Assembly: GCA_026419775.2 (NCBI GenBank)
Contig: JAOPGA020000876.1
Location: 1-48,498, forward strand
Reading direction: 5' to 3'
Origin: Acrasis kona
Taxonomy: Eukaryota > Heterolobosea > Eutetramitea > Acrasida > Acrasidae
DNA length: 48,498 nucleotides
Below the pieces are notes generated by a model that was given only the letters and a program-made list of their open reading frames with translations, had not been told where the DNA came from and made no database searches. Shown one piece after another: positions 1-48,498 of the stretch (position 1 is its first letter; each line of letters starts with the position of its first letter). A program made the position numbers and the translations under genes.

Positions 1-609
1 CACCAAACAGCCCTCATCTGATATGTTATTTTCTTCATTGTTAACCTTGCTCGTTTGGTATTCTGAATGGGTAGTTTGAGTGGTGCAACACTAAAACTAC
101 ACGTGTCATTACTTGTTGTGTTCAAAAGCTACAATTCATACCTCGACATGCTCAAAATATTCGTTGAAAGTTTGGCAATAGTGCAGCATCTTCAACAAAG
201 CTTACAAAATATTATTGAATCACAACCCCACAACTTTTGGAGAGCTTGTAGGACTGTATCACAAACCAATGGTATGTTTCATCATAAATGCACCAATATT
301 TATAGGGCAATGGGTAAAAACCAAATTCACGCCAACCACGTCGAAACTACAATGAATGACGAACGACAATGAGTGACGAATGACGAACGACGATGAGTGA
401 CGAGCGACGAGTGATGATGTAAGGACAATTTAAACCAAAGTATACAAACATCAAATCATACAAAACCATTACATACACTTTCTTGTTATTGTGCATCATC
501 AATCACACACAGTCAAGTCTTATAAGAGTAGGGAAATCGACAGTATTTTATTGATGAAATGTATATATTTGAATAAGTTTGCAATAAACAACAGTGATAC
601 ATTTAATGT
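1..609. other. No supported gene; AT-rich flank
   Basis: I see no recognisable gene here. A 101-codon open frame on the plus strand (67-372) resembles no family I know, and its last codons run into a tandem repeat, so I do not call it. The rest is AT-rich with scattered short frames. Confidence 0.5.
354..419. repeat. 24-bp tandem repeat, two copies plus a degenerate tail
   Basis: Two adjacent 24-bp units (354-377 and 378-401) beginning GAATGACGAACGAC differ at one base. A looser GACGA/GATGATG-rich tail follows to about 419. This is a short minisatellite with no evident function. Confidence 0.8.
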
Positions 610-1245
610 TTATTTATTAGTTCTATTTTTTTTAATTCTTTGTGCTTTTCTAACTTGTTTGTTTGCCACCTTCCCATCGTATATTGGAACAGACATCCCT
701 GTTATTAAATCCTCACAAGTTAACGGTATTGACATCCATTTGAACGCACTTTTGTATCGACTTCCACTGTTTTGGTGTAGATAGACAAATCGTACTGGGA
801 ATTTAACCTTTACCATCCAATTGTTCTTGATACAGATGCGATAGTTAAGGTTGTTCCCAAATAGTGCTTTAAACTGTTCTTCGTCAACTTGGTAGTACGT
901 TTCTGGCACACTACAAGCAGGGTTTCTTGGTGGATAGTAGCGCGAGCAAGAATCATCATTAAAAATGTTGTCGTACATAACCCTGCTGATAGGGAATTCT
1001 GAGGCAGTGCTGGCTGGGATTTCTTGCTTCACATGCTTACGGAACATTTGTAATGCAGTTCGGAGTACAAACAATTTGTTTTCGTCAGCTTCAGGGAGTT
1101 GTTGTTCGTTGTCTTGGATCCGGAAGATATCCTCGTATAAGTGTGGCACCTGTACGTCTAGTTTTGATATTTCTTCACCAATCTTGGCTAATACTGGGTC
1201 AGGAATGTTTGCTTGAATGGCTGTTTGTCTGGTGTATTGTGTCGT
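610..1245 (-). CDS. Hypothetical protein, 5' end not found
   Basis: A minus-strand frame is open from 1245 to the stop at 610, about 211 codons. The part after position 1149 reads as ordinary soluble protein, with a Pro/Cys stretch (YYPPRNPACSVPETYY) and a very basic tail rich in Lys, Arg and Asn. No ATG occurs between 1245 and 1150, so the first exon is probably further upstream and joins through an acceptor near 1215-1245. I do not recognise the family. It may also be an eroded gene, since the neighbouring importin and ZNHIT2-like genes are broken. Confidence 0.45.
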   Translation of the reverse strand, partial: TTQYTRQTAIQANIPDPVLAKIGEEISKLDVQVPHLYEDIFRIQDNEQQLPEADENKLFVLRTALQMFRKHVKQEIPASTASEFPISRVMYDNIFNDDSCSRYYPPRNPACSVPETYYQVDEEQFKALFGNNLNYRICIKNNWMVKVKFPVRFVYLHQNSGSRYKSAFKWMSIPLTCEDLITGMSVPIYDGKVANKQVRKAQRIKKNRTNK

Positions 1246-1354
1246 TCATCATGCGGGGCAGCAATCTTTTTATTGTAACATATAACCAATGGCCCATTTT
1301 AATTACTCTTGGTACCACTGGAGTTAGAAAGGTAGCGGTGTCATTGTTTTCTAT

Positions 1355-1966
1355 GTGTTAATCAAACAACCCATCCTTGACTTCATAGCTGATGCTATAA
1401 CAAAGCTTCTTGATATGAGTGAATTAGGCTCAGAGACAGCGTGCAAGGCCCTTAGTGATATTTTGTTTAGCTGCTCTGGTCAACAGCTTGATCATGTTAT
1501 TAATGACTGCAAACTATTCCAGAGATCGGCAATCATACTGTCTGAACACAAAAATTCATCCTTGTGCTTCGCCATATCGAACATTGTACTGGACCATCAT
1601 GTATATATTCAAAACATAATAGAAAGTGGCATCATAGATGTGCTTTATGAGCTGTTTGACGACGATGCCAGAAGGTGTGCCATTATTACAATGTGTATTA
1701 TAATTTCGTACAGTAACCATGGGCAAGTACTATATTTAGTTGATTCTGGTTGTATTGAGTCCCTTTGTAGGTTTTTGTTTGACGACTTTGATTGCATTTT
1801 AGAGGCACTTGATTGTATCTTGTCAAGTGGTGACAAGATACAAAAATTAACAAACTCTGGAAACCCATATTTGAATGAAGTCGAAGCCTTTGGCAGGCAC
1901 AAGATGGAGATCTTATGTAGAACAAAACCAAAGGCTTCAGATATAATCAATAAATATTTTTCATAA
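1355..1966 (+). pseudogene. Importin-alpha-like C-terminal armadillo fragment
   Basis: The 203-residue product matches the end of karyopherin alpha. It has ARM-like helices, then a segment around residues 125-150 equivalent to the family's QxxYLVxxGCIxPLCxLL (here QVLYLVDSGCIESLCRFLF), a following ILSSGDK segment, and the closing helix ending in IINKYFS, as in the family's xxIIxxYF. Importin-alpha normally has about 500 residues with an N-terminal importin-beta-binding domain and about ten ARM repeats. Here only about four repeats are visible, and no IBB domain or earlier repeats are seen upstream. Many consensus positions have drifted. It is either a 5'-truncated copy or a gene whose 5' exons I could not find. 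It ends 8 bp before the convergent ZNHIT2-like gene. Confidence 0.6.
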
Positions 1967-1974
1967 TATTACAT

Positions 1975-2890
1975 TTATATTTCTTCTATTAGTGTCGTTT
2001 GGATTTTGTCTTTCTTCACATTAAAGTTTTCAAGCTCTTTCTTCATCTTCAGTTCCTCATTCTTACACTCTTCAAGCTTTAATTTTGCAAGTAGATAACC
2101 ATCCGGTATGTCTCTATTCCAGGATATGAAAAATACCATCCGGCGCTCCAAGTGTTTAGCTTGTTTACGTGCATCGGTGGTAACTTGGTTAGATTTTGAA
2201 ACAATTTCAAACATCGTTTGAAGATCCAGAAGAATGTGATAAATGTTCTCGTGACATGAAAAGATCATGATCAAGTCATCAACCAAGTTACTAAAATAAG
2301 AACTACAATCTCCACATCTCCACGTATCAAACACTTGTTCAGCATAGTGATAAACATTTTTGTTGTTACTTACAGTGGAGCATATTGAGCCTAACAGATG
2401 GAAAGCTTCAGAGACGTTCTCTTTTGAAAAGATATCGCCATTGAAAAAGCGGAGTATGTGTGCGTATGCAAAAGACAAGTCAAGAATAAAATTTATAATA
2501 TAAGGAGATACTTTGGGACACAAAGTGCTTAGGGGTGGAATGTTATTGAGTTTTGGTACAAAATTAGAAGATGACAAATCCAACCACAATGGCTTCCAAC
2601 TAGATAACCAGGTTGACATTCTTCCATCATTCAACGATTTTTCAAAGTCTTTACGAATCTGTTCCGGTAGATGATTCAAATCAATTTCCCCCCCTCTAGA
2701 TCTATCCCCTGTAATTGATCATAAAAATCATCCTCTAAATCATCCTCTTGTTCCTCGTGCCACTTTTTCAAAATCTCAAGTGTTTTAGCCCTCACTTCAG
2801 GTGTTACGTGTTTAAAGTCGCGTAAATGTAATAGTTCGCTAACATTCTGTTTTTCGAATTCATCAGTGCACCGATCGCTATGCCCATTTT
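1975..2890 (-). pseudogene. ZNHIT2-like HIT zinc-finger protein, frameshifted and lacking a clear zinc finger
   Basis: The downstream part (2679 to 1975) encodes 234 residues starting LNHLPEQIRKDFEKSLNDGR and continuing WLSSWKPLW, the pattern of ZNHIT2, a cofactor linked to R2TP/HSP90 and U5 snRNP assembly in animals. Upstream, in another frame, 2890-2700 encodes the end of a HIT finger (HSDRCTDEFEKQN) and the linker that follows it. The frames would join if the 7-base C-run at 2688-2694 (G-run on this strand) had 8 bases. The earlier Cys pairs of the finger are not visible upstream, although a CTAAC-containing acceptor-like stretch lies near 2885-2910. It could be a pseudogene, or a real gene with a base-calling error and an unfound first exon. 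Confidence 0.6.
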
Positions 2891-3177
2891 AAAAATATAG
2901 TTAGGAGGTTAATCACGAGGGGAACAAGTAATAAATCACTAACTTGTATGATGGATATGTTTTACAATATTAGACTTGCTATATTTTGTGTTACAACATG
3001 TGTTTTACGCGAATATTATGATCTATTGACTATATATGAATTCTACAATTTTTAGCACGTCATCTACTATACATTTTTATCCATTCAGTAATGTTCGATA
3101 AATCTCGAATGATCCCCGCCTCTGTATAAAAAGCTATTGTATAATGTGCATACATCCAATCTTCTAGAAACAAAACC

Positions 3178-3450
3178 ATGTGTCAAGAGACCATCTTAGA
3201 CGATACTGACATTGATATGCCACAAGTTGTTAGCCCCTTCTGCGAGCAACTGACTGGTCTTTTTTCAATAAACAGGGATCTAGCCTGCCGTCAACAGATG
3301 TTGATGAGTTACCATACACCAAAATTAAAACTGGAAATGATCAAAGTCGCGAACGAATCAAGACACAATCTTGCACCACAATGGTGCTTCAAGTTGAACA
3401 TCTGGAGAGCGAGGAAAACTACTATGATTAATCATTTCCGGCTTGATTGA
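3178..3450 (+). CDS. Small hypothetical protein, 90 aa
   Basis: An ATG frame of 90 codons lies between the ZNHIT2-like remnant and the tRNA. A TATA-like TATAAAAAGC sits about 50 bp upstream of the ATG. The product has several Cys and Met residues and no recognisable domain or signal peptide. Its only support is length and position. Confidence 0.25.
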   Translation: MCQETILDDTDIDMPQVVSPFCEQLTGLFSINRDLACRQQMLMSYHTPKLKLEMIKVANESRHNLAPQWCFKLNIWRARKTTMINHFRLD

Positions 3451-3478
3451 CCGTCATTGCTGCCAAAAACTAAAAGAA

Positions 3479-3561
3479 CGCCCACCGAGGGGCTCGAACC
3501 CTCGACCACAAGATTAAGAGTCTTGCGCTCTACCGAATGCTCTCTTCTGAGCTAGACGGGC
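3479..3561 (-). tRNA. tRNA-Lys (anticodon CTT) with a 10-nt D-loop insert
   Basis: Read on the minus strand, the gene starts GCCCGTC and folds fully. It has a 7-bp acceptor stem with GGTGGGC, D-stem GCTC/GAGC, anticodon stem CAAGA/TCTTG around loop CTCTTAA (anticodon CTT, Lys), a 5-nt variable loop, T-stem GAGGG/CCCTC with loop TTCGAGC, and discriminator G. The D-loop is 18 nt instead of the usual 8, because AAGAGAGCAT sits between AG and TCGGTA. Without the insert the tRNA would be a standard 73 nt. The usual intron site after the anticodon is empty. The insert could be a non-canonical intron or a tolerated or inactivating insertion. Confidence 0.9.
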
Positions 3562-3673
3562 CATGGTTACAGCATTTCCATATTAAAAGATAATAAGGAA
3601 AGTAGTTTATAAAAATATTAATAGTAGTTGTAAAGATGTCAACCTTGTAAACCGTTATACAAATTTCATACAT

Positions 3674-4567
3674 ATGTATTTGCCATCGAGTACGGATGTC
3701 AACTCGACTTCGTCAAGCAGAATTTATAATGGGAGAAGCTCTGCTAACTCAACTTTTAACACTTCAAAGTCATCAAACTCGAAATTAAATACAACACGAG
3801 CACCACTCCCAATGCCTCCCATGAGGCAAATCATACAAGTAAACGATAAAATAAAATACAACTATTATGTGAAATCTAAACAGGAGCAAGAGATTGAGAA
3901 ACAAAATAGATTAAATAGATTAATTGAGGTAACCTCACCAAGGTCTCTCAAGGTAATGATCGAAAAGGAGCCTAGTTTATTGGATGAACTAGCGTATTCG
4001 ACAAAACAAAAAAGAAACCCAACTCCCACTCTACCTATGCGGTCCCTAAACAACAGCATTTCTGCAGATAGGTTTCATATCAGTAAAAATACAACCCTAA
4101 CAAGTAGAAATCAAAAGTATAACTTAAGCTCTCTTTTAACCAGTCGGAGTGGCAAAGAACCATCAACATTAATGAACTCTCCGCCAAAAAAAAATACTTC
4201 AGAGCACCAATCCATCATTGATTGGTTGAGAATAGTGGGAGTTACATTTTCGAGCGACGAAGACAACACGATTATTCAAGAGTTGAGAAACGGAGCCAAA
4301 CTATCAGAAATAGTAGAGAAGTTAGAGAATACACCAATAAGGGGAGTTGAAAAGAAGCCCATCCGCAACGCGGCAATTATTAACAATTTGAATAAAGTAC
4401 TTGAGGTTCTACGTAAAAGAAAAAATATGAACGCAAGGTATCTATGGAGTAACAAGCAGATAATGGATGGGGATTCTCAAATTATATGGGGTCTTTTGCA
4501 AGATATACAGCAAGAATATTCAAATCGAATCTTTACAGTTAAGAAAAGAACGGCACCAAGAGTATAA
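3674..4567 (+). CDS. Calponin-homology-domain protein with Ser/Asn-rich N-terminus
   Basis: 297 residues. Residues 1-170 are low-complexity Ser/Thr/Asn-rich with a short charged helix (KSKQEQEIEKQNRLNRL). Residues about 180-285 form one CH-like domain: a start at IIDWLRIVGV, the NGAKLSEIVEKL helix, NNLNKVLEVLR and LWSNKQIMDGDSQIIWGLLQDI, the last matching the CH helix that ends in xIxxGdxxxIWgLL. Single CH domains of this kind occur in microtubule- and cilium-associated proteins, and tandem ones bind actin. With only one domain here, a cytoskeletal role is inferred. No intron was seen. Confidence 0.75.
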   Translation: MYLPSSTDVNSTSSSRIYNGRSSANSTFNTSKSSNSKLNTTRAPLPMPPMRQIIQVNDKIKYNYYVKSKQEQEIEKQNRLNRLIEVTSPRSLKVMIEKEPSLLDELAYSTKQKRNPTPTLPMRSLNNSISADRFHISKNTTLTSRNQKYNLSSLLTSRSGKEPSTLMNSPPKKNTSEHQSIIDWLRIVGVTFSSDEDNTIIQELRNGAKLSEIVEKLENTPIRGVEKKPIRNAAIINNLNKVLEVLRKRKNMNARYLWSNKQIMDGDSQIIWGLLQDIQQEYSNRIFTVKKRTAPRV

Positions 4568-4736
4568 GCACATTCGGTATTTTGCCGAATATCGTCAGGT
4601 CGTTAATAGCAAATAATATCATGGGCCGAACAGATGTATTCGTACTTTGAGGTATGAATGTGAGGATAAAGTCCAAATCGGAACACTATCAATGCAACGT
4701 ACACGATAAGTAAAAAGAAAATTCTGAGAAACGTAT

Positions 4737-5498
4737 TTATTCTGCTTTATTCTCTTCTTCTGAATCTAGATGGCATTCGATAGGTGTAACAGCTCTTGTC
4801 GGTGTGATTACAGACGATTTTTGTTGTTGAAAGAAGAATAACACAACAAACAGCATGCTTCCTACAAATACCAAAACAATTGAACACTTTTTTAATAATG
4901 AACGGTCACCGTCTCTTCCTTGTACTATACATACTCCTTCTTTTTCTCCTAAACGTTTCCTGCACTGAGTCTGTATGTTCAACTTTTTAAAGATAAACTG
5001 CTGTATTGTGTCAAACGAATCCTTTTTTTGACATTTCTTATTGAGTGCAAGAGTTTTTTGGTCACAAATGTATTGTCTGTAAAATGAGTCGCAATATTCA
5101 CTCTGCTTGTTGATGTACCAGCTCCTGTTTACACTGAGGTAATTGCTCTCAACGATGTCTATTTTCGATTTATCACAATGATGCTCATAACAACACAACC
5201 AATTGTCGATCTTGCTTACTAATATACAATCCGAATCTGAGGAGCAACTTTTTTCAGGTTGCGAATACACAGAGTCCTCATCCCATGAGTTAGATACTTC
5301 GTCATAGGTCTGACATCGCATCGGCGTCGAATTTATGTTTGTTAAGCATCCACTTAGGGCACATTCGTAAAAACTTTTAATCTTCTCCGCCTTTTCCTCC
5401 CTGCATAGTGCTGGATTCGGTGGTGGTAGTGTCCCAGAGACAAATTGCGATATTGAGCAAAGTGTTATAATAATGCATAATGTCATCATGTCACCCAT
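4737..5498 (-). CDS. Cys-rich type I membrane protein, unknown family
   Basis: 253 residues. There is an N-terminal signal peptide (hydrophobic run LCIIITLCSISQFVSG), then an ectodomain of about 180 residues with roughly 17 cysteines, N-glycosylation sequons such as NST and NRS, and a CSSDSDC motif. One transmembrane helix follows (about 208-225, IVLVFVGSMLFVVLFFF), then a short acidic cytoplasmic tail of about 30 residues. Cysteine spacing suggests a disulphide-stabilised surface receptor or adhesin, but I recognise no domain. The ATG at 5498 directly precedes the signal peptide. Confidence 0.7.
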   Translation of the reverse strand: MGDMMTLCIIITLCSISQFVSGTLPPPNPALCREEKAEKIKSFYECALSGCLTNINSTPMRCQTYDEVSNSWDEDSVYSQPEKSCSSDSDCILVSKIDNWLCCYEHHCDKSKIDIVESNYLSVNRSWYINKQSEYCDSFYRQYICDQKTLALNKKCQKKDSFDTIQQFIFKKLNIQTQCRKRLGEKEGVCIVQGRDGDRSLLKKCSIVLVFVGSMLFVVLFFFQQQKSSVITPTRAVTPIECHLDSEEENKAE

Positions 5499-5631
5499 CT
5501 TTGTTACAATATTTTAAAATCTCTTCGACTGTTGCTCTTTACATACCGTACAAAATATGACCTCCTTTTGTTATAAAATTGACCAGTATTTATTGTGACG
5601 TTACTACAATCAAAAAATATTACGGTACATT

Positions 5632-7815
5632 TTAATAGTATACCCCCATAGGTCGAGTTTGAAGTGATGCACCTCTCCAAACATACTGATCCCTATCTGG
5701 ACTCGACACAACTTTAACAACTCCCTTCATTTCATCCGGCACGATGCTCGCCACCTCCTTATGCAGACGATCTGCAAATCCAAACAACATTGATCCTCCC
5801 CCTGACGTCACCACGTTACTCACCAGTAGTGGCCATTCATCTTCGGGCATTTTCTACAAAGTCAGTCAGTACATCAAAACTAAATTCTCACCTCCAGACA
5901 AGAACGTATCGCTGTAGGAATATCTATTCTTTCGTGCAATTTATTTTCTTTTAATTTTAAGAGTCCAGAATTAAACATCCACTCTGGACCCCTTATACAA
6001 TCGATAGGTCTTATTCTAAAATCTTGGTCATCTAGTCTAAGTTCATGAGGATCCATGTGTTTGTACTTTTCAGCTTGTTGCTTATAATCAAAAGCTACTC
6101 TAAACAATTGTTGCAACAACTTTGTTTGAGTGGATAGTTTTTTACAATGTAATTCATCTGCAAAATAAGAAGGACCTATACTGCTCGTTATCCTAGATCT
6201 TGACATAATTTCGCCATTCATGACGGCCACAATGGTGGTCAAGTAGCCGCCAACATGAACAAAGAGTCCGGTTTCAATTTTTGAACCTTGAATGGCCATG
6301 TCCACTTTATTAACAAGAATATGCTGTGAATCATCAAAGGAATATGCACGAAAAAAGTAAGGGTCTTTGGTAAATTCACCAATTACTAAACCTGTTTCTA
6401 CACGATACCCATTTAGTTGTTGCTCCATTACTTCAATACAATTTGGAGACACCATGATGGATTTGAAGGGATCGGTAACACGTTTGATTGGTTTATTGTT
6501 CATATAATGATGAGCATCTTCGCCCAATACGAAACTCTCACAATGTGAACCTGCGTGCCCTACAAAGGGTGTAGATTTGAACACACTACTACGGGTATAT
6601 CTAGGATTTAAGTAACCATTTAGGTCGTAACAAATCTTGTTGTTTCCAATAACAAATATGGGAAATCTTCTTCTATTTTCATCACTATAGAGAGAACGAA
6701 ACAAGTGATAGCCGTTGGTGATGCCATCCAGCGGAAAAGAATGTTGTAGACAAAATGCATCCCAAACACTAGATTCTAGTGCAAAGTAATTCCATCTTCT
6801 ACAAACAAGAGAACAAGGGTTGACCACGGTCAAAAAATCCAAAAATCCAAAAATATTTAATAAAATTTCGTTTGGAAGCATTTCAATGTGATTTTCATCA
6901 AGATCTGGTATGGATTGACTGTGGTTGACTTGAATGTTCAATGCTTGCAAATATACTCTTGTCGAATTGACCAAATCACCACTATTCTCTAGGCGGTCTG
7001 AATTTGAGTAGAGAACGGAGGTTAAATGTAGCGGCTGAGAGATTTGGTAGGGTAGGATGCTACCGCTCTTTGAAACTCTTCTAAACATGATTTCGCATCG
7101 AATAATGTACTTTGTTCCTTTCGTAATTTTTAATCCTTCGTGAAGTACGTCATGATTGAATATTAACACTCCGCCCTTGGTTGGGACTATAGGATGGGGG
7201 TAAGACAATTCAAGTTCACCTGAATACGGCAGCACACCATCGGTTGGTCTATTGTAAAAAACAGTGTTACCACCTTCGTAATTGTCATTCAAGTAAATGA
7301 TCATTGTGAAGATGCTTCGCTCATCGTCGCTCTTCACGAAGCAATTATCCATGTGTGGCGAGAATTTCTCACCGGGATTGTACCGGGTGAATTTGATAAC
7401 TTCGTTGATGCCCGTTGGTACCCAAATACCCTCAGTGGCAACTCCAAAAGGTTTAACTGAACTGTGTTGAAAGTCGAAAGTGTTGGATAAGTGCTTTTGG
7501 AATGTTTTCTTGTATAGTTCCTCAGCCAGCGCGAAACTCCTAACAAGCACTCTATCATTGTTACGGTACTCCTAAAAACGAGGTTAAAGTCTTTTCTAAA
7601 GTAACTTTTACTTGTGGGTATTCTTTTTCGAGCGACTCGTAACCTAGTTCCTCAGTGCTTTTGATATAGTAATCACACTCGTCTGCTTTCAAAACATTTT
7701 TGAAGTGATAACATCTCGCTGATTTGAATTTCACCTTTTCCACGTCCTGCTTATTGTTTTCATGATGCTCAGATAGCCATGGACTCAAATAGTGGAAAGT
7801 GTACGTTGCTGGCAT
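5632..7815 (-). CDS. Fusion of prolyl-4-hydroxylase-like dioxygenase, F-box and actin-like domains
   Basis: Three exons (7815-7612, 7571-5892, 5853-5632) joined by introns of 40 and 38 nt, both in phase 0, give 701 residues. Residues about 30-235 form a 2-oxoglutarate/Fe(II) dioxygenase of the P4H class. The iron ligands H141 and D143 (FSPHMDN) and H212 (VLHEG) are present, and K222 lies ten residues later, where P4H enzymes bind 2-oxoglutarate. Residues about 299-342 are an F-box (MLPNEILLNIFGFLD...CSLVCRRWNYFA), the Skp1-binding module. Residues about 365-701 are actin-related, ending with a clear match to actin's SGG...GFADR and the P/R-D-R-Y-x-VWRGAS region. Actin's first phosphate loop is degenerate, so ATP binding is doubtful. 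The exon joins restore EYRNNDRV and the actin C-terminus, which supports splicing. The start is the first in-frame ATG. An oxygen-dependent ubiquitin-ligase adaptor or Skp1 modifier is inferred. Confidence 0.85.
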
Positions 7816-7977
7816 GGTGGTTTGTAGTAGTTTTCGCGGTTTGTTGTAGTTTTTGATGGAACTACTTCGAACTTCGATTTCGAAAATGAACAAGATTTTG
7901 GTATTGTTACAACTTCACCACCTATCAAAACTAACAATTGTAAAATAAGATGAAAATAGTTTTATTTGATCCACTAG

Positions 7978-8006
7978 TGTGATTGATTTAGAGGAGAACA
8001 AGATAT
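7978..8006 (+). repeat. 29-bp junction repeat, left copy
   Basis: The sequence beginning TGTGATTGATTTAGAGGAGA is the reverse complement of 8580-8608. It encodes the transposase residues where the gene was broken, so the breakpoint target was duplicated at both ends of the inverted segment. Confidence 0.9.
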
Positions 8007-8335
8007 ACAAAAGTCTTAAAAGGGACGAATGGATTGCTGCTGACCTTGGATACAGAGGCCTCCAAAATGACTATCGTAGAGTTGCATTCCCATATCCAGA
8101 TAACGAAGACAAAGTGAAGCTTGATGATAAACAAATACAATTTAATAAGGAATTCAAGCGAATCAGAACTGTTGTGGAGAACGTCATCTGCTATATTAAA
8201 ATGTGGAAGGTTTGCAAATATACGTACAGAGCATTTAATGTTGACTTGGACAAGGCGCAGGAGGAGCACCATAGGGTGTGGGTTGTCGCTGCTGGGCTTG
8301 TTAATAAATTCATCATGCCATGCAGGCAAATCTAG
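7979..8335 (+). pseudogene. Transposase, detached C-terminal half
   Basis: Starting in the 29-bp duplicated block (encoding VIDLEENKI), this frame continues with DEWIAADLGYRGL and ends with KRIRTVVENVICYIKMWKV. It is the C-terminal part of a DDE_Tnp_4/HARBI1-like nuclease and holds the third catalytic acid (Glu of VVENVI). It lies on the opposite strand from its N-terminal half at 8582-9135, so no intact enzyme is made. The first in-frame initiator is an artefact of the break. Confidence 0.85.
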
Positions 8336-8550
8336 GGAATAAATGTTATTTTGATGTTTTCAACATATTATCAGAATCCAATATTTTTGTGTCCTCGGCT
8401 TTCTCGGCACTCTCAACAATTTCCGCAGTTCTCCGCAGTTTTCGAGAAATCCCCAAGGTTTTTTGGTTGCCTTGAAGAATTTTTGAGTTTACTAAAAGTT
8501 TCAAGAGATTTTCTTTGATTTCTGACGTTTTTGATGACGATTTGACATCA
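8336..8550. other. Transposon 3' untranslated and subterminal region
   Basis: Between the detached transposase stop and the terminal repeat lies non-coding sequence with CCGCAGTTCTCCGCAGTTTT. Similar GCGGAAAAC motifs occur in opposite orientation near the other terminus (10240-10300). They are plausible subterminal transposase-binding motifs. Confidence 0.5.
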
Positions 8551-8580
8551 AAAACAGCAAACACGAAACACCTCCACTAA
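8551..8580 (-). repeat. Transposon terminal repeat, displaced copy
   Basis: Read on the minus strand it starts TTAGTGGAGGTGTTTCGTGT and matches 10314-10343 in 28 of 30 bases. Its outer end abuts transposase coding sequence directly at 8580/8581, as expected if this end attacked an internal target. Confidence 0.85.
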
Positions 8581-8608
8581 TATCTTGTTCTCCTCTAAAT
8601 CAATCACA
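8580..8608 (-). repeat. 29-bp junction repeat, right copy
   Basis: Reverse complement of 7978-8006. It is followed at once by the displaced terminal repeat, with one base shared. Confidence 0.9.
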
Positions 8609-9135
8609 TTCTTATCATTTAGAGATCCATTGTATGATGGACTAACATAATAGATAAAGCCTGTTGGGGAGCATACTATCATTTTTGTAAATGTATGCCT
8701 TGCCTTCTTTCCGGAATAGAGCAGCTTATCAAGAATACGTCTTAACGGCCTCATTACATACTGCTCCGTACCATCTAGTACAATAGTAATCAGAGCTTTT
8801 CTTAAAACTGCTGCGTTGCCTTTTCTTGTTTTGTAATCTGGAAGGTATATTTTAGGATTGAAATACTTGAATAATACATTGAGTGTTGCTTGGTTATACT
8901 TGTGGATTGTAGATTTAGAGAGACCACTCATCCATGCAATCAAATCTAGAATTATATACTGTCGCATCCACAACAGGAAAATAAGAAGTTGATCACTTTC
9001 AGAGAGTTCACGCTTCTGCTTCCCAGTTTGTTTGATCTTGGTCTCGCCAGTTTCAATGCTAGTTGCTTTTAGTTCCTCTTGTACTTCCTTCAAAAGTTCA
9101 TTAAATTGACCTGTGGTTAGCCCAACAAGTGACAT
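8582..9135 (-). pseudogene. Transposase, N-terminal half (DDE_Tnp_4/HARBI1-like)
   Basis: From the ATG at 9135 the frame encodes about 184 genuine transposase residues, then about 10 residues of read-through into the terminal repeat before a stop at 8548. The first part has a helix-turn-helix-like region (LSESDQLLIFLLWMRQY...LSKSTIHKYN). The nuclease core then shows the first catalytic Asp in LDGTEQYV and the second acidic position in YNGSLNDKNVID. The third catalytic Glu lies in the inverted half (7979-8335). The family performs cut-and-paste transposition of IS5-like/PIF-Harbinger elements. Confidence 0.85.
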
Positions 9136-9222
9136 AAAAAGAGCGGCTCTGACAAAAAGATTCCAAATTAAATCATGAACTAAATTTGTGAGATTAAAAA
9201 AAATGTATTTTGAACGACAATC

Positions 9223-10125
9223 CTATTTCCTCTGCGAAGCTGCACTGGTAATCTCATCATCGGAACTTTCATTCTCACATCCCTTCACCTCCTTCATAAA
9301 CTCCTTCCACTCTGATGACTTCATGAGTTTTAGATGGGACCACATACAATTCAAGCAGCAGAACTTTTTATGGTGAGGTTTTGGGCAATCTCTTGGTCCA
9401 ACTGAGTAGTACCCTGTAGCATGGGCTTCACACTTTGATGCTTCACAAGTATTGTCATCGTCTGCCTGGACCGCATCGTACTGCTGCTTCGATTCTTGAT
9501 CTAGGCTAGCAAGGTGCGCGGCTAATTTCTTCTTCATACTCTTATCAATAATATGGGAGATACGACACACCTTCAACGTCTTCTCTCCAATGCAAAGCAT
9601 CACATTTTCTTTGTTGTTGAAAGGCTTTGTTGGATTACAAAGTGGTGGTGCTTTCTTCTTATCGCTTGATGGAAATAGGGTTTTGTCGTTCAAAATACAC
9701 GTGATTGGCTTACCAACTTTCTTTGTTTTGGACTTGTAGGGATTCTCTTGGTATCCCTTCTTATTAAGTGGCGACTCTACCTCAACATCAGTTTCGTCAT
9801 CGTCACTTGGCACAGATGTGATGGTCTTCCTCTTCTTATGGAAATTTGCAGTTGGCTCAATACTAGCGGATTGTAAAATAGCCTCCTTTGCATTTGGAGA
9901 GTAGCTCCCTAACTGAAAGACCAGTTCATAATCATCCAAGCATAATTTAGTATGAGAGTATGCCTCTCTCTCAGTTATCATTTCTTGACATAGCACACAC
10001 TTCTCTGTCTTGTATTCTCCTGCGAACTTCCTCTTCTTCCTCTCTAACTCCTTTCCTGCGTCCTCATACACTTGTTTGCTTGCTTGTAGATCAACTTGCT
10101 CACTATCGTTGTCTGGCTGGGACAT
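9223..10125 (-). CDS. Transposon-encoded accessory protein with Cys/His clusters
   Basis: A 300-residue product encoded upstream of the transposase on the same strand, 87 bp apart, inside the terminal repeats. The N-terminal third has a zinc-ligand-like CVLCQEM...HTKLC, the middle is basic and Ser-rich, and the C-terminus has CEASKCEAH...CPKPHHKKFCCLNCMWSH, a probable zinc-binding cluster. Harbinger-type elements usually carry a second DNA-binding protein that helps import the transposase and recognise termini. This could play that part, though I see no Myb-like domain. The frame is intact although its transposase is broken. Confidence 0.7.
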   Translation of the reverse strand: MSQPDNDSEQVDLQASKQVYEDAGKELERKKRKFAGEYKTEKCVLCQEMITEREAYSHTKLCLDDYELVFQLGSYSPNAKEAILQSASIEPTANFHKKRKTITSVPSDDDETDVEVESPLNKKGYQENPYKSKTKKVGKPITCILNDKTLFPSSDKKKAPPLCNPTKPFNNKENVMLCIGEKTLKVCRISHIIDKSMKKKLAAHLASLDQESKQQYDAVQADDDNTCEASKCEAHATGYYSVGPRDCPKPHHKKFCCLNCMWSHLKLMKSSEWKEFMKEVKGCENESSDDEITSAASQRK

Positions 10126-10313
10126 GATTGCGTTTTTCTTGGTTTTTCAAAAAATTGAAGTTTTAATTGTTCCTGAATTGTTCTTGGTTGTTCTAAAAAT
10201 TCTAGCAAACACCAGAAATTACGGATGGATGTTTGAAGAACTTCAAAAAACTGCGGAAAACATCGGAGAACTTCAAAAAGTTGCGGAAAACTTAAAAGAA
10301 CATAAAAAACCAG

Positions 10314-10343
10314 AAAACAGTAAACACGAAACGCCTCCACTAA
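10314..10343 (-). repeat. Transposon terminal repeat, outer copy
   Basis: Read on the minus strand it begins TTAGTGGAGGCGTTTCGTGT. It marks the outer end next to the accessory gene. A roughly 29-bp doublet with GAACTTCAAAAA and TGCGGAAAAC lies just inside, at about 10238-10295. Confidence 0.85.
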
Positions 10344-12574
10344 ATTGTTTTTTTATTTATTGCAGCGATTTATGCAGATATCGTGGGGCGAAAAATCTGC
10401 TCTCCTTTTTACATCGTATCATTTCCTCTTATATTACATGTCTCACTCTCAAAAGTGATTATGCACAACTTAGTTATTCTCTCTTAATTTCTTTACTTCG
10501 TCATGCTCCTTGTGCGATATACAACGTCAAACTCAAGTACTCAGATCATTAATTGTAATTTTATGAATCAGATTCCCTAGCAACATTGCCGCTCTTTTCT
10601 GAACAGGTTCACATTAGCAAAATGATTTTATAAACTATGAACGAATGTCTTCCTAAGGTCACGGTGTGTTCCACTTGTTTGGTTGACTTTCTTGAGATCT
10701 CGATGGCAATAGCGGTGTAGCACAGGATTGCTCAGGTCCATTTCTTCCACCCAGAAAAGAAGATATATTGGCAACAATGTTTACCTGTGCTAGAGCAACC
10801 CTAAGTAACCCTAACAAGTGAGGTATTCAAACAAAAGATTGCAAGTATAGTCAACCTAATTTCACCAAATGAACCAAAAACATTAACCGCCGAAACAGTG
10901 TAAGCAGAGTCTAAGGGGTTAAGCTTAAGGATGATATTTGTACTTATCTCAACCTTAGGTAGCTGCCCGATACGATCGGCATCCCTACAAGAAAATGAGA
11001 TAGTGCCCTTATAATTGAGGGTCCCATTTAGAGGCAATAAGAGGCTTGTCTGCATCAAAGAAAACGAACATGTAATATTCAAACAGCAGCAAGCAAGCGT
11101 GCTAGGGACCACAGCACAACAGCTCTTCTCCAGAAAATCAATTCGCAATGCGAATCCTGAAATTGTTTGATCTCAAAAACAAAGGTAGTGTAACTTTTCC
11201 ATATTAGCGCATACTAATACAAAAAATAGAATACCTCCTGCAAACACTAATCTTTGAACAAGTTTTTGAGGTGTGCGAACCAAGGTTCCTACTGCAGTAA
11301 GATTTTATACATTGATGATAATTATATTTTTTTACAGAGTAATCATATCATCCAATTATCGCTGCCTTTACATGTTGATTTGAAGAGCGACGCGCTCAAT
11401 TTGGCATCTGTGATTAAATCATGAAGAAGGAATCTGGTTCTGGGATCCGTAGAAAATGTTACACATCTTTGATCTATAAGTTAAGTGACTAGAAGAAAAA
11501 GAATGCGACACTAAAAGAAGCCTAGACAAGACAGCAATCAACGTTTGATCCTCGATAGTAAAAAGAGAAGCAAGAATGGCAGTATTAGAAGTGACAAGAG
11601 CGGTAACATAAGTGACGAAAAGAGTGGCAAGAAAAGAAGTAGCAAGAATGATCTTAGACTGGTGGTCAAAGAGATGAGGGCAGGTGTGGCAAGAAAAGCA
11701 GTAGAAAGTGGCAGCAAGGTGGTACAAAATAGGCCATTAAAGGGCTATAATGTGCTTGAGCCATTTTAGAGATCCACAGCTCCAAAATGACTTTGTGCGA
11801 AAATCGTTCAATAAACTGCCATTTTGTTTAATCCTGTATTGTACTTTTTAGTGCTATCCGGGGTGCTAAAAGTCGGACCGAAAATGGAGTAAAAAAGTTT
11901 TAGGGTAATTTGATCAAAAAACAAAAAAAAGTCGGTTAGTTTCCCACCAACCACCCAAGAACAAGAGAGGTGTAAGATTGATTTTTGGATTCATTTACTT
12001 AAGACCCACCCACCACCCATGACCAAGAAGTAGAAGAGTGTCTTTACCACACACTACCCCACCAACCACCATACAAGATCTGGAACATGGTAATTGAAGT
12101 ATAAGATCAGTCCGATCCAAATGCATATGCAAAGCGAACAAAGAGTGTTAAAATAATTTTGAGATCACAAGGACCAATTACTGCCATCTGATACATAGAA
12201 GACTCTGGAATTTGATATAACAGTAGGGAGAGAGCTAGTCATAGAAGATAACAAGCGAGGGATTACCAATACAAGGTGAAAAAGGACGCTGGAGAGTGGT
12301 ATCGATGTATATGTAGATCTCTGAAGATTGATGATAAGAACTCTGTAAATTGGTGATGTAAGAGTAATTGGGGATGGGATGGGCGGGATATCATGGTTTG
12401 GTTGTGTGTAGTTAAAAATAAACGCCATCTTCATTCGATAAGTGATAAAACAATATCACGTTGACTTATTATTTCTGTGAATTACTTATTGATTGGAAAT
12501 GAATGGAATTTTCTATTGAAATCTGAAGACGATTATTCCAATGGAATTATTCCAATGATATTACAAAATCAAAT
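10344..12574. other. 2.2 kb without a supported gene
   Basis: Both strands have frames of up to about 115 codons, including a Lys/Ser-rich one at 11545-11769 and a Cys/Leu-rich one at 10801-11148, but none shows a domain. Around 11940-12075 three CCAACCACC-type purine/pyrimidine-skewed blocks recur at roughly 60-bp spacing, a weak repeat. The region may be transposon-derived or eroded sequence. Confidence 0.5.
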
Positions 12575-13780
12575 TTATTCTTCCTCCACTTGGTTGTAGT
12601 CTTGCTCCTCTTCGTCTTGGTCATATTGATCATCTTGATAATTATCTTGATGTTGCTCTGTGATGTTTTCAGACTGGGATGGCTGTATTTGCTGGTTAGC
12701 TTTAATGTTGTCATAGATGGCCGTTGATCTTTTCAATTTCTTATCCAACTTTTTTCCTTCGCCACGTTCCATCTCCCACAAGCTCTGGTTGAGCTGCATC
12801 AATTTGTTCCACTAGTCTCTTCGTCATCAACTTCATCTTTGACCCTTTGCTTTCGGATTTTGTCAGTCGTGCTTTCTATCACCTCATCCACAAGTGCCAG
12901 ACTACTCCTTGATACTGGGATGTTGTGGCGAACAAGCATGGCACCAAACTGTGCGTACAGTACTTTCATTTGAATCTTGATGGCTCCTCTAGATACAAAG
13001 TAAGGGTCTTTCAACTCCTCAATGGTTTTGGCAACATCTTCAGCGATTTTCGTCTTGACCACCCCTTCATCAACTTTTGGCTCTGTCATCTTATCTTTCA
13101 TATCGCTTGCTCCAACTCCACACAGACGCTCCAACTCAATTAATCGAAGCTTAATTTGGGTAACCTTTCTTGTGTTGTGTGGCCTTCTTTGGATTTTTCT
13201 TTGTGTTTGTGTTCGTTGTCATGTTTGTTGTATGTACCATTCTCATCGTGCCTCCTCTGCTCCTCATGTTGCACAATTCCAAAGTCCTTGTTGAATGTTT
13301 TGTTGCTCTGGAACTTCTGCACTGGCTGCTTTCCAGCAATGATCTTGTTAAGGGTGTCGCCTTCACATTTCCTTTCTCTTTTTTGCGGGCTCTAAAGTTG
13401 ACTGTGGTGGGGATTGAAGAGAAGTTGAAGACTGGGTGACAAGTGGTGTTGGTTGAATGACTTGAGTAGTTGGAGCGGTAAGTGGAGTAGCCGTAATACG
13501 GATCACTTGAGGAACAGGAGGTGCTGATGTCTAGATTAATTGAGTAAAAAAGTCTTTAAAGTGAATTGCATTACATTGTTTGTAGTTTGTTGATGTGAAG
13601 GATCCTGAATTTAAAGTGTTCATACCGGAGGTTGTTGTGTGTTTAGCTGTAACGTCATCCTGCTTATTCCTGGTATTTGTATTCCATTCGCTCTTTCCTT
13701 GAACGATTGTGCAAGATTGTCTCTGTTCTGTGTATTGGTGTTCTTGTTTGGAGTTTTGGGACCTAGTGCGTCCTTAACTT
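12575..13780 (-). pseudogene. Gln/Pro-rich and acidic-tailed gene, interrupted by frameshifts
   Basis: Coding-like segments follow each other on the minus strand in changing frames. They are a Gln/Asn-rich stretch (about 13775-13626), a Pro/Thr-rich stretch (13530-13386), a basic segment encoding DTLNKIIAGKQPVQKFQ and a His/Lys/Glu-rich run (13385-13150), a helical block encoding ELERLCGVGASDMKDKM...IKIQMKVLYAQFGAMLVRHN (13155-12799), and a final Gln/Asp/Glu-rich tail to the stop at 12575. The frame changes near the A6 run at 13385 (one base too many), near 13155, and near 12800. Composition suggests a nuclear regulator, but I recognise no domain. It is either a decaying gene or a good gene with several base-calling errors. 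Confidence 0.5.
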
Positions 13781-13841
13781 CAAGATAAAAATACACTGGT
13801 CAACTTCAATAGCACCTGTCAACGCTCAGGCATACGATCAC

Positions 13842-16657
13842 ATGAAGATAATAAGAGCTACTGCTAAAGACACTGAATATGCATACAAGGGTAAAATTTA
13901 TAAACAATATATAAAAGAATATAAAATAGACACTTTGAATGTAAAGTGTGTAAACCCTACTAGTCCACCAAATAATCTAAATTTGTTATCAAAAAAAGAA
14001 AAATACAGCGTCCCTACAGATACTAAGAATGTTTCGATAACCAGTAACGAAGATAACAGAGCAGCAGAGTCGTTCTGGAGGCTTATACAATCTAACAAAT
14101 CCGTCATGGATAACGAAAGAGATAATGAAAGGCAACAGTCCAAGCAAAAAGCTACTCAAAAACGAAAAAGATCTATTTATATGTCAGATTCCGAGAGCGA
14201 AACCGATCCAGTTGAATCAAGAGCGAAAAGAGGTAGACCACCGAAGGGAAAAGTACAGATTTCAGATAGAAATATAAAGTATCCATTACAAGTTAGCTCA
14301 TTTATGACGCTACTTGATCCTGGACGAATAGAACATAAAAGACCAGGATTTTGCAACAAGAGATACATTTACCCTATTGGATATAAATGTAGCAGAATCT
14401 ATACTTCCTACATTAATCCAGAAACTAAAACTCCATACACTTGTCAAATATTTGATTCTAAAGATGGTCCATTATTCAGAGTGACTGCTGAAGATGATCC
14501 AACGAACCATCATGAGGCCAACAATCCCACAAAATGCTGGTTGAGCGTTATAAAGAAAGCTAAAAAAAACAGACCTTCATTATCTGTCTCAGGTCCAGAA
14601 TACTTTGGATTGACCAATGAAGTCGTCAACAGCATCATTAGCAGTCTAGAAGGAGCTGATAAATGTATAACTTTTCAATCTGAAAGAGACAACCTAAATA
14701 CCTCTCCATCACAACCAGTCAAAAAGTCCATAGATCAACTTGCGGACAAATTTGAAACCAAAGACAAGAAGGTTGGTCACACTTTGCGTCCATACCCACT
14801 AACATTTGATAGTTGGCAGAGTTAAGAAGAATGTGGGAATTACCAATTGTATATCACTCCATCAGCACATTACGTCCATCGATGAGATTACCAACATTTA
14901 GTTGCGAAGATTTTGAGTCAGCTCTCATCAATCCACAACAACATTCACAGCTATTGATGGAGTTACATTCCAAACTCTTCAACAATCAACATTTAAATTC
15001 ATTAGAATCAATCACCGACAAGTACAACGTCACCCTAGAATCCAGTGCAGATCCAGACGTTGCCTACCAACATTACACATTCCAAGAGCGATTGGTAATG
15101 ATGCACAAATTAATCGAACATCTCATCAGGTGTCAAGAACATTCATCCGTCCAAAAATCAAAATTAAATTCGCTTCTAGTTCCATCCAAACCGTTCGCCA
15201 CGGACATGAACGGAAACGAATTGTATCACTTTGGTCATGATTTAGCTAACAGATTGTTTTACATATCACCTAGCAATTTGAACTGGAGGACATTAGCAAC
15301 GACCGCCGATCAAATTCAACAAGCATGCGATGTTCTGTACCCATCAGATCCAGTCAAGATTTGCATTTTGAAAATCATCAATCATCATCATCATTCGAAA
15401 ATTCAATCCCATCCATCTTCACCCCATTCAACAAACAAATTCGCACCGAAACGTTCCAAACCATTTCGCTATCAAGTGCCTCATCGCACATGTATCCAAT
15501 GCAGCATCCAAGAATCACATTACAATCACGATCACAATTTATTGACGTGCGGTCAATGTAAAACCAGCTATCACGTAAAATGTCACGATCCACCTCTCGC
15601 CTCCATTCCGATACGTTATCGCTATTTCGTATGGACGTGCGAGCATTGTAAATTTTGTGAATCTTGTAAAGTAGATCAACACGGCGATCAAATGTTGATT
15701 TGTGACGAATGTGACCGAGCATTTCATACGTATTGTTTGAATCCTCCATTATTGGAAATACCCACCGGAAGTTGGAAATGTAACGATTGTAACGAGCGCC
15801 AGGTTGGTCAACCCGATAACGATTATCAAAAAATACCAACATGTGAAGACTGCGTCTTTTTTGAAGAGGATCATGATGACGACGAGATTAATTTGGTGAA
15901 TCCAAATGATGAGTTCGTGGAAATTGAGTCGACCACGTTGATGAAGGAACTGAGCACCGCACAGAGAATGAGAGATGATTTGATTCATGAGGAGGGATTC
16001 GTGAGCGGTCGAGTGAGCGAGAATGCATTGTGCTTGGATGATGAATTTTCGCATTGTGAGGAACAAGTAACGAGGGCACTGCTCAGGAAGAGATTATCAA
16101 ACATTACGCACATTAGGAGCATCGTGCATCACGTCACTAACCTCGAGTGCATACATGCATTGAGAACGAATCACGAGGATTGCGAAATGGTCATTGATGA
16201 ATTATTGAGCGGGAATCATGCATGCATGCATCGACTACGAAAAAAGATTGCCAACGGAAACCATGATGATGATGATCCTTTCCATGATGAAGACGACGAC
16301 GACGATGATGATTTGATCGTTTCCGAAGAGAGCGACACCGATTACCATGCTCCTCGATCGACTGGTGGTGATGTCAAGTACAACAAGCACCAATCCTTGA
16401 GAATGTATCGAAATCCGCTATCTGGCTTCTGCGATCCAATCACGCAAGAGGAACTGATCGATCCCTACATTTCAAAGTATGGACACGTGCTGAGTTATTC
16501 GACATGGAAGAAGGTTTTGTTAGAAAAGGCGGTCAAGGACCACTGTCCGTTCACCAAGAAGCCGTTGGGACTGGACGATTTGAAGAGACTCACGATGGAG
16601 AACATTCACGAATATCAACAAGAGTTAAATCAATACCCATTGGACACTGTCAAATAA
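13842..16657 (+). CDS. AT-hook, FYRN-FYRC, DDT-like, double PHD and U-box-like chromatin protein
   Basis: Two exons (13842-14771 and 14813-16657) flank a 41-nt intron ending CTAACATTTGATAG. The product is 924 residues. Residues 129-137 form an AT-hook (KRGRPPKGK). Residues 170-214 match FYRN (YIYPIGYKCSRIYTSY) and 222-279 match FYRC (CWLSVI...EYFGLTNEVVNSIISSL), a pair found in MLL/trithorax and related proteins. Residues about 330-375 resemble a DDT domain (FSCEDFESAL...LLMELHSKLF). Residues about 532-640 are two linked PHD fingers (CIQC...CGQCKTSYHVKC, then CDECDRAFHTYCLNPPL...WKCNDC) as in DPF-type histone readers. Acidic runs follow. Residues about 845-910 look like a U-box (FCDPITQEELIDPY...CPFTKKPLGLDDL), suggesting E3 activity. 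A nuclear histone reader and ubiquitin ligase is inferred. It ends 5 bp before the convergent helicase gene. Confidence 0.8.
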
Positions 16658-16662
16658 TAAAA

Positions 16663-19074
16663 TCATCTTCTCTTGTATTTCTTTTGTGATTTGAAACTTT
16701 GTGAACCCTTCTTCTTTATTCTCCTACGATCCTCCGAGTCACGAACCTTTTCGGATGGTTCTGGCTCTGGTTGACTCTTCATCTTTTCTTCCTTCTTCAT
16801 CTTGTTGTATTCCTTCTTTTGTTGTTTCTTTTGACTCTTCTTTTCTGCCTTCTTTTGATCAGAATCTCTGACTTCTTGCGTATTAATCGAACTACGCTTC
16901 ATGCGATCTTGTCTCTTGATGGCTGTCTTACCGGCCCTAGCATATGCAGCCAGATCCTTGATGCCGTGCTTCTTCAATACCTTATTGTCTCTTTCCTTGA
17001 GCACGTTCTTTCTGGTAATCTCGTCATTTAATCTTCTCCTCTTGTTCTTGTTGTCCTTATCATTGCCGTCGTCGTCTCGTTGTCTCTTTCCAGATTTATC
17101 TATGCCAAGTGCATCCTTTTCTCTCTCCTTCAATAATTTCTTTTGTTTACCGCTCATGATCCATTTGCGTTCGGGTCTGGACATGATCTCTGAATCATGT
17201 TTTATCAAATTGTCCGCTCTTCTCGCAGTCATTTCGGCCTTCTCCATCTCCTTGTTAAATGCATCTTGTTTTTGTAGATTATTAATGTCCGGCTGCATCT
17301 CCTCTAGTTTTTGTCTCCAATAACGAACGCTGTCGGGTGGGACCACACGATGCAAAACATTTTTGTTCTTGGCATGCTTGACCACTTGTTTCAACAATCT
17401 CCTGTCCGATTCCAAGATCATGCTGACGGCAACGCCATTCTCTCCGATACGAGCAGTACGACCCACTCTGTGAATGTATGATTTGATGTCGATGGGCATG
17501 TCATAGTTGATGATGGTCTGCACTCCCTTAATGTCCAATCCTCTGGCAGCAACATCAGTGCATATCAAAAAGTCGGTTTCGTTCTTGACGAACTTGTACA
17601 GTTCGGATAGACGGGTTGCCTGTTGCAAATCTCCGCTCAACTCCGAAACTTTTAAACTTCTCAAGTGGAACAACATGTGCAACCGACGAACCGTCGCCTT
17701 CAAGTTACAAAAGATGATGGTCCTGGTTTGGAAAGAACGCGTCACCAACGATAACAGAATGGCATCCTTGTCTCCTTCGCGATCCTTGACTTTGATGAAC
17801 TCTTGAGTCAATTTCTTGGCCACTCCGACACGATTATCGACGGATAGACGAATGGGATTCTTCAAACTTAATTTGATCAACTGGTCCACATCATCGGTCA
17901 TGGTGGCGCTGAACAACATGGTTTGTCTTGCCTTGGGCACGTGCTCTAGGATGGATTCAATTTGTGGCATGAAACCCATTTCCAACAGACGATCGGCTTC
18001 ATCCAATACAAGTATTTCCACTCCCTCAATTCCAAAGTTTGGTGTGTTGACCAAATGATCCACGAGACGTCCTGGTGTTGCAATGATGATCTCTGGATTC
18101 TGACGTAGTGCTTGTACTTGCTTTCCGGAGTTGATTCCACCTCCTGTGATTAGGCAGCAGCGAATGTCGGTGTGCTTTGCCAGGGCCTCACATACTCCGT
18201 AGCATTGAGCTGCTAATTCTCTTGTTGGAAGAAGCACTAGGACACGAACTGCTTTGAAGCTGCGATCTCTATAAAGTAATCTCTCTAGTGTTGGTAGGAG
18301 GAATGCTGCAGTCTTGCCGGAACCTGTTACTGCTGATGCGCAAAGGTCGCTTCCTTGGAGTAGGACGGGTATGGATCGTGATTGGATGGGCGTCGGGTTG
18401 GTGTAGCCGAGTTCGTCAATTGCTTTCAAAAGTGGTCTGCTCAAGCTCATGGTGTTGAATGTGGTTTTGAGGTCCAGGTTGGGTGTTTCTTCTTTAAAGT
18501 ATGTTTTGTCGTATGATTCCTCTTCTTGTTCGTCGTCATCATTGTGTTGTGCTTGTTTTTTGGATGGTTTGGGTTTGACCGGTGCGATTACATCTTCCGG
18601 TAACTGTGATGCATCATCGAACTGTTCTTCGTCATCATCATCAAGGTTACCTTGTTTCATGTGTGATTCTTGGTCGTCTTCATCATCATCTTCGTTGTCA
18701 TCGTCGTCTTGACCATCTTGTTCGTCGTCATCACCATCTTGATTGTCCCCCTCGTCTTCGCTTTCCTCATTATCTTCGTCATCGTCGCCATCTTCATCGT
18801 CACTTTCCGACTCCATCGATTTGACGCCATCGTTGTTGAAAATCAACATTTTACTATCAGTGGCATCATCCATCATACCCTCCTGCTCGAGTACATTTTC
18901 CAATAAGTTTTTGTTCTTCTTTGTAGATACAATTACACCATCTAAATCGCTGCCTTTGAAGTCAAAGTGAAAGTTTTGATCGATTTCAATGTCGCTGTCA
19001 TCTTCTCCATCACTTGTAACGTCTACATCCGAGTCGTCATCTATTGGAACTGGCACATCCTTGTTCTTGGGCAT
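16663..19074 (-). CDS. DDX27: DEAD-box RNA helicase, DDX27/Drs1 family
   Basis: 803 residues in one exon, close to human DDX27. The N-terminal 200 residues are acidic (Asp/Glu runs). The core shows the Q motif (F...PTPIQ), motif I AVTGSGKT, Ia PTRELA, II DEAD (VLDEADRLLEMGF), III SAT, the ICTDVAARGLD region and VI HRVGRTAR. The C-terminal 250 residues are basic and coiled, with a Lys-rich nucleolar-type tail. Drs1/DDX27 works in the nucleolus in 60S subunit assembly, on ITS2-region pre-rRNA. All catalytic motifs are intact. Synonymous bias is unlike its neighbours: the third positions look richer in C/G in the helicase core, consistent with high expression. Confidence 0.93.
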   Translation of the reverse strand: MPKNKDVPVPIDDDSDVDVTSDGEDDSDIEIDQNFHFDFKGSDLDGVIVSTKKNKNLLENVLEQEGMMDDATDSKMLIFNNDGVKSMESESDDEDGDDDEDNEESEDEGDNQDGDDDEQDGQDDDDNEDDDEDDQESHMKQGNLDDDDEEQFDDASQLPEDVIAPVKPKPSKKQAQHNDDDEQEEESYDKTYFKEETPNLDLKTTFNTMSLSRPLLKAIDELGYTNPTPIQSRSIPVLLQGSDLCASAVTGSGKTAAFLLPTLERLLYRDRSFKAVRVLVLLPTRELAAQCYGVCEALAKHTDIRCCLITGGGINSGKQVQALRQNPEIIIATPGRLVDHLVNTPNFGIEGVEILVLDEADRLLEMGFMPQIESILEHVPKARQTMLFSATMTDDVDQLIKLSLKNPIRLSVDNRVGVAKKLTQEFIKVKDREGDKDAILLSLVTRSFQTRTIIFCNLKATVRRLHMLFHLRSLKVSELSGDLQQATRLSELYKFVKNETDFLICTDVAARGLDIKGVQTIINYDMPIDIKSYIHRVGRTARIGENGVAVSMILESDRRLLKQVVKHAKNKNVLHRVVPPDSVRYWRQKLEEMQPDINNLQKQDAFNKEMEKAEMTARRADNLIKHDSEIMSRPERKWIMSGKQKKLLKEREKDALGIDKSGKRQRDDDGNDKDNKNKRRRLNDEITRKNVLKERDNKVLKKHGIKDLAAYARAGKTAIKRQDRMKRSSINTQEVRDSDQKKAEKKSQKKQQKKEYNKMKKEEKMKSQPEPEPSEKVRDSEDRRRIKKKGSQSFKSQKKYKRR

Positions 19075-20594
19075 TTGTGTGAAATGCTTTCAAAAAGCTT
19101 GAAGTTGCTTTACAATTTTACATTTTGAAGTACATCTTGAAGCACGAACAAAGTTCAAACAAAACATCCTCCTATCAACGTCTGTATTATAGCCGCTCAC
19201 ATAATATTGCGTACATGGAAAGAGTCAGTGTAAGAGGAAAATAGAATTAAAGGACTATTTATCCCTCAATTTGCAAACTGCAGATTATAGAAGAGAATGA
19301 ACTATTCAACATAAATCAAAGATAATTGGAACATAGAGTTTGTTTGTTCACCAATTTGAAAATGATTAGGTGAAGTAAACAAGAGGCAATCCAAACAAAT
19401 CATTGCTAGATTGCTTACGTACCACACCAGCCGATAACAGCAGCGCTAATTTCGATGACATTATGGATCAAAGCATGACGAATGCATCATTTTTACGATC
19501 ATCATCAGCACCAACTCAAACCACCCGATATTCCGACTTTAAAAGAGTATGATTCGAATCATTTTATTCTGCACGAAGTCATGATTCTTATCACCACATC
19601 AACAATTTGGAAATTAATTCTCAATCATGCAAGCTACCCGTCGTCATTTGGTCCCATTCATTTTCAATCTCAAAGGAGCCACAGTCAACTTGCTTCATCA
19701 AGACATTAACACGTGGAAACAATTCAAAAGCATCAATCGTCATCTCCACCACAAATAAATCAACAAGATATCATACGGGGAATGTACCTAGCGATCACTT
19801 ATCGGCACAATGCACCATCGTGACTGTATCATGCGACATTAATTCAGAAAAGAATGGAACGGTGACATGTGTTGGGGAATTGATTACTTTTGAGAAATGA
19901 ATCTCATCCATCGAAAATCGAAGAATCAAACGATTACAATGCCTTCTTATCGATCGCACCATTATGAATAGCACATGCAATACGCACCATTTCAAGTATA
20001 AATTGAAGTTCAACAAATCGTTCGATACTCGGAATGAAACCAAGTAATCAATTAACTACTTTGCCAACAACGTCCGATAACTCTGCAAGCGACGATGCTC
20101 GTCAACATTAGGGATCAAGATCCACTGATCAATCTACCACCGGTCCATCGAATGGCACATCGGGGAGTTTATCGTCAGATAGAGGATGATGACTTGAGAG
20201 AGGTCTGTTCAAGAAGAGATTGCCCAGACAATTACTGAATCCAGTGTTAGTGGGTTCGATCACAACAGGAATGCAAGGGGCCCACAGCATATGGAGCCCC
20301 ATCATCGACACGAATTCTCATTCTCAGGAAATACGGATCGATGGCGTACAGTGATTTAAAAGGCGTGATCATTTTGGCACCGTCTCGCTCCAAAAAGATT
20401 TCTTCAAGATGTAGGTTGGATCATTTCAGAATCAAAAAGCAAGTTGCAAACGACTCGGTGCTTGATCCATTTAGGAGTCACCACGACGATGCTAAACATG
20501 ATGACTGATTCAAAAGTTCGTAAATCCGATCTATACATGTCCTACACCTCATACAAGACCCGGAATGGACTCAGCTTGGGTTATTTGCACTGCT
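19075..20594. other. 1.5 kb upstream region without an intact gene
   Basis: On the plus strand a frame from an ATG at 19462 stays open to 19900 apart from one TGA, and later stretches (20100-20500) look similarly coding-like but are interrupted. I recognise no domain. This may be an eroded gene. The first few hundred bases must also hold the promoter of the helicase gene, which starts at 19074. Confidence 0.4.
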
Positions 20595-21450
20595 TCAAGA
20601 AATCTTCTCAGAACACTCAATAGCCCTTATTATATAAGCTTTGTGCATAATGAAGGAAAATAAGAGACAGGCAAAGTATGCAGCCAGAACTAATGTGACG
20701 GAGTATGTTGCAGGAAAGTATGGAATGACCCCAGAGACGGAAAATGTTTTTTGCAATTGGCTCCGCAATCTTCTTGTATGTTGTTCCATCATGTCTTTCA
20801 TAATCCCTTCTTTTGCTTTAAATATGCTTCTGTAGTACTCAGCTTTTAAAAAATACATCATCCTGTAGGCGATCTGTTAGTGCCTGGGTTAGGCAAGCTT
20901 CTTTTTAACAAGTAATCTTTCGTCTTGATTGATTCCACAGTCACAGAGTGCGTTATCATTTCGTTTTCCGCGAGCATGACGTTTATGAATTTTCTTCATT
21001 GGAACGGACGATTGACAGTATGATCAAATGTGTATCTTGTAGTTGGGATCTTGTGGCCTGAAGGAAGCAATATATCAAGAAAGTGTAGAAATTCTGTCCA
21101 TCTTGAAACAGGAATACCTGTTGTGAACAGGGACACGATGATTGTTATGGCTGTGTGAAGGGATACGTCAAAGTCCTTGTAGATCGAAGTCTCCATTCCA
21201 TATTTAATCTCATTGGCTTGCAGAGGATATTATTTCATCAAGATGCTTGTCATCGTCTTCATTCTCAAACATGTGACTCAAGGATTGCCTCAACTTCTTG
21301 CACAATAGGGTCTTCATTTTTCGGCAAAAGTGTCATCGTTGCCTCCAAACTCATACTGGTGTCTGTACAGATCAAAATGCGGAAGTGGCGGATCAACAAC
21401 AGCAACTCCTGAAAATACAGACTGTGCCGATAAAAAGATGGATCCAGCAT
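20595..21450 (-). pseudogene. Degenerate mobile-element or transposase-like gene remnant
   Basis: Broken minus-strand frames occur in series. 21450-21265 has no domain. 21196-20996 encodes DVSLHTAITIIVSLFT...EFLHFLDILLPSGHKIPTTRY, which resembles the helical region before the catalytic domain in tnp2/CACTA-type transposases (LLxLLxxxLPxxxxxPxT). 20991-20890 encodes a basic stretch followed by CDCGIN, and 20861-20595 encodes a hydrophobic C-terminal piece. No intact nuclease domain is seen. The assignment rests on a short pattern and is tentative. Confidence 0.35.
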
Positions 21451-21827
21451 AAGAAACGGGAAGATTAAAACCGAGGACGAATAAACTGAAATTCTTTATT
21501 TTTACTTCTATGTGTAACTGGGAACTTTTCTTTTTTAATGAAAATTCTACTAGATCTGTTTGTGGTCAAGAAGATGTTTGCGAAGGGTTCATACATTCCA
21601 TCTTGTTGCCATATAACAAGTCAGATAATAATGTTTATTAAATTGTTGAATGTTATAATTAATGTTGATTCGATTTTGATGATTTGTCCCAATGTACTAA
21701 TTTTGCACTTGTCATGAATAAGTTGTGCTCGTATGAACTTGTTATTGCTTCTACATAGCTCTAATTATACTGCTCCTAAACGTTGCAACAACAGCATCTG
21801 AATTTTTACAAAAAAAATTATCACACA
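21451..21827. other. AT-rich intergenic region
   Basis: No gene seen. It should contain the promoter of the Sel1-MYND gene that starts at 21828. Confidence 0.5.
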
Positions 21828-23311
21828 ATGCATTGCACTGAACGCGATAATAGAGCAAGGCTCGGTATCATGTTAAAAATGGTTGAATCAAATGGTCAAA
21901 AAAAAGATCCCGAGGTTTATAATGAAATCGCACTCTGTTATTATAAAGGATCAGGCACGGAAGTTGACATGAGGGAAGCAAGGAAGTGGTTTCAAAAGTC
22001 AGCAGATATGAATAACGTCAGAGGTCGATATCATGTCGGACATATCTATGATGTAATTTTCTATGAAATTGTGCACAACTCACGCATAAGATATTTGACC
22101 ATAATATTGAGAAAGCTAATGAGTACTACTTGAAAACCCTAACCACTCCTGGCAATGAAGGCTATGAGATGGAGTGCAAACGTAGGGCGAAGTTGGCACT
22201 AGCAGTTAATTACGAATGCAAACTTGCAGATTTGAGAACGGCCGAGAAGTACTACCGAAGTGCCATACAAGGTATGCAATCAAGTTGAGTCAAAACCACT
22301 AACGCAATAGATGGTGATGTTCAGGCTGTTTTCAATTTAGGAAACATGCTTCACAAAGAAGGCAACATCAAAGAGGCAATAAAACTATATGAAATCGGAG
22401 TGGCGAGAGACGAACCACAAAGCACTTTCATGTTGGGTCAGCTATGCATGTTGGGACCTGACCACAGCATCATGGATATGGATCGTGCAGAGGAACTTTT
22501 AAACAAGGCATCAAGAATGGGTGTTCAGGATGCACGCGGCTTCCTCTCAAAACTGACTCTGATTCGTAAAAAATTCAAAGAGGAGGACGACAAGATTGTG
22601 CTCTACCATTGCGCAACTTGTAACAAACCTGAGAAACCCGAAGAACGCCTTCGAAACTGTTCAGCGTGTAAAAAAGTTAAATATTGTTCAAGGGAATGTC
22701 AAGTGCAGGATTGGAAGGAGCACAAATTGGTGTGCACGAAGAACGGTCAGCAATCATCTGCAGACACGCCCAAAACACAATACAAGATAGTGGCGACCGG
22801 AATCCCAGCAGCGAGATCTACAAATTCAAAACATGATTTATTCTCCGTTCATCCCACCAACATGAGCAACGTTGATACTACCATCGATAGTAGCGGAGGC
22901 ATGGAGATGCACATCATCAATGGCATCAGGGCACCAAAAATAAAAAAGGACGCGCTCAGGTACTTGAAGAGATACATGAGCGCACCAGCAAAAGTCAACT
23001 ATCTCCCCTGGGACAAGTGTATCGAATGCCCATATTGTCGAAACTCATCCAAGGATGGAGGAATCATGATAACAGAGATCATGTTCCGAAGGATGGCCTC
23101 GAGCGCCTTGTCCATGAGGAGCATGCCGAGAATATGGCACGTGGATTGCTGTAAAGACATGTTCGAAAAATCTCCCTCGACAGAGGTCGCCAGCAAAATT
23201 GATCTGGAATCGTTTACTGTGGCTGCTGTGGATAAGATTTGGGAGAGGACCGAGAAGGATGTCGAGGTATTCCAGGGGCATCTCAGCACGGCTATGAACA
23301 ACAGAAAATAG
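21828..23311 (+). CDS. Sel1-repeat and MYND zinc-finger protein
   Basis: Three exons (21828-22052, 22091-22271, 22311-23311) with introns of 38 and 39 nt give 468 residues. The second intron has CTAAC just before its AG. Residues about 20-225 contain Sel1-like/TPR-like repeats (YNEIALCYYKGSGTEVDMREARKWFQKSA, AVFNLGNMLHKEGNIKEAIKLYEIG and more). Residues 236-277 are a MYND finger with the expected C-x2-C, C-x2-C, C-x3-C and H-x3-C spacing (YHCATC...NCSACKKVKYCSRECQVQDWKEHKLVC). The C-terminal 190 residues have no clear domain but include CIECPYC. Sel1 and MYND are both protein-interaction modules, so an adaptor role is likely. The gene converges with VPS50, 69 bp away. Confidence 0.85.
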
Positions 23312-23380
23312 AACAGAACGGCATCTACTTTATCTCGTACAAGAGAGCGTTGTATGCTTTTAAAAAATACTTGTACAAAA

Positions 23381-26300
23381 TTATGACTTGTTGTCGGCGT
23401 TAAGGTTATTCGTGCTCATTCTATTTCTCAACAAACTCCAAAATTCGCTCTTGTCTTGCTGCGGAGGTGCCGAACTAACGCCAGAGGTGGACGAACCGCC
23501 CTGAACCGTCACAGCATTGGCTTTCGATGCCTCCTCGTGACCATACATTTTTTCGACTTGAGTAAACAAGTCTTGCTTGGCCTTCTTTGGCAACTGTGCG
23601 CCAACAATCTCGGCCAACGACCTGATCTGTTTGGCAGTAAAAATGGGATTGTAGTTCTTGATCACCCAATCCAACATGTCCGTTCCAGGCAAGTAATAAG
23701 CCTGAATATAACTCTTTACCAATTGTGTGTACGGAACAGGTTTACAGACGCTAGGAGGAGCAATCTTCAAAATACCCTGAGAAACTCCGGTCAGATCAAT
23801 GTCCATCTGACCTCTTCCTCTGTGATCACATTTCTTGATGCGAGAGAATCCTTCGATCAGCTCCAACATTATGAATTTAATGACGTGGTCCCATAATTGA
23901 TCCACGCTCTGTGCAGGTATCTGTACGCTTGGTTTGCTATTCTTGTTCTTCTTGTCGTCATCTTCCAAACTAAATGCGTCCAGTTGGCTCTTGAAGAAGT
24001 CCAAGTCCTTTATAATGTTGTGAACGTATCGATTGGGTTCGCCCGTCATGTTCATCCAGTTGACCTTTTCGATTTGTGACGGGTAGTCGACGTTACCGTT
24101 AGCAGAAATGCTCTTCGAGTAAATCTTCTTGACCGTCCTTGCGTAAATGACCTGCTTGACTTGATCCGTCAAATGACTCATTTGTCGTAGGTAGCTCTCG
24201 ACGTGTGCTTGTTTGCTGTTGTTGATCATGACGCTCTTCATGCGGTTGGAAACTTTTGCGACCGTTTCGATCAAACTCTCCAAGCTTTCTGCGGCCGTGA
24301 TGCGTTCCACCAATCCATACAAATTACCACCGGAATGTATTTGGACGGTATGTGATGGTTTTGGTATCTTAAAGTGCACGTCGTCGGTCGATTGCGAACT
24401 TCCGCTGGCAGCCTTGTTTAATGCCTCCCTGATGCCTCTCAGGGATCCTCTTAAATGTTCCGGAATGTTTGCGTCTGTTTCAGGAACGATAAAGTCTCCT
24501 TCGGTGTGATCTGCGTCTGGTTTAAAGTTGGCGAAGAATGCATACACGGTGTACAACTATGAAAAATGAGACGCCAAGCGATGTGCGACTTACGTAGAAC
24601 TTGTACAGAGAGGTGAAGCAGTTGAATACTTCGTCGGCTTGTAGCACCTCCATGGCTTGTACGTACTCTCCCATGCTCTTTACAATGATTCTCGACGTGA
24701 CCGTCACCACGGGTCCGCTCTTTCCTCTCCTCTTCTTCTTTTTCTTCTTGTCGGCTGCGTTCGGATCTTGAACGGGAATCGAACTGTAGCTGCTCTTCTC
24801 TTCTTCGTAATCTTCATAGTCCTCATCGTCGTCATCGTCATCTTCGTCGTCACTACTGCTTTCGCTTTCATCTTCTGACTCGGAATCGTTCTTGACGTCC
24901 TTCGACTCTGAGGTCCATCTTCCGTTTTCGGCTGCAGTCCGGAAAGGATTGCTTTCTGATTCTAAAATTAAAAACTTCCTAACTTGGATCGCGTTTTCAT
25001 TGTAATGGATCAAGTGAGAAGACTTTTGAGTAATTTCTGGACACAACTCATTCAAAGACAATGAAGCATCAAGACGAGACCATGATTCAAACGTTTCCAC
25101 CATGGTTGCAAAGTTATCTAACGTTCCTCTGTGATGGTTCATGAAATACATTCTTGACTTGTTGTTGAGCGATCCTCTTAACTGATGGGAATCAGACTCG
25201 CAGAATTCCTCTCCAAGCTCACAAAACATGTTGACGGCGTGGTGTACTTGAAGGAACCGATCGAATTTAAAGTGAGAGAACTCGCAAGAGGCAATGAACA
25301 AGGATAGTCTGTTTTGGATGCTATCCCACAATGTTCTTCTTAATTCTGAGACCTGATCCGATAGGTACACATGTCTGCAAAAATGACGTTAGTGCGAAAA
25401 ATCATTTCAACATACCTTGCTTGGTGAAATTGATGAAGCTGATGGTAATTGTGCATAATGTCGGACACAACCGAAAAGATCTGCAAAAGACAAGGTAGGA
25501 TGTCATCGTAGTGAACGTTCTTACAAAGTTCCGCAAACTTCATTTTGAATACTGCCTCAGAATCTCTTGACTTGCGTGCCTGTACATAGCTCATGACAAC
25601 TTCTCCAGAAACATCTGAACTTCTTTCAACAAAGTTCTTGATCTAATAAAGATTAATAAAACATGTTCAAGTTCTAACCTTCATGAAGATGACAACATCT
25701 TTTTGTCCCAATAGTTGGTATGCTGTCAAGATGCGGTCATAAGAAGTCGGATCGTAGCTTGTGAGGACGGTTATCAAAGCGTCGTCCATCTGCTTGGCGA
25801 CCTTCTCGTACGCTAACTGCATCGACTGATCTAGTTGCTTTACACAGTTCATCATTTTCCATTGTGAAAGTTCGGCATGGTGATCTGTCATGAGTTTGAT
25901 GGCACTAGGATAGTCTCCATTAGTTAATAGTTCACCTAGTTGCTTCTCGCCTCCAAGTATGACTTTTAATTTATTGAGTAGCTGGTGGACCCGCTAAAAA
26001 AATGTTATTGATGATCAATACATGTAGTTACGATGAGCGATTTGCGCTTGCGATACTTTGAGATTACGGTTAAACCATTCTTAATTGCATTGTCTTTGGC
26101 GCCTGCAATTCTCTTTCGCCCATTCACACAAAGTACTGCCGTTGTATCCAAATCTTTTCCAACTTCTTGAATTTGTGTCATACCCTGAACTACACGAAAA
26201 ATCAGATCGTGAAAGTGTTGGAGGCGTACCAAATGATGTATAATTGTTCATAACTGTTGCAGATAATTCTTTATTGATGTGAGCGAGTCCTTTCTCATGT

Positions 26301-26578
26301 CTACTTAATTCAAGTTCAACCTTCTCAACATTCCAGAGGTCATCATCGCGAGTTAAAAGAAAACGAATGGGGTCAAAATCTTCACTTTGCTCTTCATCAA
26401 AATACTTCAAATTTAGCTACAGAGCAGTCTCATAACTCACCTCAGTATTGATTGTATCGTAAGCTTGTCTTATGGTCATTTTGTCCACCTCGTCTTTTCC
26501 AAGAGGGCTTCTATTCTCAGGAGTCGCCGGAGACTTGTTAGTCTTCACGGGATTTATCCTCCTCATGATTGCATCCAT
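23381..26578 (-). CDS. VPS50: Syndetin/VPS50, EARP tethering complex subunit
   Basis: Seven exons (26578-26441, 26404-26230, 26189-26032, 25993-25679, 25642-25416, 25374-24594, 24556-23381) with six introns of 36-41 nt give 989 residues; human VPS50 has 964. The N-terminus matches the family at DTINTEYFDEE...FDPIRF and at TTAVLCVNGRKRI. The C-terminus has YIQAYYLPGTDMLDWVI and FTAKQIRSLAEIV, characteristic of syndetin. An acidic low-complexity insert followed by a Lys/Arg run lies mid-protein (about 24900-24710). With VPS51, VPS52 and VPS53, VPS50 forms EARP, which tethers vesicles for endocytic recycling. The first intron was set to 36 nt, because this gives INTE-YF aligned with the family, whereas an earlier AG would give a 24-nt intron. 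Confidence 0.92.
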
Positions 26579-26736
26579 CTGGCCTTATTCTGACTATTGT
26601 AAGCAAAGACAACTGAACTTTATATCAGTAAAAGGACGTAGTGGAAGGTTTGCGATATGATCACATGAATAATACAGATAGAGGAGATCAGTTTCAAGCG
26701 TTAATAAAAAAAGTAAAGAAAGTACAAAAGATTTGT

Positions 26737-28536
26737 TTATTCTTGATCCAATTCAACATCAATAGTAGAATCATTTTGTGTTTCGTCAACATACTCCTCT
26801 ATTCTCAATCGACTCCTATTTTCTCCAACTTTAGAATCGATTACAACCTTGATCTCACTAAACTCTGTTTGATTTGCTTCCATCACAACCATGTCATCTG
26901 CGATTGTACCAGCGAATAGAGAATCCCTTAAAGTCTTATCACGATCCTCTGCTCGTCTAAAGAAGGGGACCAAAAATCTTTTATTAATTCTTTTCATCCA
27001 TGTGTCTACTTTGGGATGTCCGAGAACAACCTGTTCGTTTATGTCACCATTCTCGCTCAATTGGTCATGTACAATATTTGGCCCTTTATTTACCAATAAA
27101 ATACTACTTGCAACATTTGACTGGTTGTGATGTTCTTCTTGTGGAGGTTCTAGTTTTAATAATCTAAGCATTGGGAAACTCAAACCACCGATAACCCAAA
27201 CACTTATCATAACAATTGCTAAAGTGGTGGTTAAAATTTCATTTCCATTTGGTGTGACTCCAACAGTATGAATAGCCAAAGCAAACGCAATGGCACCTCT
27301 CAAACCAGTAAACCACAACATTACTGTCTCCCTCCAGTTGAATTTTTCTTTCCTCCACAAATTTACCAGAAGAGTCAGAGGTACAATATTCAAAAATCTT
27401 GCCACCAAACATAATAACAAAGCAACGCTTATGAAGCCTACCTTCCACTGATGAATGTCACTGAATCCAAATACAGATAAACCCAAATACAAGAATACAT
27501 AAGCATCAGCAATAACAGCAAATGACTTGAAAGTCTGCGGAGTTGATAATTTACTATAGTCACCAAGGTTGTGCCAAGTGTACCTTCCCATTACAATACC
27601 GCACACAAACAAGGTCATGATGCCTAGAGAAGGACGCAGCCTCGGCCAACAAATAGCTTCCATACGCCCAAAAGATCAAAATAATCATTTCGACGGGTGG
27701 ATTATCTCGGAACGAGATGTATTTAAAGAACAAAGCGGAAATTAAGCCAATAACAATTCCCATAATCACACTGCCAAGACAAACATAAAAAAACATTGCA
27801 AACATTGTGAAAAAATGTGATGCACCAAATTCAGTGGTGTTAATGTTTTTGAAAAATATTCTAAATAAAACTATACTGACTGCGTCGTTAATTACGCTCT
27901 CTCCGAAAATAACAGTATACAATCTTGGTGCGTCTGATTTGTATTTGACGCCGAATACATCTGATAGAATAGCCAGGGACGCCACGGGATCAATGGCCGA
28001 TATGATGGATCCGAAAATTAATGCCTCGATTGGAGTTTTGACGTCCACACTATCTACTCCCGCGTACTTGGCAAAAACAAACAGCATGAAGCCGATAAAT
28101 AATGCACTTATTAATGTTCCCAGAACGGCATAAAGTACTATTGATAATAAATTTGAAAATAAACCCTTCTTTTTAAGAGAGTAGCCTGATTCAAAAATGA
28201 TGATGGGTATGATAATAAAGTCGAATAAAAATGTATTGAACTGTAAAAAGTCTCCAAAGTTGTTTCCTGTCAAATGATTTATGAGGCCGACGATGAAACC
28301 TTAAAGGTTAAAGGAGATCAGCAAATTTGAAGACTTACCAATAAATAAGAGAAGCCCGCTTTCAGTTACGAATAATCGCAACAATCGTACGCGATGGACT
28401 ATTTTACCAATCAAAAAGACGAGAACAATTCTGAATGTGTGTGACATTTAAAGGGCGTTAATGCTTACAGTGATCCTATAAGGACTAAAGACAATGCTGA
28501 CTTCCATCTTGGTGGTTCCTCTTCTGATTCTATCAT
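26737..28536 (-). CDS. Na+/H+ exchanger (CPA1/NHE family), with one apparent frameshift
   Basis: Exons 28536-28469, 28430-28339 and 28299-26737 are joined by introns of 38 and 39 nt. The product is about 573 residues. It has multiple membrane helices. Family signatures include ESGLLLFIGFIVGLI, FESGYSL, the DPVASLAILSDVFG segment, ESVINDAVSIVLF (the Asn-Asp pair used in ion exchange) and WFTGLRGAIAFALA, then a cytosolic tail of about 150 residues. Near 27630-27645 the frame shifts by one base exactly where SYLLAEA should run into LGIMTLFVCGIVMG, with no room for an intron. Either a base is wrong in the assembly or the gene is recently broken; the rest is well preserved. The role would be organellar or plasma-membrane pH control. 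Confidence 0.85.
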
Positions 28537-28706
28537 GTTGATGGGTGTATTTGATTAAGGTTGACTAAAACAGACAAACAATCATCCAACAAGAGAAGTA
28601 GACAACAAATTGAAAGCTCACATCTTGTTTATTATTAAAAATATACCAGATTTAAATAAATGGATTAAAATTTGTATTTGAATTAGATTAGGGAGGGCTT
28701 TTTAGA

Positions 28707-29170
28707 TTAGACTGCTTTTATCTTGACTTCGTCCTCACGTAGAACCATGTTGGGGATGCCTTGCTTAATTGGATATGATCTGTTACATGCTGGGTTTGTA
28801 CACTGCAGTTCTCCATCTTTAACAACAACTTCTAAAAGTAGCTTATGTAGCGATGTTAGCGCAGCTTGGTTTTCTGCTACGTTTTCTGGTAATGCATCAG
28901 GTAAACCCTCTATCGATAACTAGAATGAGGTTAAATTTTGTATATGTTGATTACACTTTACATCTTTTGCCGCTGATTTCAAAGCATCATAATCTAATCT
29001 ATCAAGCATATGTTTAATAAATTCAGGGTTTTCATCTTGTTCGTCCTGCTCTTTGTTAACTGCAACAATCTTTAATGGGAAGCTATCACATTTTAGGCAG
29101 CACAACACTATATTAACGTTAAATTCATTTGGTTTGTATGAGACCTACTATTGTGTGTAAGGATCCTCAT
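28707..29170 (-). CDS. TRM112: TRM112, methyltransferase activator
   Basis: Three exons (29170-29149, 29107-28962, 28919-28707) with introns of 41 and 42 nt give 126 residues, the family's usual size. The first exon is only 22 nt (MRILTHN). The zinc-binding pairs are CCLKC near the N-terminus and CTNPAC near the C-terminus. NPEFIKHMLDRLDYDALKSAA and SYPIKQGIPNMVLREDE are family hallmarks. TRM112 is a small zinc protein that stabilises several methyltransferases acting on tRNA, 18S rRNA and release factor eRF1. The stop is 171 bp from the start of the exchanger gene on the same strand. Confidence 0.95.
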
Positions 29171-29366
29171 TGTTTGATGTTTAGTCAACGGAAGAATGTG
29201 AAATCTTACAAAATTTAATAGCATGAGATTTATTGAAACTAGCACTCACAAACCACTAATTGAGATGAATATTAGCTTTATACGCTGCCATTATAACTTT
29301 AAGAAACATGTCTAGTAGTTATTACAAAATAATATGTTGTAAGTAGAGAAAAGTCAACCCAAAGCA

Positions 29367-29686
29367 ATGAGGTTAAGATTGAGAGGACCATTCATCAAAC
29401 CATTTGATACAAAGGTAGTCGAACCCGGCTTGTACGGTATGTTCGTTGCAGAACCAAATGCCTCATTGAGTGTATTAATTACATTTATTGGTAAGAATAA
29501 ACATTACTTTTGTGATGCTGACAACATGTAGGATTCCCAGTAACATTGCTCACCGCATACGCTATCAACTCCTACTATAATTTCGCAACACCTTTCCGTC
29601 CAAAGAAATATCAAGCACCATACCCTGTTGAATATGAATTGAAATACGAAAACGGAGAGACAGAAAAAGTCCTTGGTAGATTCTAA
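29367..29686 (+). CDS. Small single-pass membrane protein, 92 aa, possibly mitochondrial
   Basis: Two exons (29367-29490 and 29532-29686) separated by a 41-nt intron. The N-terminus is basic (MRLRLRGPFIKPF), one hydrophobic helix spans residues about 31-50 (LSVLITFIGFPVTLLTAYAI), and the C-terminus is polar and rich in Pro and Tyr (RPKKYQAPYPVEYELKYENG). Size, basic start and single helix are typical of supernumerary subunits of respiratory complexes, but I recognise no specific family. Splicing is supported because it joins two coding pieces in frame in the middle of the helix. Confidence 0.65.
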
Positions 29687-29802
29687 AGTAAATAAACATA
29701 CGGGTTTAATAACAATAAATAATTTTTTTATAAAAATGGACACATGAGTGGGTGCATGAGATGCTTAGATTACACGCTTGCTCAAAAATGAAACAAGCAT
29801 AA

Positions 29803-30744
29803 TTACAATGTACATGATGCAGAATAGGATCTGCTATAGCTCTTCTCTGGCTGTTGCTTGACATCTTCTATTTTGGACGGCTCTTCGTATGATTTAATTA
29901 ATGAATTCATTTTGTTGGTTATTGGGTTCAGTGGTACAATATCAATATTCTGACTAACGGCTCGGCCAATGACGGCCTTATCTACAGAGTGTATGAAACA
30001 GCAACGAGTGCCGTACATGCACGTTCCTTCATAGTGGAAATTGTTACACAATTCACTCTTATACTATTACATTTAAAAACATGAAACAAAAAGAAGAAGG
30101 AATACCTTATGGTGACGAGATACTTGTCTTAATTCTAAATCGCCGTGTGCGAACTGACATTTGTCGCCGTAGCGACAGTAGCCGGTTTCAGCCCACGATC
30201 TACACAACTCAGTTTTGTATCTATCCTTGCTAATAGATCCAAAAGTGGCATTGTCTATTGTGTTTGTGTGGTGGACCACCACATCATCAAATTTGCTGCT
30301 AATTTGTGCTGCCAATAGACTTCTTCCATTATTGTGACCAGAGAAGGTGAAGGAGAACGGGTCGGGATTGTGCGCTTGTTGTTTATGGAAATGACGCTCC
30401 GTGTTGGTGTGTGAGGAGGTTTCCTCGAAGTCACATCCACTTGGGGCATCAGTCGGAGTAACAATGTTTATATCTATTGGGGTACTTCTAGGAGTTCTAG
30501 GGGCAATGTTTTCTGCCTGATCCAGTGCTGAATGTTCGGAGCCTACTCCAAATTGCTTCGAATGCACATAAAGAGAGGAGATCGGCTCTAGCAAAGAACT
30601 AACTTTGCAGGGAGAACTTTGGCTATACCCAAAGTGCTTTTCTTCTATACCGCTTTGGTTTCTTTGAACACGAAAACCACCTTCATTCTCGTTGCTCCTT
30701 TTCGGATTAGTGTGTGGATCTTGATTGTACATATAATCAAGCAT
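29803..30744 (-). CDS. Tandem CCCH zinc-finger protein, TTP/TIS11 family
   Basis: Exons 30744-30106 and 30063-29803, with a 42-nt intron exactly between the two fingers, give 299 residues. Finger 1 is YKTELC-x8-C-x5-C-x3-H (C181, C190, C196, H200) and finger 2 is YKSELC-x8-C-x5-C-x3-H (C219, C228, C234, H238), the spacing of tristetraprolin-type proteins that bind UAUUUA-like elements in 3' UTRs and promote mRNA decay. The linker RQVSRHHK matches the family. The N-terminal 170 residues are low-complexity. A TTP-like role in mRNA turnover is likely. Confidence 0.92.
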
Positions 30745-31305
30745 TGTTATATTACAGGATTATTGCTACTTGTAGATAAATGGTACTGAAGTATTAATCT
30801 ATAGAATGTGAAAACCAATCATAAGGAATGATATTCCAACCTTGTGGATGTAATGGGTTCAGATTCATAAAAACCACAGAAAACTATGATGTTGTCTCAG
30901 TGTGTTGGAAAAATTTACTGAGAGGTGTTTGATTTGTTTTCAACCTGGCGCAGTCAACTTTATTGAACCCGATCAGTTCCTTTATATAGGATTGCTATAA
31001 ATGCAAACCGAATAAAACGTCATCATTTAGGCAAATTTAGATGTTGTTTGGTCCTTTTAATCAGGCATAATCTACAAGAAACATGTTTTCACGAATCATT
31101 CATCTGTGGAAGTTTGTAAGAACAATAATAATTGAAGTTAAATCAAATTTGTTCATGTGGTGGCCGATTGGAACGTAACACGCCAATAGAAGAAAGTCAA
31201 AATATAAAGAGTTACATTTGTGTTATTTTGAAACCTGACCCACATACAATTCTACAACAGTTTGAGTGTCCAGAAGATTTACAAAAGTGGGTTCTGCAAA
31301 TTTTT
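30745..31305. other. Intergenic region, no supported gene
   Basis: Two short plus-strand peptides look alike: one with PCGCNGFRF near 30840 and one with ICSCGGRLERN near 31145. Both have a Cys-x-Cys-x-Gly start and then a V/I-rich strand. They could be exons of a small eroded gene. I cannot join them. Confidence 0.35.
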
Positions 31306-31938
31306 TTACATGATCTTGTTTACAAGTTCAATTATTTTTTCAGTTATGTCTTTTTGAGGTGCATTACCGTTGATTGTTTCCACTACTGTCTTATTAGAAT
31401 AGTATTCTACGATTAGTTCCATTCTTGCTTTGTGTCTTTCTATTCTTGCTTTAAGTAGGTCAGAGTCGTCCCCAAATCTTTTTTTAAGCCTGTGTGCAAT
31501 ACCTAACTCTTTAATTTTTTGTTCGTCATGAATGAGATTGTACGTTACTCCCGACACTTCATCTACCCTGCGGGTACTTGCACGCTGTATGGCTGTATTT
31601 GTATCGATTGATAATACAATAAACAATTGAGGAGTTGGCAGAAGTACAGCCTCATCTACTGTGCTGGGACCTCTGTAGAATAGAATGGCATCTTCCTCGG
31701 TTTTATTTGATACGTACTCGTCAAATATTGATTTCACGACATCAGCCGGTATTCCTGATTTGAGCTTACCTCGGTCACGGAGTTCCTTAATAATCGGATA
31801 TTCGTTCTGCTTTGATTTTAATAGTTTATCAAAATCTAACCTGTGTAAATACTTCAACTCATCAAGGACTAGAGAGCATTGGGTAGTTTTACCAGAGGAA
31901 GGTGGCCCTGTTATCACTATGATTTTAGGGGTGTTCAT
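31306..31938 (-). CDS. Adenylate-kinase-like nucleoside monophosphate kinase
   Basis: 210 residues. The P-loop is GPPSSGKTTQ (about 11-20). NMP-binding helices (GKLKSGIPADVVKSIF) follow, then ILFYRGPSTVDEA, equivalent to the family's ILDGFPRTxxQA but diverged, and a LID segment with TRRVDEVSGVTYNL and RLKKR. It is close in length to short- and long-lid adenylate kinases (190-230). The diverged DGFPR motif (YRGPS) could mean altered nucleotide preference. No leader peptide is evident, so it is probably cytosolic. Confidence 0.75.
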   Translation of the reverse strand: MNTPKIIVITGPPSSGKTTQCSLVLDELKYLHRLDFDKLLKSKQNEYPIIKELRDRGKLKSGIPADVVKSIFDEYVSNKTEEDAILFYRGPSTVDEAVLLPTPQLFIVLSIDTNTAIQRASTRRVDEVSGVTYNLIHDEQKIKELGIAHRLKKRFGDDSDLLKARIERHKARMELIVEYYSNKTVVETINGNAPQKDITEKIIELVNKIM

Positions 31939-32172
31939 CTAGTCAACCATAAGGATGTGTGAATTCAGTATATTTTTTTGTATATAAAAGACACTATACC
32001 TCTCTGTACCATTTTTAATGTATATATGAACAAGGAATTTTAGCTATATAAACGTCCTATTTATTGACAATAGTCCCGTCTCAAATAATGTTTACCCTTC
32101 AAATGTCACCTTCTGGTCAACGAGGGCAAACGTCAAATATCATTCATTGTCAGACGGAACCTCACAAACGGA

Positions 32173-34273
32173 ATGAGCACAATTACATCAACTTCTAATG
32201 ATAAGGCAAACCAACTTAGGAAAAGTCAGGAAGTAAAGGAGGACCCAGGGACCGTCGAGTTAGCGCATAAAGCTTCACAAACCGGTGATATTGCGACCCT
32301 AACAGAAATACTCAACACCCACTTACAGGCGACGAACAGTACATACATAGATTTTGATAGATTGTTCTTGGACGCCAATCAAAACAACTGTACTTTGATG
32401 CACAAAGCTTCCAAGTACAATCATGTTAACATTCTTGAATATCTTTACAAGTTAGGAGCAGGAGTTGAGTCAGTTGATACAATAGGCGCTACCCCTATAT
32501 TTTACGCATGCAGCGGAAATGCTGTCGATGCTGCAATTTTTTTTAGCACAGAAAAATGCACAACTAAACACAAGAGATAAGTATGAGTTCTCACCACTTA
32601 AGGTGGCCCTATCTGAGGGTAACTTTGAGGTAGCAGAGATGCTGCTGCTATTCAGAGCTGACATCCACTACAAAATCACCAGCAAGGGTACAACCGTACT
32701 CCATCTAGCAGTTGAAGAAAATGATAGAAGGAGGGTTGACATGCTTATTGAGAAAGAAGCAAGTATCATGAGAACCGATCGTAATGGTGACACTGTCTTA
32801 TGGAGCGCTCTACCACATCCAGCCATGGTTTCACACTTGTTTGGGTTGGCAAGGGCTGGACCAGGTGGTCAACTTGCCAAACTCATACGAACACAGAACT
32901 CATTCGGAGAAACCGTCATCCACGCACTAGCAGCAAATGAAGGATGCCACAAGTCCAACATGGAAACTTTCGAGGTGGTTTTGGACGAGATCAGAAAGTT
33001 AGGGTCCCAAGTTAGCGTATCAGAAATGCTCAACGATAAGGAAAAGACCAGGCATCAATTCTCTCCGCTCCACTATGCTGTCAAGGAGAACAACGTAGCG
33101 TTCATCGAGAGAGTTTGCAGGGACGAACTAAGAGAGATCATCCAGTTGGACATTGTAAATGCTTTGGGAGACACGCCGCTACATTTGGCCATCCGTAAAC
33201 TGAACATGGACGCCATCAAAATTCTAATCCAAAGCGACAAGTACGAACAAAAATCCTTCAAAGTACAGAACCAATCCAAACAGACGCCAATGATGTTGGC
33301 CATCGAGATGAAACTTGACGTACAGAGATTATTCAAGGACGTCGAGCTGGAGTTTGATCTAAGCAAGGACAGAGAAAAATGGACACTTCGTGAGTTGGCA
33401 CTTGAATACTTACCGAGAAGGGAGAATGACATTCAGTTGGATTATTGCTTCGTCGACTCCACCATTACCGACTTTGACATTGAGTTCCTCATAGAAGTCA
33501 GCCACGACGACGGACAGCGCACCGGAGAATATTCGCCGTGGAGATTGTGTCAAGGACCAGAGAACGAAGTCGTCGTGACCAGTCAAACCGTTTTGAGCTT
33601 ATTCGACGGCGTTGCCTTTTGCACAGAAAACAATTTTGCGCTCAGCGAATCCGCTCTGCTTCAACCAGGAAAATGTTTCAAGACGCAAGGACTGGTTCCA
33701 TACAGCGTGAACCACGTGTTGACCACATTGATGACGCCCAAGTACAGAAACACATTGGAACACAACATGACGACCACCGCACAGATTGATTACATTCCAA
33801 ACAGCAAGATCAAGAGATATGCAATGAGCGTGACCATCGACGAGATGACCACGCCGTGGCCGAACGCAAAACGTGACTTTGTGCTTTGCAATTCCGTCAT
33901 TTACGAGAGAGACAAGACCACTTATTACATTATTAGGAAGAGCATGAACCACAGCATGGCGCCCAAACAAAAGGGAACCACGCGCGCCATCGTATTTAGC
34001 GGTTGGATCCTTCAGCACATTGACGACAGCATCACTCAATATACATATGTGGATTGTTTTAACATGAGCGACAAGAAGGGAGACAATAACGTCAAGTTTT
34101 GGAACCAATTCGGAAAGAAGAGAGTGTTAAAGATGCACGAACAAATCATGAATTGTTTGAGCCAGAGCAAGAAGGAGAACTTTATCTATCCTAAACATAA
34201 CTTTGGAATCTTGGATACCTTAAAATTGAACGCCCATTATGTGAATAAGTCGACGAATAATGCCTCACAATAA
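32173..34273 (+). CDS. Ankyrin-repeat and START-like lipid-binding protein (frameshift in a T8 run)
   Basis: The frame from the ATG at 32173 ends at 32580, but protein similarity continues in the next frame through 34273. The two would join as DAAIFFLAQKNAQL if the T8 run at 32537-32544 had nine bases. The product would have about 700 residues. Residues about 30-400 form ankyrin repeats (NCTLMHKASKYNHVNILEYL, TTVLHLAVEENDRRRVDMLI, DTPLHLAIRKLNMDAIKILI). The C-terminal 220 residues resemble a START domain: a trial helix, ALLQPGKCF, then alternating strands RYAMSVTID and TTYYIIRKSMNHSMAPKQKGTTRAIVFSGWIL, and a final long helix. It probably binds a lipid and scaffolds partners. Likely a real gene with a sequencing error. 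Confidence 0.7.
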
Positions 34274-34314
34274 AATACTATTGTTTCATTGAATGTTTGT
34301 TACAAAATTTTTAA

Positions 34315-36517
34315 ATGGAGTCATTCAGCAATGTCCTCAAGTTAAAAAGGGTGACCGAACAATGGGTATCATCGGTGCATAATAAAGCCAATTACGAGGA
34401 CATTTTTAGCATTTATATGGAGATGATGACCGCTCCTGCTGACGCACCTCGTGATGGAGCTGATTTTTATCTTCAGAAATTGTGTCACGATCAAGTAATG
34501 TTCACAAACGATAGGAAGAATAAAGCGAAGCAGGACATTTTCCCAGGTCCCATGGCGAAGCAATTGAGCAGGAAGGACTTGCAAGTGGTCAAAGTGAGGC
34601 GATTCATGTTCACATTATTTTAACATTTCATAGAATGAAAAATACTGGATAACAGAGAAATCAGACGGTGTCAGGGCAATGTTCATGGGCCTGTACGAAG
34701 AAAAATTCCCCCGCTGGTGTAGACCCGAGGATGTGCACGACAAGGAGACCAACAAAACATTCACAAAGCTAAGACGCCTGGCTTTACAGGACACGTGTGC
34801 ACTAGAAGTTTCGTACCGTTATGCATGCAGCAAGTCAATAGGAATGCTTCGAGTCACTCTTTTGGATCAAAGAGAATATGAATTCGACATTAAAAACATC
34901 ACCCTGAAGAGAGTGGGAAGCGAAAAAGCCCCAACACAACTCAAGAGGTGCCAAGGATGGACTTTTGCATACTTTTTCGATCGCAAGTACGAATTCTGGT
35001 TGTCCACGGAGGAATACATTTTCCTAACCGAGCAATCGGTAGAGAGGTGCAAGAGAGTAGAAAAGGACCTGATCAACAATGCATGCACGCTAAAGAGCGC
35101 CGATCCTCTCGAGACACAAATCATCAAGCAGCGCATGATCATTCTCGACGGAGAAATATTAAAGTTGATCCATCCCTACGGATTCAATTATACCATTTAC
35201 GACGTGATCGCGGCCAGCACCGAATCCAAGCAAGCATCTTCCAACAAATTATTCACTCAACAAATCAAAATATTCACGCACGTCGACATGAAGGTGCGAA
35301 TGGACAGCATCATGAGGCACGCCACCAATCCGCACCACTACTACAACAAGAGGGTCGCGATGAACTATCCTCCGCTCAAGTTACAATTCATCATGAAACA
35401 TTTTTATGACAAGAATCAATTACGATCGGTACTGGACTGCATCAAGAAACATCCCGGAGACGAGAAGCAATACGTTTATAAAAATTATAATCTTAATGAT
35501 GGGTTGGTGTTCACTCCCGACGATGCAAAATTATATCCATTTGCACCGGGTAATAATCCATATTTATTCAAATGGAAATGGCCCGATAGGTTGAGTGCTG
35601 ATTTTATGATTGTGTTTGGTGGCGAGATTGATGTTAATGTTTTTAAATTATTTTTTTATTTTTTNAATAATGCAAAACATGTGTATTACAAGAGCGTTCA
35701 TGTGAACGTGTCCAATTTAAATCAGCAAGATTTAACAAAAATAAAAAATAGTGGTAACGATGGTTGTTTTGCAGAGTGTTTTTTTGATTGTGATGATGGT
35801 TGTTGGCAAATTGAATTGTTGCGCAATGATAAGAATCATGCGAACGGCTTCAAAGTGATTTGTAATACTTTGGAGAATCAAATGGAGAATATAACTAGCG
35901 CTGATTTGTTGAAAATTTGTTGTCCTTCCGACCTTGATTCTCGACAAGATCCTGACCACTTGCTCAATACACAAATTCAATCTCGTGTTGAGGATGAAAT
36001 CATGAATAGTAGTTCTGCTGCACATTTCAAGCTGCATCAATATTATGGTAAAGAAGGTAAAATTGTTATTGTTCTTCAATTTACGGTAAATAATTCTTTC
36101 GAAAATGATGCCTCCTCTAAACGTGCTTCTTGGCATAATTATGTTCCTCTTGCTGATTGTTTGGTTGATAAACTCAATTTCAACTTGGAGCAATATGTAA
36201 ATCGTCATTATGAAGCTCATAATGGTTATTTGGCTGATGACAACATTCTATTTTGTACTTGTGTTTTTGTCCCGCATATTGGAAAATGGAGAATTCTAGA
36301 TTTGAATGGTACAAGTGAGAAGTGTAGTGCTTCTCATTTGTTAGAGGCTCTTGAACAAATGATAGTCAGGGGACATCGGGTAAGGGCCAGTATTGATGCC
36401 GAGCATCATGAGGAGAATAGCGAGGAGGAATTTGAAAGGGTCCAACAGGAGGAATATGAGAGTGAAGAGGAGCAAGATGACGGTTTGGAACCGCCACTTA
36501 AAAAACAAAAAAATTAA
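34315..36517 (+). CDS. mRNA guanylyltransferase (capping enzyme) with inserts
   Basis: Exons 34315-34593 and 34634-36517 with a 40-nt intron give 720 residues. Nucleotidyltransferase motifs are in order: I KSDG (K102, the GMP acceptor), III ILDGEI (about 265), IIIa YTIYDV (about 283), IV NDGLVF (about 382), V FKWKWP (about 407) and an OB-fold motif VI (IELLRNDKNHANGF). The enzyme transfers GMP to the 5' diphosphate end of nascent mRNA. Motifs I and III are about 160 residues apart, far more than in yeast Ceg1, and about 160 extra residues with a Glu-rich tail follow the OB fold. No triphosphatase or methyltransferase domain is fused. One base is unread (N at 35665). It starts 41 bp after the ankyrin-START gene. 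Confidence 0.88.
35665..35665. other. Unresolved base (N) after a T-run
   Basis: The single N lies in TTTTNAATAA, inside the capping enzyme. It marks a spot where the assembler could not settle a homopolymer, and supports reading nearby frameshifts with caution. Confidence 0.99.
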
Positions 36518-36584
36518 AAATTTTTGTAATCCATCATTTCTTTGTTTTCTTGGAACGCGTTGTAACTGTAACGGAAAGTACTTG

Positions 36585-39500
36585 ATGTACTCACAATTCT
36601 CTGGTGGTTACGCTCGTCGCTCTACTAATGGTGATAACCATTATAGTGTGAGTGCTCCTTTTACGTTGACAAAGGACAACAATTTATTGCGTAGGATAGA
36701 TTCTCTTGAAAGAGAAATTAGAGTAAAAAAGGATGGTCACAGTTACGGAACAAATAATTTGTATGCTGACGACATCAAAAGCTTGAGGGTTCAACTTTTA
36801 AGAATGCAGCGGGAAAATGATTTGCTGACGATGCAGAGTCAAGCAGTTAGCGGTACCGTCATTGATACGATTAGACAGCAAAGAGAAGGGATTGAGAGAT
36901 TACAGCATGAGCTCTCTACTTTGGAAAGTTACCAACACGCGAAAATTGACGGCACAGAGAAGATGCAGTATGTGTCACCTACCCTTAACATTAAAACTGT
37001 GAAGTCCCCGCTAAAAAGAGCTTTCACCTCCCCTTTACGTACAACAAAAAGTCCAGAAAAATGTTAGTAAATTTCGCTTTGCCTATCTAACATTTTAGTA
37101 AGAAGACAGGAAGAGGAGGAATTTCACAGGTTACAATCTGAGAGAGGCGAAAAAATGTTACGACTAAAAAACAAGCTTGATAAAAGCAGCTCAGAGCAGA
37201 CAAGGCTGTTAGAAAGAGCTAGGAATGCTGAAAGAAAAGTAGACGAGCTCATACAAGAAAGAAGAATGGCTGTCGAGAATGCCACGCTTGATAGAATAAA
37301 ACTAGATACTTACATGGAGAGGGTTGAAAGGGAGAATAAAGGTTTACAGCTTGAAGCTAGGATTAGTTTGGAAGAATCAAGTAGAAGCACTGCGGAGAAG
37401 GAGGATTTAAGAAGACAGTTGAATGAAGCGATAGATGAAGTCTCTAGATTTAAAAGACAAGCTTCTCTATTAGAATCTGATAATGGCATGTTAAAATCTT
37501 CTTGTGATTCCTTAAAGTTGGAAGTATCCAAGCTTCAGCAGTCCATTACACTTGTCCAAGAAATTTCATCGAAAGAATCAATAAAGTATAATGCATTGAA
37601 TTCAGAATACAAACAAAAGATAGATGAAATCAAACTAAAATATGAGGACAGAATTGCCAATTCGTCTAGAATACAAGATGAATTTTTGAAGTCGACAGCA
37701 TCTGAACACTCGAATCGTGAGAGAGAATGGAGAAGTGCGGTTGGAGAAAGGGACTATGAAATACAAAAACTTCGAATTCAAATTGAGAATATGGTGGACA
37801 GAGAAAAACACTTCGATTCGAAGTCTAAAAGTCATGAAAATGAAATTTATGATTTGCATCAGGAGAAAGATTCTCTAAAACATCAAGTTGCAGAATATAA
37901 ATCAAAACTTGAGTCATCCACATTACCCCAACAAAACCAACAACTTCGATCTGAAGTAGAATTAAAAAACAATACAATATCCGATCTCTCTCAATGTTTA
38001 AAAAATATTAACAATATGATGGTCTCATTTGATGAAAACCTTGACAACATGTATCAAGTTGGGAGCAGTATGATGAAACTTCATACCAATGCTATTATCA
38101 GCAGTCCGTCTAAAGAGATTCTCAAAAGTGATGATTCAGTAAAAACTGTAGATTATTTACATATTTTAAAAAAGCATCAACAGCTGTCAGACGCACTATC
38201 TACCATATCGCAAGAAGTCCGTCAATATATATCTGACTCTCTACTTCAGTCAGGAACAAAGATGGAACACCAAAATATTAATGACAGCCAAATTGAATTG
38301 TCAGAAAATAGAACATATGATAGAATGAGAAATGAAATCAAACAGTTGAGAATAAAAGAAGATAGCAACAACCAGCTGTTAAGCCAAACTAAACATTTAA
38401 ATCAAGTTCTACAATCTGAAATCAACGCATTAAAATTTGCTGGAAATGAACTACAACACAAACACAAGTACCAAATTAGAGAGTTGAAACAACAAATTAC
38501 AAAATTAAAATCGCTCCCACACTTGGAAAATAAAATGGACGAACTAATCATCACAACAGAAGAGAGTTTTAAGGACCAATCCAATGAGTTGCTTTTACAA
38601 GTCCAAGATCGCGAAAATGAATTATCCATCATCACAGTTCAATTAAACGTTGCCAACCAGCAATTAGATAAGAGCAAATTAGAAATAGCATCACTACAAT
38701 CACAAATACAGGATCAAAAAGCATTATTAGAAGCAAAAGATTTGGAATTCGATTCTATTAATAACCAAATTGTGAAGTTCAAGAATAAGATTTTAGAGAA
38801 CCAGCAAATTATTGATAAGCTATCTCGAGTTGATCAAATATCAAAGAATGAATACCAAGTACAAATCAACGTGCTCAATCAAGAATTGTCTACTATTAAA
38901 GAAAATAGTGAAAGAGATAAAATGATATATCAAAAGCACATGTTACATCATGAAAGCGCAATTCAGCACTTTAAAGAAAAAATTGCTCAACAAGAAGCTA
39001 CAAGTCAGGTTCAAGTTCAAGATTTGGAAGATTACACTAAAAAGTGCAGCGAGTTAGGTGGACAAATTTCAAAACTAGAAAATGATTTGATACAGAGTAA
39101 CAACTTAAAAGATGAATGCTCAAAGAAACTAGAGTTCACGTTGAATCAATTATCAAATCTAAAAATAGAATTCGAGTCGCTACAAACAACAACAGCATCT
39201 CAGATTCAATCTCTCAAAAGCACTAATCAGCATAACAGCAACAACCAGCAAGAGAGTATCAAAAAACAACAACAGCTAGAGAACGATTTGAATCAAACAA
39301 AATCAGAACTCAAAGACGCAATGGATACCATCGACCAACTACAATCTAACCATCAACTAGACCTCAATGCCATCAATCAACTCACCGACCAACTTTATCA
39401 ATCAAGGCAAGAAGTTTCTAATCAGCAAATTATGTACGAAACAGAAAAAACAGAATTGGAACTTCTAAAGACTAATTCCCTTAATGACCACTATAAAAAG

Positions 39501-39941
39501 GATCAACTATTACAAGATCTCAAAAAAGAAAATGATGATTTTGCATCTTTTATTGAATCGCAAGAGGAGGAAATTAAAGATTGTTATGAGAGAATCAAGC
39601 TGCTAGAGTCCACGAATCAAAATGATGATTTGAAGGTTGTGATAGATGACTTGCAACAAGATAAGAAGAATTTGTGCACTTTGATTAAGAGAGCTCATCA
39701 ACAAATTCGCGAAATTCAATCATCACATACTGGGCTACGCATGCAGGTGACCACTGAATTAGAAAGGCAAGGAAAATTCTTGTTTGAAAATATGAATCGT
39801 GTCCATCAGAATCATCATGATGACAGTTTTGTAAATATTGATGACGGTAATGAACTTGATAGTACTTTTATGTTAATGAAAGAATATCAAGAAAAGATGA
39901 ATCAATTTAACCAATCAGATTTAGAGTTGAACCTGGACTGA
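36585..39941 (+). CDS. Long coiled-coil protein, 1106 aa
   Basis: Two exons (36585-37062 and 37099-39941) with a 36-nt intron containing CTAAC. The first 160 residues hold a short coil and a linker rich in Ser, Pro and Lys (SPLKRAFTSPLRTTKSP), with possible cyclin-kinase sites. Almost all of residues 160-1070 is continuous heptad-type coiled coil rich in Gln, Glu, Lys and Leu, ending in an acidic tail. Such proteins serve as centrosomal, basal-body or vesicle-tethering scaffolds, but no family-specific motif is seen. The ATG at 36585 lies 67 bp after the capping-enzyme stop. Confidence 0.85.
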
Positions 39942-40044
39942 TAGTGAGTGATTTCACACTTGAATTCAAAATAAAAATAGTTTAATTATTTGATATTTTT
40001 AGTTAAGCAGATGTCAGTAGCTAACAAAATAGAAAAAGTTTGAT

Positions 40045-40575
40045 TTATTTTTTTTTTACAGTCGTCCACCCATCATCTTCTGGTTCTTCATCATCTTGCA
40101 TTTTGTCGCCGTCTTGCATTTCGTCATCATTTTCTTGGTTTTGTTTTTGATTGTTTGCTTGTTCTTTTGCTAATTTTTGTTTGTATGATCTGGACAACCC
40201 CTCTCTCGCACCGGTACTCGCGAGGTGAATCAATCTATCTACCTCTTTGTAGTTGCTTTCAGAGCATTCCTTAAAAAGCTTGACAATTCTAACACTAACT
40301 TCAGCAATGCTTCCATCTTGAACTTCAAGTCCTAAATCTTCCAAAATAACATCCTCCATATATGTTTTTATCTCGTTGTCTGATGTGACAAACCCATCTT
40401 GTGCAATCCATTTTTTTAGGTTCTCCTTCAATGTTGTGAAATCCTCCTCTGTTGATGGTCCTAATAATTGATTCTCAATTGCGATATTTATCGCTGTCCA
40501 CCTCTTGAACATCGCATCGACACCTGCATTGAATTTTGAGCACTGCTCTTGTGATAGTTCTTGTTCTTCGTTCAT
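40045..40575 (-). CDS. TSR2: TSR2, pre-rRNA processing factor and ribosomal-protein chaperone
   Basis: 176 residues. The helical domain matches the family: FNAGVDAMFKRWTAINIAIENQLLG, then a conserved patch around LGLEVQDGSIAEVSVRIVKLFKEC. The C-terminus is acidic and ends with DDGWTTVKKK, as in Tsr2 (DGWxxVxxx). In yeast and animals Tsr2 chaperones ribosomal protein eS26 and delivers it to pre-40S particles. No intron was seen. Confidence 0.85.
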   Translation of the reverse strand: MNEEQELSQEQCSKFNAGVDAMFKRWTAINIAIENQLLGPSTEEDFTTLKENLKKWIAQDGFVTSDNEIKTYMEDVILEDLGLEVQDGSIAEVSVRIVKLFKECSESNYKEVDRLIHLASTGAREGLSRSYKQKLAKEQANNQKQNQENDDEMQDGDKMQDDEEPEDDGWTTVKKK

Positions 40576-40785
40576 TTTGTTTGATCAACTTCAATATACA
40601 ATTTGAACGTATCAAATTCACTGCGATGTGAAGCATGTATTGAAGCTGTTGTCGGAAAATTAAGTAGAAATATAAAGTGGCGGGCCAAATAATCAATGCA
40701 GAAGCGCGGTATAAACAATAAATCACCTTCATGACGTAGGTATTAATTGATCTTTTATTACATAATTTGTTTTTTTTGCAACCAT

Positions 40786-41907
40786 CTAACGAACTGCCTT
40801 GATAAGAACATCAGACAATTCATGAATTGAACTGAAAAGTGCACTCTTCAAACATTTTTTATTTACAAACACATCTTTCGTAATTTCAAAACAAGTTACA
40901 TTAAAAAAATGAGTGGAACCACATGACAGCAAGTACTTGTCCTGAACTAGTATCAAATTATAAACTGCACCGACACCTTTTTTTAAAACACGCAAGCAGT
41001 ACGGACCATTCGCCAAATGTAAAGTGCTCCATATTTTTACAGACCCATCATTGCTAGCAGTTACAAGAGCATCGCCGGTAATCACAATGATCTGATTAAT
41101 GGCATCGTCGTGCACCTTACTACTATGAATTATAGACAAATCTTTGAGGTCATAAAATACAAGACAACCCCTGAAAGTACCACACACCAAAACACCATTC
41201 ATTTGAGCCATACAATAAAAATTATCCACGCCTTCTTCAAGTTTTATTACTTTTAAAAGTTGTTTTTCATTAACATTCCAAAATGTTAACCTGTGATTAG
41301 TGAGCGCGACGAGTGCATTTGAACTCAACGCCTCCACTGCTTTGTAAAAGAATTGACCTCGGCCGAGGGTCCAATAGAACTGAAGAGGTGAAGTGGCTGC
41401 ATTGTAGATGGCAATCTTTCTATTTCCAGCCACAAGAAAATGATTTGCGTCGAGGGCGGTTATCCCTCCTGGCCACACGTTATCATCTACATTGGTGTGG
41501 CATATTAGTTCGCCTGTGCACCAGTTGTAAATTGTGATGGGGTTGGTGTCATTAAAGAAGCAGCAACATACTATCCTGTCATCTCCAAGAGGTTGTATGT
41601 TGTTGTAACTTTCGCGACCTGTTTTGATCCTGCGGACATGAACGATCTTCTCGTCATCGCAAATGTCCCAAATGTTAATGTCAAAGGCCGAGTGACCTGT
41701 GGCAATGTATGTGTCTCTTAAATGCGACATTGTTAGGACGTCTGAACCACAATTCGCTTCCCATCTTAAATTGATGAATTCTTGACCCTCTTTTGGGCGG
41801 AGTTTGATCTTTGATCTCTCGATGACACTTTCTTGATATCGAACGCTATAATTTTTGTATGCATGCTGCTCTTTTTCTCTACGTTCAATCTTGCTGTGAT
41901 CTTCCAT
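40786..41907 (-). CDS. WD40-repeat beta-propeller protein
   Basis: 373 residues. After a charged N-terminal helix (about 1-45) there are six or seven blades. The best is DDAINQIIVITGDALVTASNDGSVKIWS; others include DTYIATGHSAFDINIWDI, NHFLVAGNRKIAIYN and GVLVCGTFRGCLVFYDL. No F-box, LisH or other partner domain is evident, so the complex it serves is unknown. The gene is 138 bp downstream of the SGNH hydrolase gene's stop on the same strand. Confidence 0.8.
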   Translation of the reverse strand: MEDHSKIERREKEQHAYKNYSVRYQESVIERSKIKLRPKEGQEFINLRWEANCGSDVLTMSHLRDTYIATGHSAFDINIWDICDDEKIVHVRRIKTGRESYNNIQPLGDDRIVCCCFFNDTNPITIYNWCTGELICHTNVDDNVWPGGITALDANHFLVAGNRKIAIYNAATSPLQFYWTLGRGQFFYKAVEALSSNALVALTNHRLTFWNVNEKQLLKVIKLEEGVDNFYCMAQMNGVLVCGTFRGCLVFYDLKDLSIIHSSKVHDDAINQIIVITGDALVTASNDGSVKIWSTLHLANGPYCLRVLKKGVGAVYNLILVQDKYLLSCGSTHFFNVTCFEITKDVFVNKKCLKSALFSSIHELSDVLIKAVR

Positions 41908-42045
41908 CCCCGATTTATTTTTGGATGAGCTTACTTTACAATAATATTATTGGGAAAGAAGACCTGAAATCTAAGACACAACTGCTAATAAACTTGTATT
42001 CGAAGCTTAGTGACAATACTAAGAATAGAATACTAGCACAATAAT

Positions 42046-42848
42046 TTATTTATTCAAGAAAGTACCAGCAATCTTTTGAATGTATTCGGCCTCCAGTAGG
42101 GTAACATTAGTTGGAACAAACTTTGAGGGGTATGGGCTCTTCATCATAGTTCTCAAAAAAATTGAACAAGCTGATATATAAGTGCCTATTGGAGTAGGAT
42201 GGAAGTTATCTTCGACATATAAACGATAAAATAATGAGCTCTTCTTTAAAGGCTCTTTAATTTTTGAGTGGATTACCTGTCTAATTTGACCAGCGGGAGC
42301 AATATGTACATTTAACTTTGTCTTGGCTCTCCAAACCTTTTGATATTCTTCATAACCAGTTATAATATCTTTTTGCATATTTTGATAATTATCAAATTGT
42401 CCTTTGAGTCCATAACGATATCCCCAAGTCTATGCTACAGTTATTTTCGAGTCAAATGAGGGCGAACCTGATAAAGTATGACATTCTTTGTGCCACTATT
42501 TTCGAGTATGGGAATATAGAATTTTTCGAAACAATTTATAGTGAAGTTTCTGCATAATGTGCCATTGTTGACTTTCGAGAGTGCCCCGAGGCTGTGATCT
42601 TGAAGCACAACATAATCCCATTTTTTTGTGAGAAGTTCTTTAACTTTGTGGTCTTGAGCATGTCCACAAAGACTTTGTCCTCCAACAGTAAGTGATTTTT
42701 GTACAAATGAGTCCTCGGTTAATTTGGCGAACATGTCTGGTAGATTATTGTAGTATGTAAATGAATTTCCGATAAACAAAATACTCTGTTGGCAACTTGA
42801 AAATGACACAACAATACAGCAAAGTAAAAGTAGGTATGTAAATGACAT
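42046..42848 (-). CDS. Secreted SGNH-type hydrolase
   Basis: Exons 42848-42468 and 42429-42046 with a 38-nt intron give 254 residues. A signal peptide (MSFTYLLLLCCIVVSFSSC) leads into block I ILFIGNSFTYYNN, where Ser of GNS is the expected nucleophile. GGQSLCGH, WDYVVLQDHSLGA and the catalytic block V EDNFHPTPIGTYI (Asp and His) follow. The pattern fits the DUF4886-like/SGNH superfamily of carbohydrate or lipid esterases. It is probably exported or lysosomal. The start codon is only 46 bp from that of the divergent EngB gene. Confidence 0.85.
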
Positions 42849-42894
42849 GTATCGCTCCTTACAATAAATTCAGTTGAACAACTTCAAAATCGAC
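42849..42894. promoter_or_regulatory. 46-bp divergent start-to-start interval
   Basis: The ATG codons of the SGNH hydrolase (minus) and EngB GTPase (plus) are separated by 46 bp. Both 5' UTRs and core promoters must be confined here or overlap coding sequence. I see no TATA box. Confidence 0.5.
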
Positions 42895-44406
42895 ATGTTG
42901 AAGTTAACACAAAAGAATATACTTTCTCTTGTACATACCAATATAAAATACATAGCTACTGCGCCATTACAAACAAGATGTTACGCTTTAAAAAAACTGA
43001 AGAAATCAACACCAAAAAAGAAAATCAAAAAACCTGAACCTATGAATGCCACAGAAGCATTGATTCAATCATTTATAACAAGGAAAACGAGACTATTCGA
43101 AGAATCTGATGAAGATGTGCCCGTACAAAAAAAACCCAAACCCAAAACAAAAGTTGCAAAAGTCGAACCCACAAAAACACCGAAAGAAAAAGCTCAATTA
43201 TCAACCAAGGACAAGGCTAGATTAGAGTCAGCCAAAAGAGAAAGATGGCATTTAAGACAAAAAAAACAATCCATCAAAGATGACGACGACTCCACCCTTA
43301 GTCAAAACCAAAAATTCAAACGAACGCCCATCAAACCAGAGATCATTTCTCACATTTATAAATTCGGGCTCCCCATGATGCCCAAAGAAGTCAGAGAAAA
43401 AAAAGACACCGGAAATCTCGCGGACGTCAACATTGAAGTCGAAATACAAGATGCAATCATCGATCCCGACGAACAAGATCCAGACACCAAAATGATTGAT
43501 CAAATTCTATACGAAATGGTAAAAGACAAAACATTAGCAGGAGATGAAGAAGAGGATTTGGCCAACAGGTACGTCAAACAACCAAAACAACGCACCATAA
43601 AATACCCACCGCCATTGAACAATCCAGTGGTGGCGGCACAAGTCAAACTCAACCAAATGCCACCCAACGACCCTCGAAGAATAAAATCAAAAATTGATAA
43701 GATTTGTCACGAATGTTCCAATTGGGTGTTTGATCATAAAATGAGATTAGTGGGCAAGGTTGACCAAAAAAATTCATTACAAAAATTCATCAATGGAGAT
43801 GGCAAGGGATATCAATTACCTCAAATTGCATTTGCAGGTAGAAGTAACGTGGGAAAGAGTAGTCTCGTCAATAGCGTGACCGGTAGAACCAGCATCGTGA
43901 CCTCTGATAGACCTGGAGAGACGCAATCTTTGAATTTTTATCGACTGGGCCATTTGTTGACCGTGGTTGACTTGCCTGGTTATGGTTTTGCTTATGCAAA
44001 GGAAATGAAAAAACAAGAATGGGGCGAATTAATGAAAAATTATTTTGTTAGTTGCCGTGGCCGATTGAAAGTGATTTATCTGTTGATTGATTCTAGACAT
44101 GGGCTGAAATCTAATGATTGTGAAATGATTAAATTCTTTGTTGAAAATAATGTTAAATTTAAAATTGTAATGACCAAAACTGATTTGGTGTTGATATCGA
44201 TTTTGGCCAAGAGGGTGTATCAGGTGCTGAGGGAACTGAAGGAATTGACTGGAAAGTTATTTCCCTTTTCTGATTTGATTCTTGCTAGTTCGTACACCAA
44301 GAGTGGCATTGGCTACATCAAGGATGATATTGTTCAGGTGGAAGCGAGGCAAGTGTTTGAGAATTGGCAAAAAGACGTCAAGAAGAATAAAGTCATGTTT
44401 TTGTAA
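42895..44406 (+). CDS. EngB/YihA-type GTPase with mitochondrial leader
   Basis: 503 residues from the ATG at 42895. Residues 1-60 are basic and poor in acidic residues, a likely mitochondrial presequence. A Lys-rich, low-complexity spacer of about 230 residues precedes the GTPase. The G motifs are G1 GRSNVGKSS, a switch region with RPGETQSLNFY, G3 DLPGYG, G4 TKTD and G5-like ASSYTKSG. This is the EngB family (GTPBP8 in animals), which in bacteria and organelles assists large ribosomal subunit assembly. The C-terminal domain is complete. The stop lies 14 bp from the stop of the convergent LCAT-like gene. Confidence 0.9.
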   Translation: MLKLTQKNILSLVHTNIKYIATAPLQTRCYALKKLKKSTPKKKIKKPEPMNATEALIQSFITRKTRLFEESDEDVPVQKKPKPKTKVAKVEPTKTPKEKAQLSTKDKARLESAKRERWHLRQKKQSIKDDDDSTLSQNQKFKRTPIKPEIISHIYKFGLPMMPKEVREKKDTGNLADVNIEVEIQDAIIDPDEQDPDTKMIDQILYEMVKDKTLAGDEEEDLANRYVKQPKQRTIKYPPPLNNPVVAAQVKLNQMPPNDPRRIKSKIDKICHECSNWVFDHKMRLVGKVDQKNSLQKFINGDGKGYQLPQIAFAGRSNVGKSSLVNSVTGRTSIVTSDRPGETQSLNFYRLGHLLTVVDLPGYGFAYAKEMKKQEWGELMKNYFVSCRGRLKVIYLLIDSRHGLKSNDCEMIKFFVENNVKFKIVMTKTDLVLISILAKRVYQVLRELKELTGKLFPFSDLILASSYTKSGIGYIKDDIVQVEARQVFENWQKDVKKNKVMFL

Positions 44407-44420
44407 AAGGTTTTCTATTT

Positions 44421-45877
44421 TTATTTATTGGTTACAATTTCTAAGACACGTTTAAAGATTATCATGTCGGATATGATGGAGATGTGTGTCACGTTTCTGT
44501 ACCGATCCACAACTACAGGATATTTTTGTTGATCTTGTTTCTTGGCAAAGTCATCACAAAGTGTCAGAGAATAAAGTGGCACGGTTTGATCTCCCTCTTT
44601 GTAAATCTACGAAAGGTAAGTGGAGACTTTTTACTTAAAGAGCTTACCAATCTAGTAGCATTCTCCTTGTCTGGATTTAGACTCGAAAAATAGGCACCAG
44701 TAAGTGTAGGGGTCCCAACTCCATATAAGCAATGAACGGGGACATTTGGTGCTTTTGTTTTATCGCCAGCTTCACTTTCGCTCTTGTAAATTGCATAAGT
44801 ATCTGGGCTACCCATGTCATGGAACAATTCTTTCATTCTACAAAAATAAGTATTTTTAGACCAAAGTATAACATACTGTGCTGATGTGTAATTTCTTGCT
44901 GCAGTCATGATCATTACGTCATCGTTGGGTGAAGGTAACATCCATCCAGCGCCACCCAAGTTTCTAATAATACCCCTTAGTGCGCCGGTATCAAAAATAG
45001 ATACTCCGAAATCAGTTCCAGCCGTCATCTGCACTAGTGAGTTGTTGTTCGTCGGAATTGACTTACTTGTATTGCGGTCATTGGGGCTCCTGCAAATGAT
45101 CCACCCAATGAAATCATACTGGCAATGTAACGATCCTTCCACTCTTGGCTAACGAAAGTTGCCAAGAATGTTTGTAAGTAGGGTCCACCCATGGAGTGAC
45201 CCATCAAATGTACTTTCTTGTTGTTGTTTTTGAGATATGTGTCCTCGACTAGGCTCTTCAAATTGGCATAGTCGCCATTTGGACGAGCGAACTCTTTCGG
45301 TCCAAGCCTCCAATCATACTAAATGTTGTTAAATGATGAATGTTTGTAAATTTACGTTTGCTGCCCTCAAATCAACTCCTAATTTGTACCCGGCATTTTC
45401 AATCAAAAAATTGAAAAAACCAAGCATGTAAGGACCAATCTTCTTGCCCAATGGGGCCGAACCTAGGTAGGTGACACCCTCTGAACCACCAAAGTCCTTG
45501 GGTATGACCGTGAGTCCTTCTCTGCTCCTCACGGTGCCATTTACGAATTCTGGTTTAATGTCAAGAAGAAAACAGGGTTGTGAGATTTTAGGTATGATCT
45601 CTAACAAATTAATCCATCCTTGATAAAAATTTCTTGTAGTGCTGAAGCAGGGAAATGGTTCTCCTTTCATATTGTCTTTTTTAAACATGAGACTGCCACC
45701 ACTTAGTCCTCCGGAGAAGATAATAGGCGATCTGTTTGGATTGTCATAAATGTTCTTATTTGTTTGTTGATAGTGTTTCTTTGGTAGGTTGTGTGGTCCT
45801 AGAAATATACCATGTTGTACCTGTGCACAACAAACACACAGTATAAAGATCACGAGTATAGTTAAGCGAGCATGCAT
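44421..45877 (-). CDS. Lecithin:cholesterol acyltransferase-family lipase
   Basis: Five exons (45877-45356, 45318-45067, 45028-44877, 44837-44648, 44606-44421) with introns of 37, 38, 39 and 41 nt give 433 residues. A signal peptide (MHARLTILVIFILCVCC) is followed by FSGGLSGGSLMF, the lid region and the catalytic triad S216 (GHSMGG), D378 (EGDQTVPLYS) and H413 (VTHISI). The match is to the LCAT/PLA2/PDAT group, which hydrolyses or transfers acyl chains of phospholipids. It is probably lysosomal or secreted. The 39-nt third intron has no stop in frame, so retaining it would add 13 residues. Confidence 0.9.
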
Positions 45878-45957
45878 GTTTGATGAAATAGTCCGATCCG
45901 ACGGAAATTGAACGGAGTGTTTTCTTATTTATAGACGTAACATACGGACATCCTATT

Positions 45958-46110
45958 AGAACTTTCTGATTGTTACAGGCACATTTGCATCTCCGAAACT
46001 TCTTCCATCTATCCATAAATTAATTTTTGGTCTAAAACTAGCACCATACCTTTTATTAATGTTATACATGGTCAACTATCACCATTTTCTGCATCTACAG
46101 GCACGTTTGC
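45958..46110 (-). repeat. Duplicated 25-bp Cys-codon motif, possibly a degenerate CXC-like fragment
   Basis: Two similar stretches (about 45975-46000 and 46096-46121) share TACAGGCACRTTTGCAYCTC. On the minus strand both encode a RRCKxAC-type motif (RRCKCAC and RRCKRACRC). This resembles the Cys-rich tails of transposon proteins or half a CXC (tesmin-like) domain. No intact frame joins them. Confidence 0.4.
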
Positions 46111-46177
46111 ACCTCCGAGAGAGACAACAGTTTTCCTTCTTGTTTGGTTTTACCCTTCCGCTTTCCGTCTTAGTCAT

Positions 46178-46914
46178 TTGGCCATAAAAGCTGGCTCTGT
46201 TCCAAAACCTCCCAAGAAGAATTTGTTGAGGATAACGCGAAAAAAGGACGTAGAGGTTGCTTCGAAGGCAGCAAAAAGGATCAGATCAAATTCACGCCTC
46301 CCCTTATTCTTTTATGTTAGGATAAACAAAGACACTGTTCTTCCAGTTCAAGTCTATGATCATTGGAAATGTCAAATACACAAAAAAGAGGTTGAGGAAA
46401 AGCGATGGAAGTAAAAGTATACTTGTCGAAGAATAACCATTGTGGTTTGATAAGGATCATGAGGACGAATTATACACATCAGAATGGCACCAATCAACAT
46501 TTCAATTTACCGAAACCAGAGTCCATTGATCTCACCGAAGAACTCAAACCCAAAGAACATAATTCACTCTCTTTGATGTTTGGAGTGTCTGAGTATGTAA
46601 TTAGCATTACAATTAATACGATGACGGAGGTGCTCTGCGCCTATTTTATGCGATACATCCCAAACAAATCATCTACCACACAATCATCGCTTAGCAGCCA
46701 CATTTTATTTGTTTTGGATGGCACTATACACATGAGATTGCGACCGCAGAAGAGCCAACATTTTTGGTACAATACTCACTATGAAATGCACGGTATGGTG
46801 ACACAATTAATTTTGACGGATAGATTGCTACCTTTGAAACTGGGATTCCTGGATCAATGCATGATTCAACACAAGCAAATCACAGCCATACTATTTGTAG
46901 TGCTATTGGGATGA
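46178..46914 (+). pseudogene. Second, degenerate DDE (HARBI1-like) transposase
   Basis: Two overlapping frames (46178-46414, basic; 46405-46914) look like the start of a DDE_Tnp_4 transposase. The second has SLMFGVSEYVISITINTMTEV, then LDGTIHMRLRPQKSQHFWYNTH, in which LDGT holds the first catalytic Asp, then HGMVTQLILTD. The rest of the nuclease domain is not recognisable beyond 46914. Although it is of the same broad family as the element at 7978-10343, the residues are quite different, so it is a separate, older insertion. Confidence 0.65.
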
Positions 46915-48366
46915 ATTTTGCACTAATAGATTCAGCTTATAGTGGACTTGACTTCTGTGTTGCACTCACTTTTTTTTTTAAAGTTAAGCCAGTTGACGTG
47001 TGGGTCATCTGGACAACATGGCTTTATTGGAACTGCCTTATTGACAGCCATATAGATGGATTTTTACATATGTTTCCCTATGGCCTAAATCCTCACGTCT
47101 TAGGTGAGAAGCGCTCTGTATCTTGTGTTTTTGCTTTAATACTTGGACTTGCATTTGAATGCTTGATTGAGACCTCTAAGCATGGCAAGTAGTTGTCAAC
47201 AGGTTCAGGCGGCCAAATTCTTAGATTGAAACAGCCCTTCTCAAAACTGTTTAAACCAAGAATTGAACCTGTGACTTCTACATCTGTGTTGCACTCACAA
47301 CTCCAGGAAGACCCAAATAGAGTTGAGTTTGACCGTATATCAAGGAGGGAGCAGAATTGTAGAGCATATAAATGGCTTCTTTAAAAAGTGCAGGACAGTC
47401 AGCAAGAAAAAAGCGTTTGAGCACTCAGTACCACTTTACATTTGGTGTGTTGGCATGGCTTGTGGTTTGTATAACTTCTGGGGAGTTTTCTATTAAAAAA
47501 TTGGAGATGTAATAAAAAGTGCATTGTATAATAAATAAGATGTTTCGCATAATACACGTGCAATAAACTTAAAACATGGCGATTGCGTGCTTTATCAAAT
47601 TGTAACAGCCAAAAGAGTTTTAGTAGTATTTTAAGATGGTGCCTCTCTGGTGACTTAAAACAAGATATTTCTTAAAAACAGGGGAAATACAATCAAGAGT
47701 ACACTGAAGGTAAAGAGATGTAGTGCTTGATATAAACAATATCCAAAGCAAAGGTAATTATGACAGGGTCAATTACATTTTTTAAAAACAGGATTAAGCC
47801 TGAAATTTTATTGGTAGTTTTACAACCCCCGTCAATGGTTATTGATGAGTTACCTTACACTAAAAATATATATACAGATCACTCAGGAGGTGATTGCTCA
47901 TATTCACTATTTTATATTTTATTTGTATGGAGCCATAGCCCAATTAAAGTGTTTGGACGCGACTAGCGACTTATACCTAACACTGTGTACAATTAACTCT
48001 CATGTTCACTATTGGCCTTGTAAATACATCAAGCAGTCCAAATAGAATAGGAAGTTTCCATAAATATTATTGAGGTTTTATAGATAACAGAAAGAGGCTT
48101 AAAAACTCTAAAGTGCTTATTGAATCACCGAAAGTGTCCATACTAACATATCCAAGTAAACTAGCATATATGGACCTCTTCCAATCTTCTGACAGCTCTA
48201 ATCAATCATTGTTCTGTTATCTACTTCAACAATTTTAATTAATTGTTGCGGCAGAGGTTTTTTAAGAACAACTTCAAGAGGGTATCATAGCTAATTTATT
48301 TGGATCAATCTAGATTATGATTCTTTGGATTATTCAAATTATTAATTAACAAGTTTATTTGTTTTT
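46915..48366. other. 1.4 kb without an intact gene
   Basis: Open frames of 60-110 codons occur on the plus strand (46857-47192 and 47193-47384 follow directly from the transposase remnant) but carry no recognisable domain. They probably include the eroded 3' part of that element. The remainder, up to the dehydrogenase fragment, is AT-rich. Confidence 0.45.
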
Positions 48367-48498
48367 TTAGTTCACAAATTGCTGGTATGCACCTTGTCTT
48401 GGGTCTTGTGTGACCAATTGTGTAGTAAATGCTAAAACACGGTCTCCAACCTTCAAATCGTTTCTTGATTGATTGGGTCCAATTTCAATAATTGTTCC
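48367..48498 (-). CDS. Medium-chain (quinone oxidoreductase-like) dehydrogenase, partial
   Basis: The minus-strand frame runs in from the right edge of the window (43 residues seen). It shows GTIIEIGPNQ..., LKVGDRVLAF and QGAYQQFVN, the GroES-like core of MDR-family enzymes (GxVxxVG, xxGDRVxA, GxxxEY). It ends at a stop at 48367, perhaps at an unrecognised intron donor (GTGAAC), since the enzyme should continue with its NAD(P)-binding domain. The 5' end lies beyond 48498. Confidence 0.65.
   Translation of the reverse strand, partial: GTIIEIGPNQSRNDLKVGDRVLAFTTQLVTQDPRQGAYQQFVN

Follow-up and report, generated by a model that had tools for sequence, protein, structure and literature searches.

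A single gene of the heterolobosean amoeba Acrasis kona encodes a protein in which a prolyl-4-hydroxylase (P4H)-type 2-oxoglutarate (2OG)/Fe(II) oxygenase, an F-box and an actin-like domain follow one another, and proteins with this arrangement look like a real, apparently undescribed family. The gene resides in a 48,498-nucleotide stretch of DNA (contig JAOPGA020000876.1), which is called the window below. Dioxygenases and ubiquitin ligases that act together in sensing oxygen are usually separate proteins, such as PHD and VHL or PhyA and Skp1. The presence of both functions in one chain, in A. kona, which forms fruiting bodies through aggregation, and in the slime mould Physarum, would offer a testable cis coupling of hydroxylation and ubiquitination, and the family could couple O2 sensing to protein destruction. 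It would also show an actin fold put to new use as a ligase receptor in organisms other than plants, and it corrects public records in which fusion genes are named just ‘actin’ or ‘prolyl 4-hydroxylase’.

Gene structure and domain architecture

The original prediction had read a three-domain fusion of 701 residues from this locus, and its coordinates, strand, two introns and length were all confirmed. Splice reading of the genomic DNA gives a three-exon gene on the minus strand, running from 7815 to 5632 (Table 1). Both splice junctions are found in A. kona proteins at NCBI, the first in P0002, which comes from a near-identical copy on contig C643, and the second in P0001. A paralogue on contig C746 has a putative intron of 39 nt positioned as intron 1 of the window gene. 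An uninterrupted frame of 563 amino acids (5883-7571) runs from the P4H core through the F-box into the greater part of the actin-like region, and the fusion is therefore independent of the introns and of any guess about splicing.

Table 1. Features of the fusion gene and its protein, in window coordinates
Feature	Positions	Strand	Details
Exon 1	7612..7815	(-)	ATG at 7815; residues 1-68; N-terminal part of hydroxylase domain
Intron 1	7572..7611	(-)	40 nt, GT-AG, phase 0
Exon 2	5892..7571	(-)	residues 69-628; hydroxylase core, linker, F-box, most of actin-like domain; single open frame
Intron 2	5854..5891	(-)	38 nt, GT-AG, phase 0; spliced form in NCBI protein P0001
Exon 3	5632..5853	(-)	residues 629-701 and stop; end of actin-like domain
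2OG-FeII_Oxy_3 (P4H-type) core	7101..7394	(-)	residues 128-225; Pfam 1e-13
Conserved linker	6906..7070	(-)	residues 236-290; two predicted helices, perhaps TPR-like
F-box	6744..6884	(-)	residues 298-344; F-box-like 1.4e-12, F-box 7e-7
Actin-like domain	5656..6653	(-)	intron 2 included; ~residues 375-694; best Pfam stretch 590-692; phosphate loops degenerate, GG of the adenosine motif present, C-terminus shorter than in actin

The Pfam search proposed as a check bore out all three parts. For the spliced protein, the matches to 2OG-FeII_Oxy_3 (1e-13, 52.5 bits against a cut-off of 27), F-box-like (1.4e-12, 47.6 bits against 24.3) and Actin (1.6e-17, 63.6 bits against 27) lie above their thresholds, and JmjC is absent among the five matches listed up to E 1. 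Each of the four residues named for a complete P4H-type active site is in place: H141 and D143 are encoded at 7347-7355, H212 at 7140-7142 and K222 at 7110-7112, all on the minus strand. This metal triad (HxD...H), followed by a basic 2OG residue about ten positions after the distal His, and the double-stranded beta-helix fold are those of P4H-like 2OG/Fe(II) oxygenases (structural family VIII). The protein carries the motif of F-box proteins (SCF substrate receptors), and the F-box (residues 298-344) precedes the actin-like domain (~375-694, its N-terminal limit at residue 375 being set by alignment) in the order known from ARP8/SUSA2. In the structure model of the relative P0011, the linker forms helices at 241-258 and 262-279, and P0011 has a weak match to TPR_2 (E 0.042).

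Relatives, conservation and trees

Searches of protein databases, one of which scored the best 8000 candidates, returned 16 proteins. Six carry all three domains above the Pfam cut-offs (P0001, for which precomputed Pfam calls were used, P0003, P0005, P0006, P0011 and P0012), and the P4H-F-box-actin order is seen in four environmental proteins. In P0013, a transcript of Physarum polycephalum in EukProt, P4H matches at 1e-12 and Actin at 9e-36, with the F-box-like match below threshold (21.8 bits against a cut-off of 24.3); the name prefix Phypoly_transcript is also used in two papers on Physarum. For P0007, P0014 and P0015, only P4H passes its Pfam cut-off; the F-box is sub-threshold in P0014 (E 0.048) and P0015 (E 0.014) and was not found by Pfam in P0007, and the actin-like segments of P0007 and P0014 are visible by alignment only. 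Physarum is an amoebozoan and A. kona a heterolobosean. The presence of the same order in A. kona, Physarum (F-box sub-threshold) and environmental sequences argues for an inherited family rather than chance joining.

The remaining proteins, P0008, P0009, P0010 and P0016, are P4H proteins without an F-box or actin domain in their Pfam lists. WD40 repeats follow the P4H domain in P0008 and P0010, a further joining of a P4H-type enzyme to a possible recognition module. The A. kona genome also holds a hydroxylase gene on contig C384 (L070 1564-3673) that appears to combine an F-box match below the cut-off (E 0.04), WD40-type repeats and a Lys-type P4H. Its frame changes at a run of A, which may be a sequencing error; if the gene is real, it represents a second joining of P4H and F-box. 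Relatives of the whole family in viruses and prokaryotes were rejected as candidates: of the stretches picked out by two peptide patterns, 60 from viral contigs and 66 from GTDB genomes, none was confirmed by tblastn at one sensitivity setting. One match to P0011 in a phage collection (31% identity over 27% of the protein) is confined to the P4H region.

The best-conserved part of the fusion protein is the P4H core, and the actin part diverges. Compared with six relatives, the core is 47-60% identical and the linker 31-59%. The N-terminal 105 residues reach 29-50%, the F-box 22-39% and the actin parts 13-33%, except for 47% to the C835 paralogue at the C-terminal part of actin. The catalytic His-Lys pair (H212/K222-type) is present in 11 of 11 fusion rows and HxD in ten; the remaining row is an NCBI model beginning after the His. 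The pattern of identity would fit a constrained enzyme with a fast-changing recognition module, and also decay of the actin part.

Trees were built from 18 rows for P4H and 20 for actin, with long branches; the A. kona actin-type rows in the latter are 10 of 42 matches, unlabelled and in some cases partial owing to introns. Fusion P4H domains group together with weak support (63/60), and the non-fusion P0009 adjoins them. Both trees support a core group, at 97/96 for six P4H rows and 97/100 for seven actin rows, but the fusion rows as a whole do not form one group by their actin parts, which separate into two long-branched groups. That the fusion arose once is plausible, with weak support.

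Structure models

Relatives P0005 and P0011 were the chains modelled, and of the three domains whose folding the original prediction had put at stake, the P4H domain is well modelled in P0011, the F-box fairly so and the actin part only in pieces. The P0011 model (12 sequences; 30-42% identity to four aligned A. kona proteins) has a mean pLDDT of 65. Its P4H blocks reach 73-96 (one 59), the linker helices 72-85 and the ten-residue blocks of the F-box 63-83, and residues 391-482 and 518-584 of the actin part lie below 50. The P0005 model (7 sequences) has a mean pLDDT of 50 and is usable mainly in its P4H part. Foldseek matched P0005 to actins at 4e-9 and P4Hs at 8e-9, and P0011 to 2OG oxygenases at best at 3e-8 and to actins at best at 3e-7. 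An actin fold region is thus recognized both by Pfam in the window protein and by these Foldseek matches, much of the P0011 region being below pLDDT 50. The VIA match lists were filled by the P4H domain and are thus silent on the F-box and actin parts, and the absence of PhyA among the 50 matches listed has no bearing on PhyA.

Proposed function

By analogy with known proteins, we tentatively favour a function as a subunit of SCF, with the oxygenase of the same chain hydroxylating a client that the actin-like domain holds and thereby coupling oxidation and ubiquitination. The F-box would dock the fusion protein on Skp1 as a substrate-receptor subunit of SCF, and the actin-like domain, having lost its nucleotide loops as well as a portion of the actin C-terminus, would hold the client, as proposed for ARP8/SUSA2. 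The Lys-type P4H-like enzyme would hydroxylate the held client, most likely on Pro and possibly on Lys, and since hydroxylation depends on O2, 2OG and Fe, the fate of the client would follow O2, 2OG and iron. Oxidation and ubiquitination would be coupled in one chain, with hydroxylase and E3 receptor acting in cis. We infer docking, client and coupling from ARP8/SUSA2, JcdI, KDM2 and an engineered F-box-VHL/PHD3 switch. SCF docking may not be universal in the family, given the sub-threshold F-boxes of Physarum, P0014 and P0015 and the one not found in P0007, and the fast divergence of the actin part could also be decay, which speaks against cis coupling. A more specific version, somewhat unlikely as it stands, is a single-chain machine for O2-dependent degradation in a heterolobosean and an amoebozoan, in which the enzyme puts the hydroxyl mark on a client bound to the repurposed actin fold, and the F-box of that complex passes the client on to SCF. 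If true, HIF-PHD/VHL-like logic would have been assembled from unrelated parts.

The oxygenase might instead work on free substrates, with the F-box setting the stability of the protein itself through SCF and the actin-like domain serving only to localise or scaffold. This would suit a P4H core much better conserved than the F-box, and it resembles Dictyostelium JcdI, whose F-box is dispensable for the overexpression effect and may mediate a lower level of the enzyme itself (PMC9485057). However, the F-box-actin pair keeps a fixed order in A. kona and its environmental relatives, and ARP8 has the same pair with its actin domain regarded as the receptor (PMC7562919), and we judge this, the main alternative, to be unlikely.

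The actin-like domain

The original prediction described a degenerate first phosphate loop, and this holds for the window protein, which has lost the Asp, and not for the family, in which it is kept in four of the nine scorable rows. In one MAFFT alignment, this loop reads VIGNNKICYD in the window protein against VVDNGSGMCKAG in A. kona actin. The Asp is lost in the window protein, C835, P0005, P0006 and P0012, and kept in P0011, Physarum (P0013), P0014 and P0007. Of the ten fusion rows, none has an intact DSGDG in the second phosphate loop and nine keep the GG of the adenosine motif. The window protein's two phosphate loops, IFVIGNNKICYD and LFVHVGGYLTTIV, are accordingly not the nucleotide-binding loops of actins and ARPs. 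Past the W.GA-type motif, seven core rows have tails of 9-25 residues, whereas that of A. kona actin has 32 (counted on the printed sequence), and the Physarum actin part has a tail of 43 residues after a different motif. Because the C-terminal tail is shortened and the nucleotide loops are lost, polymerisation and standard cleft binding by this domain seem unlikely.

These features bear on whether the protein is a cytoskeletal enzyme, in which the actin-like domain would bind actin or actin-binding proteins and bring the hydroxylase to cytoskeletal substrates, the role of the F-box being secondary. Conventional actins do lead the PDB matches of the actin part, with its profile (1e-16, among the best 60 of 143 matches) as with the single window sequence (5e-10), but the short tail and lost loops that make polymerisation unlikely, together with the disputed status of the PHD activity reported on actin (PMC6739866), render such a role improbable.

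The hydroxylase domain and Skp1

The suggestion that the fusion protein hydroxylates Skp1 in particular was not supported. The PhyA-type Arg is missing from the window P4H, which has Lys222 where PhyA of Dictyostelium binds 2OG via Arg276 (PMC7864055). PhyA/PHD enzymes are not its closest sequence relatives: in the PDB, the P4H profile matches an algal P4H at 2e-6, a Bacillus P4H at 1e-5 and the PHD-like Pseudomonas enzyme 4iw3 at 0.13, and PhyA (6t8m) is absent from its 12 matches up to E = 1. Among 12 non-fusion P4H frames of A. kona compared with the fusion profile, seven that carry the Lys have matches of 1.3e-20 or better. A separate PhyA-like gene of A. kona, on contig C124, reaches only E 0.044 in the corresponding 13-sequence comparison; its best PDB match is 6t8m (4e-20), and its sequence makes it a likelier Skp1 enzyme than the fusion protein.

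Eight A. kona contigs have matches to PF11397, a family that includes Skp1 GlcNAc-transferases. The A. kona Skp1 on contig C849 is canonical, ends NDFTPEEEAKIRDENRWCEEA and reads NDFTPEEE against NDFTEEEE in human Skp1, with Pro in place of Glu; a second Skp1-like gene, on C145, has TEEE. The substrate of Dictyostelium PhyA is Pro143 of its own Skp1, and human Skp1 turns into a substrate when Glu147 is replaced by Pro (PMC7864055). We consider the A. kona Pro equivalent to the modified one because of the alignment to human Skp1. A PhyA-like hydroxylase, a TPEE Skp1 and PF11397-type genes thus occur together in A. kona (loci L001 853-1803 and L051 1024-1656), and a Skp1 hydroxylation/glycosylation pathway may, to judge from these genes, exist in Heterolobosea. 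Since A. kona has all three, a PhyA-Skp1 pathway may operate there without the fusion protein, which weakens the case for Skp1 as the target of the fusion.

Modification in cis, in which the P4H domain would act on a proline of the Skp1 docked on its own F-box, could draw on that Pro and on the fold of the P0011 model, which Foldseek matches to PhyA among other P4Hs (6t8m, E 8e-7, rank 17). Against it stand the Lys in place of Arg, the distance of both 6t8m and the C124 protein from the fusion profile and the better qualified enzyme encoded on C124, and we hold it to be highly improbable.

Copies in the A. kona genome

We searched the A. kona genome (37.35 Mb, 1021 contigs) for further copies. 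The C643 copy is 99.8% identical to window positions 6278-7976 (1699 bases, 3 mismatches) and ends at the end of its contig; its flank past 7976 has no match in the window, and it may be an allele or a duplicate of the window gene. On contig C835, removal of a putative intron of 48 nt yields a protein of 712 amino acids with all three domains. The C746 gene has three domains in NCBI protein P0003, but a TAA stop in its P4H exon. Degraded remnants of the fusion gene lie on C727 and C334, and two A. kona proteins, P0002 and P0004, end before or inside the actin part. The remnants and the C746 stop are what would be expected of a fusion that arose by chance or is decaying, its domains brought together in one lineage without selection for a joint function, but the order common to A. 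kona, environmental proteins and Physarum (weak F-box) and the His-Lys pair in every fusion row make this the least credible account.

The public models of the window and C835 (L040 665-2860) fusion genes look wrong. NCBI names the former ‘actin’ and begins its protein at Met142, so that half of the hydroxylase is missing, and it names the latter ‘prolyl 4-hydroxylase’ and ends its protein at the TAG of the putative intron, which resembles an intron acceptor. By term counts, the main text of the A. kona genome paper makes no mention of F-box, hydroxylase, actin or Skp1 (PMC11589745).

Two neighbouring regions of the window were also noted. A frame at 8551-9222 (-) matches DDE_Tnp_4 (4e-9), and 23 bases close to its end are repeated in inverted orientation at 7983-8005, as if 7970-9222 held two pieces of a single transposon, head to head; the C643 homology ends beside this junction. 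Adjacent frames at 13767-16654 match FYRN/FYRC (1e-20 and 7.5e-18) and include two PHD-finger stretches (5.5e-16), which suggests a chromatin protein.

Comparison with known systems

The original prediction knew of no described protein with this order of domains, and our literature searches of open-licence papers likewise found no paper on a P4H-F-box-actin protein. Precedents are pairwise and built from different parts, dioxygenase with F-box or F-box with actin, and none was found for all three. The Lys-type P4Hs CrP4H (2jig, 3gze), Bacillus anthracis P4H (3itq) and PBCV-1 vCPH (5c5t), which likewise use Lys, have no F-box or actin domain, and PhyA enzymes are not known to carry a fused F-box or actin domain. 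KDM2 carries an F-box, and KDM2A and KDM2B are JmjC histone demethylases with no known P4H or actin domain. With no JmjC family among its listed Pfam matches up to E 1, the window protein is not a JmjC F-box dioxygenase of the KDM2 or JcdI kind.

The PhyA enzymes of Dictyostelium and Toxoplasma share with the fusion protein a PHD/P4H fold and a tie to SCF biology, whereas 2OG is bound by Arg276 in DdPhyA and the fusion has Lys (PMC7864055). Human KDM2A/FBXL11 and KDM2B/FBXL10 resemble it as dioxygenases that bear F-box-protein names, and the legend of a domain figure lists an F-box (PMC4147966). Closer in setting are JcdI/Fbxo13 and JcdH of Dictyostelium, which likewise join a nonheme dioxygenase to an F-box in one protist protein; JcdI is O2-dependent and its F-box binds Skp1. 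Unlike the fusion protein, however, they have a JmjC (JmjD6-related) oxygenase and an F-box near the N-terminus, and no actin domain is noted in the account of them (PMC9485057).

A protein search with the F-box-actin alignment recovered four family proteins and not even conventional actins, and was thus blind to ARP8. Plant ARP8/SUSA2 has the same succession of an F-box, N-terminal in ARP8, and a divergent actin domain; it differs in having no hydroxylase and is described as restricted to the plant lineage. ARP8/SUSA2 associates with ASK1, and its authors predict that the actin domain recognizes the target (PMC7562919).
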